Positions 1-64,000 of a DNA stretch of 64,000 bases are shown here, one piece after another. The notes under the pieces were generated by a model that worked only from the letters and a program-made list of their open reading frames with translations, did not search any database and was not told where the DNA came from. The DNA comes from an uncultured Ruminococcus sp. (GTDB lineage: Bacteria > Bacillota > Clostridia > Oscillospirales > Acutalibacteraceae): the NCBI GenBank assembly GCA_904393835.1, contig CAJFNC010000002.1, positions 62,001 to 126,000 of the forward strand, in the 5' to 3' direction. Made by a program: the position numbers and the translations under genes. The stretch's first letter is position 1, and every line of letters starts with the position of its first letter.

Positions 1-110
1 GTTTATTTAAGATTTAAATCAAGCGTATCGGTAACCTCACCGATAGTGTACATACCTTGGTCTCTTATGAAAGGGCGTTGTATTGCTCGTCAACATTAAA
101 CACTGTAAAA

Positions 111-602
111 TCAGGGCTTATGTGTTCGCTCATCGGTAACAATATGTTCAATTCCATGATGTTCTTTACTTAAATAGTCTTTTAAAAAACTCGGAAAGGT
201 TTTGTATTTATCCAAATCTTTAATCGGTATCCAGTGCATTTCTTCTTTTACTCCGTATGTATAGCTGTTGCTGCGGAGTTCTTTTGTGTTGCGGGGCTTC
301 ATCAAAAAATAAAAGCTAATTTCATGGCAATTAAGTCCCTTTAATGTCCCGGTATTGTTATCAAAGAAATTCTCGTGAATAACCGCCAAACGGTCAATTT
401 CATAATGAACACCTGTTTCCTCATATACTTCTCTTATAACAGCGTCTTCGGCAGTTTCGCCCATATGCACGCCTCCGCCGATAGAATAATAATAGTTTTC
501 AAGTTGATTTCCGGCAAACAATACACAACCTTTTTCGATTATGATCGCTCCCGCACGGTAACGAAACCAACTGTTTTCTTTTGTAAAACTGCAATCATAC
601 AT
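111..602 (-). CDS. NUDIX hydrolase
   Basis: This 163-residue protein is a single NUDIX domain, a family that hydrolyses nucleoside diphosphates linked to another moiety (X). The complete Nudix box lies at about residues 43-65 (GGVHMGETAEDAV then REVYEETGV), with the Mg-binding REVYEE helix intact. The C-terminal part ends in the HIVTDE-type tail common in small clostridial NUDIX proteins. The ATG is preceded by AAGGAG nine bases upstream. It is followed downstream only by the window edge and stands as a single gene upstream of the arginase-family gene on the same strand. The substrate cannot be read from sequence. The family call is firm; the physiological role is open. Confidence 0.9.
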   Translation of the reverse strand: MYDCSFTKENSWFRYRAGAIIIEKGCVLFAGNQLENYYYSIGGGVHMGETAEDAVIREVYEETGVHYEIDRLAVIHENFFDNNTGTLKGLNCHEISFYFLMKPRNTKELRSNSYTYGVKEEMHWIPIKDLDKYKTFPSFLKDYLSKEHHGIEHIVTDERTHKP

Positions 603-643
603 GGCATATTTACTCCTTAAATTATCATATAATATAGGAATGA

Positions 644-1495
644 CTATTCCGTAAATATTCCGATGCTCGAAAACATTTTATGGAGTTTATACTCGTCAAA
701 CGGCAGATATTCTGCTATTGTAAACCCCACGACATCGCAATTATTTGTAATGCATCTAAGAACTTCACTCAGTTTTTTCACGGTCATTTTACCGCCGCCC
801 GAGCCGTCGCCTACAAGATCTTTGTTTGCAAAGTAGGTTGAATGGAAAAAATGCTCGTCCAACACATCAATATCAAAATGAACCAATATGTGGTCAAACC
901 TTTTTACAAATGCCTTTATCTCATCATTTGACACAAAATCCTCGGTCTGTACCTTGTAGTTTACACCCATATCATTTAAAAACTTTTCCTGATATTCGTG
1001 AAGTCCCTGCAAGCCTACGTACAAAATCTCATTCGGCTGAAATTTTGTATTTTTCATCATATTTGTAATCGGCTCTGCTCCGTGTCCCATTAATGAGCCG
1101 AGCACCATAGCGTGGGCATTCGGATAACCGTCATCGGTCGTGGAAACATCGGGGTGAGCGTCAATCCAAATTATACCGACATTGTCATAAATCCCGTGCA
1201 GATAGTCGAACGGCGCAAGAGAAACCATACAGTTGCCGCCGATTGTAATAATTCGGTCGGGCTTTTCATTTTCAATCTTTTTTACAGCGTCTGCAATTCC
1301 CGAGATGACTTCATCCTTTGCGTAAATTCCGTCGATCACGGTTTTTGCCTTACCGTCGGGCGGAAGTACATCTACCTTTACAAGCGGTTGATTATTGTTT
1401 TCGGGCAGAATATGAGCCATCAGGTTTGCACCGAAATAATATGTGTCAAGCCCGCCGCTGACATAGTCAGGATAAAGCAATCTAATTGTTTTCAT
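644..1495 (-). CDS. Arginase/agmatinase-family protein
   Basis: This 283-residue protein belongs to the ureohydrolase fold (arginase, agmatinase, formiminoglutamase), whose members hydrolyse guanidino compounds with a two-Mn centre. The DAHPD motif (about 112-116) and the HFDIDVLDE motif (about 207-214) supply most metal ligands. The first ligand motif, normally GGDHS, reads GGNCM (86-89), so the usual histidine is a cysteine. This could mean altered metal use, another substrate or weak activity. GGAGG lies upstream of the ATG. No urea-cycle or polyamine genes are adjacent, so substrate is unknown. Confidence 0.85.
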   Translation of the reverse strand: MKTIRLLYPDYVSGGLDTYYFGANLMAHILPENNNQPLVKVDVLPPDGKAKTVIDGIYAKDEVISGIADAVKKIENEKPDRIITIGGNCMVSLAPFDYLHGIYDNVGIIWIDAHPDVSTTDDGYPNAHAMVLGSLMGHGAEPITNMMKNTKFQPNEILYVGLQGLHEYQEKFLNDMGVNYKVQTEDFVSNDEIKAFVKRFDHILVHFDIDVLDEHFFHSTYFANKDLVGDGSGGGKMTVKKLSEVLRCITNNCDVVGFTIAEYLPFDEYKLHKMFSSIGIFTE

Positions 1496-1643
1496 ATTGT
1501 TTTTTCCTCCGTAATTTTAGCTGTTAATATCAGAAATCAAATATACACACTCCACAGGACGAGAGAAAGCAGGAAATCCGTCTTTGTCGCACTTTGGCAA
1601 AACATTTCGTTTGTGGAAACATATCCGCAAAGCTAAATGGAAT

Positions 1644-2147
1644 TTAACGAACCAGCTCTAATTCAAGGCATTTCCAATCTTCATTAAAGATATGGTAATA
1701 TTCTGCTTCATCAGTTAAAACATCATCAAATCCGACAGCTTTATAGCAATTGTAAGCGGGTTTATTATTCTCAAACACTCCGAGTGTGATTTTATCAGCT
1801 TTTAATATTTCAAAAGCATATTTTATCGCCAGTTTGAGCATTTGCTTTCCGTAACCCATTCCGCGTTTTTTGTTATCTACTATGATAAATCCAAAACGAA
1901 GAATAGATTTTTCTTCATCAATAAAACGCATTATCAAATGTCCGACTACGCCGTTTTCATCAAATGCTGTCATTGGATAAAAACTGTCATTGCCAGAAAA
2001 GTTATTGTAATGCAAATTCATATCCTCTGCTTTAATTGGGTATTTATCATACCTGTCCGCACTCCATTTTCTAAATGATACTTCATCTCCAATCCAAGAA
2101 GCAATTGTTGAAGCATCACATGCCTTATACGGTCTTAATCTAATCAT
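1644..2147 (-). CDS. GNAT-family N-acetyltransferase
   Basis: A GNAT acetyltransferase of about 167 residues, transferring acetyl from acetyl-CoA to an amine. The acetyl-CoA pyrophosphate-binding loop is visible in the middle (KKRGMGYGKQML, a Q/RxxGxG/A pattern), followed by the helix and the NKPAYNCYKAVGF segment typical of the C-terminal half of the fold. The ORF track begins at a GTG, but AAAGGTG sits six bases before an ATG three codons in, so I start there. The substrate (small molecule, protein N-terminus or ribosomal protein) cannot be told. Confidence 0.85.
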   Translation of the reverse strand: MIRLRPYKACDASTIASWIGDEVSFRKWSADRYDKYPIKAEDMNLHYNNFSGNDSFYPMTAFDENGVVGHLIMRFIDEEKSILRFGFIIVDNKKRGMGYGKQMLKLAIKYAFEILKADKITLGVFENNKPAYNCYKAVGFDDVLTDEAEYYHIFNEDWKCLELELVR

Positions 2148-2279
2148 TTCATTCACCTTTAAATCCTGTTTTTTTTTATGAATGCAAAAACGAATTAAAA
2201 ATATTATTTGTGCATTCGAAAATGATTCGCTTTGCCTTTTAGCAGGCAGCCGAGCGTACCGTTTTCTGAATTATTTAAC

Positions 2280-3452
2280 TCACTGCCTTGATATTAAACA
2301 CACGCACTCAATATGCGCAGTGTGGGGGAACATATCGACTGGTTGGATTTTCTGCACCTTGTAGTCGCTGTTTGCGGTGAGGTAGTCGAGGTCGCGGGCG
2401 AGCGTTTCCGGGTTGCACGAGATGTACACAACAGTTTTGGGCGACATTTTTATCAGTGAATTTAAAAATGTTTCGTCACTGCCTGCCCTCGGCGGATCCA
2501 TAAACACAACGTCGGGCTTTTCCTTTTCATCGGCTGCCGATTCCATAAATTTGCCCGCGTCGCCCTTGTAAAAGCGTATATTCTTTAAATTATTCGCCTT
2601 TGCGTTTGAAATAGCGTCTTTTACTGCATCAGGGTTAAGCTCAACACCGATTACCCTGCCTGCGCCTCTTTTGGCTGCCACAATTCCGATTGTGCCCGTT
2701 CCGCAGTATGCGTCGAGCACCGTTTCATTTCCTTTAAGCTCCGCAAAATCCATCGCAGTATTGTACAAAAACTCGGTTTGGACGGGGTTAATCTGATAAA
2801 AGCTTTTTGGGGAAATTCTGAATCTGCAACCGCATAAAATATCCTCTATATATCCTTTGCCGAAAAGCACTTTTTGGTTATTGCCCAAAACAAGGTTTGT
2901 TCTGTACGGGTTTACGTTTTGCACAACCGTTGTTATTTCGGGAAACTGTTTGCAGATTGCCTTAACAAAGTTGTTTCTGGATGGGAAAACAGGCGTACCT
3001 GTCACCAGCACAAGCATTGTTTGATTGGTGGCAAAGCCTCGTTTTACAAGCACGTGACGCAAAAAGCCGCGTCCCGTATCCTCGTTGTAGGCGCTCAGCT
3101 TGAAAGAGGGGAGAAGCTTGCGCACGGCGACAATTATTTTATCCGCCGTCACGTCCTCAATCTGACAGCTGTCTATGCTCACAATATGGTGTGACCCCGA
3201 CTGATACACGCCCGACACAATTTTTCCGTTGCGCAGGGTGCGAAAAGCCGCCTGAACCTTGTTGCGGTAGTGATACGGATTGTCCATACCCTTTATCGGC
3301 AGCGGCTTGCGGAACTTTTTGAGAAGTCGGTCGACTTTGTTCTGTTTGTATTTGAGCTGTTCTTCATATGTCATATTTTGAAGCTGACAGCCGCCGCATT
3401 TTTTATATTCGGGACAACTGCCGTTATTTATATTTTCTTTACTTTTACTCAT
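2280..3452 (-). CDS. rlmD: 23S rRNA (uracil-C5)-methyltransferase, RumA/RlmD type
   Basis: A 390-residue SAM-dependent methyltransferase of the TrmA/RumA family that methylates C5 of uridine in 23S rRNA. An N-terminal Fe-S motif, CPEYKKCGGC (Cys13, 19, 22) with a later Cys in IDSCQIED, matches the 4Fe-4S ligands of RumA. The SAM pocket DAYCGTGTIG, the FMDPPRAG motif and the catalytic SCNPETLARDL cysteine follow in the expected order. It lacks the N-terminal TRAM domain of E. coli RumA, which is usual for shorter Firmicute versions. The exact target base (1939-type, 747-type or both) cannot be told. A three-hairpin repeat lies just upstream of its start. Confidence 0.9.
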   Translation of the reverse strand: MSKSKENINNGSCPEYKKCGGCQLQNMTYEEQLKYKQNKVDRLLKKFRKPLPIKGMDNPYHYRNKVQAAFRTLRNGKIVSGVYQSGSHHIVSIDSCQIEDVTADKIIVAVRKLLPSFKLSAYNEDTGRGFLRHVLVKRGFATNQTMLVLVTGTPVFPSRNNFVKAICKQFPEITTVVQNVNPYRTNLVLGNNQKVLFGKGYIEDILCGCRFRISPKSFYQINPVQTEFLYNTAMDFAELKGNETVLDAYCGTGTIGIVAAKRGAGRVIGVELNPDAVKDAISNAKANNLKNIRFYKGDAGKFMESAADEKEKPDVVFMDPPRAGSDETFLNSLIKMSPKTVVYISCNPETLARDLDYLTANSDYKVQKIQPVDMFPHTAHIECVCLISRQ

Positions 3453-3473
3453 AAGACACCTGCAATAAATATT

Positions 3474-3597
3474 TTCAAAGCTTTGCTTTTATCAAAGCCG
3501 GCAGCGCAATGCGCTGCAAATTCAGTGGGGGATTGTATCCCGCCGCAGAAATTTGATAATGCGCCGTCTATATAGGCAGCGTGCATTATCCTGTTTA
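3474..3597 (+). repeat. Three-hairpin dispersed repeat, copy A (full length)
   Basis: Full-length copy of the dispersed element also seen near 10.7, 29.7 and 38.0 kb. Reading left to right it has an AT-rich head (TTCAAAGCTTTGCTTTTATC), hairpin 1 (GCAGCGCAATGCGCTGC, 3501-3517), hairpin 2 bounded by AAATTC and GAAATTT around GATTGTATCC (3518-3554), and hairpin 3 bounded by GATAATGC and GCATTATC (3555-3590). It matches the reverse complement of copy B nearly base for base in the head and in hairpins 1 and 2. Hairpin 3 differs in sequence but keeps its pairing. It fills most of the 3453-3755 intergenic gap. Confidence 0.85.
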
Positions 3598-3665
3598 TTA
3601 TAGCTCTATTTTATCATTGATTTTGACATATATCAATAATTTTACAATTAAATTTATCAGAGTTA

Positions 3666-3694
3666 TTGACAATTTGTCTTGTATTTTGTAAAAT
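3666..3694 (+). promoter_or_regulatory. SigmaA-type promoter for the zinc-ribbon gene
   Basis: TTGACA (3666-3671), a 17-base spacer and TAAAAT (3689-3694) give a near-consensus vegetative promoter about 60 bases upstream of the zinc-ribbon protein start. Confidence 0.7.
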
Positions 3695-3755
3695 AAACAC
3701 ATAAACAATAGAATTAATAAGTATTGTTTAGATAAAATATGAAATGAGGGTTAAT

Positions 3756-4298
3756 ATGAATTGTCCAAATTGTAATTACGAAAATCCGGACGGCAGTATG
3801 TTTTGCCGCCATTGCGGCTCTCCGTTGAGCGCGCAGAATAACGATACTACTGTTTTGAACGATAATCAGAACACTGCGCAAAATCCTTACGGTCAGGTTG
3901 CAAATGACCCGTTATACTCTCAGCCGTATGACAACAGCAGTCAGTATAACGAACAGTATAACGCTAATTATAATAATCAGCCTTACGGTGCTCCTCAGCA
4001 GTATCAGGCGCCTCAGCAGCCGGTGGAAGATGAGCATGTTTCCATAGCTCACTGGATAGGTCTTTTCTGTTTAAATCTTATCCCATGTGTAGGCGGACTT
4101 GTGTATATTATTATGATGTTCGTATATGCTTTCGGTTCTACACCTAAAAAGTCGCTTAAAAATTTTGCTCGCGCACAGCTTATTCTTTTAGCTATTGTGG
4201 TGGCACTTTGTATTGTACTTTTTATTATACTCGCAGTTGCAGGTTTTTCTATTGCAGATAGCTTAAACCATACTTACAGATACAGCTATTATTATTAA
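3756..4298 (+). CDS. Zinc-ribbon, Q/N/Y-rich membrane protein
   Basis: A 180-residue protein with an N-terminal zinc ribbon (CPNCNYENPDG then FCRHCG, two CxxC knuckles within the first 22 residues). A low-complexity stretch rich in Asn, Gln, Tyr and Pro follows (about 30-95), then two hydrophobic segments (about 105-130 and 145-170). The architecture (zinc ribbon, disordered linker, membrane segments) is common in clostridia and has no assigned reaction. The ATG at 3756 is preceded by GAGGG six bases upstream and is preferred to the in-frame ATG four codons earlier. It has its own promoter and terminator and is monocistronic. Confidence 0.8.
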   Translation: MNCPNCNYENPDGSMFCRHCGSPLSAQNNDTTVLNDNQNTAQNPYGQVANDPLYSQPYDNSSQYNEQYNANYNNQPYGAPQQYQAPQQPVEDEHVSIAHWIGLFCLNLIPCVGGLVYIIMMFVYAFGSTPKKSLKNFARAQLILLAIVVALCIVLFIILAVAGFSIADSLNHTYRYSYYY

Positions 4299-4316
4299 AA
4301 TCAAATTTTTAAATGC

Positions 4317-4342
4317 AAAAGCGGCGATTCGCCGCTTTTATT
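4317..4342 (+). terminator. Terminator after zinc-ribbon gene
   Basis: GCGGCG-att-CGCCGC hairpin flanked by AAAA and TTTTATTTTT, immediately downstream of the zinc-ribbon gene. Confidence 0.8.
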
Positions 4343-4364
4343 TTTGCAATAGAAAATTATTTGC

Positions 4365-4402
4365 AAAAACGGAGGTTGCATACTTGCAACCTCCGTTTTT
4401 TA
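4365..4402. terminator. Bidirectional terminator, gltBD 3' end
   Basis: A perfect 16-bp stem (AAAAACGGAGGTTGCA / TGCAACCTCCGTTTTT) with a four-base loop lies between the 3' ends of the convergent zinc-ribbon and gltD genes. It carries A and T tracts on both sides, so it can stop transcription in either direction. Confidence 0.85.
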
Positions 4403-4449
4403 TAAAATCAAAAAGGAATAAAAGAAAATAAAAACAATTGATAAATTAA

Positions 4450-5934
4450 TTACAGGTTTGAGTAACCCATAAGGCTTTCGTCAACTTCTTTTGCTACATC
4501 TCTGCCTTCGCGGATAGCCCATACAACAAGAGACTGACCTCTGTGCATATCGCCTGTAACAAAAATTCTGTCGGCGTTTGTTTTGAATGAGCCTTTTTCG
4601 GTTTCTACGTTGGTTCTTGCGTCAACCTTAACGCCGAAATCCTTTGTAACATAGCTTTCGCTGCCGAGGAAGCCTGCCGCAATAAGTACGAGATCAACGT
4701 CAACCTTGTACTCTGAGCCTTCAATTTCTTTCATAATCATTCTGCCTGTTTTAGCGTCCTTTTCCGGAGTGAGCTTAACAAGAACAGCGCCGTTAAGGTT
4801 GCCGTTTTTGTCCTTGAGGAACTCTTTAACAGTAGTCTGATATACTCTGGGGTCATGACCGAATACCTCAATAGCTTCTTCCTGACCGTAGTCTGTTTTG
4901 CAGACTCTCGGCCACTGCGGCCATGGGTTGTTCTCCGCTCTTTCATCGGGAAGCTTGGGCATCATTTCAAGCTGGAGCACAGACTTGGCGCCGTGGCGGA
5001 TACTTGTGCCGACGCAGTCATTGCCGGTGTCGCCGCCGCCGATAACCATAACGTTTTTGCCCTTTGCAGAAATGTATGTGCCGTCCTTGAGGTTAGAATC
5101 AAGCAGTGCCTTTGTAGTTGAAGTTAGAAAATCTACCGCGAAGTAGATGCCCTTTGCGTCTCTGCCGGGAGCCTTAATATCTCTCGGATTTGACGCGCCG
5201 CAGGCGAGGATAATTCTGTCATATTCTTTGAGAAGGTCTTTGCACTTAACGTCTTTGCCTACATTAACGTTTGTTCTGAACTCAACGCCTTCTTCTGCCA
5301 TAATACCAACCTTGCGGTAGATGACATCTTTTTCAAGCTTCATATTGGGGATACCGTACATGAGAAGTCCGCCTACACGGTCGCTTCTTTCAAATACAGT
5401 CACACTGTGACCTCTCTGGTTGAGCTGGTCGGCAGCGGCAAGGCCCGAAGGACCCGAGCCGATTATTGCGATTTTTTTGCCTGTTCTGACTGTCGGAATC
5501 GTAGTACCTGCATAACCCTCGTCATAGGCATTCTCAATAATGCCGTATTCGTTTGCCTTTACCGTAACGGCATCGCCGTTTGCACCACAGGTGCAGGCTT
5601 TTTCGCACAATGCGGGGCAAACTCTTGAAGTAAATTCCGGGAAGTTGTTTGTCATTTTAAGTCTGTTGTATGCCTGCTCCCAAGCGCCGTGGTAAATAAG
5701 GTCATTCCATTCGGGAATGAGGTTGTTGAGCGGGCAGCCCGAGTAAGCGCCGCCCACAAGCATACCCGACTGGCAGAAAGGAACACCGCAGTCCATACAT
5801 CTTGCGCCCTGAACGGACTGCTGTTCTTTGGTGAGAACTTCGTGGAATTCCTTGTAATTTTTAATACGATCTTTTACGGAGAAGGCGGGAGCGTCCTCTC
5901 GTTTATAGTCCATAAATCCTGTTGGCTTTCCCAT
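4450..5934 (-). CDS. gltD: Glutamate synthase (NADPH) small subunit
   Basis: This 494-residue FAD/NAD(P)H-dependent subunit of glutamate synthase passes electrons to GltB, which makes two glutamates from glutamine and 2-oxoglutarate. The N-terminus has the cysteine sets expected for the two 4Fe-4S clusters (CMDCGVPFC, then CPLNN, CPALCEKACTCG). The FAD-binding GSGPSGLAAA Rossmann motif is at about 158, the NADPH-site VIGGGDTGND at about 298, and the C-terminal FAD contact TGDMHRGQSLVVWAI at about 462-476. It lies 14 bases downstream of gltB, with GGAGG before its ATG, so the two are cotranscribed. Confidence 0.96.
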   Translation of the reverse strand: MGKPTGFMDYKREDAPAFSVKDRIKNYKEFHEVLTKEQQSVQGARCMDCGVPFCQSGMLVGGAYSGCPLNNLIPEWNDLIYHGAWEQAYNRLKMTNNFPEFTSRVCPALCEKACTCGANGDAVTVKANEYGIIENAYDEGYAGTTIPTVRTGKKIAIIGSGPSGLAAADQLNQRGHSVTVFERSDRVGGLLMYGIPNMKLEKDVIYRKVGIMAEEGVEFRTNVNVGKDVKCKDLLKEYDRIILACGASNPRDIKAPGRDAKGIYFAVDFLTSTTKALLDSNLKDGTYISAKGKNVMVIGGGDTGNDCVGTSIRHGAKSVLQLEMMPKLPDERAENNPWPQWPRVCKTDYGQEEAIEVFGHDPRVYQTTVKEFLKDKNGNLNGAVLVKLTPEKDAKTGRMIMKEIEGSEYKVDVDLVLIAAGFLGSESYVTKDFGVKVDARTNVETEKGSFKTNADRIFVTGDMHRGQSLVVWAIREGRDVAKEVDESLMGYSNL

Positions 5935-5948
5935 TGCGTTTCTCCTCC

Positions 5949-8900
5949 TTATTTGTTGTGAATAATCTGATAGAATGCTTCAATTCTGGCCTGGTCGCTG
6001 CTCATGCCTTTTTCTTCCATAGAAGCAATTGCTGACATCATTCTCTTGTAATCGTGAGGAATGATTTTCTTGAATTTGGGCAAATACTCGTCAAAGTTGT
6101 CAAGTATTTCTTTACCCTTTGCAGAGCCGGTAGCATTGACGTGTTCTTCAATAAGCTGTTTAAGCTCAATAATGTCGTATTTCTCGGTTACTTCAGAGAA
6201 GAGCACCATTTCCTTGTTGAGCTTTGTGTACAAATCTCTGTTTTCGTCAAGAACATAAGCTACGCCGCCCGACATACCTGCGGCGAAGTTTTTGCCTGTT
6301 TTACCGATTACAACAACACGACCGCCTGTCATATATTCGCAACCGTGGTCGCCGACACCTTCAACAACAGCAGTTGCACCTGAGTTTCTTACGCAGAAAC
6401 GTTCGCCGGCAACACCGTTGATGAACGCCTTACCGCTTGTGGCACCGTAAAGAGCAACGTTACCGATGATAATGTTTTCATCTGCCTTAAATGTTGAGCA
6501 CTTGGGAGGATATACAATAAGTTTACCGCCGGAAAGACCTTTGCCGAAGTAGTCGTTGCTGTCGCCGACAAGCTCAAGTGTAAGGCCGTTGGGAATAAAC
6601 GCGCCGAAACTCTGTCCACCCGAGCCGTTGCAGATAATCTTGAATGTATCGTCTTCAAGTGTATTGTAGTACTTTTTGGTGATTTCCGAACCGAAAATTG
6701 TACCGAAAGTACGGTCTGTATTTTTAATGTTAACTTCTATTGTTTTCTTTGTGCCGTTTTCAAGCGCGGACTTAAATTCTTTAAGGAGTACTTTTTCATC
6801 CATGGTTTTATCAAGCTTGAAGTCGTACTTGTTCTTGTTGTTGTACTCAACCTTTTCGGAAGCAAAATCTGCGTTGAGGATATTTGAAAGGTCAACCTCG
6901 GCAGCTGTACCTGTAAGACCCTTTTTGCGCTTAATCAGGTCAATTCTGCCGACAAGCTCGTCAACAGTCTTAACGCCGAGCTTTGACATATACTCTCTGA
7001 GTTCCTGAGCGACAAAACGCATAAAGTTTACAACGTATTCGGGTTTACCCATAAATTTCTTTCTGAGTTCCGGGTTTTGAGTAGCTACGCCGAACGGGCA
7101 GGTGTCAAGGTTGCAGACTCTCATCATTGCGCAGCCCAAAGTTACAAGCGGAGCGGTGGCAAATCCAAATTCTTCGGCGCCCAGTATAGCGGCAATCGCT
7201 ACGTCGCGGCCTGTCATAAGCTTACCGTCGGTTTCAATGATAACCTTGTTTCTGAGGTCATTCTGAATAAGAGTCTGATGAGCCTCGGCAAGACCGAGTT
7301 CCCACGGAAGACCCGCGTTGTAGATTGAGTTTCTCGGAGCGGCGCCTGTACCGCCGTCATAGCCCGAAATCAAGATAACGCCTGCGCCCGCTTTTGCAAC
7401 GCCGGCTGCTACTGTGCCTACACCGCACTCAGAAACGAGCTTTACGGAAATTCTCGCGTCGGTATTTGCGTTTTTAAGGTCGTAAATAAGCTGAGCAAGA
7501 TCCTCGATTGAGTAAATATCGTGATGCGGAGGCGGTGAAATAAGCGATACACCCGGTGTCGAGTGACGAGTTTTAGCAACCCAGGGATAAACCTTTTTGC
7601 CCGGCAAGTGACCGCCTTCGCCCGGTTTTGCCCCCTGCGCCATCTTAATCTGAATTTCATCGGCAGATGTGAGGTATCTTGAAGTTACGCCGAAACGACC
7701 CGAAGCAACCTGCTTTATAGCGGAGCATTTGTTTACAGGCTGTCCCTTTGTCAAAAGTCTTTCAAGGCTTTCGCCGCCCTCACCGGAGTTTGACTTGCCG
7801 TGAAGCTGGTTCATTGCAATTGCAAGTGCCTCGTGAGCCTCCTGGGAAATTGAACCGTAAGACATAGCGCCTGTCTTAAAGCGTCTTACAATTGAGTCAA
7901 CGCTTTCTACCTCGTCAATCGGAATAGGTTTTTCAGCGTAGTTAAACTCAAACAAACCTCTGATGTTAACGGGATCCATTTCCTCGTTAATCATTTCGGA
8001 ATATTTTTTATACAGATTATAGTCGCCTGTTCTTGTTGCATACTGAAGTGTGTGTATAGTCTGCGGATTGTAGAGGTGCTCCTCTTTGCCGCTTCTGAAT
8101 TTGTGTGAACCTCTTGACTCAAGTTCGGAAGTTTCGTTAAGTCCGAGCGGGTCAAAAGCGGAGGTGTGCAGACGGTCAACGTTGTTTTCAATGTCCTTGA
8201 GTGTAATGCCGCCGATTCTGCTTACAGTATCCGTAAAGTATTCGTTGATAACGTCTTCGCTGATACCGATTGCCTCAAAAATCTGAGAACCCTGGTATGA
8301 TTGAATTGTTGAAATACCCATTTTTGACGCGATCTTAACAATACCGTGGAGAACAGCGCTGTTATAGTCGTCAACAGCAGCATAGTAGTCCTTATCAAGA
8401 AGATCGTCGCTGATGAGTTCGTGAATTGTTTCCTGAGCAAGGTACGGGTTGATTGCGCTTGCGCCGTAGCCGAGAAGCGTAGCGAAGTGGTGCACTTCTC
8501 TGGGTTCGCCGCTTTCGAGAATCATTGCGAGCGACGTTCTCTTCTTTGTTACAACAAGGTGCTGGTGCAATGCAGAAACAGCGAGAAGAGAGGGGATTGC
8601 AAGGTGATTTTCGTCAACGCCTCTGTCTGAGAGAATGAGAATGTTCGCGCCGTCGTTGTATGCCTTGTCGGCCTCGATAAATAATCTCTTAATTGCCTTT
8701 TTAAGGCTTGTGTTTTTATAGTAAAGAATCGGAATAACCGCAACCTTAAAGCCCTTAATCTTCATATTCTTGATTTTGAGAATATCGGTTGAAGTGAGAA
8801 TCGGGTTATGGATTTTCATAACCTTGCAGTTGTCGGGTTTTTCTTCAAGAATGTTGCCGTCTTCACCGATATAAATCGTAGTTGAAGTTACAATTTCTTC

Positions 8901-10493
8901 ACGAATCGCGTCAATAGGCGGATTTGTAACCTGAGCAAAGAGCTGTTTAAAGTAGTTGAAAAGCGGCTGCGGCTCTTTTGAAAGCACTGCAAGCGGGCTG
9001 TCGGTACCCATTGCCGCGATTGATTCGCTGCCGTTTTTAGCCATCGGCAAAATGGAGGTCATAACATCTTCGTATGTGTAGCCGAAAGCTTTCTGGAGCT
9101 TCTTTCTGTCATCTTTTGAGTGTTCCTCGACTTTTGCGTTAGGAATCTTAAGATCTTTAAGGTTAATAAGGTTGCTGTCGAGCCACTCGCCGTACGGTTG
9201 CTTTGAAGCGTAATATTCCTTGAGTTCGTCGTCGTCGATAAGTCTGCCCTTAACAGTATCAACGAGCAGCATTTTACCCGGGCGGAGTCTCTCTTTTGTA
9301 ACGATTTTTTGGGGATCAATCGGAAGAGCGCCAACCTCGGATGAAAGAATAAGGTTGCCGTTGTCGGTGATGTAATATCTTGAAGGACGAAGACCGTTTC
9401 TGTCAAGGACAGCGCCCATAATGTCACCGTCGGAGAAAAGGATTGACGCAGGACCGTCCCACGGCTCCATCATTGTGGCGTAGTACTGATAGAAGTCCTT
9501 CTTTTTCTGTGACATTGTGTTGTTGTTATCCCAAGGTTCCGGAATTGTAATCATAACGGCAAGAGGAAGCTCCATACCGCTCATTACCAAAAATTCCAGC
9601 GTGTTGTCGAGCATTGCAGAGTCTGAGCCTCCTGTATGTACAACCGGGATAACCTTATCAAGATCGCCCTTGAGGTGCTCTGAGCGCATTGTTTCTTCAC
9701 GGGCAAGCATCTTGTCGGCGTTGCCTCTGATTGTGTTGATTTCACCGTTGTGAACAATCATTCTGTTAGGATGAGCTCTCTGCCAGCTCGGATTTGTGTT
9801 AGTTGAAAATCTTGAGTGAACCATTGCGATTGCAGACTCGTAGTCCTTGTCCTGAAGATCAAGGAAAAATCTTCTTAAATCGCCTACAAGGAACATACCT
9901 TTATATACAATAGTTCTGCTTGAGAGCGATACTACATAGGTATCCTCGTTACTCTGCTCAAAAATTCGTCTTGCTACATAAAGCTTGCGGTCAAAGTCAA
10001 GACCTTTCTTGATGCCTTCGGGTCTTTTAATAAAGCACTGCATAATTGAAGGCATACAGTCAAAGGCACGTTTGCCGATAGCGGTTGTGTCAGCCGGAAC
10101 GTTTCTCCAGCCCAGAACCTCAAGCCCTTCCTTTTCGGCAATAATTTCAAACATTTTTTTAGCCTGATTGCGGGCAAGCTCATTTTGCGGGAAGAAGAAC
10201 ATACCTACTGCGTAGTCTCTTTCGCCGCCGAGTGTAATGCCGATTTCTTTTGCTGCCTTTTTGAAGAATTTGTGAGAAATCTGAAGCAGAATACCTACGC
10301 CGTCGCCTGTTTTGCCTTCGGCGTCCTTACCTGCACGGTGTTCGAGCGTCTCTACTATTGTAAGAGCGTTAGCCACGGTATCGTGAGATTTTACGCCCTT
10401 AATATTGACAACAGCGCCGATACCGCAGTTATCATGCTCGAATTTTGGAGAATAAAGTCCGTGATGAACCTGTGTATTCTCATTTTGTCCCAT
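5949..10493 (-). CDS. gltB: Glutamate synthase large subunit
   Basis: A full-length (about 1514 residues) glutamate synthase alpha subunit with glutaminase, FMN/2-oxoglutarate and beta-helix domains. The glutaminase nucleophile is the cysteine in DNCGIGAVV near residue 22, so a short propeptide is presumably removed. The FMN-domain segment KPGEGGHLPG and the 3Fe-4S motif CAMMRVCNLDTCPFG are intact. The C-terminal GXGXG-rich beta-helix (GLSGGKLIV, GATSGKAFINGVAGERF) follows. I start at the ATG (10491-10493) rather than the TTG one codon earlier. A strong promoter about 420 bases upstream predicts a long leader that contains repeat copy B. Confidence 0.96.
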   Translation of the reverse strand: MGQNENTQVHHGLYSPKFEHDNCGIGAVVNIKGVKSHDTVANALTIVETLEHRAGKDAEGKTGDGVGILLQISHKFFKKAAKEIGITLGGERDYAVGMFFFPQNELARNQAKKMFEIIAEKEGLEVLGWRNVPADTTAIGKRAFDCMPSIMQCFIKRPEGIKKGLDFDRKLYVARRIFEQSNEDTYVVSLSSRTIVYKGMFLVGDLRRFFLDLQDKDYESAIAMVHSRFSTNTNPSWQRAHPNRMIVHNGEINTIRGNADKMLAREETMRSEHLKGDLDKVIPVVHTGGSDSAMLDNTLEFLVMSGMELPLAVMITIPEPWDNNNTMSQKKKDFYQYYATMMEPWDGPASILFSDGDIMGAVLDRNGLRPSRYYITDNGNLILSSEVGALPIDPQKIVTKERLRPGKMLLVDTVKGRLIDDDELKEYYASKQPYGEWLDSNLINLKDLKIPNAKVEEHSKDDRKKLQKAFGYTYEDVMTSILPMAKNGSESIAAMGTDSPLAVLSKEPQPLFNYFKQLFAQVTNPPIDAIREEIVTSTTIYIGEDGNILEEKPDNCKVMKIHNPILTSTDILKIKNMKIKGFKVAVIPILYYKNTSLKKAIKRLFIEADKAYNDGANILILSDRGVDENHLAIPSLLAVSALHQHLVVTKKRTSLAMILESGEPREVHHFATLLGYGASAINPYLAQETIHELISDDLLDKDYYAAVDDYNSAVLHGIVKIASKMGISTIQSYQGSQIFEAIGISEDVINEYFTDTVSRIGGITLKDIENNVDRLHTSAFDPLGLNETSELESRGSHKFRSGKEEHLYNPQTIHTLQYATRTGDYNLYKKYSEMINEEMDPVNIRGLFEFNYAEKPIPIDEVESVDSIVRRFKTGAMSYGSISQEAHEALAIAMNQLHGKSNSGEGGESLERLLTKGQPVNKCSAIKQVASGRFGVTSRYLTSADEIQIKMAQGAKPGEGGHLPGKKVYPWVAKTRHSTPGVSLISPPPHHDIYSIEDLAQLIYDLKNANTDARISVKLVSECGVGTVAAGVAKAGAGVILISGYDGGTGAAPRNSIYNAGLPWELGLAEAHQTLIQNDLRNKVIIETDGKLMTGRDVAIAAILGAEEFGFATAPLVTLGCAMMRVCNLDTCPFGVATQNPELRKKFMGKPEYVVNFMRFVAQELREYMSKLGVKTVDELVGRIDLIKRKKGLTGTAAEVDLSNILNADFASEKVEYNNKNKYDFKLDKTMDEKVLLKEFKSALENGTKKTIEVNIKNTDRTFGTIFGSEITKKYYNTLEDDTFKIICNGSGGQSFGAFIPNGLTLELVGDSNDYFGKGLSGGKLIVYPPKCSTFKADENIIIGNVALYGATSGKAFINGVAGERFCVRNSGATAVVEGVGDHGCEYMTGGRVVVIGKTGKNFAAGMSGGVAYVLDENRDLYTKLNKEMVLFSEVTEKYDIIELKQLIEEHVNATGSAKGKEILDNFDEYLPKFKKIIPHDYKRMMSAIASMEEKGMSSDQARIEAFYQIIHNK

Positions 10494-10527
10494 CAATAAT
10501 CAATCCTTTCCCTTAATGAGAGCCGCA

Positions 10528-10550
10528 ACGGTTGCTGCCGTTAACCGTTA
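10528..10550. promoter_or_regulatory. Inverted repeat in the gltB leader
   Basis: AACGGTT-N9-AACCGTT (7-bp perfect arms) lies about 35 bases upstream of the gltB start. On the gltB transcript it forms a hairpin about 20 bases upstream of the ribosome site. It has no U-tract, so it is not a terminator. It could be an operator or a translational or mRNA-stability element; nothing in the sequence decides between these. Confidence 0.4.
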
Positions 10551-10712
10551 AATAATAATGTATATATAAAATACATATTGCATATAGTTATTAACATTAG
10601 CGTATTTTATAATACAAAACCCGACTCGGATTTAGGTTTATTTTTACGGCGTCGGTTTAAACGCCGCAGATGAATAAATTTGCGGTATATCTGCGATATA
10701 TACCAAATGTAA

Positions 10713-10838
10713 CAAACAGGATAATGTTCTCCGCCTTTACAGGCGGTGTCCATTATTAAAATTCAGCGGCGGGATACAATCCCTCACTGAATTTGCAGCG
10801 CAATGCGCTGCCGGCTTTGATAAAAGCAAAGCTTTGAA
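10713..10838 (-). repeat. Three-hairpin dispersed repeat, copy B (full length)
   Basis: Second full-length copy, inverted relative to copy A. It runs in the same sense as gltB and, if the promoter at 10920-10949 is right, is part of the gltB 5' UTR. Read on the minus strand it has the TTCAAAGCTTTGCTTTTATC head, hairpin 1 (GCAGCGCATTGCGCTGC), hairpin 2 (AATTCAGTG / CGCTGAATT around GGGAT-TGT-ATCCC) and hairpin 3 (ATAATG ... CCGCC-TGTAAA-GGCGG ... CATTAT). The inner part of hairpin 3 differs from copy A but still pairs. Confidence 0.85.
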
Positions 10839-10919
10839 TGTTACCGTAATCAACGCCGAATGCAAATAATTACAAAGCTCAAAAAATGACGCAAAACGGA
10901 CATAGTTACGTGTGATTGT

Positions 10920-10949
10920 ATTATATAACTATATATAGTTCTTTGTCAA
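10920..10949 (-). promoter_or_regulatory. Promoter for gltBD
   Basis: On the minus strand, TTGACA (10949-10944), an 18-base spacer and TATAAT (10925-10920) form a near-perfect sigmaA promoter. It reads toward gltB and predicts a start near 10913 and a leader of about 420 bases. No closer convincing promoter was found. Confidence 0.65.
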
Positions 10950-11113
10950 GAAAATTTGATTGGAAATTGCAGTTTTTGCAGGTGAGACTTTCATAATTCG
11001 TCATTGTTTGTATAATTTGTGCAACAGTTCACACACAAAACTTTTAAATTTGCAGGAATTTTAATAAAACTTGCATTTTTTAAAAAATTTTTTAAAATAA
11101 ATCGAGAAAAGTA

Positions 11114-11142
11114 TTGACAAATTAAAAAAATTAGAATATACT
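11114..11142 (+). promoter_or_regulatory. Promoter for glnN
   Basis: TTGACA (11114-11119), a 17-base spacer and TATACT (11137-11142). The predicted start near 11149 leaves a short leader of about 90 bases that consists almost entirely of the ANTAR-type hairpin and the terminator. Confidence 0.8.
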
Positions 11143-11155
11143 AACAGCAACGACA

Positions 11156-11171
11156 ACAGCAAGGGTGCTGT
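11156..11171 (+). promoter_or_regulatory. ANTAR-type antiterminator hairpin, glnN leader
   Basis: ACAGC-AAGGGT-GCTGT forms a 5-bp stem with a six-base loop that has A at position 1 and G at position 4, the recognition rule established for ANTAR-regulator RNA targets. Its 3' arm and loop are the 5' arm of the overlapping terminator (11161-11194), so the two structures exclude each other. An ANTAR protein is encoded 4.5 kb downstream. The usual second upstream hairpin (P1) is not visible here, because the transcript start leaves no room for it. Confidence 0.65.
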
Positions 11172-11200
11172 AGGCAATGGCTTACAGCGCCCTTTTGTCT
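11161..11200 (+). terminator. Leader terminator upstream of glnN
   Basis: AAGGGTGCTGTA pairs with TACAGCGCCCTT (12 bp, one G-U), followed by TTTTGTCTT, inside the 5' UTR about 40 bases before the glnN start. An intrinsic terminator in this position implies control by antitermination. Confidence 0.8.
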
Positions 11201-11238
11201 TAATAAAATCTTTAAAATTTGGATAGGAGAGAATCAAA

Positions 11239-13332
11239 ATGGCAAAAGTACCGGAATTGTTTGGCAGTTTGGTTTTTAATGACCAGAAAATGCAGGAAAG
11301 ACTTCCAAAGTCAACATACAAGGCTTTGAAGAAGACGATCCAGAACGGCGAACCGCTTGATTTGAGCGTTGCCAATGTTGTTGCGAACGCAATGAAAGAT
11401 TGGGCAGTTGAGATGGGGTGCACACACTACACCCACTGGTTCCAGCCTATGACAGGTATCACTGCCGAAAAGCATGACAGCTTTATCGCTCCAAACGGCG
11501 ACGGCAAAGTTATTATGGAGTTTTCGGGCAAAGAACTCGTAAAGGGCGAGCCTGACGCATCCTCATTCCCCAGCGGCGGTATCCGCGCTACATTTGAGGC
11601 AAGAGGTTACACAACATGGGATCCCACATCATATGCTTTTATTAAAGACGGCACACTTTACATCCCGACGGCATTCTGCTCATATACAGGTGAAATCCTC
11701 GACAAAAAGACTCCGTTGCTCCGTTCAATGGAAAGAATCAGTACGGAAGCTGTTAAGATTCTTCATTTGCTCGGCAAAACAGACGTAACAAGAGTTACCA
11801 CAACAGTAGGTCCCGAGCAGGAGTATTTCCTCATTGATAAGGATATGTATGACCAGAGAGAAGACCTTATCTACACAGGAAGAACACTTTTCGGCGCCAA
11901 AGCTCCCAAGGGTCAGGAACTTGATGACCATTATTTCGGCGCTATCAAAACAAGAGTTGCAGATTATATGAGAGACCTCGACGAAGAGCTTTGGAAGCTC
12001 GGCATCCTCGCTAAGACAAAGCACAATGAGGTTGCTCCTTCACAGCACGAACTCGCTCCTATTTTTTCAACAACAAATATTGCGACAGACCACAATGAGC
12101 TTACAATGGAAATTATGAAGAAAACAGCCGAGAAACACGGTTTGGTATGTCTCCTTCACGAAAAACCTTTTGCCGGTGTTAACGGTTCGGGTAAGCACAA
12201 TAACTGGTCGATTTCTACAAATACAGGCGAAAACCTCCTTGATCCCGGCAAGGAACCCGAAAAGAACACACAGTTCCTCCTTTTCCTTGCAGCTATTGTA
12301 AAGGCTGTTCACGAGTATCAGGATCTTCTCAGAATTTCAGTTGCTTCGGCAGGTAATGACCACCGTCTCGGCGCTAACGAAGCTCCGCCTGCAATTATTT
12401 CAATGTACCTTGGCGACGATCTCGGCGCTTTGGTTGATTCAATCATAAATGATAAAGAGTATGTGAGCAAAGGCAAAGTTAAGATGAAGACAGGTGTTGA
12501 GGTACTTCCTGATTTTATGAAGGATAACTCAGACAGAAACCGTACATCACCTTTTGCTTTCACAGGTAACAAGTTTGAGTTCAGAGCTCTCGGTTCTTCT
12601 CTCAACATTGCATGCCCCAACTACAACCTCAACACAATGGTTGCAGAAGAACTTTCAGAGTTCTATGAAGAGCTTAAAGACGCAACTGATATGGATTCTG
12701 CTGTTAAAGCTCTTATCAAGAAAACATTTACAGAGCATCAGGCAATTATCTTCAACGGCAACAACTATGCCGAAGAGTGGGTTGCAGAGGCAGAGAGAAG
12801 AGGACTTCTCAACCTCAAGTCACTCCCCGATGCGGTTGAACACTTCATTGACAAGAAGAATATTGACCTCTTTGTTAAGAACAAGATCTTTACAGAGGAA
12901 GAGGTTAAGGCAAGATATGAAATTGAGCTTGAAAGCTATTCAAAGCAGATTAACATTGAAGCTCTCACTATGATTGATATGGCTAAGAAGAATATCATTC
13001 CCGCTGTATCGGCATATGTAAGAGAGCTTACAGATACGGCTCTTGCCAAAAAATCACTTTCGGATGCTATTCCTACATCGGTTGAGGAAGATCTTGTAAT
13101 CAGTCTTTCCAATAAGCTTGTTTGCTTCAGTAAGAAAACAGCAGAACTTGAAGATGCTGTTATCAAAGCAGGCGATTATTCTGATGATAATCTAAAATCG
13201 GCTAAGTATTACAGAGAAGTTGTATTTGCTGCTATGCAGGAGCTCAGAGCAATCGGCGACTCTATGGAAACAGAAACCGCTTCCGAGTATTGGCCGTATC
13301 CTTCATACGGTGAAATGCTTTTCGGCGTATGA
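11239..13332 (+). CDS. glnN: Glutamine synthetase type III
   Basis: A 697-residue type III glutamine synthetase (GSIII), much longer than GSI (about 450) and typical of Bacteroidetes and ruminal clostridia. It makes glutamine from glutamate, ammonia and ATP. It shows the GSIII N-terminal signature region, the catalytic-core strands [10 protein letters not shown] and [15 protein letters not shown], and the glutamate/ammonia loop [14 protein letters not shown]. The gene is divergent from gltBD, so the GS-GOGAT pair shares one intergenic control region. Its leader carries an ANTAR-type hairpin/terminator. It is followed by amt after about 116 bases with a second such switch. Confidence 0.96.
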
Positions 13333-13362
13333 TTTACTAAAACCGAATATCATTAATTGATG

Positions 13363-13376
13363 ACACAATGGTGTGT
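13363..13376 (+). promoter_or_regulatory. ANTAR-type antiterminator hairpin, amt leader
   Basis: ACAC-AATGGT-GTGT is a small stem with a six-base loop again showing A1 and G4, closely matching the glnN loop (AAGGGT versus AATGGT). The terminator that follows begins within the loop (GGTGTGTA), so the same mutually exclusive arrangement as in the glnN leader is present. The stem is only 4 bp, so this copy is weaker evidence on its own. The repetition at the next nitrogen gene is the stronger argument. Confidence 0.55.
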
Positions 13377-13425
13377 AGCTAGCAGCGGAATACTGTCCGC
13401 TCGGGTTGCACACCGTTTTTATTAT
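13370..13425 (+). terminator. Leader terminator between glnN and amt
   Basis: GGTGTGTA pairs with TGCACACC, enclosing an inner AGCGGA-ATACTG-TCCGCT hairpin, followed by GTTTTTATT. It lies between the glnN stop and the amt start and should separate the two genes unless antiterminated. Confidence 0.75.
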
Positions 13426-13448
13426 AGCTATAAAAGGGGGAGAGAACT

Positions 13449-15149
13449 ATGGCTGATTTAATTTTCGGCACGAAAGGCGTTTGGTATCTGGTCGGCGCAA
13501 TGCTTGTATTCTTTATGCAGTGCGGCTTTGCAATGGTAGAAACAGGTTTTACCAGAGCTAAAAATGCTGGCAACATTATAATGAAGAACCTGATCGATTT
13601 CTGCATTGGTACGGTAGTATTCAGTTTGCTCGGCTTTGGTCTTATGATGTCCGAAAACTACATTGCCGGTTTCATCGGTTTACCTAATCTTCAGATGTTT
13701 ACCGATTGGGCAAACTTTGACTGGAACAGCTTTGTATTCCAGCTCGTATTCTGCGCAACCGCAGCAACAATTGTTTCGGGTTCTATGGCTGAAAGAACAA
13801 AGTTCGCCGCATACTGTGTTTACAGCGCTGTTATTTCACTTGTTGTTTACCCGATTGAAGCAGGCTGGTTATGGAACGAACAGGGTTGGCTTTGTCAGCT
13901 CGGAGCAATCGATTTTGCAGGTTCAATGGTAATTCATATGGTCGGCGGTATCTCGGCTATTATCGGCGCAATGATGCTCGGACCGCGTATAGGTAAATAC
14001 AGCAAAAACGGCAAGGTAAACGCTATTCCCGGTCACAGTATCACGCTCGGCGCTCTCGGTGTATTCATTCTCTGGTTCGGATGGTACGGCTTTAACGGCG
14101 CAGCGGCTGAAGACAGCTCTCGTCTCGGTCAGATTTTGCTCACAACAACTATCGCTCCTGCAGTTGCTACGGTTACAACAATGATTTTCACTTGGGTAAA
14201 GAACGGCAAACCCGATGTTTCAATGTGTCTTAACGGTTCGCTTGCAGGTCTTGTCGCAATAACTTCAGGCTGTGCGGACGTTGACGCTATCGGATCGGCA
14301 ATTATCGGTATAGTTGCAGGTATCTTGATTGTTGTATCGGTTGAATTTGTGGATATAAAGCTCAAGATAGACGACCCGGTAGGCGCGTTCTCGGTTCACG
14401 GTGTTAACGGTATATGGGGCGGTCTTGCAGTAGGTCTTTTCGCAACGGGCAACGGTCAGGACGGCGTAAGAGGTCTTTTCTACGGCGGCGGTTTTGAACA
14501 GCTCGGCAAGCAGGCTCTTGCAATTGTAACAATCGCAGCGTGGACAGTTGTTTGTATGACAATCGCGTTCTTTTTAATCAAGAAAACAATAGGTTTGCGT
14601 GTTTCCAAGGATGAGGAAATGAAGGGCCTCGACATTTGCGAGCATGGTCTTGTAAGCGCATACGCAGACTTTATGCCAATGGGTGTTGCAACGGCTTCGC
14701 TTGACGAAACAGTTGACGTTTCGGGCAGCGTACCGGTTACAGAGGCAGTTCCCGTTCAGCTTGCCGGAGATTACGATATTGATCCCAACAAGCCTAAAAT
14801 TACAAAAATTGATATTATTCTCAAACAGTCAAAGCTTGAAGCTCTTAAAGAAGAGATGGATAAGCTCGGCATTACAGGTATGACAGTTTCACAGGTGCTC
14901 GGCTGCGGTGCTCAGAAGGGTAAGCCGGAGTATTACAGAGGTGTTGCGATTGAGAGCAACCTCTTGCCTAAGATGAAAGTCGAAATTGTAGTGTGCAAGG
15001 TTCCTGTAAAGGCAGTTGTTGACGCTGCTGTTAAGGCGCTTTACACAGGCCATATCGGCGACGGTAAAATTTTCATATTCAACGTTGAAGATGTTGTAAA
15101 GGTAAGAACCGGTGAAACGGGTTACGATGCAATGCAGGACGTTGAGTAA
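13449..15149 (+). CDS. amt: Ammonium transporter fused to a PII (GlnK) domain
   Basis: A 566-residue fusion. Residues 1 to about 400 are an Amt/Rh ammonium channel with about eleven membrane helices and the twin pore histidines (VIHMVGGISA and SVHGVNGIWGG). After a linker of about 50 residues, residues about 450-566 form a complete PII signal protein (ITGMTVSQV, a T-loop, HIGDGKIFIF, VRTGE). PII normally plugs Amt from the cytoplasm in response to 2-oxoglutarate and ATP/ADP. Here it is tethered. The T-loop reads EYYRGVAIES, so the position of the tyrosine uridylylated in enterobacteria is isoleucine. It sits between glnN and the ANTAR gene, in a nitrogen locus. Confidence 0.95.
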   Translation: MADLIFGTKGVWYLVGAMLVFFMQCGFAMVETGFTRAKNAGNIIMKNLIDFCIGTVVFSLLGFGLMMSENYIAGFIGLPNLQMFTDWANFDWNSFVFQLVFCATAATIVSGSMAERTKFAAYCVYSAVISLVVYPIEAGWLWNEQGWLCQLGAIDFAGSMVIHMVGGISAIIGAMMLGPRIGKYSKNGKVNAIPGHSITLGALGVFILWFGWYGFNGAAAEDSSRLGQILLTTTIAPAVATVTTMIFTWVKNGKPDVSMCLNGSLAGLVAITSGCADVDAIGSAIIGIVAGILIVVSVEFVDIKLKIDDPVGAFSVHGVNGIWGGLAVGLFATGNGQDGVRGLFYGGGFEQLGKQALAIVTIAAWTVVCMTIAFFLIKKTIGLRVSKDEEMKGLDICEHGLVSAYADFMPMGVATASLDETVDVSGSVPVTEAVPVQLAGDYDIDPNKPKITKIDIILKQSKLEALKEEMDKLGITGMTVSQVLGCGAQKGKPEYYRGVAIESNLLPKMKVEIVVCKVPVKAVVDAAVKALYTGHIGDGKIFIFNVEDVVKVRTGETGYDAMQDVE

Positions 15150-15187
15150 TCATAATTAATTAACCTATCCTTTTTAATTCACATAAT

Positions 15188-15236
15188 TCGAAGGACCCCG
15201 TGCGGCAATGCTGTGCGGGGTCCTTCGATTTTGTTT
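15188..15236 (+). terminator. Terminator after amt
   Basis: TCGAAGGACCCCG pairs with CGGGGTCCTTCGA (13 bp) and is followed by TTTTGTTT. Confidence 0.85.
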
Positions 15237-15649
15237 ATATACTGCTGTTGCCTGATATCGCGGTAACGCCCACTTCGGAATAGTAATACGTCGGTTTGAA
15301 GATTGGTTACGGATAAATAGGAAAAACAATGATTTTACAAAAACAGCTGTAAAAAAACCGCTTTGGCTATTACGTGTTTGCTTGGAATCTAATCGCTTGA
15401 CATTACGGTTCAATAGGGGCTATGTTATGTTTCTGTCAGGTGTAATAATATTACATATTAATTTTTAAAATTCAAAAAATATTTTATGTAAAAATGTTTA
15501 TGTGTCGATAAAAAATTTAAAAACAGTAAAAACGGTCTGAAAACTTTAATTATTCGACACAAAAATAAAAAATCTTTCTTATAATTCTTTTATGTAAATT
15601 TGAATTATTGTTAATCTTGTAAAATAATATGATGAATGAAGTGTAAGCG
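15237..15649. other. Non-coding gap upstream of the ANTAR gene
   Basis: About 410 bases, AT-rich from 15430 onward, without a credible ORF. The one structured element I see is a widely spaced inverted repeat, TGTGTCGA (15501-15508) and TCGACACA (15554-15561). The second arm contains TTCGACA, the exact reverse complement of the Spo0A box core TGTCGAA. No clear -35/-10 pair for the ANTAR gene was found. Confidence 0.4.
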
Positions 15650-15655
15650 GTGGTG

Positions 15656-16231
15656 ATGTTCTTGAAAAAAGCTTTGTTGATTTCACATTCTCAGCAAAAT
15701 GCATACTCGCTTTCCGAACTGCTGAAAACTGAAGGCTATGAGTTTATTTCAACAACCAAGACATCCAAAGATGCAAAAAAGCTTGCAGAAAACGAGGAGT
15801 TTGATCTTATCTGTATAAATGCGCCTCTTATTGAGGAAACGGGAATCGAGCTTTCCGAGTATTTCGCAAAGAAAACACGCTCCTGCGTAGTTATTATTGT
15901 GCCGCAAAAAAACGCCGACAAGGTAAGCGATTTGCTTATGGAACACGGCGTGTTGGTTATTGCCAAGCCGATAAACAAGCATCTTTTTCACCATTATTTG
16001 CAGTTTACCGAATGTTTTAAAATGCGTATGCTGCGTGTGGAGGAGGAAAATCAAAAGCTGCGCCATATGGTTGAGGATATGAAGATTATCAACCGCGCCA
16101 AGTTTTTGCTTATTACTTGTCTTAATATGTCGGAGGAACAGGCGCACCGCTATTTGGAAAAACAGGCAATGGACTTGCGTATGAGCAAAGTCCAGGTTGC
16201 CATGCAGGTTATTAAAACATACGAGAACTGA
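15656..16231 (+). CDS. ANTAR-domain RNA-binding antitermination regulator with pseudo-receiver
   Basis: A regulator of about 191 residues. The C-terminus (about 145-190) is an ANTAR three-helix domain: NRAKFLLITCLNMSEEQAH then YLEKQAMDLRMSKVQVA matches the family pattern. ANTAR proteins bind small RNA hairpins and prevent termination. The N-terminus has a receiver-like fold but lacks the phosphorylation chemistry: the acidic pair is SHS in LLISHSQQN, and the phospho-Asp position in DLICINAPL is Asn. Only the conserved Lys (IAKPI) remains. It lies between amt and carA, and its likely targets are the glnN and amt leaders. The start is uncertain (GTG 15650, GTG 15653 or ATG 15656). Confidence 0.9.
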   Translation: MFLKKALLISHSQQNAYSLSELLKTEGYEFISTTKTSKDAKKLAENEEFDLICINAPLIEETGIELSEYFAKKTRSCVVIIVPQKNADKVSDLLMEHGVLVIAKPINKHLFHHYLQFTECFKMRMLRVEEENQKLRHMVEDMKIINRAKFLLITCLNMSEEQAHRYLEKQAMDLRMSKVQVAMQVIKTYEN

Positions 16232-16269
16232 ACGAGAACAGATTTTTTATCGAAAGGAATGTATTTTTT

Positions 16270-17349
16270 ATGAGTCGTACGGCGTACTTGATTCTTGAAA
16301 ACGGTACTGTTTTTGAAGGCAAAGCCTTTGGTGCCGAAAAGGAGACGACGGGAGAACTTGTTTTTACAACAGCTATGACAGGTTATCTTGAAACACTCAC
16401 CGACCCCAGCTATTTCGGTCAGGTGGTTATTCAGACATTCCCTCTCATTGGAAATTACGGGGTAATTCCCGCCGATTTTGAAAGTGACGCCCCGTCGCTT
16501 AGAGGTTATATTGTTAGAGAATGGTGCCAAGTTCCCTCTAATTTCCGTTGTGAGGGTGATCTTGACACCTTTTTAAAAAATTCGGGAATCCCGGGAATTT
16601 GCGGAATAGATACACGTGCTCTTACAAGAATAGTAAGAGAATACGGTGTGCTCAACTGTAAAATCTCATATTCTGCCGATGTAACTGCGCAAGAGCTTGA
16701 GGAGATAAAAAACTACAGGGTAACAGACGCCGTAGAAAATACCACAACTGATGAAAAAAAGGAATTTAAAGCCGAAAGCGGCAAACTTGACGTTGTACTG
16801 ATGGATTTCGGCGCAAAGCACAACATTGGCAGAGAGCTTGTAAAAAGAGGCTGCAATGTAACGGTTGTTCCCGCGCACACAACGGCCGACGAAATTATCG
16901 CTATGAATCCCGACGGTATAATGCTTTCAAACGGTCCCGGAGACCCCGACGACAACAAGCAGATTATTGCAGAACTTAAAAAGCTCTGCGACCGAAAAAT
17001 TCCGATTTTCGGCATTTGTCTGGGACACCAGCTTCTTGCACTGTCGCAGGGCGCAAAAACAGAGAAGCTCAAGTACGGCCACAGAGGCGCAAACCAGCCG
17101 GCTAAAGAGCTTGCGACAGGCAGAGTTTATATCACCTCTCAAAACCACGGCTATGCGGTAGTAAGCGACAGTGTGCCGTCAAACGGCAAGGTGAGCTTTG
17201 TAAACGGTAACGATAACACATGTGAAGGCGTTGAATATACAAATATGCCCGCGTTTTCGGTACAGTTCCATCCCGAAGCTTGCGGCGGCCCGCAGGATAC
17301 GGCATTTTTATTTGACAGATTTATAAAACTTATGAATGATAACAAGTAA
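16270..17349 (+). CDS. carA: Carbamoyl phosphate synthase small subunit
   Basis: The 359-residue glutaminase subunit of carbamoyl phosphate synthetase, which releases ammonia from glutamine for CarB. The N-terminal CarA-specific domain (FEGKAFGAEKETTGELVF) is followed by a class I amidotransferase domain with the nucleophile elbow GICLGHQLL and the HPEA histidine/glutamate pair near the C-terminus. It begins 38 bases after the ANTAR gene and ends 47 bases before carB, so the ANTAR gene, carA and carB-dapF may share a transcript. Confidence 0.96.
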   Translation: MSRTAYLILENGTVFEGKAFGAEKETTGELVFTTAMTGYLETLTDPSYFGQVVIQTFPLIGNYGVIPADFESDAPSLRGYIVREWCQVPSNFRCEGDLDTFLKNSGIPGICGIDTRALTRIVREYGVLNCKISYSADVTAQELEEIKNYRVTDAVENTTTDEKKEFKAESGKLDVVLMDFGAKHNIGRELVKRGCNVTVVPAHTTADEIIAMNPDGIMLSNGPGDPDDNKQIIAELKKLCDRKIPIFGICLGHQLLALSQGAKTEKLKYGHRGANQPAKELATGRVYITSQNHGYAVVSDSVPSNGKVSFVNGNDNTCEGVEYTNMPAFSVQFHPEACGGPQDTAFLFDRFIKLMNDNK

Positions 17350-17396
17350 GAAGATAAATAAAGCGTAACTTAAATATTTTGATAAGGAATGATTTT

Positions 17397-20300
17397 ATGC
17401 CACTCAAAAAGGATATAAAAAGAGTTATGGTTATCGGTTCCGGTCCTATTGTTATCGGACAGGCTGCCGAGTTTGACTATGCAGGTACACAGGCTTGCCG
17501 CGCCCTTAAAGAGGAGGGACTTGAGGTAATTCTTGTAAACTCAAACCCCGCTACAATTATGACGGATAACGCTATGGCGGACAAAATTTATATTGAGCCG
17601 CTTACGCTTGAAACAGTAAAGAGAATCATCAAAAAAGAGCGCCCCGACAGCTTGCTTTCAACACTCGGCGGTCAGACAGGTCTTACACTTTCAATGCAGC
17701 TTGCAAAAGAGGGATTCCTTGACAAGTACGGCGTGCAGCTTCTCGGAGCGAACCCCGAAACAATCGACAAGGCAGAGGACAGGCAGTTGTTTAAGGATAC
17801 GATGATTTCAATTAATCAGCCGGTAATTCCCTCACTCGTTGTGAACGACGTTGAATCAGCCGTTAAGTTTGCCGAAGAAATCGGCTATCCCGTAATTATA
17901 CGTCCCGCGTTTACTCTCGGCGGTACAGGCGGCGGTATCGTAAACAATGAAAAAGAGCTCAGAGAAATTACTTCAAACGGACTTGAGCTTTCGCCTATTA
18001 CACAGGTGCTTGTTGAAAAATGTATCTCAGGCTGGAAAGAAATAGAATTTGAAGTTATGCGTGACAGCGACGGCAATGTAATCACTGTTTGTTCAATGGA
18101 AAACTTCGACCCGGTCGGCGTTCACACGGGAGACTCAATTGTAATTGCTCCTACCGTTACTCTTGCCGATAAGGAATACCAGATGCTCAGAAGCGCGGCT
18201 CTTAACATTATTTCCGCGCTTAAAGTAGAGGGCGGCTGTAACTGTCAGTTCGCTCTTAATCCGGAAACCTTTGAATATGCAGTAATCGAGGTTAACCCAC
18301 GTGTGTCTCGTTCATCCGCACTCGCTTCAAAGGCAACGGGTTACCCGATTGCGAAGGTTGCGGCAAAAATTGCAATCGGTTACACACTTAACGAAATCAA
18401 AAATGCCGTTACAGGTACAACATATGCCTGCTTTGAGCCGGCTCTTGACTATGTAGTTGTAAAATTCCCTAAATGGCCTTTTGATAAATTTGTTTACGCA
18501 AAGCGTACACTCGGTACCCAGATGAAGGCAACGGGTGAAGTTATGGCTATTGCGCCCACATTTGAACAGGCTATAATGAAAGCCGTAAGAGGCGCCGAAA
18601 TCTCGCACAACACACTCGACGACAAGGAATTTGCAGAGCTTTCAAACGCTTCGGTATATGACAGGCTCAGCGTCTGTGACGACAGAAGAATTTTCTGCGT
18701 ATATGAGGCTTTAAAGAGGGGTATCACCGTTGAACAAATTCACGAGATTACTCTTATTGACGAGTGGTTCCTCGAAAAGCTTAAGAATATCATTAAGGTT
18801 GAAAACGAGCTCAAAGACGGCGAGTTCACAAGAGAACTCTACATAAGAGCCAAAAATATGGGCTTCCTTGACAAAACAATTGAGAAAATCACAGGACAAA
18901 AGATAGAAAATCCGCTTGTTCCCGTGTATAAGATGGTTGATACCTGCGCCGCAGAGTTTGAGGCGGAAACTCCTTACTTCTATTCAACTTTTGACAAAGA
19001 GAACGAGGCTGAAGAGTTCATAAAAGAGCGTGCCGACGGCAAAAAAACGGTTATTGTATTCGGTTCCGGCCCTATCAGAATCGGTCAGGGTATCGAATTT
19101 GACTACGCTTCGGTTCACTGCGTATGGGCGCTTAAAAAGGCGGGTTACGACGTTGTAATCGTAAACAACAACCCGGAGACTGTATCAACAGACTTTGACA
19201 CTGCCGACAGACTTTACTTTGAACCGCTCACGGCAGAAGATGTTATGGGCATTATTAAAACAGAAAGGCCCTACGGCGTTGTAGTAGCATTCGGCGGACA
19301 GACAGCTATCAAGCTCACCAAGTTTTTGAGCGACAACAACGTAAACATTCTCGGTACTTCTTATGACGCTATTGATATGGCGGAGGACAGAGAGCGTTTT
19401 GATGAGCTTTTGGAGAAATACCACATCAAGCGTCCTAAGGGCGTCACTGTTATGACGACGGAAGAGGCTCTCTCCGTTGCAGAAAATATCGGCTATCCTG
19501 TACTTCTCCGTCCGTCCTACGTGCTCGGCGGTCAGAATATGATTATCGCCTTTAACGAGGCCGATGTTAAGGAGTATATGGCAATCATTCTCGCGCAAAA
19601 TATCGAAAACCCGATTCTCATAGATAAGTATCTTCAGGGTACAGAAATTGAAGTTGATGCAATCTGCGACGGCGAAGACATTCTTATTCCCGGCATTATG
19701 GAGCACATTGAGCGCGCGGGCGTTCACTCGGGCGACTCAATCGCAGTTTATCCCGCATGGAATATCTCCGATGAAATGACGCAGACAATAATCGAAAGCT
19801 CCAAAAACCTCGCAATTGAACTCAAAACAAAAGGTCTTGTAAACATTCAGTATCTAATCTACAAGGGCGAGCTATATGTAATCGAGGTAAATCCGCGTTC
19901 TTCAAGAACAATTCCTTATATAAGCAAGGTAACGGGTGTTCCGATGGTTGACCTTGCGACAAGAGCAATGTTAGGCGAAAAGCTCAAAGATATGGGCTAC
20001 GGCACGGGACTTTACAGAAAGAGCCCGTACATTGCGGTTAAAGTTCCCGTATTCAGCTTTGAAAAGCTGATAAACGTTGACAACCATCTCGGACCCGAGA
20101 TGAAGTCAACAGGTGAAGTTCTCGGTATTGCGGGTACGCTTGAAGAGGCACTTTACAAGGGACTTATCGCCGCAGGCTACAAGATGAAGAAAAAGGGCGG
20201 CGTGTTTATTACCGTTCGTAATTCCGATAAGGCTGAAATCGGTGAAATCGCAAAGAAATACTACGACCTCGGATTTACAATTTACGCTACCGAGGGTACG

Positions 20301-21449
20301 GCGGCAGTGCTTAAGAAATTCGGTATTGACGCTGTTACAGTCAAGAAAATTCACGAGTCAAAGACAAGCAATACGCTCACACTCATTGAGTCGGGCAAAA
20401 TACAGTATGTAATTTCAACATCAGCAAAGGGCAGAATTCCGACAAGAGATTCGGTAAAAATCCGCAGAAAAACTGTTGAAAGAAACATTCCCTGTCTTAC
20501 GTCACTCGATACTGCAAACGCGCTCGCAGACTGTCTGAAGAGTCACTACACACAGCACAGCACTGAGCTTATTGACATCAACCATATGAGGAAGGAGAAA
20601 GTTATGCTTAAATTCACAAAGATGCAGGGTATCGGAAACGACTACATCTATTTCAGCACTTTTGACCAGGAGATCAACAACCCCGAAGCGCTTGCTGTAA
20701 GACTTTCCGACAGACATTTCGGTATCGGCGGCGACGGCATAATTCTTGTATGCCCCTCAAAGGTTGCGGACGCAAAGATGAAAATGTACAACCGTGACGG
20801 TTCGGAGGGTAAAATGTGCGGCAATGGTATCCGCTGCGTCGGCAAGTTCCTATACGACCACGGTATGGTTGACTATAAAGAAAAGGACGAAATCACCATT
20901 GAAACACTCAGCGGTATTAAAAAGCTGAAAGCATTTACAACAAACGGTGAGGTTACACGTTTAAGAGTTGATATGGGCAAAGCAATTCTTGACCCTAAGG
21001 AAATTCCCGTTGCAATCGACAAAGATAAGGTTGTAAACGAGAAGGTTACAATCGGCGGCAAGGAATACAACATCACTTGTGTATCAATGGGTAACCCGCA
21101 CTGTGTTGTATTTATGGATGACATCGACAACCTTGACATAGAAAAGGTTGGCCCCGAATTTGAATTTGACAAGCTCTTCCCGGAAAGAGTTAATACGGAA
21201 TTTGTTACAGTTCTCGACGACCATACAATCAAGATGAGAGTATGGGAGAGAGGTTCGGGCGAAACCTGGGCTTGCGGTACAGGCGCGTGCGCCGTAGCAG
21301 TTGCTGCATGCGAAAACGGATTCTGTAAAAAAGGTGAGGATATTAAGGTTAAACTACTCGGCGGAGATCTTATTATTAACTACACCGACGAAACAGTATA
21401 TATGACCGGTAACGCGGAGAAAGTATTTGACGGAGAGGTTGAGGTGTAA
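17397..21449 (+). CDS. carB: Carbamoyl phosphate synthase large subunit fused in frame to diaminopimelate epimerase
   Basis: One uninterrupted frame of about 1350 codons. Residues 1 to about 1069 are a complete CarB: two ATP-grasp halves (first RPAFTLGGTGGG, second LRPSYVLGGQNM) and the C-terminal regulatory MGS-like domain ending SLDTANALADCLK. Without a stop it continues through a linker of about 20 residues (SHYTQHSTELIDINHM) into a full DapF. The two enzymes belong to unrelated pathways (carbamoyl phosphate for pyrimidine/arginine; L,L- to meso-diaminopimelate). A strong ribosome site with an ATG lies exactly at the DapF start, so independent DapF translation is also possible. The ATG at 17397 is preferred to the upstream TTG. 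Confidence 0.9.
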   Translation: MPLKKDIKRVMVIGSGPIVIGQAAEFDYAGTQACRALKEEGLEVILVNSNPATIMTDNAMADKIYIEPLTLETVKRIIKKERPDSLLSTLGGQTGLTLSMQLAKEGFLDKYGVQLLGANPETIDKAEDRQLFKDTMISINQPVIPSLVVNDVESAVKFAEEIGYPVIIRPAFTLGGTGGGIVNNEKELREITSNGLELSPITQVLVEKCISGWKEIEFEVMRDSDGNVITVCSMENFDPVGVHTGDSIVIAPTVTLADKEYQMLRSAALNIISALKVEGGCNCQFALNPETFEYAVIEVNPRVSRSSALASKATGYPIAKVAAKIAIGYTLNEIKNAVTGTTYACFEPALDYVVVKFPKWPFDKFVYAKRTLGTQMKATGEVMAIAPTFEQAIMKAVRGAEISHNTLDDKEFAELSNASVYDRLSVCDDRRIFCVYEALKRGITVEQIHEITLIDEWFLEKLKNIIKVENELKDGEFTRELYIRAKNMGFLDKTIEKITGQKIENPLVPVYKMVDTCAAEFEAETPYFYSTFDKENEAEEFIKERADGKKTVIVFGSGPIRIGQGIEFDYASVHCVWALKKAGYDVVIVNNNPETVSTDFDTADRLYFEPLTAEDVMGIIKTERPYGVVVAFGGQTAIKLTKFLSDNNVNILGTSYDAIDMAEDRERFDELLEKYHIKRPKGVTVMTTEEALSVAENIGYPVLLRPSYVLGGQNMIIAFNEADVKEYMAIILAQNIENPILIDKYLQGTEIEVDAICDGEDILIPGIMEHIERAGVHSGDSIAVYPAWNISDEMTQTIIESSKNLAIELKTKGLVNIQYLIYKGELYVIEVNPRSSRTIPYISKVTGVPMVDLATRAMLGEKLKDMGYGTGLYRKSPYIAVKVPVFSFEKLINVDNHLGPEMKSTGEVLGIAGTLEEALYKGLIAAGYKMKKKGGVFITVRNSDKAEIGEIAKKYYDLGFTIYATEGTAAVLKKFGIDAVTVKKIHESKTSNTLTLIESGKIQYVISTSAKGRIPTRDSVKIRRKTVERNIPCLTSLDTANALADCLKSHYTQHSTELIDINHMRKEKVMLKFTKMQGIGNDYIYFSTFDQEINNPEALAVRLSDRHFGIGGDGIILVCPSKVADAKMKMYNRDGSEGKMCGNGIRCVGKFLYDHGMVDYKEKDEITIETLSGIKKLKAFTTNGEVTRLRVDMGKAILDPKEIPVAIDKDKVVNEKVTIGGKEYNITCVSMGNPHCVVFMDDIDNLDIEKVGPEFEFDKLFPERVNTEFVTVLDDHTIKMRVWERGSGETWACGTGACAVAVAACENGFCKKGEDIKVKLLGGDLIINYTDETVYMTGNAEKVFDGEVEV
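20588..20606 (+). promoter_or_regulatory. Internal ribosome binding site for dapF
   Basis: GAGGAAGGAG followed by six bases and ATG (20604-20606), inside the carB-dapF frame and in the same phase. This is as strong as any start in the window and is positioned for translation of a stand-alone 281-residue DapF. Confidence 0.75.
20604..21449 (+). CDS. dapF: Diaminopimelate epimerase (domain or internally started protein)
   Basis: From the internal ATG the frame encodes a normal-length (281-residue) DapF, which interconverts L,L- and meso-diaminopimelate for lysine and peptidoglycan. Both catalytic cysteines are present: MCGNGIRC and WACGTGACAV. Other motifs include KMQGIGNDYIYF at the start and GNPHCVVF. 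It is in frame with carB and has no stop between them, so it may be made as the C-terminal domain of a fusion, as a separate protein from the internal start, or both. dapL, the enzyme that supplies its substrate, lies 1.7 kb downstream. Confidence 0.85.
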   Translation: MLKFTKMQGIGNDYIYFSTFDQEINNPEALAVRLSDRHFGIGGDGIILVCPSKVADAKMKMYNRDGSEGKMCGNGIRCVGKFLYDHGMVDYKEKDEITIETLSGIKKLKAFTTNGEVTRLRVDMGKAILDPKEIPVAIDKDKVVNEKVTIGGKEYNITCVSMGNPHCVVFMDDIDNLDIEKVGPEFEFDKLFPERVNTEFVTVLDDHTIKMRVWERGSGETWACGTGACAVAVAACENGFCKKGEDIKVKLLGGDLIINYTDETVYMTGNAEKVFDGEVEV

Positions 21450-23075
<1,626 letters not shown>

Positions 23076-23089
23076 TAAGATAATTTTTC

Positions 23090-23121
23090 AAGGGCGAACA
23101 AATTTTTGTTTGCCCTTGTTT
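23090..23121 (+). terminator. Hairpin between pyrG and dapL, weak terminator
   Basis: AAGGGCGAACAAA pairs with TTTGTTTGCCCTT (13 bp, one G-U) and is followed by only GTTTAGTTAA. The U-tract is poor, so it may attenuate rather than end transcription. Confidence 0.5.
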
Positions 23122-23144
23122 AGTTAATGAAAGGACTGTATTAG

Positions 23145-24332
23145 ATGAAGATAAATAAGAATTTTGATAATCTTGTACCCAACTATCTTTTTGCCGACGT
23201 TGCAAAAAAGACTAACGAATATATGAAAGCTCACCCCGATAAAAAGGTAATTAAACTCGGAATCGGCGACGTTACATTGCCGCTTGCACCTGTTGTTGTC
23301 GAGGCAATGAAAAAGGGCGCCGAAGACCTTGCTCACAAGGAAACTTTCAAGGGCTATCCCGACTATGAGGGTTACGAGTTTCTCAGAGAGGCTATCTCAA
23401 ACTACTACAAGAGCTTCGGCGTTAAAGTTTCGGCAAACGAAATTTTTGTTTCTGACGGCGCAAAGTCAGACTGCGGCAATATCGGCGATATTTTTGACAA
23501 GGATAACGTTGTGCTTGTTACAGACCCGGTTTATCCCGTATATGTTGACTCAAACATTATGGCAGGCAGAAAGATTATCTACGCCGCTTCTACTGAGGAA
23601 AACGGCTTTGCAGCTCTTCCCGACGAGAATGTAAAGGCAGACATCATCTATCTCTGCTCGCCCAATAATCCCACAGGCTCGGCTTACACATACGACCAGC
23701 TTAAAATGTGGGTTGACTACGCAAACAAGAATGACGCCGTAATTCTCTATGACTCGGCTTACGAGGCGTTTATTACAGAGGATTTGCCGCGTTCTATCTT
23801 TGCAGTTGAGGGCGCAAGAACCTGCGCAATCGAGATGTGCTCACTTTCTAAGACAGCAGGCTTTACAGGCACACGCTGCGGTTACACGGTTATCCCCAGA
23901 GAGCTTGAGCGTGACGGTCATAACATCTATGCTACATGGTACCGCCGTCAGGCTACAAAGTTCAACGGCGTATCATGGCCCGTACAGTGCGCTGCTGCCG
24001 CTGTATTCAGTGAAGAGGGTCAGCGCCAAATTAAAGAGAACATCTCTTACTATCAGGAAAACGCAAAGATTATCTCTTCTGCGCTCGACGAGCTCGGAAT
24101 TTACTACACGGGCGGCAAAAACTCACCTTATGTTTGGCTCAAGTGTCCCAACGGTATGGGCAGCTGGGAGTTCTTTGATCTCCTTTTAAACAAAGCTAAC
24201 GTTGTGGGCACTCCTGGCGAGGGCTTCGGCGAAAACGGCGCAGGATACTTCCGCCTTACATCTTTCGGCGACAGAGAAAATACAATTGAAGCTGTTGAAA
24301 GAATAAAAAAACTGCTTTCTGACTTAAAATAA
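23145..24332 (+). CDS. dapL: LL-diaminopimelate aminotransferase
   Basis: A 395-residue fold-type I PLP aminotransferase of the DapL family, which converts tetrahydrodipicolinate directly to LL-diaminopimelate and bypasses the succinylase/acetylase steps. The DapL hallmarks are LGIGDVTLPLAP near the N-terminus, GYPDYEGYEFLREAI, FVSDGAKSDCGNI and the PLP-lysine segment SLSKTAGFTGTRCG. Its product is the substrate of the DapF encoded upstream, so the cluster carries two consecutive steps of this route. Confidence 0.95.
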   Translation: MKINKNFDNLVPNYLFADVAKKTNEYMKAHPDKKVIKLGIGDVTLPLAPVVVEAMKKGAEDLAHKETFKGYPDYEGYEFLREAISNYYKSFGVKVSANEIFVSDGAKSDCGNIGDIFDKDNVVLVTDPVYPVYVDSNIMAGRKIIYAASTEENGFAALPDENVKADIIYLCSPNNPTGSAYTYDQLKMWVDYANKNDAVILYDSAYEAFITEDLPRSIFAVEGARTCAIEMCSLSKTAGFTGTRCGYTVIPRELERDGHNIYATWYRRQATKFNGVSWPVQCAAAAVFSEEGQRQIKENISYYQENAKIISSALDELGIYYTGGKNSPYVWLKCPNGMGSWEFFDLLLNKANVVGTPGEGFGENGAGYFRLTSFGDRENTIEAVERIKKLLSDLK

Positions 24333-24367
24333 TCCTAAAAGTTTTTTTGAATATTTTTCATTGAATT

Positions 24368-24397
24368 AATCCGCATCCCCGTGATGCGGATTTTTTT
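24368..24397 (+). terminator. Terminator after dapL
   Basis: AATCCGCATC pairs with GATGCGGATT, followed by a run of seven T. Confidence 0.9.
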
Positions 24398-24401
24398 GCA
24401 A

Positions 24402-24426
24402 TAAAAAAGGGACGGATTGCCGTCCC
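24402..24426 (-). terminator. Terminator for ychF-anti-sigma operon
   Basis: GGGACGG pairs with CCGTCCC. On the minus strand it is followed by TTTTTTATT, just beyond the stop of the minus-strand anti-sigma-like gene. Confidence 0.85.
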
Positions 24427-24434
24427 TAAAATCT

Positions 24435-24782
24435 TTAACTGCCGAATGTGTTTTTGATTAAATTCTGAGCTGTTTCGATAAAGTTATATGTGCCGTAGTT
24501 TGCGTAGGATAAAAACGCAAGCCCCGCGCATATCAGTCCGGCAAACAGCAAAAGTATAAACAGCCGCAAAAACACGTGATTCTTTTTGCGGCGTGTGTAC
24601 CTGATACTGTCTGCGTCAAATTCTTTGTCAAAATTATCATCGTACATACCGTTTGCGTATTGAACGCGACAGGAGGGACATTCGCTTAAATGTTCCTCTA
24701 CCACTTGAATACTGCGTTTGCTCAGCTTTTTACGCGTATAAAGCGGCAGTAAATCGAGAATGACATCACAGTCATATTTCAT
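24435..24782 (-). CDS. Putative anti-sigma factor, zinc-finger (zf-HC2) membrane protein
   Basis: A 115-residue protein with an N-terminal zf-HC2 zinc-binding anti-sigma domain (CDVILDLLPLY then EEHLSECPSC, the H-x3-C-x2-C motif) and one membrane helix at about 72-93, leaving about 20 residues outside the cell. Such proteins hold ECF sigma factors at the membrane. No sigma factor gene is adjacent. The gene lies 18 bases downstream of ychF on the same strand and probably rides on its transcript. Whether it still binds a sigma factor is unknown. Confidence 0.75.
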   Translation of the reverse strand: MKYDCDVILDLLPLYTRKKLSKRSIQVVEEHLSECPSCRVQYANGMYDDNFDKEFDADSIRYTRRKKNHVFLRLFILLLFAGLICAGLAFLSYANYGTYNFIETAQNLIKNTFGS

Positions 24783-24800
24783 AAAATCAGAGCTCCGAAA

Positions 24801-25895
24801 TTATACGTTAAATCTGAATAAAACGACGTCGCCGTCCTTCATTACATAGTCCTTGCCCTCGCTGCGAACAAGGCCTTTTTCTTTTGCGGCAGTCATACTT
24901 CCGCAGGCAACAAGATCTTCAAAGGCAATAACTTCGGCTCTGATAAAGCCTCTTTCAAAGTCTGAGTGAATTTTGCCTGCCGCCTGAGGAGCCTTGGTGC
25001 CCTTTTTAATTGTCCAGGCTCTTACCTCTTGCTTACCTGCGGTAAGGTACGAGATAAGTCCCAAAAGCGCGTAACATTCCTTGATAAGGCGGTCAAGACC
25101 GCTCTCTTCAAGTCCCATATCGGCAAGGAACATTTCCTTTTCTTCCTTGTCCATTTCAACGATTTCCTCTTCAATCTGAGCGCAAATCGGAAGAACGCCC
25201 GCATGTTCCTCTTCGGCAATTTTGCAGACCGCTTTGTATCCCTCATTGTTTTCAATTCCGTTTGAAAAATCCTCGTCGCTCATATTTGCGGCATAAATTA
25301 CGGGCTTGTTTGTGAGCAGAGCCACTTCGGAAAGCAGTGCTTTTTCGTCCTCGTCGCACTCAACGCTTCTGGCGGGCTTGCCCTGTTCCAAAGCGGCAAG
25401 CACACGCTCGTAAAAGTCAAGGTCTTTTTGATATTTTTTGTCGCCCTTGAGCATTTTTTTCGTTTTGTCAATTCTGCGTTCCATCATTTCAACGTCAGAC
25501 AAAATCAGCTCAAGATTTATTGTTTCAATATCCCTTTTGGGGTCAATGCTGCCCTCGACGTGAATAATGTCGGCGTTTTCAAAACAGCGCACAACGTGCA
25601 CAATTGCGTCACATTCCCTGATGTTTGAAAGGAACTTGTTGCCGAGTCCCTCACCTTTTGACGCGCCTTTGACAAGGCCTGCAATATCAACAAATTCAAT
25701 TGTAGCGGGTGTATATTTGTCGGGGTCGTACATTTCGGCAAGCTTGTCCAAACGCTTGTCGGGAACTGCGACAACGCCCACGTTCGGTTCGATTGTGCAG
25801 AACGGATAGTTTGCGCTTTGTGCGCCTGCGTCGGTAATTGCGTTAAATAATGTGCTTTTTCCTACATTAGGTAATCCAACTATTCCTAATTTCAT
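24801..25895 (-). CDS. ychF: Obg-family GTPase/ATPase YchF
   Basis: A 364-residue translation-associated P-loop protein of the Obg family that prefers ATP. The P-loop GLPNVGKSTLFNAITDAG is at the N-terminus. The usual guanine-specificity NKxD is NMSDED, as expected for YchF. The C-terminal TGS domain (WTIKKGTKAPQAAGKIHSDFERGFIRAEV) is complete. It acts on ribosomes and in stress responses in other bacteria. Confidence 0.96.
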   Translation of the reverse strand: MKLGIVGLPNVGKSTLFNAITDAGAQSANYPFCTIEPNVGVVAVPDKRLDKLAEMYDPDKYTPATIEFVDIAGLVKGASKGEGLGNKFLSNIRECDAIVHVVRCFENADIIHVEGSIDPKRDIETINLELILSDVEMMERRIDKTKKMLKGDKKYQKDLDFYERVLAALEQGKPARSVECDEDEKALLSEVALLTNKPVIYAANMSDEDFSNGIENNEGYKAVCKIAEEEHAGVLPICAQIEEEIVEMDKEEKEMFLADMGLEESGLDRLIKECYALLGLISYLTAGKQEVRAWTIKKGTKAPQAAGKIHSDFERGFIRAEVIAFEDLVACGSMTAAKEKGLVRSEGKDYVMKDGDVVLFRFNV

Positions 25896-26019
25896 AAGTA
25901 AATCTCCTCAAAATATATTAGCAATCACTTGCCTAATCATCTTTAATGTTGTATTATATTTACAATAAGTTATTATAGCACATATTACTGTTATTCTCAA
26001 CAGGAAAGGAAATATTATT

Positions 26020-26406
26020 ATGAGTGAAAAAATAATTTCAAAAACAATAAAAGTAGAAGAAGAAAACCTTGCTTGCGCAATGGGCAGCGGCAGTCTTATG
26101 GTTTTGGCTACTCCCGCGGTTGTAGCGCTTATGGAAAACGCGGCGGCAGAGCTTGCTCAAAATGAGCTTGCAAACGATGAACTCACCACAGTAGGTACAA
26201 TGATTGCAATTGACCACACAAGTCCCACCCCTTTGGGCGCCGACGTAACCGCAACCGCAAAGCTTGTGGAAACAGACGGCAGAACGTTTCAGTTTGAAGT
26301 TTGGGCAGAGGATAAAAAGGGAATTATTTCAAAGGGCAAGCACACAAGAGTGAGCGTAAAAGCTGAAAAATTTCAAAAGAAAGCGGACGGTAAGTTCGAT
26401 GAATAA
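26020..26406 (+). CDS. Hotdog-fold thioesterase, FlK-like
   Basis: A 128-residue hotdog-fold protein resembling fluoroacetyl-CoA thioesterase (FlK) relatives. The core MVLATPAVVALMENAA and the strand TTVGTMIAIDHTSPTPLGADV are the recognisable family segments. Members hydrolyse acyl-CoA thioesters, but the substrate of housekeeping versions in clostridia is unknown. GGAAAGGAA lies upstream of the ATG. Its last eight bases overlap the following HAD phosphatase, so the two are translationally coupled. Confidence 0.85.
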   Translation: MSEKIISKTIKVEEENLACAMGSGSLMVLATPAVVALMENAAAELAQNELANDELTTVGTMIAIDHTSPTPLGADVTATAKLVETDGRTFQFEVWAEDKKGIISKGKHTRVSVKAEKFQKKADGKFDE

Positions 26407-27058
26407 GTATAAATATATTCTTTTTGACCTTGACGGTACAATAAGCGAAAGCGCCGGCGGTATAAGGCAGTCGCTTGAATACGCAATAAAGCAGATGGGC
26501 AAGCCGTTGCCGAATCTTGACGACTATACCGTGTATATAGGTCCTCCGCTTATTGACACTTTCCTTAATCTCTGCAAATTTACTAAGGAAGAGAGTAAAC
26601 AGGGCGTAGAGCTGTACCGCAGATATTACAATGAAAAGGGCAAATATGTCAACAAGATGTACGACGGCATTGACAATGTATTAAGAACCCTTAAGAGCTC
26701 CGACGTGAAAATTGCCGTGTGCTCGTCAAAATACGAAAAATTCGCCGAAGAAATAATTGAGATTTTAAAGCTCAGGGAATATTTTGACGCTGTTTGCGGT
26801 TCAACCCTTGACGGAAGCCGAAAGGATAAAAAGGATTTGATTCCATACGCGGTAAGGTCGCTCGGAGGCGATTTTGAGGCGGAAAAAAAGAGTGTTGTTA
26901 TGCTTGGCGACACCTATTTTGACGCAAGGGGAGCAAGGCTCTGCGGCGTTGACTTTGTCGGCGTTGAGTACGGCTACGGAACGGTAGAACAGATGAAAGC
27001 AGAGGGTGCGGAGGTTTTTGCCAAAACACCTGCGGATATTATAGGATTATTAAAGTAA
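26399..27058 (+). CDS. HAD-family hydrolase (phosphoglycolate phosphatase-like)
   Basis: A 219-residue HAD phosphatase with the cap domain of the Gph/PGP group. Motif I is FDLDGTISES (DxDGT with the nucleophile Asp), motif II is CSSK, and motif III/IV is KSVVMLGDTYFDARGAR. Likely substrates are small phosphoesters such as phosphoglycolate or nucleotides. It overlaps the thioesterase by eight bases. Confidence 0.88.
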   Translation: MNKYKYILFDLDGTISESAGGIRQSLEYAIKQMGKPLPNLDDYTVYIGPPLIDTFLNLCKFTKEESKQGVELYRRYYNEKGKYVNKMYDGIDNVLRTLKSSDVKIAVCSSKYEKFAEEIIEILKLREYFDAVCGSTLDGSRKDKKDLIPYAVRSLGGDFEAEKKSVVMLGDTYFDARGARLCGVDFVGVEYGYGTVEQMKAEGAEVFAKTPADIIGLLK

Positions 27059-27101
27059 TACGGGCAAAATCTCCGTCATATAATTTAACGGAGGTTTTGA
27101 A

Positions 27102-27596
27102 ATGTTTGTATTTAACTTTAAAGCTAAGCCCTCGAAAAAGCTTTTTGTAATATTTTCGGTAATGTCAATTGTCACGGCGGTCGTATGTGTTTATTGTATG
27201 GTTAGTATGCAAAACGCAATGCTTGGCACCGCCACCTGCGATGAAATCGGCGAGTACAGCGTTTCCGCGCAAAATGCAGGAGAAGAGCTTGACTTTTTAA
27301 GCCGTTTTTCAATTGAGGCGGACGGCGGCAGCCGAATTGAAAAGGCAATTGTAATTCCACAGAGTTTTAACGAAACTTATGAGGAATACAACAATCTTCA
27401 AAAACGTCAGGGGCTTGATTTAAGCCGATACAAGGGTAAAGACGCATCTATGGTTAAATACTCATTAAAGGATTCAAAATACAGATATGCGCTTTTGCTT
27501 GTGCGCGACGGCAGAGTAATAGGCGCGCATCTTACAAACGGAGAATACGGCTCGAAAAATGTGCCGCTTACTGAGGAAGATGGACAGACTCGATAA
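27102..27596 (+). CDS. Conserved-type hypothetical, single-pass membrane protein
   Basis: A 164-residue protein that I do not recognise. A basic N-terminus (NFKAKPSKK) precedes one membrane helix at about 13-33, and the remaining roughly 130 residues are a soluble, presumably extracellular, domain with mixed charge and no cysteine pairs. GGAGG precedes the ATG. Its end overlaps the RsuA-family start by 17 bases, so it is cotranscribed with the pseudouridine synthase. No catalytic motif is visible. Confidence 0.7.
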   Translation: MFVFNFKAKPSKKLFVIFSVMSIVTAVVCVYCMVSMQNAMLGTATCDEIGEYSVSAQNAGEELDFLSRFSIEADGGSRIEKAIVIPQSFNETYEEYNNLQKRQGLDLSRYKGKDASMVKYSLKDSKYRYALLLVRDGRVIGAHLTNGEYGSKNVPLTEEDGQTR

Positions 27597-28302
27597 AATA
27601 CTTGTTTCACAGGGCTTGGGAAGCAGAAAAGAAGTGCAAAAGCTGATAAAGAGCGGCGTCGTCTGCGTTAACGGAAAGGTCTGCAAAAAAGGTGACATAA
27701 AGCTTGATGCGGAAACTGCCGATATATCGGTAAACGGACAAGCCTTGAATTTTCAAAAGCATATCTACATAATGATGAACAAACCCGCAGGAGTGGTGTC
27801 GGCAACAAGCGACAATCACGATAAAACGGTAATTGACATAATTCCGGACGAATTTAAAAGAAAAGGTCTGTTCCCGGCGGGCAGACTCGACAAGGACACA
27901 GAGGGACTGTTGATTATTACCGATGACGGTGATTTTGCGCACAAAATGCTTTCTCCGAAAAAGCACGTGCCCAAGAAGTATATAGCAGAGCTTGACGGAG
28001 AAATTACAGATGACACCGTCAGACGTTTTAACGACGGAATAGTGTTTGCAGACGGAACAAAATGTTTGCCCGCAAGTCTTGAAGTTGCGTCTGAAAACGA
28101 TAAAAAAACAGCAATTGTCACTATTTGCGAAGGAAAATTTCATCAGGTCAAAAAAATGTTTATTTGTTGCGGGCTGAATGTTGTACACCTTAAACGAATA
28201 TCAATCGGAAGTTTGTATTTGGATGGCAATTTGCCTATAGGTTGTTGTAAATTACTGACAAATTTAGATAAGGAGTCGGTTTTTATCGGCGATATGCACT
28301 AA
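27580..28302 (+). CDS. RsuA/RluB-family pseudouridine synthase
   Basis: This 240-residue rRNA pseudouridine synthase has an N-terminal S4 RNA-binding domain (MDRLDKILVSQGLGSRKEV) and a catalytic domain with the aspartate motif GRLDKDTEGLLIITDDG. It isomerises a uridine in 16S or 23S rRNA; the exact site cannot be assigned. The ORF track starts seven codons earlier, but the MDRLDK start matches the family and overlaps the end of the upstream gene, with GAGG just before it. Confidence 0.9.
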   Translation: MDRLDKILVSQGLGSRKEVQKLIKSGVVCVNGKVCKKGDIKLDAETADISVNGQALNFQKHIYIMMNKPAGVVSATSDNHDKTVIDIIPDEFKRKGLFPAGRLDKDTEGLLIITDDGDFAHKMLSPKKHVPKKYIAELDGEITDDTVRRFNDGIVFADGTKCLPASLEVASENDKKTAIVTICEGKFHQVKKMFICCGLNVVHLKRISIGSLYLDGNLPIGCCKLLTNLDKESVFIGDMH

Positions 28303-28471
28303 AAAACACGGTTCATTTTTATAACGTAGCATTTTTAAATAAAATATTAACTTAATATTTAGTAAAAATCAGTATAGTAAATTTTTGCTTAAAGTGGTAT
28401 ATTATTATATGTAATTACAGCATAGGCGGGTATAACGCATTTTGCTGATTGGTTTATTGGAGGTTTGCTTA

Positions 28472-29581
28472 ATGGCTAATGTATCTTTAAAACATGTTTA
28501 CAAAATTTATGACGGCGGTGTTACTGCCGTTACAGATTTCAATCTTGAAATTGCAGACAAAGAATTTATTATTCTCGTAGGTCCTTCCGGCTGCGGTAAG
28601 TCAACAACACTCAGAATGATTGCAGGTCTTGAGGACATCACAAAGGGTGAGCTATATATCGGCGACAAGCTCGCTAACGACGTAGCTCCAAAGGACAGAG
28701 ATATTGCAATGGTTTTCCAGAACTACGCTCTCTATCCTCATATGACAGTATATGACAATATGGCTTTCGGACTTAAACTCAGAAAGACTCCTAAGGAAGA
28801 AATTCAGAGAAGAGTTCAGGAAGCTGCTCGTATTCTCGGTATTGAACAGTACCTCGACAGAAAGCCTAAGGCTCTTTCGGGCGGTCAAAGACAGCGTGTT
28901 GCTCTCGGTCGTGCCATCGTTCGTAATCCTAAGGTATTCCTGCTTGACGAACCGCTTTCAAACCTTGACGCTAAGCTCCGTGCTCAGATGCGTACAGAGA
29001 TTTCTAAGCTTTATCAGCGTTTGGGAACAACATTCATCTACGTTACTCATGACCAGACAGAGGCTATGACAATGGGTACAAGAATCGTTGTTATGAAGGA
29101 CGGATTTATTCAGCAGGTTGACACACCTCAGCACCTTTATGATTTGCCTTGCAATATGTTTGTTGCAGGCTTTATCGGTTCACCTCAGATGAACTTCATT
29201 AATGCAACTGTTGAAAAATCGGGCAATAACTACACTCTTAACTTTGATAAGTATAAAATCCCCGTTCCTGCCGATAAAGCAGCAGGCGGCAAGCTCGACA
29301 ATTATGTAGGCAAAGAAGTTGTATTCGGTATCCGTCCGGAACACGTTCACGACGAGCCCGACTTCCTTGCAAAGTCAGACTGCCACATAGAAGCTAACGT
29401 TGACGTAACAGAGCTTATGGGCGCTGAAATTTATCTTTATGTTAATATCGGCGGTATTCCGGTTACAGCTCGTGTTGAACCCACTTCAACAGCTAAACCC
29501 GGCGACAACATCAAGATTGCTTTTGACCTCGCTAAGATTCATATCTTTGATAAGGAAACAGAGCAGACAATTACAAACTGA
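28472..29581 (+). CDS. Sugar ABC transporter ATPase, UgpC/MsmX type
   Basis: A 369-residue ABC ATPase of the carbohydrate-uptake (CUT1) group. Walker A is GPSGCGKSTT, the signature is LSGGQRQRVALGRAIV, Walker B is VFLLDEP and the switch His is YVTHDQ. The C-terminal OB/TOBE regulatory domain (about 240-369) is present. In Gram-positive bacteria such a stand-alone ATPase (MsmX, MsmK) energises several sugar importers encoded elsewhere, and no permease or binding protein is adjacent here. GGAGG precedes the ATG at 28472; the ORF-track start ten codons upstream has no ribosome site. Confidence 0.92.
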   Translation: MANVSLKHVYKIYDGGVTAVTDFNLEIADKEFIILVGPSGCGKSTTLRMIAGLEDITKGELYIGDKLANDVAPKDRDIAMVFQNYALYPHMTVYDNMAFGLKLRKTPKEEIQRRVQEAARILGIEQYLDRKPKALSGGQRQRVALGRAIVRNPKVFLLDEPLSNLDAKLRAQMRTEISKLYQRLGTTFIYVTHDQTEAMTMGTRIVVMKDGFIQQVDTPQHLYDLPCNMFVAGFIGSPQMNFINATVEKSGNNYTLNFDKYKIPVPADKAAGGKLDNYVGKEVVFGIRPEHVHDEPDFLAKSDCHIEANVDVTELMGAEIYLYVNIGGIPVTARVEPTSTAKPGDNIKIAFDLAKIHIFDKETEQTITN

Positions 29582-29601
29582 TAATTGTATAATGTAAATT
29601 C

Positions 29602-29629
29602 AGGGCAGCCAAACGGCTGCCCTTTTTGC
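29602..29629 (+). terminator. Terminator after the sugar ATPase
   Basis: AGGGCAGCC-aaac-GGCTGCCCT followed by TTTTTG. Confidence 0.9.
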
Positions 29630-29681
29630 GTACTTTAATTTTAAAGTCATATATAATTCTTCATTGTGTAATTTTACATAT

Positions 29682-29721
29682 AAAAAACCTCGGTATCAGC
29701 ACAGCTTTTACCGAGGTTTTT
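29682..29721. terminator. Bidirectional hairpin downstream of the P-type ATPase
   Basis: AAAACCTCGGTA pairs with TACCGAGGTTTT. A and T runs on both sides let it serve the minus-strand efflux operon, whose stop lies about 75 bases away across repeat copy C. Confidence 0.75.
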
Positions 29722-29799
29722 ATCAAAGCAAGCAACGAAATACGCTGCAAATTCAGCGGAGGTTGTATCCCGCCGCTGAATTTAGATAATGTTTGTTAT
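29721..29799 (+). repeat. Three-hairpin dispersed repeat, copy C (hairpin 3 missing)
   Basis: TATCAAAGC head, a degenerate hairpin 1 (AGCAACGAAATACGCTGC), and an intact hairpin 2 (AATTCAGCGG / CCGCTGAATT around GGTTGTATCC). After GATAATG the sequence jumps directly to TTTGTTA, which in copy B lies on the far side of hairpin 3. The copy is therefore precisely deleted for that hairpin. Its right end runs into the stop codon of the P-type ATPase (29796-29798). Confidence 0.75.
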
Positions 29800-31682
29800 A
29801 CGTTCTTTACAAACAGAGCTCTTATCGCGTTGAGCACGGCAATTATCATTACGCCGACGTCGGCGAAAATTGCCAGCCACATATTGGCAATACCAAATGC
29901 ACCGAGCACCAGACAAATGAGCTTTACGCCTATTGCAAACACAATGTTCTGATAAACAATGCCGAGACATTTTCGCGAAATTTTGATTGCTTTCGGTATC
30001 TTGAGCGGGTCGTCGTCCATAAGCACGACGTCAGCCGCTTCAATTGCCGCATCCGAGCCCATAGCTCCCATTGCGATGCCTATATCTGCACGTGACAGTA
30101 CGGGTGCGTCGTTGATTCCGTCGCCGGCAAAGGCAAGTTTTTTGCCTTTTGATTTTTTCTCCAAAAGTTTTTCAACGTTGTCAACCTTGTCAGCAGGCAG
30201 CTGTTCTGCATAAAATTCATCAACGCCGAGTGTTTTTGCAACGTGTTCGGCAACCGGTTTTGCGTCACCGGTGAGCATAACAGTCTTTTTAACGCCGCAT
30301 TTTTTTAGCTGAGCAATCGCTTGCTTTGAAGTTGGCTTGATAATGTCTGAAATTACGATATGACCTGCATATTCGCCGTCAATAGCCATATGAATTATCG
30401 TGCCTGTCTTGTGGCAGTCAATATATTCAACGCCGAGGCTGTTCATCAGCTTTTTGTTTCCGCAGGCAATCTGCTTGCCGTCAACCACGGCTGTAATTCC
30501 ATGTCCGCTTATTTCACGTATGTTCTGCACTTTTGAGTGGTCAAGTCGTTTGCCGTAAGCCTTTTGAATACTTTTGCTTATAGGGTGTGACGAGGCGCTC
30601 TCTGCTAGGGCGGCATACTCGAGCAGTTTTTGTTCTTCAAGCTTGTTGTGGTGAACTGCGTTTACCTCAAACACGCCCTGTGTAAGCGTTCCTGTTTTGT
30701 CAAATACGACACATTCCGTTTTTGAAAGAGCTTCCAAATAGTTTGAGCCTTTTACAAGTATTCCCGCCTTGCCGGCGCCGCCTATACCCGCGAAAAAGCT
30801 AAGCGGTATGCTGATAACCAGTGCGCACGGGCAACTGATTACAAGGAAAGTCAGGGCACGATAAATCCATTCGTACCACATTGGCGAAGCCGATAAAAAT
30901 AACATTCTGAAAATCGGCGGAAGTATTGCAAGCGCAAGTGCGCAGAAGCACACAACAGGAGTGTAGATTTTTGCAAATTTTGAGATAAAGTCTTCCGACT
31001 TTGACTTGCGTGAACTTGCGTTTTCCACAAGGTCAAGAATTTTTGAAACAGTGGATTCGCCGAATCTCTTTGTCGTCTTTATTTTGAGCACGCCCGTCAT
31101 ATTAATACAGCCGCTTATAATGTCGCTGCCTGTCTTTACTTCTCTGGGCAGGCTTTCGCCTGTTAGAGCACTTGTGTTCAGTGAAGAATTTCCCTCGACA
31201 ACCACACCGTCAATCGGCACTTTTTCACCCGGACGCACAACAATTACGCTGCCGGTATGTACTTCTTCGGGGTCAACTTTTTTAATTTCTCCGTCAACCT
31301 CAATATTTGCGTAGTCGGGGCGAATATCCATAAGCTCGGAAATATTTTTCCTGCTTTTGCCTACTGCATAGCTCTGGAACAACTCGCCTATTTGATAAAA
31401 AAGCATTACAGCAACAGCTTCGGTGTAATCGCTGCTCTTTTCAATTAACGCAATTACAATTGCGCCGATTGTCGCAACTGCCATCAGAAAATTTTCATCA
31501 AAAACCTGTCGGTTAAAAATTCCTTTGCATGCCTTAACCAGAATGTCATAACCGATTATAAGATATGGCACGAGGTAGAGAGCAAACTTAATTATTCCGT
31601 CAATCGGCACAAACGCAAGTACAACCATAAGTACAGCCGATACGATAATGCGAATCAACATTTTGCGTTGTTTACGAGTCAT
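29796..31682 (-). CDS. Heavy-metal-translocating P1B-type ATPase
   Basis: This 628-residue metal-efflux ATPase has the transmembrane metal motif SCPCALVIS, the phosphorylation site FDKTGTLTQG, the nucleotide-domain HP motif (SSHPIS) and the hinge AGDGINDAPVL. The final helix pair contains WLAIFADVGVMI, with the aspartate typical of Zn/Cd/Pb (ZntA/CadA) pumps; this predicts Zn, Cd or Pb rather than Cu. The N-terminal metal-binding (HMA) domain common in the family is absent, and a separate HMA protein is encoded 22 bases upstream instead. Divergent Rrf2 and ArsR regulators complete the locus. Confidence 0.93.
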   Translation of the reverse strand: MTRKQRKMLIRIIVSAVLMVVLAFVPIDGIIKFALYLVPYLIIGYDILVKACKGIFNRQVFDENFLMAVATIGAIVIALIEKSSDYTEAVAVMLFYQIGELFQSYAVGKSRKNISELMDIRPDYANIEVDGEIKKVDPEEVHTGSVIVVRPGEKVPIDGVVVEGNSSLNTSALTGESLPREVKTGSDIISGCINMTGVLKIKTTKRFGESTVSKILDLVENASSRKSKSEDFISKFAKIYTPVVCFCALALAILPPIFRMLFLSASPMWYEWIYRALTFLVISCPCALVISIPLSFFAGIGGAGKAGILVKGSNYLEALSKTECVVFDKTGTLTQGVFEVNAVHHNKLEEQKLLEYAALAESASSHPISKSIQKAYGKRLDHSKVQNIREISGHGITAVVDGKQIACGNKKLMNSLGVEYIDCHKTGTIIHMAIDGEYAGHIVISDIIKPTSKQAIAQLKKCGVKKTVMLTGDAKPVAEHVAKTLGVDEFYAEQLPADKVDNVEKLLEKKSKGKKLAFAGDGINDAPVLSRADIGIAMGAMGSDAAIEAADVVLMDDDPLKIPKAIKISRKCLGIVYQNIVFAIGVKLICLVLGAFGIANMWLAIFADVGVMIIAVLNAIRALFVKNV

Positions 31683-31704
31683 AAAAATCTCTCCCTATGG
31701 TGTT

Positions 31705-31923
31705 TTAAAAATATATTTCGCAGTCGCTTTCAACTTTTTTGCAAGCCTTTAAAACATCTTTCATTACCTTTTTCGGTTCCGCATTATCCTCAAACTCAAC
31801 ATTCATCTTGAGCATCATAAAATTTACTGAAGCATTCTTTACTCCGTCTGTCTTTTGTGCGGCGGCTTCCATTTTGTTGGCGCAGTTGGCGCAGTCAACC
31901 TCAATATTATATGTTTTTTTCAT
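31705..31923 (-). CDS. Heavy-metal-associated (HMA) domain protein
   Basis: A 72-residue ferredoxin-like metal chaperone domain. The metal site is DCANCANKME (CxxC plus an adjacent Asp, as in ZntA-type sites). The start is the ATG preceded by GGAGAAG; the ORF-track start ten codons upstream is not supported. It is the first gene of the efflux operon and probably replaces the missing N-terminal domain of the downstream ATPase. The C-terminal CKKVESDCEIYF adds two more cysteines. Confidence 0.88.
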   Translation of the reverse strand: MKKTYNIEVDCANCANKMEAAAQKTDGVKNASVNFMMLKMNVEFEDNAEPKKVMKDVLKACKKVESDCEIYF

Positions 31924-31948
31924 AATATCTTCTCCGTTTACAAAAATT

Positions 31949-31974
31949 AACAATTAAGCAATCATTTAATTGTT
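31949..31974. promoter_or_regulatory. 12-2-12 inverted repeat, candidate ArsR operator
   Basis: AACAATTAAGCA-at-CATTTAATTGTT, with 9 outer bases of each arm perfectly inverted. It lies between the -10 box of the efflux promoter and the HMA start. The 12-2-12 geometry is that known for ArsR/SmtB-family operators, and an ArsR gene is divergently encoded 0.7 kb away. Rrf2 binding is an alternative. Confidence 0.55.
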
Positions 31975-31983
31975 TCTGCCTTT

Positions 31984-32012
31984 ATTGTATTCTATAATTT
32001 CGCAAATGTCAA
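31984..32012 (-). promoter_or_regulatory. Promoter for the metal-efflux operon
   Basis: Minus strand TTGACA (32012-32007), 17-base spacer, TACAAT (31989-31984), about 60 bases upstream of the HMA gene. Confidence 0.75.
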
Positions 32013-32105
32013 GACTTTTACAAAAAAATTTTACTTGGGTTTTATATTAAATTAAACTTACAAATTTTGAATTATTATATTGGATCGATTTTATTTCGAT
32101 ATATA

Positions 32106-32134
32106 TTGACTGCTCAAAAATAAAGTGTTATTAT
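32106..32134 (+). promoter_or_regulatory. Promoter for the Rrf2-ArsR operon
   Basis: TTGACT (32106-32111), 17-base spacer, TATTAT (32129-32134), about 30 bases upstream of the Rrf2 gene and divergent from the efflux promoter. Confidence 0.7.
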
Positions 32135-32165
32135 AAAAATAACATCATAAAAAGTCGGTGAAATT

Positions 32166-32609
32166 ATGAAATATTCAACCCGTTTAAGCGACTCGGTACA
32201 CATACTTGCTTACATATACCTAAATCCCGACGGCGATTTGTCAAGCGCCGCAATAGCGCGCAGCATAAATACAAACCCGTCCTATGTGCGTCAGCTTATT
32301 ATGCCAATGAAAAAACGAGGACTCATTACAAGCGCCAGAGGTACAGCTACGCCTCAGCTTGCAAAAAATCCGTCCAAAATCACTTTGTTTGATATTTACA
32401 GAGCCGCAGAGGGTAAAAAGCCACTGATACATTGTGACGACAACGTAAATCCCGATTGCAGCTTAGGGGTAAATATTCAGCTTTCCCTGCGTGACTGCTT
32501 TGATAAGGTGCAAAAGAAAGCCGAAAAGGCACTTAAAAACATCACTCTGCTTGATGTAGTTGATAAGTATAACGTGAGAGTTGCCGAAAACTCGACGAAG
32601 AAAGTTTAA
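32166..32609 (+). CDS. Rrf2-family transcriptional regulator
   Basis: A 147-residue Rrf2 winged-helix regulator. The N-terminal helix-turn-helix region (SSAAIARSINTNPSYVRQLIMPMKKRGLI) is typical. The Fe-S-ligand region shows HCDDNVNPDCSLG, which has two cysteines rather than the three of IscR or NsrR, so cluster binding is uncertain. It heads a two-gene operon with ArsR and faces the metal-efflux genes, suggesting metal or redox control. Confidence 0.88.
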   Translation: MKYSTRLSDSVHILAYIYLNPDGDLSSAAIARSINTNPSYVRQLIMPMKKRGLITSARGTATPQLAKNPSKITLFDIYRAAEGKKPLIHCDDNVNPDCSLGVNIQLSLRDCFDKVQKKAEKALKNITLLDVVDKYNVRVAENSTKKV

Positions 32610-32628
32610 AATTTTGGGGGTGAAACAG

Positions 32629-32997
32629 ATGACAGATGTAAAATTTCCGCATAATCACGGGCAGTCAATTGAAAATGAGCTTGAGAATATGCCAAAAACA
32701 GAGGATTTTCAGACGGTCGCCGAGATTTTTAAACAGCTTTGCGACAGCAGCCGAATCAGGATATTCTGGTTTTTGTGCCATTGCGAAGAGTGCGTAATCA
32801 ATATTTCGGCTTTTATGGATATGACAAGCCCGGCTGTTTCTCATCATTTAAAGCAGCTCAAGGCAAACGGGCTGATAGTGAGCCGCCGAGAGGGCAAAGA
32901 GGTGTACTACAAGGCTGCCGATACCGAAAAGGCGCAGCTTTTACACAAGGTGATTGAAAATCTTGTGGAAATATCCTGTCCGTCAATTGACAATTAA
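32629..32997 (+). CDS. ArsR/SmtB-family metal-sensing repressor
   Basis: A 122-residue winged-helix repressor. The recognition helix region is SPAVSHHLKQLKANGLIVSRREGKEVYY. Upstream of it, FLCHCEECVINIS provides a cysteine-rich alpha-helix 3 metal site similar in position to the ELCVCD motif of CadC/ArsR sensors. An N-terminal histidine pair (FPHNHG) may contribute. The ATG at 32629 follows GGGGGTG; the ORF track starts 16 codons too early. The likely operator is the 12-2-12 repeat over the efflux promoter. Confidence 0.9.
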   Translation: MTDVKFPHNHGQSIENELENMPKTEDFQTVAEIFKQLCDSSRIRIFWFLCHCEECVINISAFMDMTSPAVSHHLKQLKANGLIVSRREGKEVYYKAADTEKAQLLHKVIENLVEISCPSIDN

Positions 32998-33009
32998 ATA
33001 TAAATTATA

Positions 33010-33038
33010 GTCGAACTTTTGCGGTTCGACTTTTTTTG
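33010..33038 (+). terminator. Terminator after the ArsR gene
   Basis: GTCGAAC-ttttgcg-GTTCGAC followed by seven T. Confidence 0.9.
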
Positions 33039-33182
33039 CGGAAGTTAAATAAAATCGCAATATTATGTCAAAATATATAAAAGCAATAATTATTCGTTGA
33101 CTGACGACAAATTACTGATATAATAGTAAGTGATGTTTTTGAAATTTTTCATATTTATATAAGTTTTGAAGGGATATTAAAA

Positions 33183-33725
33183 ATGATTACATATGAATTG
33201 GCTTTGGCAATCGGTTTTGTCGTATTATGTATTTTTATAATTACAGCGCTTTTGTTAAAGTTTAAAGGCATAAAAATTGTTATCGGAGCATTGTTCATTG
33301 CTTATTTAACGGCGGTCGCAGGTATAACGCTTTTCCCGATAATTTATGATATACCCATTGAATATTCAAACGGTGTTACGTGGTACAATTACATACCGTT
33401 TAACACAGTTATAAGCGGAATACAGCAGAGCGGATTGAGCACAACAACAGTTGTGCAGTTTTTAGGTAACATTTTAATGGCTGTTCCGTACGGAGTTTTC
33501 GTATTAATTTTTATGCGGAAAAAGCGTTGGTGGAAAATGCTTTTGCTTGCGCTTATGTTGCCGATATTTATAGAGAGCCTGCAGTTGGTCATAGGACTTG
33601 CCATAAGTAATATGTACCGAAATGTTGACATTGACGACGTAATTCTCAATACTGTCGGTGTTTACGCGGGCTACGGAATATATTATCTTATCCCAAAGAA
33701 AATCAAAAATATGTTGAGCGCTTAA
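33183..33725 (+). CDS. VanZ-like membrane protein
   Basis: A 180-residue protein with four or five membrane helices and the VanZ-family pattern: the loop NYIPFNTV after the second helix, the GNILMAVPYGV helix, PIFIESLQL and the DIDDVILNTVG segment near the C-terminus. VanZ of the vancomycin cluster gives low-level teicoplanin resistance, but most relatives like this one are housekeeping proteins of unknown role. There are no van genes nearby, so no resistance call is justified. Confidence 0.85.
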   Translation: MITYELALAIGFVVLCIFIITALLLKFKGIKIVIGALFIAYLTAVAGITLFPIIYDIPIEYSNGVTWYNYIPFNTVISGIQQSGLSTTTVVQFLGNILMAVPYGVFVLIFMRKKRWWKMLLLALMLPIFIESLQLVIGLAISNMYRNVDIDDVILNTVGVYAGYGIYYLIPKKIKNMLSA

Positions 33726-33728
33726 ACA

Positions 33729-33764
33729 AAAAAAGCTGAACTGCCGCAACAGTTCAGCTTTTTT
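33729..33764. terminator. Bidirectional terminator between VanZ-like and MATE genes
   Basis: AAAAAAGCTGAACTG pairs with CAGTTCAGCTTTTTT between two convergent genes. Confidence 0.9.
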
Positions 33765-35097
33765 ACGTTTGTTTGTAAAAATTATTTTCAAACTTCTTTT
33801 TATATACAAAATAAAGTATGCACGCGACTATGGCTACTATAAATTCCGATACGGGAAACGAAAACCACACACCCGTTAATTTTCCGAGATACGCAAGCAA
33901 AAACGACGTGGGAATAATCACGATAAAGCCCCGGAGCATCGTTATAATCTGAGCGGGTTTAGCGCGTTCACTTGACGTAAAATACACAGCCGTAATTACG
34001 TTGAAACCTGCAAACGGGGCGGCTAAAAAGTATATATTCATTCCCGTAACCGCCATTTGCTGTAACAGCGGGTCGTTTTCGCTGTTAAACGCCGACGTGA
34101 CGGGGTCGGCAAAAATGAACATACCGATATAAATTATTATTGCCGCCGCAAACATAGAGGTATATGCGTAGCGTGTAATCAAGCTGATATTTTTTATATT
34201 GCCCAAGCCGTAATTCTTACTTACAAGCGGCTGAATACCCTGGGCAATTCCGTTGAAAATTGAAAGTATAATAAGATAAAGGTTTGCGACAACGCTGTAA
34301 GCCGCCACGCCGACATTGCCCTGCAAATTCAGAATGATAAAGTTAAATATCATAATAACTACGCCCGAAGAAAGCTCGCTTATCAGCGAGGGTACACCCG
34401 TTGATAAAATGCTTCCCGCCTTGCGGATTTCAGGCTTGCACTTAACAAGATGAAAGCTGTTTTTACGTCGTATAAAATGGGTGGAAATTATGCAAAGGCT
34501 GATTATCGGAGCAAGCCCTGTTGCGAAAACGGCGCCGAAAATTCCCATATTGAGCGGAAATATAAACAGCCAGTCAAGAAATACGTTTGACAAGCTGCCC
34601 GTAATCATACCTGCCATGGCAAGGTGCGGAGCGCCGTCATTGCGGACAAAGCATTGCAAAATATAGTTCAACAAAAACGCGGGAGTAAACAGCATAAGCA
34701 CCTGAAGATAGGTGTGGGTCATATCAAAAACCTTTTCGTCTGCGCCCAAAAGCGACACAATTTGATTTGAAAACAGCAGTGCGGCAAGCACAAACACGGC
34801 GGACAAAACTATGTATATATAGATACAATGCGTAAAAGTTTTGTTTGCCTTTTCGCTGTCGTTCTGGCTTTTTTGAATGGCAAATTTTGTAGCGCCGCCC
34901 ATACCGATCATAAGTCCGCAGCCGATAATGAGGTTAAAAATCGGAATGGCAAGATTAAGCGCGGTAAGACCGTCGGAACCGACGCCAATCGACACAAAAA
35001 GCGTGTCGGCAAAAATATAGCACGAAAGCGCAAGAGTGCCGAGTACGTTGAGCGAAACGTATTTGGCAAATTCTCTTAAACAACCGTTGTTATTCAT
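33763..35097 (-). CDS. MATE-family efflux transporter
   Basis: A 444-residue multidrug and toxic compound extrusion protein with twelve predicted membrane helices in two six-helix halves, each starting with the MATE pattern (ALNLAIPIFNLIIGCGLMIGMGGATKFA in the first). It exchanges a drug or metabolite for Na+ or H+. The ATG overlaps the last eight bases of the upstream flavoprotein gene (ATGAATAA), so the two are translationally coupled. The substrate is unknown. Confidence 0.92.
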   Translation of the reverse strand: MNNNGCLREFAKYVSLNVLGTLALSCYIFADTLFVSIGVGSDGLTALNLAIPIFNLIIGCGLMIGMGGATKFAIQKSQNDSEKANKTFTHCIYIYIVLSAVFVLAALLFSNQIVSLLGADEKVFDMTHTYLQVLMLFTPAFLLNYILQCFVRNDGAPHLAMAGMITGSLSNVFLDWLFIFPLNMGIFGAVFATGLAPIISLCIISTHFIRRKNSFHLVKCKPEIRKAGSILSTGVPSLISELSSGVVIMIFNFIILNLQGNVGVAAYSVVANLYLIILSIFNGIAQGIQPLVSKNYGLGNIKNISLITRYAYTSMFAAAIIIYIGMFIFADPVTSAFNSENDPLLQQMAVTGMNIYFLAAPFAGFNVITAVYFTSSERAKPAQIITMLRGFIVIIPTSFLLAYLGKLTGVWFSFPVSEFIVAIVACILYFVYKKKFENNFYKQT

Positions 35098-35599
35098 TGT
35101 AATCTCCTGTTTTGTTATTGATAACTAATTCCTTTGAGGCTTTTGCGGTCATATGGTCAACAGCCATTTCAAGCATCAAAAGGGGCGACCACTCGTTTTC
35201 AATTTCCTTTTTGATTATGTCATCATCTAAGTTTGAGCAATATTTTTCGGCGAGCTTTAAAATTGCCGAAAACTTTTTTTCGTCGTCATCAATTACTTTT
35301 ACTTTGCCGAAAACAATAACGCTTTTATAATGCGTGGTAAATCTTTCGGGAATAATTTCATCCTGAGCCACTACGCAAAATGAAGCTTTGCAGTTCCTTT
35401 TGACCGCGTCGAGCTTGTGACCGCTTTTTGCGCAGTGAAAATATATTTTTTCGCCGTCAAAAACGTAGCTGAGCGGCACGGCATAAGGATAGCCGTCATC
35501 GCCCGAAACGGCAAACACACCGTGAGTGCCGTTTTCAAGAATTTGCACACATTCTTTTTTTGAGAGCAATTGCTTTTTTCTTCGCATTTCTCTGAACAT
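35090..35599 (-). CDS. Pyridoxamine 5'-phosphate oxidase-like flavoprotein (Nim-type)
   Basis: A 169-residue split-barrel FMN protein of the pyridoxamine-phosphate-oxidase-like group that includes the NimA-type nitroreductases. Characteristic stretches are GVFAVSGDDGYPYAVPLSYVF, IYFHCAKSGHKLDAVKRN and SVIVFGKVKVI. The start is the ATG preceded by AGAGGA; the ORF-track start lies 17 codons upstream in non-conserved sequence. It is coupled to the MATE gene. Homology alone does not show nitroimidazole resistance. Confidence 0.88.
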   Translation of the reverse strand: MFREMRRKKQLLSKKECVQILENGTHGVFAVSGDDGYPYAVPLSYVFDGEKIYFHCAKSGHKLDAVKRNCKASFCVVAQDEIIPERFTTHYKSVIVFGKVKVIDDDEKKFSAILKLAEKYCSNLDDDIIKKEIENEWSPLLMLEMAVDHMTAKASKELVINNKTGDYNE

Positions 35600-35737
35600 A
35601 AAATTCCTCTTTTCAAAAAAATAATGCCCTGCTATTTTGCAGGCAATCATATTAAGATTTTATCACAGAAAAAATTGATGTCAATGATAATTATGCAGTT
35701 TTGTCCGAATTTTAACGTACAGCCTGCTCTTGACGAC

Positions 35738-35776
35738 AAAAAAGCGGAGACACCTCATAATAAGATGCCTCCGCAT
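35738..35776 (-). terminator. Terminator after dockerin gene 1
   Basis: GCGGAG / CTCCGC stem with an imperfect inner part, preceded on the plus strand by AAAAAA (U-tract for the minus strand), just beyond the stop of the dockerin gene. Its sequence (CGGAGACACCTCA) is repeated in the terminator at 36875. Confidence 0.75.
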
Positions 35777-35788
35777 AATTATTAAGCC

Positions 35789-36496
35789 TTATTTAATTTC
35801 GTTTATAATTTTTTGAGCAGCGGTAACGTCGGTAATGTCGATTGTTTTGCTGTCGTCAATATCGCCGTATTCGATATATTCGTCAGTCACGGGTTCAACA
35901 TTTGCAACTATCTTTTGCATAAGAGTTACATCCTGAACGTTTAAAACGCCGTCGTTGTTTACATCACCGAGCGGTCTGGAGTTATTCTCAAAATAACTGT
36001 ATGTAAAATAGAAATCGTCAACGCACGATACGAGCTGCCACAAATCGAGGTAATTAATCAAGCCTGCGTCAAAAGCGTCCTTAAAGCTGTAAAATTCACC
36101 GTTTATATAAAGCTTTATAACGTCTTTTTCCGAAGATACAGAGTACATAAAGTTTATGTTGTGGTATTTTGCAACGTTAATAATGTCGGCTTCTTCGTCT
36201 GTGGTATATTCACGGGTTTTGTCGTAGCTGTTAATCAGCATTTTTCCGCCGTCAAGCGAGCCGTAATATGTAACGACAATATCATCGGCGTTACTGCCGT
36301 TGAAGTCGCTTTGCAAAAGCTTTTGAACAATTTCGTCTTTGACGCTGTCGTCAAGCGGCTGAACCTGCATCGGAACTTTTTCTTTAAAATTTACAAGCTG
36401 ATCAATATTCGTAAATGTGTAGGCAGAAGCTGTGGTTGAAACGCACATTGTAAGGCTGAGCGCCGCTGCCAACAATGTAATTAATACTTTTTTCAT
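35789..36496 (-). CDS. Secreted protein with C-terminal type I dockerin
   Basis: A 235-residue secreted protein. A signal peptide (KKVLITLLAAALSLTMCVSTTASA) precedes a domain of about 140 residues that I do not recognise. A dockerin with two Ca-binding repeats follows: DVNNDGVLNVQDVTLMQKIV and DIDDSKTIDITDVTAAQKII. Dockerins dock onto cohesins of a scaffoldin on the cell surface. No catalytic domain is recognisable in the middle part, so it may have a structural, binding or unknown role. AGGAGG precedes the ATG. Confidence 0.88.
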   Translation of the reverse strand: MKKVLITLLAAALSLTMCVSTTASAYTFTNIDQLVNFKEKVPMQVQPLDDSVKDEIVQKLLQSDFNGSNADDIVVTYYGSLDGGKMLINSYDKTREYTTDEEADIINVAKYHNINFMYSVSSEKDVIKLYINGEFYSFKDAFDAGLINYLDLWQLVSCVDDFYFTYSYFENNSRPLGDVNNDGVLNVQDVTLMQKIVANVEPVTDEYIEYGDIDDSKTIDITDVTAAQKIINEIK

Positions 36497-36963
36497 ATTC
36501 TTTCCTCCTAGTTTAATGAATTTTTTAAATATTTAGACTATTTAAATACAAAACAAAATTAAAAAATTTAGATCCCTCCTTATAATATATCACAAATTGT
36601 GAAAAATATCAACTATATTTATGTAAAAATTCCATATTTAAATTTAGAAAAAATATACAAAGGACAAATAGATAAAACTATATGAAACTATATACAAGTT
36701 GACATTTAATTTTATTTACTTATTCTTATTTTTCTTTTACGTTATGGTTAATTTATATGTTTATGTCAAATTCTTTGTTTGTATATTTTACATCCGATGC
36801 TCAAAGATTAAAGCATATACAACATAAGCATTATGTATATAAAGATACAAAATAGAAAAAGACTGTTAACGATAAAAAAACGGAGACACCTCAGAATAGG
36901 GTGTCTCCGTTTAATTATTTTATCAGGATTATAGGGCAGATTTATTATCAAATATTTTGACAT
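36497..36963. other. AT-rich gap between dockerin 1 and LysR
   Basis: About 470 bases of very AT-rich DNA. Apart from the LysR terminator at 36875-36916 I see no ORF, repeat copy or clear promoter pair in it. Confidence 0.5.
36875..36916 (-). terminator. Terminator after the LysR gene
   Basis: AAACGGAGACACC pairs with GGTGTCTCCGTTT (13 bp), with A and T tracts on both sides, just beyond the LysR stop. Confidence 0.9.
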
Positions 36964-37857
36964 TTAGTTTTCAGTTACAAGCAGACTGTACAGTCGCTCC
37001 AAAAATGTTTCCGCCGCTTTGGAGAACACCTGATATTTTTTCCAGACAATGCAGGCAGACGCTTCCAACTTCGGGGAAAACGGTCGAAAACACAAATTGC
37101 TTCCTTGGGTATTTATCAGTTTATCAAAACACAGAGCATATCCCAGCCCCTCATCAACCAGCAGAGAAGCATTAAAAAGCAGGTTATAGGTGGCTACCAC
37201 ATTCAGGCGTGATATTTCCCGTTTCATCCACTGCGACATATATTGGTTATCTCCCCGCTGGTGCGAAATAATCAGCGGTTTGTCCCATAAATCTTCCGGA
37301 CAGATAAATTCCTTTTCTGCCAGCGGAGAATCTTTTCGCATCAAAACGCCCCAGGTGTCTTTGACAGGAATAGGCATAAATTCATATTTCTGCGAATCAA
37401 CACTGCCAAACAGAAGCCCGAAATCAATCAGTCCCTTATCCAGATATTCAAGCACATATTGCGCATTTCCGCTGGAAATGTGATAGTGAATATTTGGATA
37501 ATTTTTTTGAATTTCTTTAGCGGCTTTTGCGAAAAATCTTACGATATTTGTTTCTCCGGCACCTATATAAACATCGCCGACAATTGTTTCGTCGGAACGT
37601 GTAATCTCTTCTTCCGTTCGTTTTACAAGAGATAAAATTTCTTCCGCCCTTTTGCGCAAAATCATTCCCTCGTCGGTCAAAGTAACCTTTCGCGAGCCTT
37701 TTGTGCCTCGAATCAACAACTGTTTGCCGAGCTCTTCTTCCATTGCCTTTAACTGGGTGGATAGGGCAGGCTGGGAAAGATGAAGTGACTTTGCGGCTGC
37801 CGAGATACTTTGTTCTCTTGCTACCGCCAAAAAATAATGCAGCACACGCAATTCCAT
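36964..37857 (-). CDS. LysR-family transcriptional regulator
   Basis: A full-length 297-residue LysR regulator. The N-terminal winged helix (MELRVLHYFLAVAREQSISAAAKSLHLSQPALSTQLKAMEEELG) is complete, and the two-lobed effector domain follows (YIGAGETNIV onward). It is read divergently from the 38-41 kb genes (78-residue protein, DUF3737 protein, lipoprotein, Fe-alcohol dehydrogenase), so these are its most likely targets. The effector is unknown. Confidence 0.93.
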   Translation of the reverse strand: MELRVLHYFLAVAREQSISAAAKSLHLSQPALSTQLKAMEEELGKQLLIRGTKGSRKVTLTDEGMILRKRAEEILSLVKRTEEEITRSDETIVGDVYIGAGETNIVRFFAKAAKEIQKNYPNIHYHISSGNAQYVLEYLDKGLIDFGLLFGSVDSQKYEFMPIPVKDTWGVLMRKDSPLAEKEFICPEDLWDKPLIISHQRGDNQYMSQWMKREISRLNVVATYNLLFNASLLVDEGLGYALCFDKLINTQGSNLCFRPFSPKLEASACIVWKKYQVFSKAAETFLERLYSLLVTEN

Positions 37858-38193
37858 TTACGTCGCCTCCTTTGCTGTCAGTATAACATACAATTCCATA
37901 AAAATCAATTATGCAACAGCATTATTAATAAGTATTCTCTATATAATAAAATATCAATTCAAAGCAGACAGCGCTGTAAATTCAGTTGGACATTATCCTT
38001 TTTACTTTGTTTGTATTGCATTAATAAAGATCAGACACCGCTGTAAGGAGTAGTTTTAGAATAACATTCCATAGATTTTAGTTATGTAAATCTATAATAT
38101 ATAAGTATTTGCTATTTGCCGATTAAGTAGTAAACTATAATTGTAAGCAAAGCAAACATCATTTAAGAATTATATAAGGGCGGCGAAAAAAGA
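37858..38193. other. Divergent control gap, LysR / 78-residue gene
   Basis: About 335 bases, AT-rich, containing repeat remnant D near its middle. I could not assign a convincing promoter or LysR box (T-N11-A). Confidence 0.4.
37956..37998 (+). repeat. Three-hairpin dispersed repeat, copy D (remnant)
   Basis: ATTCAAAGC-AGACAGCGC-TGTAAATTCAG-TTGGACATTATCC keeps the head, part of hairpin 1, the left edge of hairpin 2 and the right edge of hairpin 3, in the right order, with the interior lost. It lies in the LysR/38.2-kb divergent gap. Because it is short, homology is less certain than for copies A to C. Confidence 0.5.
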
Positions 38194-38430
38194 ATGAAAA
38201 AAGACTTGCCTGTTCAAGCAGTAATTCAAAATTTGAAAGATGCCGGATGTGATACTAAGACAGTAGAACAGTTTATGAAATTGAGAGAAGAAGGCAATAT
38301 AAAAGAACAGCTGGATTTGCTTTCCCGTCAAAGATGTAAGCTTTTAGACAGAGTGCACAGAGAAGAAAAGCGTATTGACTGTCTTGACTATCTGGTCTAT
38401 CAAATTCAGAAAAAGAAACCCGCAATTTAA
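38194..38430 (+). CDS. Small charged helical protein, unknown function
   Basis: A 78-residue, cysteine-containing, highly charged protein predicted to be almost entirely helical (MKLREEGNIKEQLDLLSRQR, VHREEKRIDCLDYLVYQ). It resembles the C-terminal coiled region of MerR-type regulators but has no DNA-binding domain. It is the first gene of the plus-strand cluster, about 28 bases before the DUF3737 gene. The ribosome site is weak (AAGGGCGG). Role unknown. Confidence 0.65.
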   Translation: MKKDLPVQAVIQNLKDAGCDTKTVEQFMKLREEGNIKEQLDLLSRQRCKLLDRVHREEKRIDCLDYLVYQIQKKKPAI

Positions 38431-38458
38431 ATAATTTTTAAGAAACGGAGGCTTAAGT

Positions 38459-39334
38459 ATGAAAACTATTCAAAATAAAACCTTTGATGAAGAACGTGCC
38501 CTTTACGGCAGCAAAGATATATTGGTAAGTGACTGCGCCTTTGACGGTCCCGCCGACGGCGAAAGCGCATTTAAAGAATGTGAAAACGTGCAGATCGAGC
38601 ACAGTTTTTTCAATCTGCGCTACCCGTTCTGGCATAACCATGGGTTAAAAATTCATAACTCGGAAATGACTGAACTTTGCAGGGCTGCACTGTGGTATTC
38701 AGATAACATTGAAATTACCGACACCAAGCTTCACGGTATTAAAGCTCTGCGTGAATGCAGCAAAGTAAATATGCGCGGCTGTGATATTGTTTCTCCGGAA
38801 TTTGGTTGGTCGGTTAATGATATAAATATGGAGGATTGCGACGCAGAGAGCGAATATTTTATGATGCGTTCTGACAATCTGCATTTCAGCAATGTACGTA
38901 TGAAAGGTAAATATTCATTCCAGTATATAGAGGATTCAGCCTTTGAAAACTGCGTGTTCGACACCAAGGACGCTTTTTGGCACGCCAAAAACACGGTAAT
39001 TCGTAACAGCGTGGTAAAAGGCGAGTATTTAGCATGGTATTGCGAAAACGTTACCTTTGAAAATTGTAAAATTATCGGTACCCAGCCGCTTTGCTACTGC
39101 AAGGGACTTAAAATTATTAACTGTGAGATGATTGACTGCGACCTTGCGTTTGAACGCTCCGAAGTGCAGGCAACCGTCACAACCCCGGTACTCAGTATAA
39201 AGAATCCCCTCTCGGGACGTATTGTTGTTCCGTCCGTGGGAGAGATTATACGCGATATTACCAATACCGATGGTGAAATTGTTGAGACGGAAAAATCGAA
39301 AAAACACAATTCCCAAACCTGTGTCTGCGCATAA
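38459..39334 (+). CDS. DUF3737-family protein (parallel beta-helix-like)
   Basis: A 291-residue protein of the DUF3737 family. It shows repeated 20-24-residue units with the pattern I/V-x-N/D-C/S-x-hydrophobic-x-G (for example VQIEHSFFNLRYPFWHN, LKIHNSEMTELCRAALWY, VNMRGCDIVSPEFGWS), consistent with a right-handed parallel beta-helix. Members commonly sit next to redox enzymes in lactobacilli and clostridia and have no proven activity. GGAGG precedes the ATG. It is in the LysR-adjacent redox cluster. Confidence 0.85.
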   Translation: MKTIQNKTFDEERALYGSKDILVSDCAFDGPADGESAFKECENVQIEHSFFNLRYPFWHNHGLKIHNSEMTELCRAALWYSDNIEITDTKLHGIKALRECSKVNMRGCDIVSPEFGWSVNDINMEDCDAESEYFMMRSDNLHFSNVRMKGKYSFQYIEDSAFENCVFDTKDAFWHAKNTVIRNSVVKGEYLAWYCENVTFENCKIIGTQPLCYCKGLKIINCEMIDCDLAFERSEVQATVTTPVLSIKNPLSGRIVVPSVGEIIRDITNTDGEIVETEKSKKHNSQTCVCA

Positions 39335-39477
39335 GCCGCTCATTTTAAATGTACATTAACTATATGGATATATGACAGAAGTTTCGGAGTTATTTTGTGC
39401 CTGTTCGAGGCGATTGTTTTTGTCCGACTTGCATTGTAAATTATGACTGAAACAAAAAATTAAAGGCGGTAGGAACA

Positions 39478-40041
39478 ATGAAAACAAAATTATCGTTGAT
39501 ATTAAGCTGTATTTTGTGTATAATGATGTTAACGAGTTGCGGAAGCGAACAGCAAAATACTGAACAGACAGTAAATACTTACGCAAGCTCTAAGAGCGTG
39601 AGCTTGCAGACGCAGACTGCAGAAACCTTCCCCAATCAAACATCTGCCGCGCAGAATACGGAAAATACTGCAGACGGAAAGGAGAACGCAGCGATGAAAA
39701 TGAATGTACAGATTGGAAACAGCACCTTTACGGCAAGTCCGGAAAATAACGCTGCGGCGGACGCTCTTGTAAAGATGATGGAGAGCGCACCGTTGACAAT
39801 TAAAATGAATGATTACGGCGGCTTTGAAAAGGTAGGTTCCCTCGGAACAAGCCTTCCTGTATCCGACTGCCACACTACAACTCAGGCGGGCGACATTGTG
39901 CTGTATCAGGGAAATCAAATTGTTATTTTCTACGGCTCAAATTCTTGGAGCTATACCCGCCTCGGAAAAATTGATGACCTCAACGGCTGGGAAAAAGCGC
40001 TGGGCAGCGGTGATGTAACGGTGACATTTTCTTTGCAATAA
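39478..40041 (+). CDS. Lipoprotein with cyclophilin-like domain
   Basis: A 187-residue protein with a lipoprotein signal peptide (LSCILCIMMLTSCGS, lipobox LTSC with the lipidated Cys near residue 22). A Ser/Thr/Gln-rich linker (about 25-70) precedes a cyclophilin-like beta-barrel domain (MNVQIGNSTFTASPENNAAADALVKMM ... GDIVLYQGNQIVIFYGSNSWSYTRLGKI). This barrel family is often found beside flavodoxins and alcohol dehydrogenases. Prolyl isomerase activity is not established for it. Confidence 0.85.
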   Translation: MKTKLSLILSCILCIMMLTSCGSEQQNTEQTVNTYASSKSVSLQTQTAETFPNQTSAAQNTENTADGKENAAMKMNVQIGNSTFTASPENNAAADALVKMMESAPLTIKMNDYGGFEKVGSLGTSLPVSDCHTTTQAGDIVLYQGNQIVIFYGSNSWSYTRLGKIDDLNGWEKALGSGDVTVTFSLQ

Positions 40042-40129
40042 TAGTCATATAAAAATATTGCGTGCGCCGTTTGAGAATAATACGGCGTGCGTAAAAATAT
40101 ATAAATAAATTAAAAAGGAGTAATATGTT

Positions 40130-41302
40130 ATGCTTGGAAATTTTTCATATTGTAACCCGACAAAGCTTTATTTCGGGGATGAGTCGTTGAACTACTTAAA
40201 CACGGAACTCCCCAAATACGGAAAGAATGTAGTGCTGATCTACGGCGGCGGTTCTATCAAAAAGAACGGCATTTATCAGGACGTTGTTGAAATTTTGAAA
40301 AACAACGGCAAAAATGTTGCTGAAATTTCAGGCGTTATGCCTAACCCTACTGTTCCGAAACTGTACGAAGGAATTGAAATTGCCCGCAAACACAACGCTG
40401 ATTTTCTGCTTGCAGTAGGAGGCGGTTCGGTTTGTGACTACGCCAAGGCTGTTTCCGTATCTGTTAACTGTAAGGATGATCCATGGGATAAATATTTTGT
40501 TCGCTTTGAAGAACCCGATTGCGAAACACTGCCTGTGGGCTGTGTGCTCACTATGGTAGGCACAGGTTCTGAGATGAACGCAGGCTCTGTTATCACCAAC
40601 CCCGAAACAAAGCAAAAAATCGGTCATGTATTTGCTGATGAAAAAATTATGCCTAAGTTCTCAATTTTGAATCCAAAATACACCCTGACGCTGCCTCACT
40701 ATCAGATGGTTTCAGGTATCTATGATATTTTCAACCATATCTGTGAGCAGTATTTCTCCGGTGAAGACGACAATACAAGCGATTATATCAGCGAGGGACT
40801 TATGCGTTCTTTGCTCCGCTCCAGCCGAATTGCCAACAAAAATATGCAGGATTATGAGGCGCGCAGCAATATTATGTGGACAGCCACATGGGCACTCAAT
40901 ACCCTTGTTGCAAAGGGCAAGTCAACCGACTGGATGGTACATATGCTCGGCCAGGCTGTGGGCGCATATACGAATGCAACTCACGGTATGACGCTTGCGG
41001 CTGTTTCTCTGCCATACTATCGCCATATTATGCCGTACGGTCTGCAAAAATTCAAGAGATTTGCCGTTAATGTGTGGGGTGTAAATCCCGACGGAAAAAC
41101 CGACGAGCAAGTGGCTCTGGAGGGTCTTAAAGCTATGGAAGACTGGATGAATGAGCTCGGCTTGGTAATGAACATCTCAGACCTTGGCGCAACAGAGGAT
41201 ATGATTGAGGGCATTGCCGATTCAACTCTCATTATGGACAGCGGATATAAAGTTTTATCACGCGATGAGGTTGTAGAGGTTTTGAAAGCAAGTTTGAAAT
41301 AA
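40130..41302 (+). CDS. Iron-containing alcohol dehydrogenase (butanol dehydrogenase type)
   Basis: A 390-residue group III alcohol dehydrogenase, using Fe2+ and NAD(P)H to interconvert aldehydes and alcohols. The nucleotide site GGGSVCDYAKAVS is typical of YqhD/BdhA relatives. The metal ligands are provided by DIFNHICEQYF and the HMLGQAVGAYTNATHGMTLAA block. It lies in a cluster with two aldo/keto reductases, all able to reduce carbonyl compounds. GGAG is upstream of the ATG. Confidence 0.93.
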   Translation: MLGNFSYCNPTKLYFGDESLNYLNTELPKYGKNVVLIYGGGSIKKNGIYQDVVEILKNNGKNVAEISGVMPNPTVPKLYEGIEIARKHNADFLLAVGGGSVCDYAKAVSVSVNCKDDPWDKYFVRFEEPDCETLPVGCVLTMVGTGSEMNAGSVITNPETKQKIGHVFADEKIMPKFSILNPKYTLTLPHYQMVSGIYDIFNHICEQYFSGEDDNTSDYISEGLMRSLLRSSRIANKNMQDYEARSNIMWTATWALNTLVAKGKSTDWMVHMLGQAVGAYTNATHGMTLAAVSLPYYRHIMPYGLQKFKRFAVNVWGVNPDGKTDEQVALEGLKAMEDWMNELGLVMNISDLGATEDMIEGIADSTLIMDSGYKVLSRDEVVEVLKASLK

Positions 41303-41327
41303 ATCACCTATAGTTTCTGAAATATTT

Positions 41328-41361
41328 CAGCGGGAGTCATATGACTCCCGCTGATTTTTTC
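41328..41361 (+). terminator. Terminator after alcohol dehydrogenase
   Basis: CAGCGGGAGTCAT pairs perfectly with ATGACTCCCGCTG (13 bp, palindromic), followed by ATTTTTTC. Confidence 0.85.
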
Positions 41362-41891
41362 AAAGCTTTGAGTTGATTTTGTTTTTTATTTACATTTTCC
41401 TTAATTATCTCAATAAAATCCCTGACCTCATTTGCAGGTTTTTTGGAGTACAGGATTCCGTAAGGAATTTTATAATCGAATTTAACGGGAATAGTAATTA
41501 ACGACGGGTGAATATCAGCCCATGCGTCCAGCGTCAGCAAAAGAGTTCCCGTTTGTTCGCAGGTATTGAATGTGTCCATATCGTAATAGTAACTTGCTTC
41601 TTCAACTATAATTTGAGGATGCGCCATTTTAAGCATATCGTGAAAATGGTCGAGCAGCTCGGTGTCTCCGCTTTTTACCATCATAAGATGTTCACCGTGC
41701 AGATCTTGTAAAGTCAATTGTCAGTTCGATTCCATGATTGTTACGTTTCAGCAGTCTTACGCCCAAGCGGCTTTCAAGTGTATTCATATGTTTCATAACC
41801 GAAGCAGGTGTGACAAAAAGCAGTTTTGCGGCTTTGGAAAAGCTGCCGCAATCTACAACCTGTAAAAAATCCGTAACTGTTGATTTAGCAA
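41337..41891 (-). pseudogene. Decayed LysR-family regulator
   Basis: On the minus strand, a GGAGG ribosome site and TTG (41891) begin MLNQQLRIF. A T6 run then shifts frame, and the next frame reads FLQVVDCGSFSKAAKLLF and SVMKHMNTLESRLGVRLL, a clear LysR helix-turn-helix. One more T in the run would restore the frame. After about 60 residues the sequence jumps, with a second frame change, to the C-terminal part of a LysR effector domain (ORF 41337-41717). About 100 residues of the middle are missing and total length is 555 bp versus about 900. Two separate lesions make a pseudogene likely. Confidence 0.8.
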
Positions 41892-42059
41892 AACTATTCC
41901 TCCGTTAGCTTTTACTTTTAGTAAATACATTGTAGCATTTTTGGTTATTCCGTGTCAAGGTAAATGCTGATATAATAAAGATAACAGATACGGAGCCTTA
42001 AAGGTTCTGTTAATGACAGTCATTGTTTTACAAATGAAAAATTAAAGGAGGCAACAGCT

Positions 42060-42911
42060 ATGCAAAAAATTCAATTGAATAACGGGGTGCAAATACCTGC
42101 CGAGGGTATCGGCGTATATCAGATTGAAGATAGTGAAACTTGTGAACAGGTCGTTTTGGATGCTTTGAAAACCGGGTATCGTATGATTGATACCGCCGCA
42201 GCCTATAACAATGAAGAGGCAGTAGGTAAAGCAATTCGCAAAAGCGGAGTTCCTCGTGAGAAAATCTTTGTAACAACTAAAGTTTGGGTGCAGGACTTTG
42301 GATATGAAAATACTAAAAAGGCAGTTTTGTCCTCGCTTAAAAAGTTAGATCTGGACTATTTGGATATGGTGCTGCTTCACCAGCAAATGTCCGACTACTA
42401 CGGTTCCTGGCGTGCGTTGCAGGAGTTGTGCAGGGAGGGAAAAGTCAGGACTATCGGCGTTTCCAATTTCTACCCCGACAGACTTGTTGATTTGTTCGTA
42501 AATGCAGAAATTCCGCCCGCTGTAAATCAGATTGAGTGTCATCCTTTTTATCAAAGGGACTATGATTTAAAAGTTATGAAGGATTTGGGTGTAGCTCCCA
42601 TGGCTTGGGCACCTTTGGCAGAGGGCGGTCATAATATCTGGCAAGACCCGACATTGCGCGCAATAGGGAAGAAGTACGGCAAAACAAACGCACAGGCAGC
42701 GCTGAGGTTCAACGTACAGAGAGGTGTTATCATCATTCCTAAAACCGTTCATAAAGACCGAATGGAGGAAAATTTCAATATTTGGGATTTTTCACTCAGT
42801 GATGATGATATGGCGGCTATTCAAAAGCTGGATACCGGACGCACGGAAATTATCGACCACTTAAATGTGGATGTTGTAAAATTTTTAAATCAACATAAAA
42901 TTCATAATTGA
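42060..42911 (+). CDS. Aldo/keto reductase 1
   Basis: A 283-residue NADPH-dependent (beta/alpha)8 reductase. The catalytic tetrad can be seen in order: Asp and Tyr in MIDTAAAYNNEEAVG, Lys in VTTKVW and His in LLHQQ. The cofactor-binding end IIIPKTVHKDRMEENFNIWDFSLS is conserved. It is followed 14 bases later by a close paralogue. GGAGG precedes the ATG. The carbonyl substrate is unknown. Confidence 0.93.
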   Translation: MQKIQLNNGVQIPAEGIGVYQIEDSETCEQVVLDALKTGYRMIDTAAAYNNEEAVGKAIRKSGVPREKIFVTTKVWVQDFGYENTKKAVLSSLKKLDLDYLDMVLLHQQMSDYYGSWRALQELCREGKVRTIGVSNFYPDRLVDLFVNAEIPPAVNQIECHPFYQRDYDLKVMKDLGVAPMAWAPLAEGGHNIWQDPTLRAIGKKYGKTNAQAALRFNVQRGVIIIPKTVHKDRMEENFNIWDFSLSDDDMAAIQKLDTGRTEIIDHLNVDVVKFLNQHKIHN

Positions 42912-42925
42912 CGGAGGTATTGACA

Positions 42926-43771
42926 ATGGAATATACAACTTTGAAAAACGGTGTAAAAATCCCGATGTTGGGTTACGGAGTGTTTCAGATTCCGGTTGAG
43001 GATACTGCCCGTTGCGTTTTGGACGCGCTTGCAGTCGGATACCGCAGCATAGATACGGCGCAGGGATATTTTAACGAGGAAGGCGTAGGCGATGCCATAA
43101 GCACCTGCGGTATTCCCAGAGATCAGCTGTTTTTGACAACAAAAATCTGGATAAGCAACGGCGGTTATGAGAAAGCAAAGGCGTCTATTGACGAATCATT
43201 GAAAAAGCTGAAAACCGATTACATTGACTTAATGCTTATCCACCAGCCGTTTAATGACTATTACGGTTCTTATCGTGCAATGGAAGAAGCGTACAAGGCA
43301 GGAAAAATTCGCGCTATCGGCGTTTCAAACTTTATGCCCGACCGTTTTATTGATATTGCAAACTTTGTGGAAATTCCTCCAATGGTTAATCAGCTGGAGG
43401 TTCATTTGTTCCAACAGCAGAAAGCAGCTCGTCCTATTTTGAAAAAGTACGGTACTCAGCTTATGGCATGGTCGCCTTTGGCACAGGGCAAGAACAACCT
43501 GTTTGCAGACCCGACGCTTAAGGAAATCGGTGAGAAGTACGGCAAAACCGCCGCACAGATAAATCTGCGTTTTCTTATTCAATCGGGTGTGGTTGTGATT
43601 CCGAAATCCACCCATAAAGAACGTATGGAGGAAAACTTTAATTTGTTTGATTTCAGTTTGACCGAAGATGAGATGAAAAGGCTTGAGGAAATGGATCTCG
43701 GACACAGCCTGTTTATCGACCATTACGCACCCGAGGTTGCCGATATGTTCGTCAGCGCGGGCAAGGTGTAA
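42926..43771 (+). CDS. Aldo/keto reductase 2 (tandem paralogue)
   Basis: A 281-residue aldo/keto reductase closely similar to its upstream neighbour, evidently a tandem duplication: SIDTAQGYFNEEGVG, TTKIWI, LIHQPF and VVIPKSTHKERMEENFNLFDFSLT match position by position. The Tyr-Lys-His catalytic set is present. The ATG at 42926 follows GGAGG; the ORF-track start six codons earlier is not supported. Cotranscribed with reductase 1. Confidence 0.93.
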   Translation: MEYTTLKNGVKIPMLGYGVFQIPVEDTARCVLDALAVGYRSIDTAQGYFNEEGVGDAISTCGIPRDQLFLTTKIWISNGGYEKAKASIDESLKKLKTDYIDLMLIHQPFNDYYGSYRAMEEAYKAGKIRAIGVSNFMPDRFIDIANFVEIPPMVNQLEVHLFQQQKAARPILKKYGTQLMAWSPLAQGKNNLFADPTLKEIGEKYGKTAAQINLRFLIQSGVVVIPKSTHKERMEENFNLFDFSLTEDEMKRLEEMDLGHSLFIDHYAPEVADMFVSAGKV

Positions 43772-43836
43772 TAGAAAATTCTGAAATGATTTATGCGGAT
43801 TAAGACATAAGTTAAAATTTTATATATGTATATTAA

Positions 43837-43881
43837 TGAACAGTTCCTTTAAAGCAGTGTTTATCGGGACTGTTCTTTTTT
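43837..43881 (+). terminator. Terminator after the aldo/keto reductase operon
   Basis: GAACAGTTCC pairs with GGGACTGTTC (one G-U), followed by TTTTTT. Confidence 0.8.
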
Positions 43882-43994
43882 CGTCCCAAACGAAAAAAAC
43901 CACCCTAAACTCTGTGTTTAAGGCGGTATTATAATTTGTAATATGTGAGCATAAAAGATATTATCGCATAGCTTTATTATAAAAAATGTGTTTG

Positions 43995-44156
43995 TTATTT
44001 TTTGTTTTTACAGCAGTTTTTTTGATTGCACGCCGAGCAGCCGTTGCACCCGCTGCAACTGCCTTTGTTTTTAACAATGTGTATAATGCTCAAAACAACA
44101 AGCAGGATTATCAAAGCGAGAATAACTATATCTATCGGTGAAAATGAAAAAGACAT
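43995..44156 (-). CDS. FeoB-associated Cys-rich membrane protein
   Basis: A 53-residue protein with one membrane helix (SPIDIVILALIILLVVLSIIHIV) and a cysteine-rich basic tail (GSCSGCNGCSACNQKNCCKNKK), the layout of the FeoB-associated Cys-rich family. Such proteins usually follow feoAB in ferrous-iron uptake operons, but none is adjacent here. AAGGAG lies seven bases before the ATG at 44156; the longer ORF-track start is not supported. Confidence 0.8.
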   Translation of the reverse strand: MSFSFSPIDIVILALIILLVVLSIIHIVKNKGSCSGCNGCSACNQKNCCKNKK

Positions 44157-44250
44157 ATAATCACTCCTTGTCAAAATTGAATCTGTATGATATATTGATG
44201 TTAGCATATGTCGGCGGCAAAGTCAACATATGAGAAAGTGACGAAAAACG

Positions 44251-45039
44251 GTGAATAATATGAAAGACATTATAATTTTAACTTTAAGAACGGCAGTCGG
44301 CGTTTGTGCGGCGGGGCTGCTTTTGATTTTTTTAATAAATATACTCAGCTCAATTACCAACGTGGGCAGCATTGCGGGCGCGATTGCCTGCTTTTGGATT
44401 TTGTGTATGACAATAGCTCCCGTGCATGAATGGCTTGTACAGCTTTTTTCGCACACCGTGGCGACTCGGTTCATTTACCGATTTGTATGCGTGTGTATGG
44501 CGGTATTTATTGCGTACGGTGCTGCGGTAACTGCGGCAATGGCAGTTTGCGCGTCGGTAAAACCAAAGGAAAATGCAACAGTTATTGTGCTCGGCGCTCA
44601 GGTAAAGAACGGCGGTCCGTCAACAATGCTCAGGGGTCGTATTCTCGCAGCGGAAACATATTTAAAACAGCACCCGGACGCTAAGGCGGTTTTGTCGGGC
44701 GGAAAAGGTGAAGATGAAGCGATAAGCGAGGCTTTATGTATGTACAACGAGCTTGTAAAGAGCGGAATTGACGGCGACAGGCTGTATCTTGAGGATAAGT
44801 CCACAAACACGACTGAAAATTTCAAATTTTCGCAAGAGGTAATCGAGAAAAACGGACTGAATAAAGACCTCGTCGTTGTGACCGACGGTTTTCACCAGCT
44901 GAGAGCGAGAATAATAATTCATCAGCTCGGCATAAAAGAAAGCGTCGGCACGTGCAATGCCGACACTTCGTTTTTGTATCTTCCTACTTTTGTTGTTCGT
45001 GAGTGGTTTGCTCTTCCGTTTCAGGTGTTATTTCGGTAG
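44251..45039 (+). CDS. YdcF/SanA-like DUF218 membrane protein
   Basis: A 262-residue protein with three N-terminal membrane helices (about 5-100) and a C-terminal DUF218 domain: ATVIVLGAQVKNGGPSTMLRGRI, AVLSGGKGEDEAISEA, LEDKSTNTTENFKFS and VVTDGFHQLRA are the diagnostic blocks. The family includes SanA and ElyC, implicated in envelope integrity. The start is a GTG with a weak ribosome site; an ATG three codons later is an alternative. Its 3' end overlaps a convergent small ORF by 56 bases. Confidence 0.88.
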   Translation: MNNMKDIIILTLRTAVGVCAAGLLLIFLINILSSITNVGSIAGAIACFWILCMTIAPVHEWLVQLFSHTVATRFIYRFVCVCMAVFIAYGAAVTAAMAVCASVKPKENATVIVLGAQVKNGGPSTMLRGRILAAETYLKQHPDAKAVLSGGKGEDEAISEALCMYNELVKSGIDGDRLYLEDKSTNTTENFKFSQEVIEKNGLNKDLVVVTDGFHQLRARIIIHQLGIKESVGTCNADTSFLYLPTFVVREWFALPFQVLFR

Positions 45040-45214
45040 TGATAACTTCTGAAATAGAATTGAGCGAATCAATATGCATTCCGCTGCGGCGGTTTGCCTC
45101 ACGGGGGAAAATTTCGTTGTCGAGCGTGTCAATAATCGGCGACATTGTGTCTCCGTTGTTTCTCGACGGAAATTCAATCGGAAACTGATTTTTTCTGTTT
45201 TTGCTTTTACTCAT
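44984..45214 (-). CDS. Small acidic hypothetical protein
   Basis: A 76-residue hydrophilic protein with a basic start (MSKSKNRKNQF) and an acidic, threonine-rich C-terminus (SEVITTEITPETEEQTTHEQQ). It is preceded by AAAGGCGG. The last 56 bases overlap the ydcF-like gene tail to tail. I do not recognise it. It may be a real small gene or a chance frame; composition and ribosome site favour it being real. Confidence 0.5.
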   Translation of the reverse strand: MSKSKNRKNQFPIEFPSRNNGDTMSPIIDTLDNEIFPREANRRSGMHIDSLNSISEVITTEITPETEEQTTHEQQK

Positions 45215-45284
45215 AAATATAACCGCCTTTCAATTTTGATTGGTGGTTATATTTTTTGCAGTTTTTTATTTTATATGCGCTTGT

Positions 45285-46304
45285 TTATATTTTATTTTGA
45301 CTTTTTAGAGTTTTAACCACCGCGTCTAATGTATCAATTGCAAGCGCCAACAGTATGCATCCCATAAAAAACAGGTGAAAGTTTGCAAAGATTGCAGATA
45401 TTTTATCTGAGTCGGCAAAAAGCTCCGATGTATAATTTACAAAATCGCTGTTTAAAATATTTTCTCCTGCAAGCCAAATAACCGCAAGCACGGCGGAAAG
45501 AACATTTGTTATAACTGAGGTAATCATTACCTTTTTGTTGTATCTTTTTTCAATCAGTTTTACAGATTCCCTTATAATTCCCAGCACGCCGAACATAATA
45601 ATAATATACCAAGTTGAATGTATTGTATCTAAATTGAAAATAGGTATGAATGTATTCGTTTTTGTGGTTATCATACATAAAACCTGCGGGCAAATCAGGA
45701 AAACGCTCAAAAACGCAATTGTTATTGCAATTGAGGCAATTGTTTCAACTTTTGAGATTTTTTCTTTCTTTACGGGAACCGAGGGCAGACTGTCAAGATT
45801 GCCCGTGTTATCAATTTTTATATTTTTATGATAGAAAATTGCAAACAGTATTGTAACAAAGGCAAATGCCCACACAATAGCAGACGGAAGCGATGTAAAC
45901 AGGTTTACAAAGAAGTCACGTAAAAGGATTACGGAGCTGCTTGCATACGAGGTTTCGGTGCCGTTAAGAGCATTAACAAGCGTTGAAATAATCATTGCAA
46001 GGGTTATTCCCGCGCACGTACATATAAGCACAATTTTCAGCACATATTTGTAGGTTGAGTAGTACGGAGAGCCGATAAGACACTTGTCGGAATCGGGATT
46101 GTACTGTTCGTAAAGCTCCTGAGGAGTGCCGAGCTCGGTCAGAACAATTCTGATATCCTTTTCCTGCGGCGTTGTGTTTGCACAGCGCTCCGTCAGCATA
46201 TCGTCAATTATTGTGCGAAGTTCGTCGGAAACATCGGATCTGATTTTTTTTGGCAGACGCTTTGTTGCAGCATAGATATATCTTTCAATAAGGTCGTTAG
46301 TCAT
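45285..46304 (-). CDS. HAAS-type membrane protein paired with PadR
   Basis: A 339-residue protein with an N-terminal helical HAAS (permease-associated) domain: LIERYIYAATKRLPKKIRSDVSDELRTIIDDM, then ELGTPQELYEQYNPD. About eight membrane helices follow. The ATG at 46304 overlaps the last eight bases of the PadR gene; the ORF-track start 27 codons upstream lies inside PadR. This PadR plus HAAS membrane-protein arrangement is common in Firmicutes, where PadR represses the pair, often in response to envelope stress. Transport activity is not evident. Confidence 0.82.
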   Translation of the reverse strand: MTNDLIERYIYAATKRLPKKIRSDVSDELRTIIDDMLTERCANTTPQEKDIRIVLTELGTPQELYEQYNPDSDKCLIGSPYYSTYKYVLKIVLICTCAGITLAMIISTLVNALNGTETSYASSSVILLRDFFVNLFTSLPSAIVWAFAFVTILFAIFYHKNIKIDNTGNLDSLPSVPVKKEKISKVETIASIAITIAFLSVFLICPQVLCMITTKTNTFIPIFNLDTIHSTWYIIIMFGVLGIIRESVKLIEKRYNKKVMITSVITNVLSAVLAVIWLAGENILNSDFVNYTSELFADSDKISAIFANFHLFFMGCILLALAIDTLDAVVKTLKSQNKI

Positions 46305-46647
46305 TTTGATTTTCCCCCTCTGACAAAAGTTTTTCAACATTTTGCGTAAATGCTTTCCATTGCTCGGTTGTTTTGTTGAGAACAATTAAGCCATCCGCGG
46401 TCGTTTTGTAGTATTTTCTGGGCTTTGCTTCGCTTGTTTCCCATTCGCTGGTAAGAAGTCCCTGCGATTCAAGTCGGCGCATAAGCGGATACAGAGTGTT
46501 AGCTTCAATCGGAATGTCGTGAGCCTGAAGTTCTTTTACAAGGTTGTAACCGTACATAGGTTTTTGCAGTCGGTTGAGTACAAGCAGTATCAAATTGCCA
46601 CGCCGAAGCTCCTGTACAAGGCCCGCAACTATGTCGTCGTGATTCAT
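46297..46647 (-). CDS. PadR-family transcriptional regulator
   Basis: A 116-residue winged-helix PadR regulator (subfamily 2 size). The DNA-binding part is LRRGNLILLVLNRLQKPMYGYNLVKEL ... IEANTLYPLMRRLESQGLLTSEW, then RKYYKTTADGLIVL. It is translationally coupled to the HAAS membrane protein and probably autoregulates the pair. GGTGG precedes the ATG. Confidence 0.92.
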   Translation of the reverse strand: MNHDDIVAGLVQELRRGNLILLVLNRLQKPMYGYNLVKELQAHDIPIEANTLYPLMRRLESQGLLTSEWETSEAKPRKYYKTTADGLIVLNKTTEQWKAFTQNVEKLLSEGENQND

Positions 46648-46739
46648 ATTTTCACCACCGTTTTAAATTAACAATATTGTGTAATATAATTATACTGTGC
46701 GATATACAGTATGTCAAGATTTTTTAAAGTTTTTTCAAA

Positions 46740-46777
46740 AATAAAACGCCGCGCAGTCAAATAACTGCACAGCGTTT
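46740..46777 (-). terminator. Terminator after argS
   Basis: AAACGC..GCAGT / ACTGC..GCGTTT stem with small internal mismatches, placed about 50 bases beyond the argS stop. The minus-strand U-tract is TTTTATT. Confidence 0.65.
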
Positions 46778-46825
46778 TGTGGGGTTAGTTATATTTTTAA
46801 TTTTTATCAATATAATAACTGAGTA

Positions 46826-48562
46826 TTACATACTTTCGGGACAACTTATATTAAACATTGTGAGCACGTTTTTAATTACAGCCTTTACACATTCGCAAAG
46901 TGCAAGTCTTGCCTGCATAAGTGACTCGTCCTTGCCTTTTACGCGGCAAGCGTTGTAAAACTTGTGGAAAAGTGTCGCAAGCGCGGTCACATAGCGTGTA
47001 ATCTTTGTGGGGTCATAATCTTTTGCGGTAGATATAATTTCAGCTGTGTAAGAGGCAAGGTGGTTAATAAGCTCCTTTTCTTCGGGAGCGCAAAGCAGAG
47101 CAAGCTCATCGTTTGTGCATTTGCGTGGAGTTATTCCGTCCTTTGCAAGCGATTTAAGAATACTGCAAATTCTTGCGTGCGCATACTGAACGTAGTAAAC
47201 GGGATTCTGGTTGTCCTCGCTGACCGCAAGGTCAAGGTCAAAATCCATCTGAGTGTTTGCTTCCCTTGTGTTGAACATAAATCTTGCGCTGTCAACAGGA
47301 ACTTCGTCAAGCAAATCGCCGAGCTGAATTGCTTTGCCTGTTCGCTTGCTCATCCTTACAAGCTCGCCGCCCTTAACAAGCTTTACAAGCTGCATAAGTA
47401 CAACGTGGAGGTTGTCGCCGTTGTAGCCGATAGCGTCCATTGCGCCTTTCATTCTCATAACGTGTCCGTGGTGGTCGGCACCCCATACATCGATAAGAGT
47501 TGTAAAGCCTCTGTCAAATTTATTTTTATGATAGGCAATATCGGCGGTAAAATAGGTTGGATTGCCGTTTTTGCGTATAAGAACGTCGTCTTTAAGCTCA
47601 AGGTTGTCTATGTACTTCTGAGTTTTACCCTCTTTTAGCAGCTTTTCGGTGAGCACCTCTTTGTTTTTGTACCAAACAGCTCCGTCCTCTTCATAGGTAA
47701 GTCCTTTGTCCTTAAGAATGTCAACAACCTCTTTGACCGCGCCGCTTTTGTGAAGCTCGCTTTCAAAGAACCACTTATCGTAGTGGATATGATACTTTTC
47801 CATATCAGCCTGCATTTTCTTGATGTTCTTGGGAAGAGCGTAGTCAACAAGGGCTTTTTTGCGTTCTTCGCCGGAAACATTCAAAAGGCTGTCACCGTTT
47901 ATGTCGGCGTATTCACGGGCAAGCTCCGTAATGTCGGCTCCCTGATAACCGTCTTCGGGGAACACGATTTCGTCGCCCTTGTAAATTTGAAGATAGCGAG
48001 CCTCAAGCGAATTGCCGAATTTTTCAATCTGGTTGCCCGCGTCGTTTACGTAAAATTCACGCCAAACGCTGTAACCTGCCTTGTCCAAAACTGCGGCAAG
48101 GCAGTCGCCGAGCGCGCCGCCTCTTGCGTTGCCCATATGCATCGGTCCCGTCGGGTTTGCCGATACAAACTCAACCATTACTTTTTCGCCGCCGCCAAAA
48201 TCGCTTCTGCCGTAGTTTTCGGGGTCGGAAAGAATTTCGTTTATTACGTTCGCGTAGAAATCCGAGCCGAGGAAAAAGTTAATAAATCCGGGTCCCGCCG
48301 TTTCAAAGCGCTCGCACATTGTGCTGTCAAGAGAAATGTTGTCGGTGATTGCTTTGGCAATTTTAAACGGCGGCATTTTGAATGCCTTTGCGCCTGCCAT
48401 GGCGGCGTTGGTGGCAAAGTCGCCGTGACTTCTGTCGGCTGGAGTTTCGATTATAAATTTCGGAATCTCGGCGTCGGGGAGTTCTCCTTTAGATATTGCC
48501 GTTGTAATTGCGTTTTCTATAGCCTTTTTAAGCGTACTGACTGCTTTTGCGTATGTATCCAT
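46826..48562 (-). CDS. argS: Arginyl-tRNA synthetase
   Basis: A 578-residue class I aminoacyl-tRNA synthetase charging tRNA-Arg. The ArgRS signature around the HIGH motif is SANPTGPMHMGNARGGALGD, the KMSKS counterpart is RMSKRTGK, and the C-terminal DALR anticodon domain (QYAHARICSILKSL onward) is complete. It lies five bases downstream of the DUF1934 gene, so murI, DUF1934 and argS probably form one operon. Confidence 0.96.
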   Translation of the reverse strand: MDTYAKAVSTLKKAIENAITTAISKGELPDAEIPKFIIETPADRSHGDFATNAAMAGAKAFKMPPFKIAKAITDNISLDSTMCERFETAGPGFINFFLGSDFYANVINEILSDPENYGRSDFGGGEKVMVEFVSANPTGPMHMGNARGGALGDCLAAVLDKAGYSVWREFYVNDAGNQIEKFGNSLEARYLQIYKGDEIVFPEDGYQGADITELAREYADINGDSLLNVSGEERKKALVDYALPKNIKKMQADMEKYHIHYDKWFFESELHKSGAVKEVVDILKDKGLTYEEDGAVWYKNKEVLTEKLLKEGKTQKYIDNLELKDDVLIRKNGNPTYFTADIAYHKNKFDRGFTTLIDVWGADHHGHVMRMKGAMDAIGYNGDNLHVVLMQLVKLVKGGELVRMSKRTGKAIQLGDLLDEVPVDSARFMFNTREANTQMDFDLDLAVSEDNQNPVYYVQYAHARICSILKSLAKDGITPRKCTNDELALLCAPEEKELINHLASYTAEIISTAKDYDPTKITRYVTALATLFHKFYNACRVKGKDESLMQARLALCECVKAVIKNVLTMFNISCPESM

Positions 48563-48567
48563 ATTAT

Positions 48568-49014
48568 TTATTCACCCTCATCTGAATTTTTTTCTTCAAC
48601 TGTAATTTTAAACTTATTTTCACTTACAAGGTCGGCGTTAAAATCAAGAGTATAGCTCACCTCAAGCACACCGCCTTTTTCGTTTAGATTATTTACAAGT
48701 GTTTTTGTAAACACGCCTATCATCAAATCTCCTGCGACTGTCTGGTAAAGACACTGATGACGTTTTCCGTTTTCAAGCATAAGCCTTGATTGGTACGGTC
48801 CCTTGCGTGTGATAGTTACGGTCTGGTCGGCAACCTTTATAAGATTGTTTGAGAATTTGTCGGGCTGTTCCTCGTCATACTCCTTGTAGCCGATAAAAAA
48901 ATGACCGTTTTTCATTATATAGTTGCCCGCAGTAAGAACTTCGATTTTATCGTATTCGCCGTCGAGAATTTGCTCGCCGACAATTGAAATCATATAATTT
49001 TCCTTTGCAGCCAT
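48568..49014 (-). CDS. DUF1934 beta-barrel protein
   Basis: A 148-residue protein of the DUF1934/YwiB group, a small calycin-like barrel found next to argS in many Firmicutes. Characteristic segments are FFIGYKEYDEEQPDKFSNNLIKVADQTVTITRKG and MIGVFTKTLVNNLNEKGGVLEVSYTLDFN. The function is unknown. AAGGAG precedes the ATG, and 12 bases separate it from murI. Confidence 0.85.
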   Translation of the reverse strand: MAAKENYMISIVGEQILDGEYDKIEVLTAGNYIMKNGHFFIGYKEYDEEQPDKFSNNLIKVADQTVTITRKGPYQSRLMLENGKRHQCLYQTVAGDLMIGVFTKTLVNNLNEKGGVLEVSYTLDFNADLVSENKFKITVEEKNSDEGE

Positions 49015-49026
49015 CGTTACTCCTTA

Positions 49027-49845
49027 TCAGAACTGTTCAATGTCAATTTGATTTACGGTGTGTTTTATATCTCTGCCTAAAAACAGCCCCGCAACGTTTT
49101 CAAAGTCGTCGGGCGTGTCGCTGACATAAAAGTCGGGATTTTTAACCTCTCTGCTGTCGTTGAGTAAATTTTGTTCACGCAATACCTTTGCGGCGTAAAC
49201 CGCAGTTTCGTAGCCCGAATCTACAAGGGCTGTATTTTTGCCCATAAAGTCTGAAATAGCTTTGCTCAAAAGCGGATAGTGCGTGCAGCCCAGAATAAGC
49301 GTGTCAACGCCCTCCTCCTTTAAAGCCGAAAGGTATCTGCGGATTACAAGGCGTACAATCTGGTCGTCGCGGCGGATAAAGCCGTTTTCCACAAGCGGAA
49401 CAAAAAGCGGACAGGCCTGCTCAAAAATTTTAAAGTCGGGATTGAGTTTTTTAAGCCTGAGCTTGTAACTGTGGCTGTTGATTGTGGCGGCTGTACCGAT
49501 TACTCCTATTTTGCCGTTGCGTGTTTTGTGGGCGGCGGCATAGGCAGTGGGGTTAACAACGCCCGTATAGGGAACAGGCAACTCACTTTCAAGCGCATCG
49601 CCGGCAACCGAACTTACCGTGCCGCAGGCGGCAACAACCATCTTAACGTTGTGTTTAAGCAAAAATCCGGCGTCCTGAAAAGCATATTTTTTAATTGTTT
49701 CACGGCTTCGGTTGCCGTAGGGCACACGTCCCGTGTCGCCGAAGTATATGATTTTTTCGTTCGGAAGCACGTGCATAAACTCTTTTACCGCGCTCAAACC
49801 TCCCAAACCCGAGTCAAAAACTCCGATAGCATTTGAGGATGACAT
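49027..49845 (-). CDS. murI: Glutamate racemase
   Basis: A 272-residue cofactor-independent racemase making D-glutamate for peptidoglycan. The N-terminal GVFDSGLGGLSAVKEF carries the conserved Asp-Ser pair. The two catalytic cysteines are in VAACGTVSS and LGCTHYPLL. FGDTGRVPYG is also typical. First gene of the murI-DUF1934-argS operon; AGAGG precedes the ATG. Confidence 0.95.
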   Translation of the reverse strand: MSSSNAIGVFDSGLGGLSAVKEFMHVLPNEKIIYFGDTGRVPYGNRSRETIKKYAFQDAGFLLKHNVKMVVAACGTVSSVAGDALESELPVPYTGVVNPTAYAAAHKTRNGKIGVIGTAATINSHSYKLRLKKLNPDFKIFEQACPLFVPLVENGFIRRDDQIVRLVIRRYLSALKEEGVDTLILGCTHYPLLSKAISDFMGKNTALVDSGYETAVYAAKVLREQNLLNDSREVKNPDFYVSDTPDDFENVAGLFLGRDIKHTVNQIDIEQF

Positions 49846-49918
49846 ACTAAAACCTCTTTTACATTATTATACAGCTTAAATAATAACATAATATATTAAT
49901 TGTTGCAAGTCAAAACCT

Positions 49919-49947
49919 TTGACAAATTGCATATTTAATTGTATAAT
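49919..49947 (+). promoter_or_regulatory. Perfect consensus promoter for the unknown 261-residue gene
   Basis: TTGACA (49919-49924), a 17-base spacer and TATAAT (49942-49947), an exact sigmaA consensus. The predicted start near 49954 leaves a leader of about 30 bases. Confidence 0.85.
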
Positions 49948-49982
49948 TAAAAAATATAAAATAATCCGAAAGGAAGATTTAA

Positions 49983-50768
49983 TTGGAATTTAAGAAAGCT
50001 TTTGAATATATATCCGGTAAAGTAGAGGCAGAGCTTACAAAACTCGGATACACAAAACAAAAGGTTGCGTCCGAGAACAGTAACGAGCTTGTGTCTCTGT
50101 TTACAAGTTCAAACATTGCCTATGCGGTCGCTTATATAAAGGATAAGCAGCAGATGGTTTTGCGTTCGTGCACAATGACTGACGAAGGTCCCGATAACGA
50201 GTGGAAAACTCTAGCCACATGGCTTTATGATGACAGCGTGGCTGACCAGAAGGACGCCGACAGCATTGCCAATGACTTTATAGAGGGTGTGTCGGGCGTA
50301 GTTGCCATCAAGCGCGCAAAACAGGTTAAGCAGAAAAAGAAAAATAACGACGAGGGTTCGGCAGACCCGAAGTTTTTGGCAAAGCGCTTTGTATCAACTT
50401 TTCCCGAACTCAGAGATGAGATAAAGCAGGAGGAGGATTGCTACTATCCGTTTAGAGGAGCTACCTTTGCAAAGGAAAAAATTCTTCCCAAACTCAAGGT
50501 CTATATAAAACAGGCTGACAAAAACCGCATTGAAAAGCTTGCCGGAATTTTTAACGTTCAGTACGGCAACGGCGATGTTGACACACGTTCAATTATCACT
50601 ATGGTGCTTATTAACGGACTTGACGATGAAGAGTACCTTGCTCTTAACGAGTTCTTTGACAACGACTTAAATGCCGCGGCAAAGGCGGGCAGAAAATACA
50701 AGGATAAAAACGTAAAACCCGAAAAGCCCAAAAAGGTTAAGTCAAAAGCAAAAACACTTGTAAATTAA
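49983..50768 (+). CDS. Unrecognised soluble protein with basic tail
   Basis: A 261-residue protein starting at TTG with AAAGGAAG upstream. The N-terminal half (about 1-115) resembles an alpha/beta domain with no visible catalytic motif. A lysine-rich linker (KRAKQVKQKKKNNDEG) is followed by a helical second domain (FLAKRFVSTFPELRDEIKQEEDCYYPFRGATFAKEKILP). The tail is strongly basic (KYKDKNVKPEKPKKVKSKAKTL), as in nucleic-acid-binding proteins. There is no signal peptide or membrane segment. The perfect promoter and position next to the ribosomal/secE-nusG cluster suggest high expression. Function unknown. Confidence 0.75.
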   Translation: MEFKKAFEYISGKVEAELTKLGYTKQKVASENSNELVSLFTSSNIAYAVAYIKDKQQMVLRSCTMTDEGPDNEWKTLATWLYDDSVADQKDADSIANDFIEGVSGVVAIKRAKQVKQKKKNNDEGSADPKFLAKRFVSTFPELRDEIKQEEDCYYPFRGATFAKEKILPKLKVYIKQADKNRIEKLAGIFNVQYGNGDVDTRSIITMVLINGLDDEEYLALNEFFDNDLNAAAKAGRKYKDKNVKPEKPKKVKSKAKTLVN

Positions 50769-50900
50769 AATGTGAGTTAAAGGCTCTTTGTGTTTATGCA
50801 AGGGGTCTTTTACTTTAATAAAAGAGACGGATTTATTCCGCAAACGCGAATTACAATGGAAAAATGCGATATTTTCTTAAAAAAATAATCAATTTAAGTA

Positions 50901-50929
50901 TTGACTTAATGCCTTATATATGATAAAAT
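50901..50929 (+). promoter_or_regulatory. Promoter for rpmG-secE-nusG
   Basis: TTGACT (50901-50906), 17-base spacer, TAAAAT (50924-50929), about 85 bases upstream of rpmG. Confidence 0.7.
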
Positions 50930-51012
50930 TAATTTACCTCTGAAAGGGGCTTATTTTTTTGTGCCCTATTGAGGGAGGCTAAAATATTCCGAAATAACCG
51001 GGAGGTGCCGTT

Positions 51013-51162
51013 ATGAGAGTTAAAATCACATTGGCCTGCACAGAGTGCAAACAGCGTAATTACAACACAATGAAAAACAAGAAAAACAGTCCCGACAGAC
51101 TTGAAATGAACAAGTATTGCCGTTTCTGTAAGAAACACACTCTTCACAGAGAGACAAAATAA
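51013..51162 (+). CDS. rpmG: 50S ribosomal protein L33
   Basis: A 49-residue protein too short for the ORF track. It is ribosomal protein L33 of the zinc-binding (C+) type, with CTEC near the start and CRFC near the end forming the zinc ribbon, and the basic core [20 protein letters not shown] between them. GGAGG lies eight bases before the ATG. It directly precedes secE, as in most Firmicutes. Confidence 0.95.
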
Positions 51163-51174
51163 CGGAGGTACAAG

Positions 51175-51444
51175 ATGGCTGACAAAAAGCTTGATGAGAA
51201 AAAAGCTGACGCTAAAAAGTCTGCTAAAAAAAGCAAGAAGCCTAACGTATTCAAAAGGCTGGCAAAGTACCTCGGCGCATGTAAGGGTGAAATCAAGAAG
51301 ATAACATGGCCTACTGCAAAGCAAACGACTAAGAATTTCGGTATTGTTATTGCCGTTATTGTAGTAATGGGTTTGTTTTTATTTGCTCTTGATCAAGGAT
51401 TATATGCTTTGCTTGGTTTGGTTATGGATACTGCTTCTGCTTAA
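51175..51444 (+). CDS. secE: Preprotein translocase subunit SecE
   Basis: An 89-residue single-helix SecE that clamps SecY in the Sec translocon. A long lysine-rich N-terminus precedes the conserved amphipathic segment (FKRLAKYLGACKGEIKKITWPTAKQT), and the membrane helix follows (FGIVIAVIVVMGLFLFALDQGLYALL). Twelve bases after rpmG, with GGAGG upstream. Confidence 0.93.
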   Translation: MADKKLDEKKADAKKSAKKSKKPNVFKRLAKYLGACKGEIKKITWPTAKQTTKNFGIVIAVIVVMGLFLFALDQGLYALLGLVMDTASA

Positions 51445-51486
51445 CCGAGTGTTATTACTTCAGCACACGAAAGGAAGGAAGTTCTA

Positions 51487-52014
51487 ATGCCGGAAACTGA
51501 AGCTAAATGGTATGTGGTACATACCTATTCGGGCTATGAAAACAAGGTTGCCGCAGACCTTATGACAACTGCGGAAAACAGAAATTTACAGGATATGATT
51601 ATCGATGTAAAGGTTCCGACCGAAATCGTAACCGAAACCGTCGGAGAAAAAACCAAAGAAGTCGAGAACAAGCTGTATCCGGGATATGTTTTTGTAAAAA
51701 TGGTTTACACTGACGAAACCTGGTACGTTGTAAGAAATATCCGAGGCTGCACGGGCTTTGTAGGTCCGGGGTCAAAACCCGTTCCTCTTACGGATGCAGA
51801 AGTTTACAGAATGGGCGTTGAGACGCGCAGCGTCAAGGTGTCTTATTCGGTAGGCGATTCAGTAAGAATTATCGACGGTCCGCTTGAGGATTTTGTCGGT
51901 GTGGTTGATGAAATTGATACAGATAAAAACTATGTTAAGGTTACTGTTTCAATGTTCGGCCGCGAAACCCCCGTTGAGCTTGAGCTTGGACAAGTTGAGG
52001 CTTTGGAGGACTAA
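51487..52014 (+). CDS. nusG: Transcription elongation/termination factor NusG
   Basis: A 175-residue NusG. The NGN domain (KWYVVHTYSGYENKVAADL, YPGYVFVKMVYTDETWYVVRNIRGCTGFVG) binds RNA polymerase. The C-terminal KOW domain (GDSVRIIDGPLEDFVGVVDEID) is complete. It follows secE in the standard order and precedes the L11-L1 genes. Confidence 0.96.
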   Translation: MPETEAKWYVVHTYSGYENKVAADLMTTAENRNLQDMIIDVKVPTEIVTETVGEKTKEVENKLYPGYVFVKMVYTDETWYVVRNIRGCTGFVGPGSKPVPLTDAEVYRMGVETRSVKVSYSVGDSVRIIDGPLEDFVGVVDEIDTDKNYVKVTVSMFGRETPVELELGQVEALED

Positions 52015-52127
52015 ATTTATAATAATCAGCCGCTTGGCTTTTTATTGGGAACGTAATGTTCCCTGTGGGAGGGACCCTACATAGTGGCGTCCCGCAATTT
52101 ACCACGAATTTTGGAGGTGCAAACACA

Positions 52128-52553
52128 ATGGCTCAGAAGGTTGTAGGCTTAATTAAGCTGCAAATCCCCGCCGGAAAAGCTACTCCGGCTCCACCAGTAG
52201 GACCTGCACTTGGTCAGCATGGTGTAAACATTGTTGCGTTCACAAAGGATTTTAATGAGCGTACAAAGAACGATATCGGTCTTATCATCCCGGTAGTAAT
52301 TACCGTATATGCCGATCGTTCATTCACATTTATTACAAAAACTCCGCCCGCTGCTGTTCTTCTTAAGAAGGCTTGCGGTATCGAAAGCGGTTCGGGTGTG
52401 CCCAACAAGACTAAGGTTGCTCAGATTACAAAAGAGCAGCTTACAAAAATTGCAGAGCAGAAAATGCCCGATCTCAACGCAGGTTCACTTGAGGCTGCTG
52501 TCAGCATGATTGCCGGTACTGCCAGAAGTATGGGTATTACAGTAGTTGACTAA
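52128..52553 (+). CDS. rplK: 50S ribosomal protein L11
   Basis: A 141-residue L11, part of the GTPase-associated stalk base. It has the N-terminal [26 protein letters not shown] and the C-terminal rRNA-binding [31 protein letters not shown] lies just before the ATG at 52128; the ORF track extends into the leader. The 110-base gap after nusG contains short inverted stretches (GGGAACG..TGTTCCC) but no clear terminator. Confidence 0.97.
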
Positions 52554-52608
52554 TTAATCCGGGTGGGAGGATTATTCCGATTGACCACCTAACAATGGAG
52601 GAAGACTG

Positions 52609-53304
52609 ATGAAACACGGTAAAAGATATGTTGACGCAGCTAAGCTCGTTGACAGAACTAAATTATATGATACAGGCGATGCTGTTCAGGCTGTAATTGA
52701 TACAGCTAAGGCAAAGTTTGATGAAACCGTTGAGCTTCACATTAAGCTCGGTGTTGACAGCCGTCACGCTGACCAGCAGGTAAGAGGTGCGGTTGTTCTT
52801 CCTAACGGTACCGGTAAAAACGTAAGAGTTCTTGCTATCTGCAAGGGCGCTAACGAAGAGCTCGCCAAAGAAGCAGGCGCTGATTTTGTCGGCGCTGAGG
52901 ATATGACACAGAAGATTCAGCAGGAGAACTGGATGGACTTTGACGTTCTTATCACAACTCCCGACTGCATGGGTCTTGTAGGTCGTCTCGGTAGAATCCT
53001 CGGTCCGAGAGGTCTTATGCCTAACCCCAAGGCAGGTACGGTAACTCCCGACATTGCTAAGGCTGTCAGAGAAGCTAAGGCAGGTAAGATTGAGTACCGT
53101 CTTGACAAAACAAACATTATTCACTGCCCCATCGGCAAGGCAAGCTTCGGCAAGGATAAGCTTGTTGAAAATCTTGACACATTGATGGATGCAGTAGTTA
53201 AGGCTAAGCCTGCTGCTGCAAAGGGTCAGTACATCCGCTCAGTTGCCGTTACTTCAACAATGGGCCCCAGCGTACGTATTAACCCCGCTAAATTCAGTGT
53301 TTAA
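52609..53304 (+). CDS. rplA: 50S ribosomal protein L1
   Basis: A 231-residue L1, the L1-stalk protein and a translational repressor of the L11-L1 mRNA in other bacteria. Diagnostic segments are [27 protein letters not shown] and [22 protein letters not shown]. It follows rplK by 55 bases with GGAGG upstream. Confidence 0.97.
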
Positions 53305-53340
53305 TTATTAATTAACTTATTTGCACATTGTGTAAATATA

Positions 53341-53470
53341 TATCAAATTCGCTGTTCTAAAGACAGCAGGTGCAATAGCGTAAGGGTAGTTTTACCCGCC
53401 TGCCGAGGAAGATGCAAATTATACTTTGTATTTTTGCAGCCGTCCGCGGTATCGGACGGCTGTTTTTATG
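53341..53470 (+). ncRNA. Ribosomal protein L10 leader with terminator
   Basis: The rplA-rplJ gap contains the conserved L10-leader core (TCTAAAGACAGCAGGTGCAATAGC ... CCCGCCTGCCGAGGAAG), the autoregulatory mRNA site bound by L10 or the L10(L12)4 complex. It is followed by a strong terminator. The arrangement matches the known Gram-positive L10 leader class. Confidence 0.85.
53437..53468 (+). terminator. Attenuator within the L10 leader
   Basis: CAGCCGTCCG-cggtat-CGGACGGCTG followed by TTTTTAT, about 85 bases before rplJ. Confidence 0.9.
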
Positions 53471-53552
53471 AACTGCGTAATTGGCTTATGCCGACGCAAT
53501 ATGTACACTTGACGTGTGCAGTTGCCATAAGAATATTCGGAGGTGAATTTAA

Positions 53553-54128
53553 TTGCCAAGTCAGAGTGTTTTAGAGCAGAAAAAAGCTATTGTAGCACAA
53601 CTTGCAGAAAGACTTAAAAGCTCAGTAACAGGTGTTGTTGTTTGCTATGAAGGTATCAATACCGAGGACGACACAAAGCTCAGAAAAGAGCTTCGTGAAA
53701 ACGACGTTAAGTACACGGTTGTAAAGAACACACTTCTTTCACGTGCTTGTGACGAAGTAGGTCTTGAGGATATTAAGCCTGTTTTGGAGGGTACAACAGC
53801 TCTTGCTACAAGTGACACAGAGTATGCTGCCGCTGCAAGAATCCTTTGCAATTACGCTAAGGATCACGAAAACTTCAAGGTTAAGACAGCATACCTCGAC
53901 GGTGCTGTAATTGATATGGATACAATCATATCTCTTTCAAAGCTCCCGTCAAGAGATGTTCTTCTCGCAAATGTACTCGGTGCATTCCAGGCACCTATCG
54001 CATCCTTTGCTCGTGCCGTACAGGCTATCGTTGACAAGGGCGGCGTAGAAGCATGCGCAGCTGAGGCTGCACAGGAAGAGGCTCCCGCTGAGGAAGCAGC
54101 TTCCGCCGAAGAAGCTGCAGCAGAATAA
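53553..54128 (+). CDS. rplJ: 50S ribosomal protein L10
   Basis: A 191-residue L10, the stalk base that carries L7/L12 dimers. Typical segments are VLEQKKAIVAQLAERLKSS near the start, RKELRENDVKYTVVKNTLLSRA and KLPSRDVLLANVLGAFQAPI. The C-terminus is extended by an Ala/Glu-rich tail of about 25 residues (EEAPAEEAASAEE), common in clostridia. It starts at TTG after GGAGGTG. Confidence 0.96.
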   Translation: MPSQSVLEQKKAIVAQLAERLKSSVTGVVVCYEGINTEDDTKLRKELRENDVKYTVVKNTLLSRACDEVGLEDIKPVLEGTTALATSDTEYAAAARILCNYAKDHENFKVKTAYLDGAVIDMDTIISLSKLPSRDVLLANVLGAFQAPIASFARAVQAIVDKGGVEACAAEAAQEEAPAEEAASAEEAAAE

Positions 54129-54185
54129 TTTGCAGCTTAATTATTAACTTAAAAATTCCAATTTCTTATACGGAGGTAAATTAAA

Positions 54186-54563
54186 ATGGCTTCAGAAAAA
54201 ATTACTGCTATTATTGAAGAATTAAAGGGCCTTACAGTTCTTGAGCTTTCAGAGCTCGTTCACGCTGTTGAGGATGAATTTGGTGTATCAGCTGCTGCTG
54301 CTGTTGCAGTTGCCGGTCCTGCTGCTGACGGCGGCGCTGCTGCTGCTGAGCAGACAGAGTTCGAAGTTGTACTTAAGGGTGCAGGCGGCAACAAGATTGC
54401 TGTTATTAAGGCTGTTCGTGAGATTACAGGTCTTGGTCTTAAGGAAGCAAAAGCTCTCGTTGACGGTGCTCCTAAGACACTTAAGGAAGGCGTATCTAAG
54501 GACGACGCTGAAGCAATGAAGTCTAAGCTTGAAGAAGCAGGCGCTGAAGTTGAATTGAAGTAA
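54186..54563 (+). CDS. rplL: 50S ribosomal protein L7/L12
   Basis: A 125-residue L7/L12 stalk protein. It has the N-terminal dimerisation helices ([28 protein letters not shown]), an Ala/Gly-rich hinge and the C-terminal factor-binding domain ([29 protein letters not shown]). It ends the operon at a strong terminator; rpoBC do not follow. Confidence 0.97.
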
Positions 54564-54597
54564 TTCAATTTTATCATTATTGCTTATAACTAAAGAC

Positions 54598-54629
54598 AAA
54601 ACGCAGGAACCTTGGTTCCTGCGTTTTTA
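54598..54629 (+). terminator. Terminator after rplL
   Basis: AAACGCAGGAACC pairs with GGTTCCTGCGTTT, followed by TTTAAT. Confidence 0.9.
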
Positions 54630-55058
54630 ATTTGATGAGAAGGATGAGAAAATTTAAAATGAAATAAAGGAAAATAATGAAAACTAAATTGTATTTTTAA
54701 ATGTAGTGAATCCACAATGTTATTAATGCAGACTGTGTAAAAAGTACGGCTGCATTTTAATATGGGCAAGCGTACCGCGTGCTGATCGGTACGCTTGCAA
54801 ATGCCAGCAGAGATTTTCTGCTGTGAGCAATATCACAATTTATGATACTGCCCGTGCTTTGCCGTGCAAAGCTTTGTAGAGAGTTTAAATAAAGAAAAAA
54901 AGATTATATATTATTAAAGCTTCGATATGTCAAAGCTGTTAATAATTAAATATAAGTTTATATCAATTATTATAAAACAAATAAACGTTAAAATCAAGTT
55001 GTTTTTTAGGTAAACACTATATAAATGTTAAAAATAAGCGCAAAAGCCGCTCTTTATT
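54630..55058. other. Non-coding gap between rplL and the NUDIX gene
   Basis: About 430 bases with the five-hairpin element described separately (54725-54880). The rest (54880-55058) is AT-rich with no ORF. There is no trace of rpoB. Confidence 0.6.
54725..54880. ncRNA. Candidate structured RNA or multi-hairpin element, strand unknown
   Basis: Five stem-loops follow one another within about 150 bases. They are AATGCAG/CTGCATT (54725-54756), a 12-bp GCAAGCGTACCG/CGGTACGCTTGC (54766-54798), CAGCAGA/TCTGCTG (54805-54823), TATCA/TGATA (54831-54847) and GCTTTGC-cgt-GCAAAGC (54856-54872). There is no ORF and no U-tract terminator next to it on either strand. The sequence is not a copy of the three-hairpin repeat, although it shares CAAAGCTTTG. 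It could be a small RNA, a mobile hairpin element or a protein-binding array. Confidence 0.4.
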
Positions 55059-55754
55059 TTAATTCTTAATTAAAGAAATTACCTGTTCGGCTTTTTCAAT
55101 TATACGCAGATCGTTGTCGTAGGAACAAAGGTTTTTTGCCTTAGATAAGTCAACCCAGATGTAGCTGTCGATTTCTTCCTCTTGAATCTTTACCCTGTCG
55201 GTATAAGTGCGAGCCAAAAAGAAAACAACGCGTTTGCGTATGCGGCCGAACGGACAGTATTCGCTGACTTCTCTGAAACCATCGTACAGCGTTACGTCGA
55301 GCCCTGTTTCCTCCTTGATTTCTCGAATAGCTGTCTGTTTTTCGTTTTCGCCTTTTTCAATATGACCTTTGGGAAAACTCCAATATCTGCCGTTGTTGTT
55401 CTTTACAAGCAGGATTTTTGTCGATTGGGAGGTTTTGTAAAAAACAACTCCGCCGCAGGACTTTTCGTACAGACAGTTAATTCTTTTAAGGGTTACATTT
55501 TTGAGAGTTGAGAGCAGTGTGCAAATCTGCGGCTCGTAAAATACATCGCCAACCGGAGCAACAATGGCACGTTCTTCATTAAGACCGTCAAAAGTTGCGG
55601 TAGCAATCACTATGCCGTCAAAATAATCGCTGATTTCTCTGCGTGAAACAACATATGCGTTTTTCATATGGATATGGTCTGACGTAATTCGTGCCGAATG
55701 AATTTTGTCGTTGATTTTTCCGAAAATAGTGACCTTTACCTTGTCGCCGATCAT
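55059..55754 (-). CDS. NUDIX hydrolase with extra N-terminal barrel-like domain
   Basis: A 231-residue two-domain protein. Residues 1 to about 95 (GDKVKVTIFGKINDK ... ERAIVAPVGDVFYEPQICTLL) resemble the short pyrophosphatase-like barrel found before NUDIX domains in some clostridia. The NUDIX domain follows (SCGGVVFYKTSQSTKILLV, GRYWSFPKGHIEKGENEKQ) with an intact box ending REIKEETGLD, close to diadenosine-tetraphosphate hydrolases. The ATG at 55754 has AAAGGAG nine bases upstream; the GTG used by the ORF track overlaps that site. The substrate is inferred only. Confidence 0.85.
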   Translation of the reverse strand: MIGDKVKVTIFGKINDKIHSARITSDHIHMKNAYVVSRREISDYFDGIVIATATFDGLNEERAIVAPVGDVFYEPQICTLLSTLKNVTLKRINCLYEKSCGGVVFYKTSQSTKILLVKNNNGRYWSFPKGHIEKGENEKQTAIREIKEETGLDVTLYDGFREVSEYCPFGRIRKRVVFFLARTYTDRVKIQEEEIDSYIWVDLSKAKNLCSYDNDLRIIEKAEQVISLIKN

Positions 55755-55800
55755 TGCGTACACTCCTTTCTCAAAAATTTTGAAAAAATGTGATAAAAAA

Positions 55801-57096
55801 TTAATTAAACAGCGTGCTCATACTGTCGAGCTGAATTTGTGTGTTGGCACTCATAATGCCGTTGAGGAATAACACCTCATCAATTCCGTTTTCCTTGCAG
55901 TACTGAGGTAAATTTTTGCCGAATGTGCGGAAGTCAATTACGTGCACTTCCTTGTAGTTGTAAGTGAGATACGGAGCAAAAGCGTTGCCGTAGCTTTCCT
56001 TTACAACGGCTATTTTCTTATCCTGAGCTTTGTCCGAGCTTGATTTCAGCACGCTGAGCGGATTGTCACCCATCAAAAATACACCGTAGGTGTAGTCGCC
56101 TCCGGCAGCCGCGGAATAGTACGGACTGTCATAGGTGTTGACATTACCGTTTGTGTCTGTGATGTCTAATGTTACGTCATAAGGAAATTTCCAATAGTGG
56201 ACGGTGTCGGTATCAAGCACATTTGGCGCGGTTTTCATAAACGTACCCGTAAAGCCCTCAATTGTGGCTTCGGTGCAGTCATCAAGTGACAATGCCGGCA
56301 ACTTTTTTGTATCGGCAAAAGCCTTGTATGCATAATACGCGCCGAGTCCTGTCCAATGGTGATCAGACTTAAAGTAGATGTACTCTTTATTATGTTCGGA
56401 AAGATAATTATAGGCGTTAATAGCCGTTACTGATTTGTCAAGACCTGCATATATGGTTTTAATATTATCTGCCTGAGAAGTTGACGGAGCATCGCTGTCT
56501 TTAAGGCGCTGAGGAAGTCCCATTTCAGTGTGATTTGGAATTACCATATCATAAACAGTAACACCGCTGAATTTTTTTGCAAAACCGTTAACAGTCGTTG
56601 CGTATTTTTCAGCGCTTGATTCCGTACCGCCGAACAGTTCGTAACCCGCTTTGTTCCAAGCGTATATGTTATAGTATTGTGTGCCTTTTGAATTATCGTC
56701 ATCAATTTGCGGAGTTTCAAAATAAGAAGCAGAAAGAACGTCGTTGCTTTGCTCCGGTGCATCCGATGCAGTTGTTGCAGCAACTGTGCTTGTTACTTTG
56801 TTTTGCTGTTCAATAGTATCTGTTGAAATTGATTTTTTATTATCCGTGCCGCACGCTTTAAACATAAGTACAATCAATGTTATTAAAACGGCTACGATAA
56901 CTACCGCAGCTGATATAATGATAATACGGTTGCGGGTACGTCTTTTGTATTGACGTCTGCCTTGGCTGTTATATGTAGGACGTCTGTTGTAGCTGCCCTG
57001 ACGACGCTGAACCTGACGGCGGCGATATTGGTTGCTGTCATAGCTGTCGTCAAAATTATTCAAATCAAAATAATCATTGTCGTTTCGGTTGCTCAT
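55801..57096 (-). CDS. DHHW-family membrane-anchored protein
   Basis: A 431-residue protein. A cytoplasmic Arg/Gln/Tyr-rich N-terminus (about 1-58) is followed by one membrane helix (NRIIIISAAVVIVAVLITLIVLMF), a Thr/Ser linker and an extracellular DHHW domain with the motif YFKSDHHWTGLGAYYAY. The DHHW family is related to the SGNH-like AlgX/AlgJ group that acetylates polysaccharides. The DxxH-type pair here may be catalytic, and KIAVVKESYGNAFAPYL could supply the serine motif. A role in envelope polysaccharide modification is inference. Confidence 0.85.
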   Translation of the reverse strand: MSNRNDNDYFDLNNFDDSYDSNQYRRRQVQRRQGSYNRRPTYNSQGRRQYKRRTRNRIIIISAAVVIVAVLITLIVLMFKACGTDNKKSISTDTIEQQNKVTSTVAATTASDAPEQSNDVLSASYFETPQIDDDNSKGTQYYNIYAWNKAGYELFGGTESSAEKYATTVNGFAKKFSGVTVYDMVIPNHTEMGLPQRLKDSDAPSTSQADNIKTIYAGLDKSVTAINAYNYLSEHNKEYIYFKSDHHWTGLGAYYAYKAFADTKKLPALSLDDCTEATIEGFTGTFMKTAPNVLDTDTVHYWKFPYDVTLDITDTNGNVNTYDSPYYSAAAGGDYTYGVFLMGDNPLSVLKSSSDKAQDKKIAVVKESYGNAFAPYLTYNYKEVHVIDFRTFGKNLPQYCKENGIDEVLFLNGIMSANTQIQLDSMSTLFN

Positions 57097-57309
57097 AATA
57101 CGCTCCTTATAAAATCATTTTAATCAAAACTTGAAATTATGATGTAAATGCTATAAACAAACTTATTATACTACAAATAACGATTAAAAACAATATGAAT
57201 TTACAGTTTTCGCTCAAATTTGAATAAGACTTTTATCTTGTGCTCTGTAGCAGCGATGTTACAAATTTTAAAAATATTAAAAAAATAAAATAAAATATGA
57301 CAAAAACTA

Positions 57310-57338
57310 TTGATTTTCACAAAAAACTATTATACAAT
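57310..57338 (+). promoter_or_regulatory. Promoter for dockerin gene 2
   Basis: TTGATT (57310-57315), 17-base spacer, TACAAT (57333-57338), about 50 bases upstream of the start. Confidence 0.65.
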
Positions 57339-57387
57339 AGTATTGATAAAAACCGATTAATATCGGAAAACAAACGGAGGGGTTAAA

Positions 57388-58257
57388 ATGACAAAGAAGT
57401 TAATAAGTCTTTTCACTGCTGCAATGCTTGTTATTTCAATGGCTGTTTTTGCACTACCAAGCGTTTCGGCTGCGGTTGACGAAAACGGTTGCTATGTTCC
57501 GTCAGAAGATATAATCACAGATGTCGGTACAAACAGATATTATTTTTATATGCCGTCTGAATGGATTAGCGATGATTACAAAGAGGAAACAAGTCATGCC
57601 GGTATTTACTGGTGGGGTAATGGTTTGGGCTATATTGACGATGTCACTAATGATTTTCTCGAATGGCCGGGTTACCTTACTCAGAAGGGCGACGTTGAAG
57701 GTGTTTTCTATGTGGATTGCCCTGCTGATGTTACAACAATTATATGGAACAACCACTTTAACGGCGGTGCGGATCCTAACAATCCCGTGTTTAAGCTTAC
57801 AGCTGAGACAATTGCCATAGGTGCAGAGTATTATGATCCGGGTGAAAGCGATCTCTATCCCGACGGTACTGATAATTTTGACAATATGATTTATGTTTGC
57901 GACCACACGCTTACTTATGTAAATGACTTTGGTCAAAAAATATACCGTGGTGAGTGGTACTATTACTACGGGAACGGTCAGTACGGTACACATCCTACGC
58001 TTGAAGAAGCCGAAGCGGCAGGCGAGGTATTCACGGGCGACACTCATATTATTACTTCCGAAATTATCGGTGACGTTAACGGTGACGGAATAGTAGATGT
58101 AAGCGATGCGACAATTTTACAAAAAATGATTGTGGGAAGCGCAGTACTTACACCTGAGCAAGCATCGGCTGCCGACGTTAACAACGACGATGAATTGAGC
58201 ATAATCGACGTTACATTGATTCAGAAATATTCGGCAGGTGTTATAAGCGAATTTTAA
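57388..58257 (+). CDS. Secreted protein with C-terminal type I dockerin 2
   Basis: A 289-residue secreted protein. A signal peptide (KKLISLFTAAMLVISMAVFALPSVSAA) precedes an aromatic-rich domain of about 190 residues with WYYYYGNGQYGTHP and GIYWWGNGLGYI, resembling surface or carbohydrate-binding beta-sandwiches. A dockerin with two Ca-binding repeats follows: DVNGDGIVDVSDATILQKMI and DVNNDDELSIIDVTLIQKYS. No catalytic residues are recognisable. GGAGG precedes the ATG. It is monocistronic, with a terminator at 58307. Confidence 0.88.
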   Translation: MTKKLISLFTAAMLVISMAVFALPSVSAAVDENGCYVPSEDIITDVGTNRYYFYMPSEWISDDYKEETSHAGIYWWGNGLGYIDDVTNDFLEWPGYLTQKGDVEGVFYVDCPADVTTIIWNNHFNGGADPNNPVFKLTAETIAIGAEYYDPGESDLYPDGTDNFDNMIYVCDHTLTYVNDFGQKIYRGEWYYYYGNGQYGTHPTLEEAEAAGEVFTGDTHIITSEIIGDVNGDGIVDVSDATILQKMIVGSAVLTPEQASAADVNNDDELSIIDVTLIQKYSAGVISEF

Positions 58258-58306
58258 AATTAATTTTAATTACCATTAACTTTCAAGTGAAAAAGAAATA
58301 AAACGC

Positions 58307-58337
58307 AAAGCGCCGATGCACAGCTTCGGCGCTTTTT
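58307..58337 (+). terminator. Terminator after dockerin gene 2
   Basis: AAAGCGCCGA pairs with TTCGGCGCTTT, followed by TT. Confidence 0.85.
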
Positions 58338-58476
58338 GTAACAGCAAAATCCGTTTATACTTTTACTTTTTCAATAGAAATTTCGCAAATAACAGCTTTA
58401 TGTCGCAATGCACTTGAATGTACTGCTTTTTCGTGATAAAATATAAGTCAATAACGAATGTAATCGAGGGATAATT

Positions 58477-59667
58477 ATGGAATATAAATTTTCCGACAGA
58501 GTATCAAATTTGAAGCCCAGCGCCATAAGAGAAATTTTTAAATATGCCGCCGACCCCGAAGTGGTTTCGCTTTCGGCGGGAAATCCGTCCCCCGACGCTT
58601 TCCCGATTGAGGCTATTGCGGAAATTTCTGCAAATGTACTGAAAAACGACCCTATTTCCGTTTTGCAGTACAGCGTGAGCGAGGGCTATACTCCGTTGAG
58701 AAATCACGTAAAAGAGTATATGAAAAAGGAGCATAATATCGGCAGAGATTTTGACGATATTCTTATTACGACGGGCGCTCAGCAGGTTATGGACTTGTGT
58801 TCAAAGGCGCTTGTAAATGAAGGAGAAACAATTATATGTGAAGCTCCTTCTTTTGTAGGCTCGCTTAACACATTCAGAAGCTACAACGCAAAACTCAGCG
58901 GCGTAACGGTTGAGTCCGACGGTATGAATATGGAGGAGCTTGAAGAAAAGCTCAGTACAATCCCCAATGTTAAGTTTATTTACACTATTCCGAATTTTCA
59001 GAATCCGTCAGGCGTTACAATGAGCCTTGAAAAGCGTAAAAAAATGTATGAGCTTGCCAAAAAATACGGCGTGCTGATTATTGAGGACAATCCCTACGGA
59101 GATTTAAGATACAGCGGCGAAAATGTGCCGAGTATCAAGTCGTTTGACGAGGACGGCATCGTCATTTACGCGGGTTCTTTCTCTAAGGTAATCGCACCCG
59201 GCATGCGTGTTGCTTACTGTATTTGTCCAACCACTGTTTTTCAAAAACTTGTTGTGTGCAAGCAGGCAGGAGATGTGCATACAAATATCTGGTCGCAGTA
59301 TGTTTGCGATGAGTTTATGACAAAATATAACTTTAACGAACACCTCGCAAAGCTCAGAAAAATTTATGCCGCAAAGGCGGATTTTTGTATGGATTTGCTC
59401 GACAAATACTGCGCTCCCGCAATCACTTATCACAGAATTGACGGCGGCTTGTTTATTTGGTGTGATTTACCGAAAAACGTTGATATGCCTGAATTTTGCA
59501 AGCTTGCGGTACAGAACAAGGTTTGCGTAGTGCCCGGCAATGCGTTTTTAACCGATGAAAATATAGAATGTCACAGCTTCAGGATTAATTTTTCCACACC
59601 TACCGACGAACAGCTCGAAAAGGGCATTAAAATTCTGGGTGAGCTTGCCGGTAAAATCTGTAAATAA
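58477..59667 (+). CDS. PLP-dependent aminotransferase (MocR/LysN-like, no HTH)
   Basis: A 396-residue fold-type I aminotransferase related to the catalytic half of MocR regulators and to 2-aminoadipate transaminase (LysN/KAT II). Segments include LSAGNPSPDAFPIEAI, the cofactor region TTGAQQVMDLC, YTIPNFQNPSGVTMS, and the PLP lysine in AGSFSKVIAPGMRVAY. There is no DNA-binding domain. The amino-acid substrate is not assigned; aromatic or branched-chain/aminoadipate substrates are possible. It ends 17 bases before trpS. Confidence 0.9.
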   Translation: MEYKFSDRVSNLKPSAIREIFKYAADPEVVSLSAGNPSPDAFPIEAIAEISANVLKNDPISVLQYSVSEGYTPLRNHVKEYMKKEHNIGRDFDDILITTGAQQVMDLCSKALVNEGETIICEAPSFVGSLNTFRSYNAKLSGVTVESDGMNMEELEEKLSTIPNVKFIYTIPNFQNPSGVTMSLEKRKKMYELAKKYGVLIIEDNPYGDLRYSGENVPSIKSFDEDGIVIYAGSFSKVIAPGMRVAYCICPTTVFQKLVVCKQAGDVHTNIWSQYVCDEFMTKYNFNEHLAKLRKIYAAKADFCMDLLDKYCAPAITYHRIDGGLFIWCDLPKNVDMPEFCKLAVQNKVCVVPGNAFLTDENIECHSFRINFSTPTDEQLEKGIKILGELAGKICK

Positions 59668-59684
59668 CTTTGGAGGATATAATT

Positions 59685-60686
59685 ATGGAAAACGAACAGA
59701 AAAAAGAGGTTGTATTCAGCGCGATACAGCCCAGCGGTTCTATTACGCTCGGCAACTATCTCGGCGCACTCAGAAACTGGGTTAAAATGCAGGACGAGTA
59801 CAACTGCATTTACGCCCTTGCAGATTTGCATACAATTACCGTAAGACAAGATCCAAAGCAAATGCGTAAAAACATTCTTGACGCTTATGCTTCTTTGCTT
59901 GCCTGCGGAATTGACGTTGAAAAGAGCATATTTTTTATTCAGAGTCACGTGCATACCCATGCTGAAATGTCATGGCTTTTGAGCTGTTACACGCAGTTCG
60001 GCGAGCTTTCAAGAATGACTCAGTTTAAGGATAAATCAGCTAAACACGCCGACAACATAAACGCAGGCCTGTTTACGTATCCCGTGCTTATGGCAGGCGA
60101 TATTCTTTTGTATCAGGCTGACAAGGTGCCAGTAGGCGCCGACCAAAAACAACACATTGAAATTACACGAAACATCGCCGAAAGATTCAACGGACTTTAC
60201 GGCAACGTGTTCAAAATTCCCGAGGGCTTTATTCCAAAAAACGGAGCAAGAGTAATGAGCTTACAGGATCCTACAAAGAAGATGAGCAAGTCTGACGAAA
60301 ATGCCAACGGCTGTGTTCATTTGCTTGACCCGCCCGAAGTTATTATGAAAAAATTCAAGCGCGCCATTACCGACAGCGAAGCCTGTGTGCGTTATGCTGA
60401 AGGTAAAGACGGTGTTAACAATCTAATGGCTATTTACAGTGCCGTTACGGGGCTTAGCTATGAACAGATTGAGCACGACTTTGACGGCAAGGGATACGGC
60501 GACTTTAAAACCGCAGTCGGCGAGGCTGTTGTGGAAACTCTGCGTCCGATTCAGGAAAAATACAATCAGTACATCAGCGACAAGGCTTATCTTGAGGAGT
60601 GTTATCGCAAGGCTGACGAGATTGCGCTTAAAATCAGTTCACGTACACTCGGCAAGGCGATGAAAAAGGTCGGCTTTGTGCTTTAA
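59685..60686 (+). CDS. trpS: Tryptophanyl-tRNA synthetase
   Basis: A 333-residue class I aminoacyl-tRNA synthetase charging tRNA-Trp. The HIGH region is PSGSITLGNYLGALRNW, with Thr in place of His as in bacillary TrpRS. The KMSKS motif is KKMSKSDEN, and the tryptophan-site helix YPVLMAGDILLYQADKVPVGADQKQHIE is intact. GGAGG precedes the ATG at 59685. No T-box leader is visible, because it follows the aminotransferase by only 17 bases. Confidence 0.96.
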   Translation: MENEQKKEVVFSAIQPSGSITLGNYLGALRNWVKMQDEYNCIYALADLHTITVRQDPKQMRKNILDAYASLLACGIDVEKSIFFIQSHVHTHAEMSWLLSCYTQFGELSRMTQFKDKSAKHADNINAGLFTYPVLMAGDILLYQADKVPVGADQKQHIEITRNIAERFNGLYGNVFKIPEGFIPKNGARVMSLQDPTKKMSKSDENANGCVHLLDPPEVIMKKFKRAITDSEACVRYAEGKDGVNNLMAIYSAVTGLSYEQIEHDFDGKGYGDFKTAVGEAVVETLRPIQEKYNQYISDKAYLEECYRKADEIALKISSRTLGKAMKKVGFVL

Positions 60687-60696
60687 ATTCAAAATA

Positions 60697-60722
60697 AACA
60701 GGGAGCATTGCTCCCTGTTTTT
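60697..60722 (+). terminator. Terminator after trpS
   Basis: AAACAGGGAGC-att-GCTCCCTGTTTTT. Confidence 0.9.
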
Positions 60723-60757
60723 GCATATTCGGCAGAAAAATTGAAATTAATAATAGT

Positions 60758-61321
60758 CTATATAAGGTGTTTTCCGATTTGATAAACGGCGTTGTTATCG
60801 CAAATTTTTTTGCCGTTTTCTTTTACCCGTGCACTTTCAATTTTACTGCCTCTTTTGGCGCAGTATTCCGACAAAATCCGTTTGGTTTGCTTTGGTACAT
60901 TACAGTAGTCAAAAATCAGGTAGTAGTTGTCGTTGTAGAGATAGGCTGAATTTTTGTTGCAGTAAATGTTTTGGCGATACAGCTTTTCAATTACTTCAAG
61001 AAAATTCGAGCTGTTGCCGATTTTATAGCAGACGCTTGGAACTGAGCCTTTAATTTTATATCGTTTGTGCAGAATTTTGTCGGCGGTTATCAAAATATAA
61101 CAATCATCGCCGATTTCTATTGCTTCAAGCTGAACGTTTTTGCCGTTTATCTCAAGTCCTGTTTTCTGACATGCAAGGCGCATTATTCTGAGCAGGATTC
61201 TGCGCGAATGAATGTCGTTTAAGCCGAGAGTGTCGAAGCTCAGCGAAAAATCACGCATATCCTGACTGCACAGTATGATAAGGGCACGGTTTTCAGATAG
61301 CTTTTCAACTGTCAAAATCAT
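60758..61321 (-). CDS. MecA-like adaptor protein
   Basis: A 187-residue protein whose N-terminal part (MILTVEKLSENRALIILCSQDMRDF, ending IEIGDDCYILITADK) follows the N-terminal substrate-binding domain of MecA. Its C-terminal part (NSAYLYNDNYYLIFDY ... LSEYCAKRGSK ... VKENGKKICDNNAVYQI) follows the ClpC-binding MecA domain. MecA adaptors deliver proteins to ClpCP. The match is by pattern, not search. The ATG lies almost on the GGAGG, so a TTG at 61315, seven bases from it, may be the true start. Confidence 0.65.
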   Translation of the reverse strand: MILTVEKLSENRALIILCSQDMRDFSLSFDTLGLNDIHSRRILLRIMRLACQKTGLEINGKNVQLEAIEIGDDCYILITADKILHKRYKIKGSVPSVCYKIGNSSNFLEVIEKLYRQNIYCNKNSAYLYNDNYYLIFDYCNVPKQTKRILSEYCAKRGSKIESARVKENGKKICDNNAVYQIGKHLI

Positions 61322-61484
61322 TCCTCCCGTAAAGAACTGCCATTATCATATTATGATGATACCGCTTTTTTTGCAAGTAATTATTAGTGGAAATTTGACA
61401 GGAAAATATCAACATATAGTATTGCCATTTTTAGTTTATAATGATAAAATTATCTTAAAAATTATATCTGAAAGGATGATTTGT

Positions 61485-63014
61485 ATGCCGAAATGGCTCA
61501 ATGATGCGGTATTCTATGAAATTTATCCGCAAAGCTTTAACGACACCAACGGCGACGGTATCGGTGATATTAACGGTATCATTGAAAAGCTCGACTACGT
61601 AAAGGGGCTCGGCTGTAATGCCGTGTGGCTTAACCCTGTTTATGACTCACCTTTTATGGACGCAGGTTACGATGTGCGCGACTACAAAAAGGTTGCTCCC
61701 CGATACGGCACAAACGATGACCTCGTAAGACTTTTTGATGAGGCTCACAAAAAAGGCATTAAAATTTTGCTTGACCTTGTTCCGGGGCACACTTCGGATA
61801 CACATCCATGGTTTTTAGAGGCTAAAAAAGCGGCTGTAAACGAATACACAAACCGCTATATCTTTACAAAAAATGTTTGGGATGCTCCGCCCGAATACAG
61901 AATGATGTGTGGACTTTGCGAAAGAAACGGTAACTATATGGTTAACTATTTCAGCTCGCAGCCTGCTCTTAACTACGGTTTTGCCGAGATTACACACCCC
62001 GAATGGCAGCTTCCCACAGACCACCCCGACTGCCTTGCCACCGTTGAGGCAATCAAGGATATTATGCGTTTCTGGCTTGACAAGGGCGCTGACGGCTTCA
62101 GAGTGGATATGGCAGATTCACTTGTAAAAAATGACGATGACAAAATAGCTACCGCCAAAATCTGGAGAGGCGTAAGAGAAATGCTCGACAGGGAATATCC
62201 CGAAGCTGCGCTCGTTGCCGAATGGTGCAATCCTCAGCGTGCAATCAACGACGGCGGTTTCCATATGGATTTTTACCTTGACCATGCGGGCAACGGCTAC
62301 AATACCCTTTTCCGCGGAGGCGAATGGGGCGACGAGGCTGCGTTTAATCCTAACGGCAAAGGCAGTCTTAAAACATTTGTTGAAGAGTATCTTCCCGCAT
62401 ACGAAAGCTCAAAGGACAACGGCTATATCAGCTTTATGACCAACAACCACGATATGCCGCGTGTTACCGCGTATCTTGATAAGCAGGCTGTAAAGCTTGT
62501 TGACGCATTTATCTTTACAATGCCGGGCGTACCGTTCCTTTACTACGGCGATGAAATAGGAATGAGATACCAAAGCAATCTCGTAAGTAAAGAAGGCGGT
62601 TTCAGCAGAACGGGTTCTCGTACTCCAATGCAGTGGGGCAGCGGCAAAAATCTGGGCTTCTCCACAAGCGATGAGCCTTATTTGCCTGTTGACAAGAGCG
62701 ATGATGCTCCTACAGTTGAAAATCAGAAGGATGGCCCCGACAGCATTTATAAGGTTATTACGGATATGATTGCGCTTCGTCACAAGTACGACGACCTAAA
62801 GGGCAACGGCGACCTTGAGTTTATTTATGAGGAGGGCAAGCTCCCGTTTGCGTACAGGAGAGGTAACCTCGTAATGTTCTTTAATCCGCTCGGTAATGAA
62901 AGTGAAATTAAGACCGATTACAGCGGTAAAAAGGTTTACGAGCTCGGTAATGCAGAGTTTGCCGACGGTAAAGTAAAAATGGGCCCGCAGAGCTTTGTTA
63001 TGATAGAGCTTTAA
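61485..63014 (+). CDS. GH13 alpha-glucosidase/alpha-amylase-family enzyme
   Basis: A 509-residue GH13 (beta/alpha)8 enzyme acting on alpha-glucosidic bonds of starch breakdown products or similar. The conserved regions are DLVPGHTSD (region I), DGFRVDMADS with the nucleophile Asp (II), LVAEW with the acid/base Glu (III) and FMTNNHDMPR with the third Asp (IV). There is no signal peptide, so it is cytoplasmic. AAAGGATG precedes the ATG; the long ORF-track extension upstream overlaps another gene and is rejected. The subfamily is not decided (oligo-1,6-glucosidase, trehalose-type or other). Confidence 0.9.
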   Translation: MPKWLNDAVFYEIYPQSFNDTNGDGIGDINGIIEKLDYVKGLGCNAVWLNPVYDSPFMDAGYDVRDYKKVAPRYGTNDDLVRLFDEAHKKGIKILLDLVPGHTSDTHPWFLEAKKAAVNEYTNRYIFTKNVWDAPPEYRMMCGLCERNGNYMVNYFSSQPALNYGFAEITHPEWQLPTDHPDCLATVEAIKDIMRFWLDKGADGFRVDMADSLVKNDDDKIATAKIWRGVREMLDREYPEAALVAEWCNPQRAINDGGFHMDFYLDHAGNGYNTLFRGGEWGDEAAFNPNGKGSLKTFVEEYLPAYESSKDNGYISFMTNNHDMPRVTAYLDKQAVKLVDAFIFTMPGVPFLYYGDEIGMRYQSNLVSKEGGFSRTGSRTPMQWGSGKNLGFSTSDEPYLPVDKSDDAPTVENQKDGPDSIYKVITDMIALRHKYDDLKGNGDLEFIYEEGKLPFAYRRGNLVMFFNPLGNESEIKTDYSGKKVYELGNAEFADGKVKMGPQSFVMIEL

Positions 63015-63042
63015 TTTAAAATTAAACAATCGGATTAAATAA

Positions 63043-63080
63043 GGAGCTGCCGCTAATCGAAAGATTCAGCGACAGCTCCG
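63043..63080. terminator. Terminator between GH13 gene and ruvX
   Basis: GGAGCTG-c-CGCT pairs with AGCG-a-CAGCTCC between two convergent genes. It is flanked by an A-rich stretch on one side and GTTAGTTTTG on the other. Confidence 0.65.
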
Positions 63081-63503
63081 TTAGTTTTGCCTGCTTTTGC
63101 GTGAGTCGAGGAAGTCCTGCAAAATAATTGCGGCAGCTACCTCATCGACAACATTTTTACGTTTTTTGCCTCTGGTGTTAGTGGTGTTGAGAAAATTGTG
63201 CGCCGTTACGGTTGTGCCTCTTTCGTCCTGCATAACGGTTTCAATCCCCGTCAATACATTTAGCTTTTCGGCAAACTCTCTTGCATTTTTAGCGCTTTCA
63301 CCTTCGCTTCCGTCCATATTTTTCGGAAGTCCGACAACAATCAGCTCAGCCTTTGTTTCTTTTGCCGTCTGCATTACGTCGTTCAAAAGCTTTGAGGGAG
63401 ATTTTTGAAATATAACTTTGTAGGGAGACGCCAAAAATTCCGTTTTGTCGCACACGGCAATTCCTGTTCTCGCTTTTCCCAAGTCAACCGACATTATAAT
63501 CAT
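63081..63503 (-). CDS. ruvX: Holliday junction resolvase RuvX (YqgF)
   Basis: A 140-residue RNase H-fold nuclease of the RuvX/YqgF family, acting in rRNA processing and possibly recombination. The acidic residues are in SVDLGKARTGIAVCD, IVVGLPKNMDGSEG and MQDERGTTVTA. Its short length is normal for the family. AAAGGATAATTGCT precedes the ATG. Confidence 0.93.
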   Translation of the reverse strand: MIIMSVDLGKARTGIAVCDKTEFLASPYKVIFQKSPSKLLNDVMQTAKETKAELIVVGLPKNMDGSEGESAKNAREFAEKLNVLTGIETVMQDERGTTVTAHNFLNTTNTRGKKRKNVVDEVAAAIILQDFLDSRKSRQN

Positions 63504-63855
63504 AGCAATTATCCTTTCAAATATCTTATAAAGACATTATAAAATAAAATCTTCCGCTTAACAATATATTTCTCATTTTTTACTCTGGTTTTCAGCTTTT
63601 ATTTTCGTTGTAATGCGTGACAAAAGGCTTAAATTAAGTATGTTTATACCTATAATTCCATCTTGGAATAATATAACTTAAAAATTTTATCATTTCATTT
63701 TTATGCGACGGCGAGTGCAAATTATTTCAACCTGTCTTTAAAATTCTACAAAAGAATATAAAAATATTCATTCACATACCGACAAAACAAAATGCTTCCG
63801 CTTTATATAATAGAGTTAAAAAGTAACCCACTTGGGGATAAAGGACGTAGAATTT
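63504..63855. other. AT-rich gap upstream of spoIIE
   Basis: About 350 bases with no ORF. TATAAT at 63806-63811 is a good -10 with no matching -35. CCGACAAAA at 63779-63787 reads TTTTGTCGG on the other strand and resembles a degenerate Spo0A box (5 of 7 core bases). This fits a Spo0A-activated promoter for spoIIE but is weak evidence. Confidence 0.35.
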
Positions 63856-64000
63856 ATGGAAAGTCAAAAAACAATGCGAGTAAAAAGAACACGTCCGCAG
63901 GACAGTATTCTGAAAAGCGGTCTTATGACTGCGGTGTATTTTGTGTGCGGCATAGTGGTGTCAAAGGGCGCTGTTTTGGGCAGTTTGGCGCCGTTTGGGG
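63856..64000 (+). CDS. spoIIE: Stage II sporulation protein E, N-terminal fragment (window edge)
   Basis: Only the first 48 codons are inside the window. MESQKTMRVKRTRPQDSILKS is followed by the start of a membrane helix region (LMTAVYFVCGIVVSKGAVLGSLAPFG), the typical opening of SpoIIE, the membrane phosphatase that activates sigmaF in the forespore. AAGGA lies upstream of the ATG. The remaining membrane and PP2C domains would lie to the right. Confidence 0.75.
   Translation, partial: MESQKTMRVKRTRPQDSILKSGLMTAVYFVCGIVVSKGAVLGSLAPFG

Follow-up and report, generated by a model that had tools for sequence, protein, structure and literature searches.

The glnN-amt-ANTAR locus

The window, i.e. 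the whole 64-kb stretch of DNA that was analyzed, displays the gene order glnN, amt-PII fusion, receiver-ANTAR gene on the plus strand. The glnN gene (positions 11239–13332) is predicted to encode a type III glutamine synthetase (Pfam domains GSIII_N, Gln-synt_C and Gln-synt_C-ter), and its closest named relatives are from Ruminococcus bromii strains and uncultured Ruminococcus. The amt gene (13449–15149) is predicted to encode an ammonium transporter with a fused C-terminal PII domain (Pfam Ammonium_transp, P-II). The third gene (15650–16231) encodes an ANTAR response-regulator-like protein (Pfam ANTAR, Response_reg), which is the single ANTAR protein found in the genome assembly (92% complete). 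The earlier note had placed this gene after amt; this holds for its position, but the gene is a separate transcription unit that lies behind a terminator at 15188–15228 and has its own promoter-like site at 15397–15426 (plus strand, 10 of 12 matches).

The next gene upstream of glnN is gltB, which is divergent, on the minus strand. Its leader (10497–10912, minus strand) is about 415 nt long and strongly structured (z = −5.7). It contains no hexaloop-hairpin/terminator switch and has no Rfam match above threshold, and its sequence is not conserved among the loci compared, with the exception of a brief stretch of similarity at the end nearest the promoter. An Rfam search of the window and of the glnN and amt leaders gave no family for either of the two switches described below. 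A ribosomal protein L10 leader is found at 53339–53475 (RF00557, 61.7 bits).

The glnN leader

The glnN promoter, TTGACA-17-TATACT, is at positions 11114–11142 of the plus strand (11 of 12 matches) and is kept directly 5′ of the hairpin in relatives. The hairpin, ACAGC-AAGGGT-GCTGT, spans 11156–11171, with arms at 11156–11160 and 11167–11171. The six-base loop, AAGGGT (11161–11166), has A at its first position (A1) and G at its fourth (G4) and is closed by a C-G pair. An intrinsic terminator with its T tract follows at 11161–11200 (stem 11161–11194, 15 pairs). It begins at loop base A1, and its 5′ arm consists of the hairpin's loop and 3′ arm. The two structures are mutually exclusive: the full leader folds as the terminator (−29.8 kcal/mol) and the truncated leader as the small hairpin, which has a stem strength of −5.4 kcal/mol. 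The −10 box ends at 11142, thus the transcript start is predicted near 11149, about 7 nt 5′ of the stem, which leaves room for one hairpin only.

The amt leader

The amt hairpin, ACAC-AATGGT-GTGT, is at 13363–13376 (plus strand; arms 13363–13366 and 13373–13376, loop AATGGT at 13367–13372). It also displays A1, G4 and a C-G closing pair, and is conserved in sister species as ACAC-AANGRY-GTGT. The hairpin alone is weak (−2.1 kcal/mol). An intrinsic terminator with its T tract (13367–13420, plus strand) overlaps the loop and 3′ arm; the full leader folds as this terminator (−30.3 kcal/mol) and the truncated leader folds as the small hairpin. No promoter-like site is found in the glnN-amt intergenic stretch, and the amt switch is therefore probably a second attenuator within the glnN transcript.

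The earlier note had described A1/G4 hexaloop hairpins in both leaders, each sharing its loop and 3′ arm with a terminator, and space for only one hairpin before glnN; the positions given above bear out all three points. A scan of the window for hexaloop hairpins of the form C-A..G..-G shows that the glnN and amt hairpins alone combine an AANGG loop with an overlapping terminator. The note had also pointed to a common loop AAnGGT, which is correct for the pair in the window but does not extend to the family, where the consensus is AANGRN and AAnGGC is the commonest loop.

Conservation of the hairpin in relatives

The glnN and amt leaders of 58 relatives were compared. Hairpins of the form C[AANGRN]G with a stem of at least 4 pairs number 66 in the 86 leaders from genomes with an ANTAR gene, where 0.58 are expected from dinucleotide shuffles, and none was found in the 20 leaders from genomes without one. 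Overlap of hairpin and terminator is seen in 67 of 80 named glnN relatives. Among 63 distinct hairpins both sides change in four of the five stem pairs, and the stem covariation score is 0.688, compared with 0.247 for shuffled sequences and at most 0.143 for slid partners. The earlier note was prepared to give up its proposal if the short stems failed to covary in relatives; the covariation is strong.

Membership of the covariation set required a C-G closing pair and a stem of 3 pairs or more, and for this reason a second search was made that left loop sequence and length free and looked for a small hairpin that lies behind a promoter and overlaps a terminator. It gave 105 switch-like leaders, and 104 of these have a six-base loop. 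A1 is present in 100 of the 104 hexaloops, G4 in 103 and the C-G closing pair in 100, thus the A1/G4 feature is conserved where the loop was not constrained. Loop position 3, by comparison, takes all four bases. This base also pairs in the terminator yet varies freely, and the terminator alone therefore fails to explain the conservation of A1 and G4.

An additional stem, in the window GACAA/TTGTC, between the RNA 5′ end and the sequence past the T tract was considered and rejected as a general feature. The mean is 3.7 as against 3.3 for shuffled sequences, and p is at or below 0.05 in 7 of 85 leaders.

Co-occurrence with ANTAR genes

Presence of the hairpin follows presence of an ANTAR gene. 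Counted per genome, a hairpin with a stem of at least 3 pairs is found in 36 of 37 relatives with ANTAR and in none of 16 without, although genomes of the same genus are not independent and relatedness inflates the p values of such counts. Since many of the genomes are congeneric, tests at the order and class levels are fairer. At the order level, with one genome per family, the hairpin is present in 12 of 13 genomes with ANTAR and in 0 of 7 without (p = 0.0001). At the class level the association is looser: in a separate sample the figures are 22 of 39 and 3 of 20, respectively (p = 0.0025). Some of the class-level exceptions may come from draft assemblies. G284 is without ANTAR, and its congener G306 has ANTAR and the same hairpin.

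The terminator displays a similar distribution, being present in 41 of 49 promoter-bearing glnN leaders from genomes with ANTAR and in 2 of 15 from genomes without. On the glnN tree three changes of ANTAR state suffice, and there is one informative pair. G015 and G033 nest in the ANTAR-bearing part of the tree, beside G007; ANTAR, hairpin and terminator are all absent from these two sister species and the promoter is kept. Such a joint loss is expected if a terminator without its antiterminator is costly. In two ANTAR-less drafts (L129 of G046 and L130 of G058) the glnN leader has kept its terminator and has no hexaloop hairpin. These are possibly decayed switches, or the ANTAR gene may be missing from the assembly.

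The ANTAR protein

The ANTAR domain (PF03861) of the protein encoded at 15650–16231 scores 56.3 bits, and the curated cut-off is 27.3. The protein is a pseudo-receiver in which the phospho-acceptor Asp is replaced by Asn, and most ANTAR proteins of the group likewise have Asn at this position (INAPL). EutV of Enterococcus faecalis, in contrast, is phosphorylated. A receiver without the acceptor Asp is unlikely to take its signal from a histidine kinase, and by analogy with AmiR-AmiC an input by protein or ligand contact would be more plausible.

The EutV RNA-contact residues Lys143, Lys149, Glu160, Met172 and Arg175 are present in the protein, with Arg in place of Lys147. The changes are Arg142 to Met, Tyr164 to His (as in AmiR), Arg168 to Glu, Asn173 to Asp and Arg177 to Ser. 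Across the group, Lys143 (or Arg), Lys149, Glu160 and Met172 are kept; most of the proteins are hydrophobic at position 142 and display His164, Glu168 and Ser177 or Thr177. The ANTAR proteins of the group may thus read RNA differently from EutV.

Comparison with known ANTAR systems

The switches have much in common with the E. faecalis eut leaders, i.e. the A1/G4 hexaloop, the C-G closing pair, the overlap of the 3′ arm with the terminator and a receiver-ANTAR protein. The C-G closing pair was also recovered by SELEX with NasR (PMC7496416). The eut leaders, however, need two hairpins, P1 and P2, with a linker of 5–12 nt, where the leaders described here have one hairpin at the RNA 5′ end. P1 and the correct linker are needed in vivo and in vitro (PMC3369931; PMC8934654), and deletion of P1 or lengthening of the linker abolishes EutV action (PMC3369931). 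In the structural model the dimer is recruited by P1, antitermination is the role of P2, and a single hexaloop is engaged at any one time (PMC8934654).

Antitermination of nitrogen genes is also a property of NasR-nasF in Klebsiella oxytoca and AmiR-amiE in Pseudomonas aeruginosa, and AmiR resembles the window protein in its pseudo-receiver and in the His at the Tyr164 position of EutV. Their RNAs have both P1 and P2, unlike the RNAs here, and NasR also has a nitrate-sensing input domain. Binding of NasR to a lone P2 hairpin is weak, about 12 uM (PMC7496416). Also comparable are clostridial NitR (glnA of C. acetobutylicum and C. saccharobutylicum) and the C. thermocellum ANTAR gene Clo1313_2030 (PMC4676874), which are likewise proposed to antiterminate ammonia-assimilation genes; the parts of these reports that are available describe no RNA target structure, in contrast to the present case.

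Walshe et al. (2022) redefined the minimal binding site as a single hexaloop, the unit that an ANTAR dimer binds, which agrees with a one-hairpin target, but lone hexaloops were expected only where the transcribing polymerase sets no time limit (PMC8934654). Here they are in terminator switches, and if these leaders work they would be a natural counter-example to that expectation. A search of the open-access literature found no description of a natural single-hairpin ANTAR terminator switch.

One hairpin or two

The leaders in the window have the A1/G4 hexaloop, C-G closing pair, short stem, terminator overlap and genomic ANTAR gene of the published motif, but neither has the two tandem hairpins with a linker of 5–12 nt (2–25 nt in actinobacteria). 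The window switches are therefore classed outside the published dual-hairpin motif. Among promoter-proximal hairpins in the set, 100 of 121 begin 7–16 nt after the −10 box, and in these there is thus no transcribed room for a P1 hairpin upstream. In a relaxed search of the 45 nt upstream, 1 of 70 sites had another A1/G4 hairpin, and 2.8 are expected from shuffling. The minimal single-hairpin form suggested by the earlier note recurs across the Clostridia.

It could be argued that these are classical dual-hairpin targets in which P1 either belongs to a transcript that starts farther upstream or has degenerated too far to be picked up by the scan, since the EutV, NasR and AmiR systems all require two hairpins, and true tandem hairpins were detected in a eut leader (L220) and in a glnN leader from another, distant family (L360). 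These two cases show that the scan is able to see dual hairpins. This reading is very unlikely, as in almost every leader the hairpin comes directly after the promoter, second hairpins are not in excess of chance, and readthrough from upstream is improbable at the glnN locus because gltB is divergent.

A possible tandem pair is present in one R. flavefaciens genome (L186). Three other candidates were rejected: in L159 and L160 the second hexaloops are the terminators' own apical loops, and in L042 the second hexaloop, 14 nt downstream, falls within the terminator of the first unit. In several leaders (L031, L114, L116, L118, L120, L284 and L319) two full single-hairpin-terminator units are found in tandem before glnN or purC. 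In some of these the units lie 65–80 nt apart, which is beyond the published dual-hairpin linker, and they may act as if they were two gates in series.

A dimer that spans two hairpins on separate RNAs or far apart on one RNA, e.g. those of glnN and amt, is highly improbable. EutV crystals do show one dimer in contact with the hexaloops of two RNA molecules (PMC8934654), and at this locus one predicted transcript carries both hairpins. However, many lone targets are at separate loci (glnN and amt of G022 are on different contigs; gdhA and glmS are further cases), and in the EutV study binding in trans was considered improbable within the time that transcription allows (PMC8934654). Least credible is a plain terminator whose 5′ flank pairs by chance, with control absent or exerted otherwise: a terminator itself constrains the 3′ arm and the loop by pairing AA with the U tract and GG with CC, but the 5′ arm, which is outside the terminator, covaries with the 3′ arm, G4 is nearly invariant beside a freely varying position 3, and the hairpin tracks the ANTAR gene.

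Other genes with the hairpin unit

The single-hairpin unit is found in relatives before nitrogen and glutamine genes other than glnN and amt, i.e. gdhA, glmS, purF, purC, gltS (a glutamate-synthase-like amidotransferase), a class I amidotransferase (GATase) gene and nitR, the ANTAR gene itself, and also before citrate synthase. The search pattern, promoter plus hairpin, also catches noise in relatives such as ribosome-binding sites, and the names gltS and purF rest partly on inspection of the protein sequence by eye.

In the genome that contains the window the pattern has two matches. The second precedes a gene for a circularly permuted ATP-grasp protein of 438 aa, with the leader AAAC-AAAGAC-GTTT and a terminator (L218; contig C10, 35152–35199, minus strand). 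The ANTAR protein encoded in the window may act on this leader too. In L287 (G035) and also in L293 (G012) the ANTAR gene is divergent from glnN and has a single hairpin-terminator leader of its own, which suggests positive autoregulation in these genomes.

Proposed mechanism and significance

Each of the two leaders is very probably a transcription-attenuation switch with an ANTAR antiterminator that lacks P1, a prediction of binding and readthrough drawn from the structures, their conservation and covariation, the co-occurrence with ANTAR genes and the missing second hairpin. By default the leader RNA would fold as the intrinsic terminator. When nitrogen is short, which we infer to be the signal, the ANTAR protein of 15650–16231 would bind and hold the single hexaloop hairpin, formed by the sequence just upstream together with the 5′ arm of the terminator. 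Formation of the terminator would then be blocked and glnN and amt expressed, i.e. control would be by activation. The hairpin would be stabilized to antiterminate as in EutV and NasR, but without a P1 to recruit the protein. The glnN hairpin would be the first structure made by RNA polymerase, about 7 nt into the transcript. This early position, and in glnN a stronger stem, may compensate for the missing P1; the P2 hairpin of the eut example L220 has −2.0 kcal/mol, thus the glnN stem is stronger but the amt hairpin is not.

The best reading of the sequence comparisons is that the P1-less ANTAR antiterminator is common in nitrogen genes of the Clostridia, as a variant of ANTAR antitermination outside the published dual-hairpin motif. 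It is likely that an entire clostridial nitrogen regulon (glnN, amt, gltS, gdhA, glmS, purF, purC and nitR) has this form as its standard. ANTAR antitermination would then generally have no need of a recruitment hairpin. Earlier searches for dual hairpins are likely to have overlooked the class, since they demanded two hairpins and a single-hairpin form would be missed by them.

According to the EutV work two hairpins are needed, and the role of P1 is to capture the protein ahead of terminator folding. A switch that is natural and conserved but has no P1 would make this recruitment model directly testable, the alternatives being tight binding to one hairpin, or a hairpin whose strength and location at the 5′ end of the RNA take the place of recruitment. 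The leaders may also offer a protein-gated switch of roughly 45 nt for engineering, and they hint at how Ruminococcus bromii and related bacteria of the gut might control ammonia assimilation.
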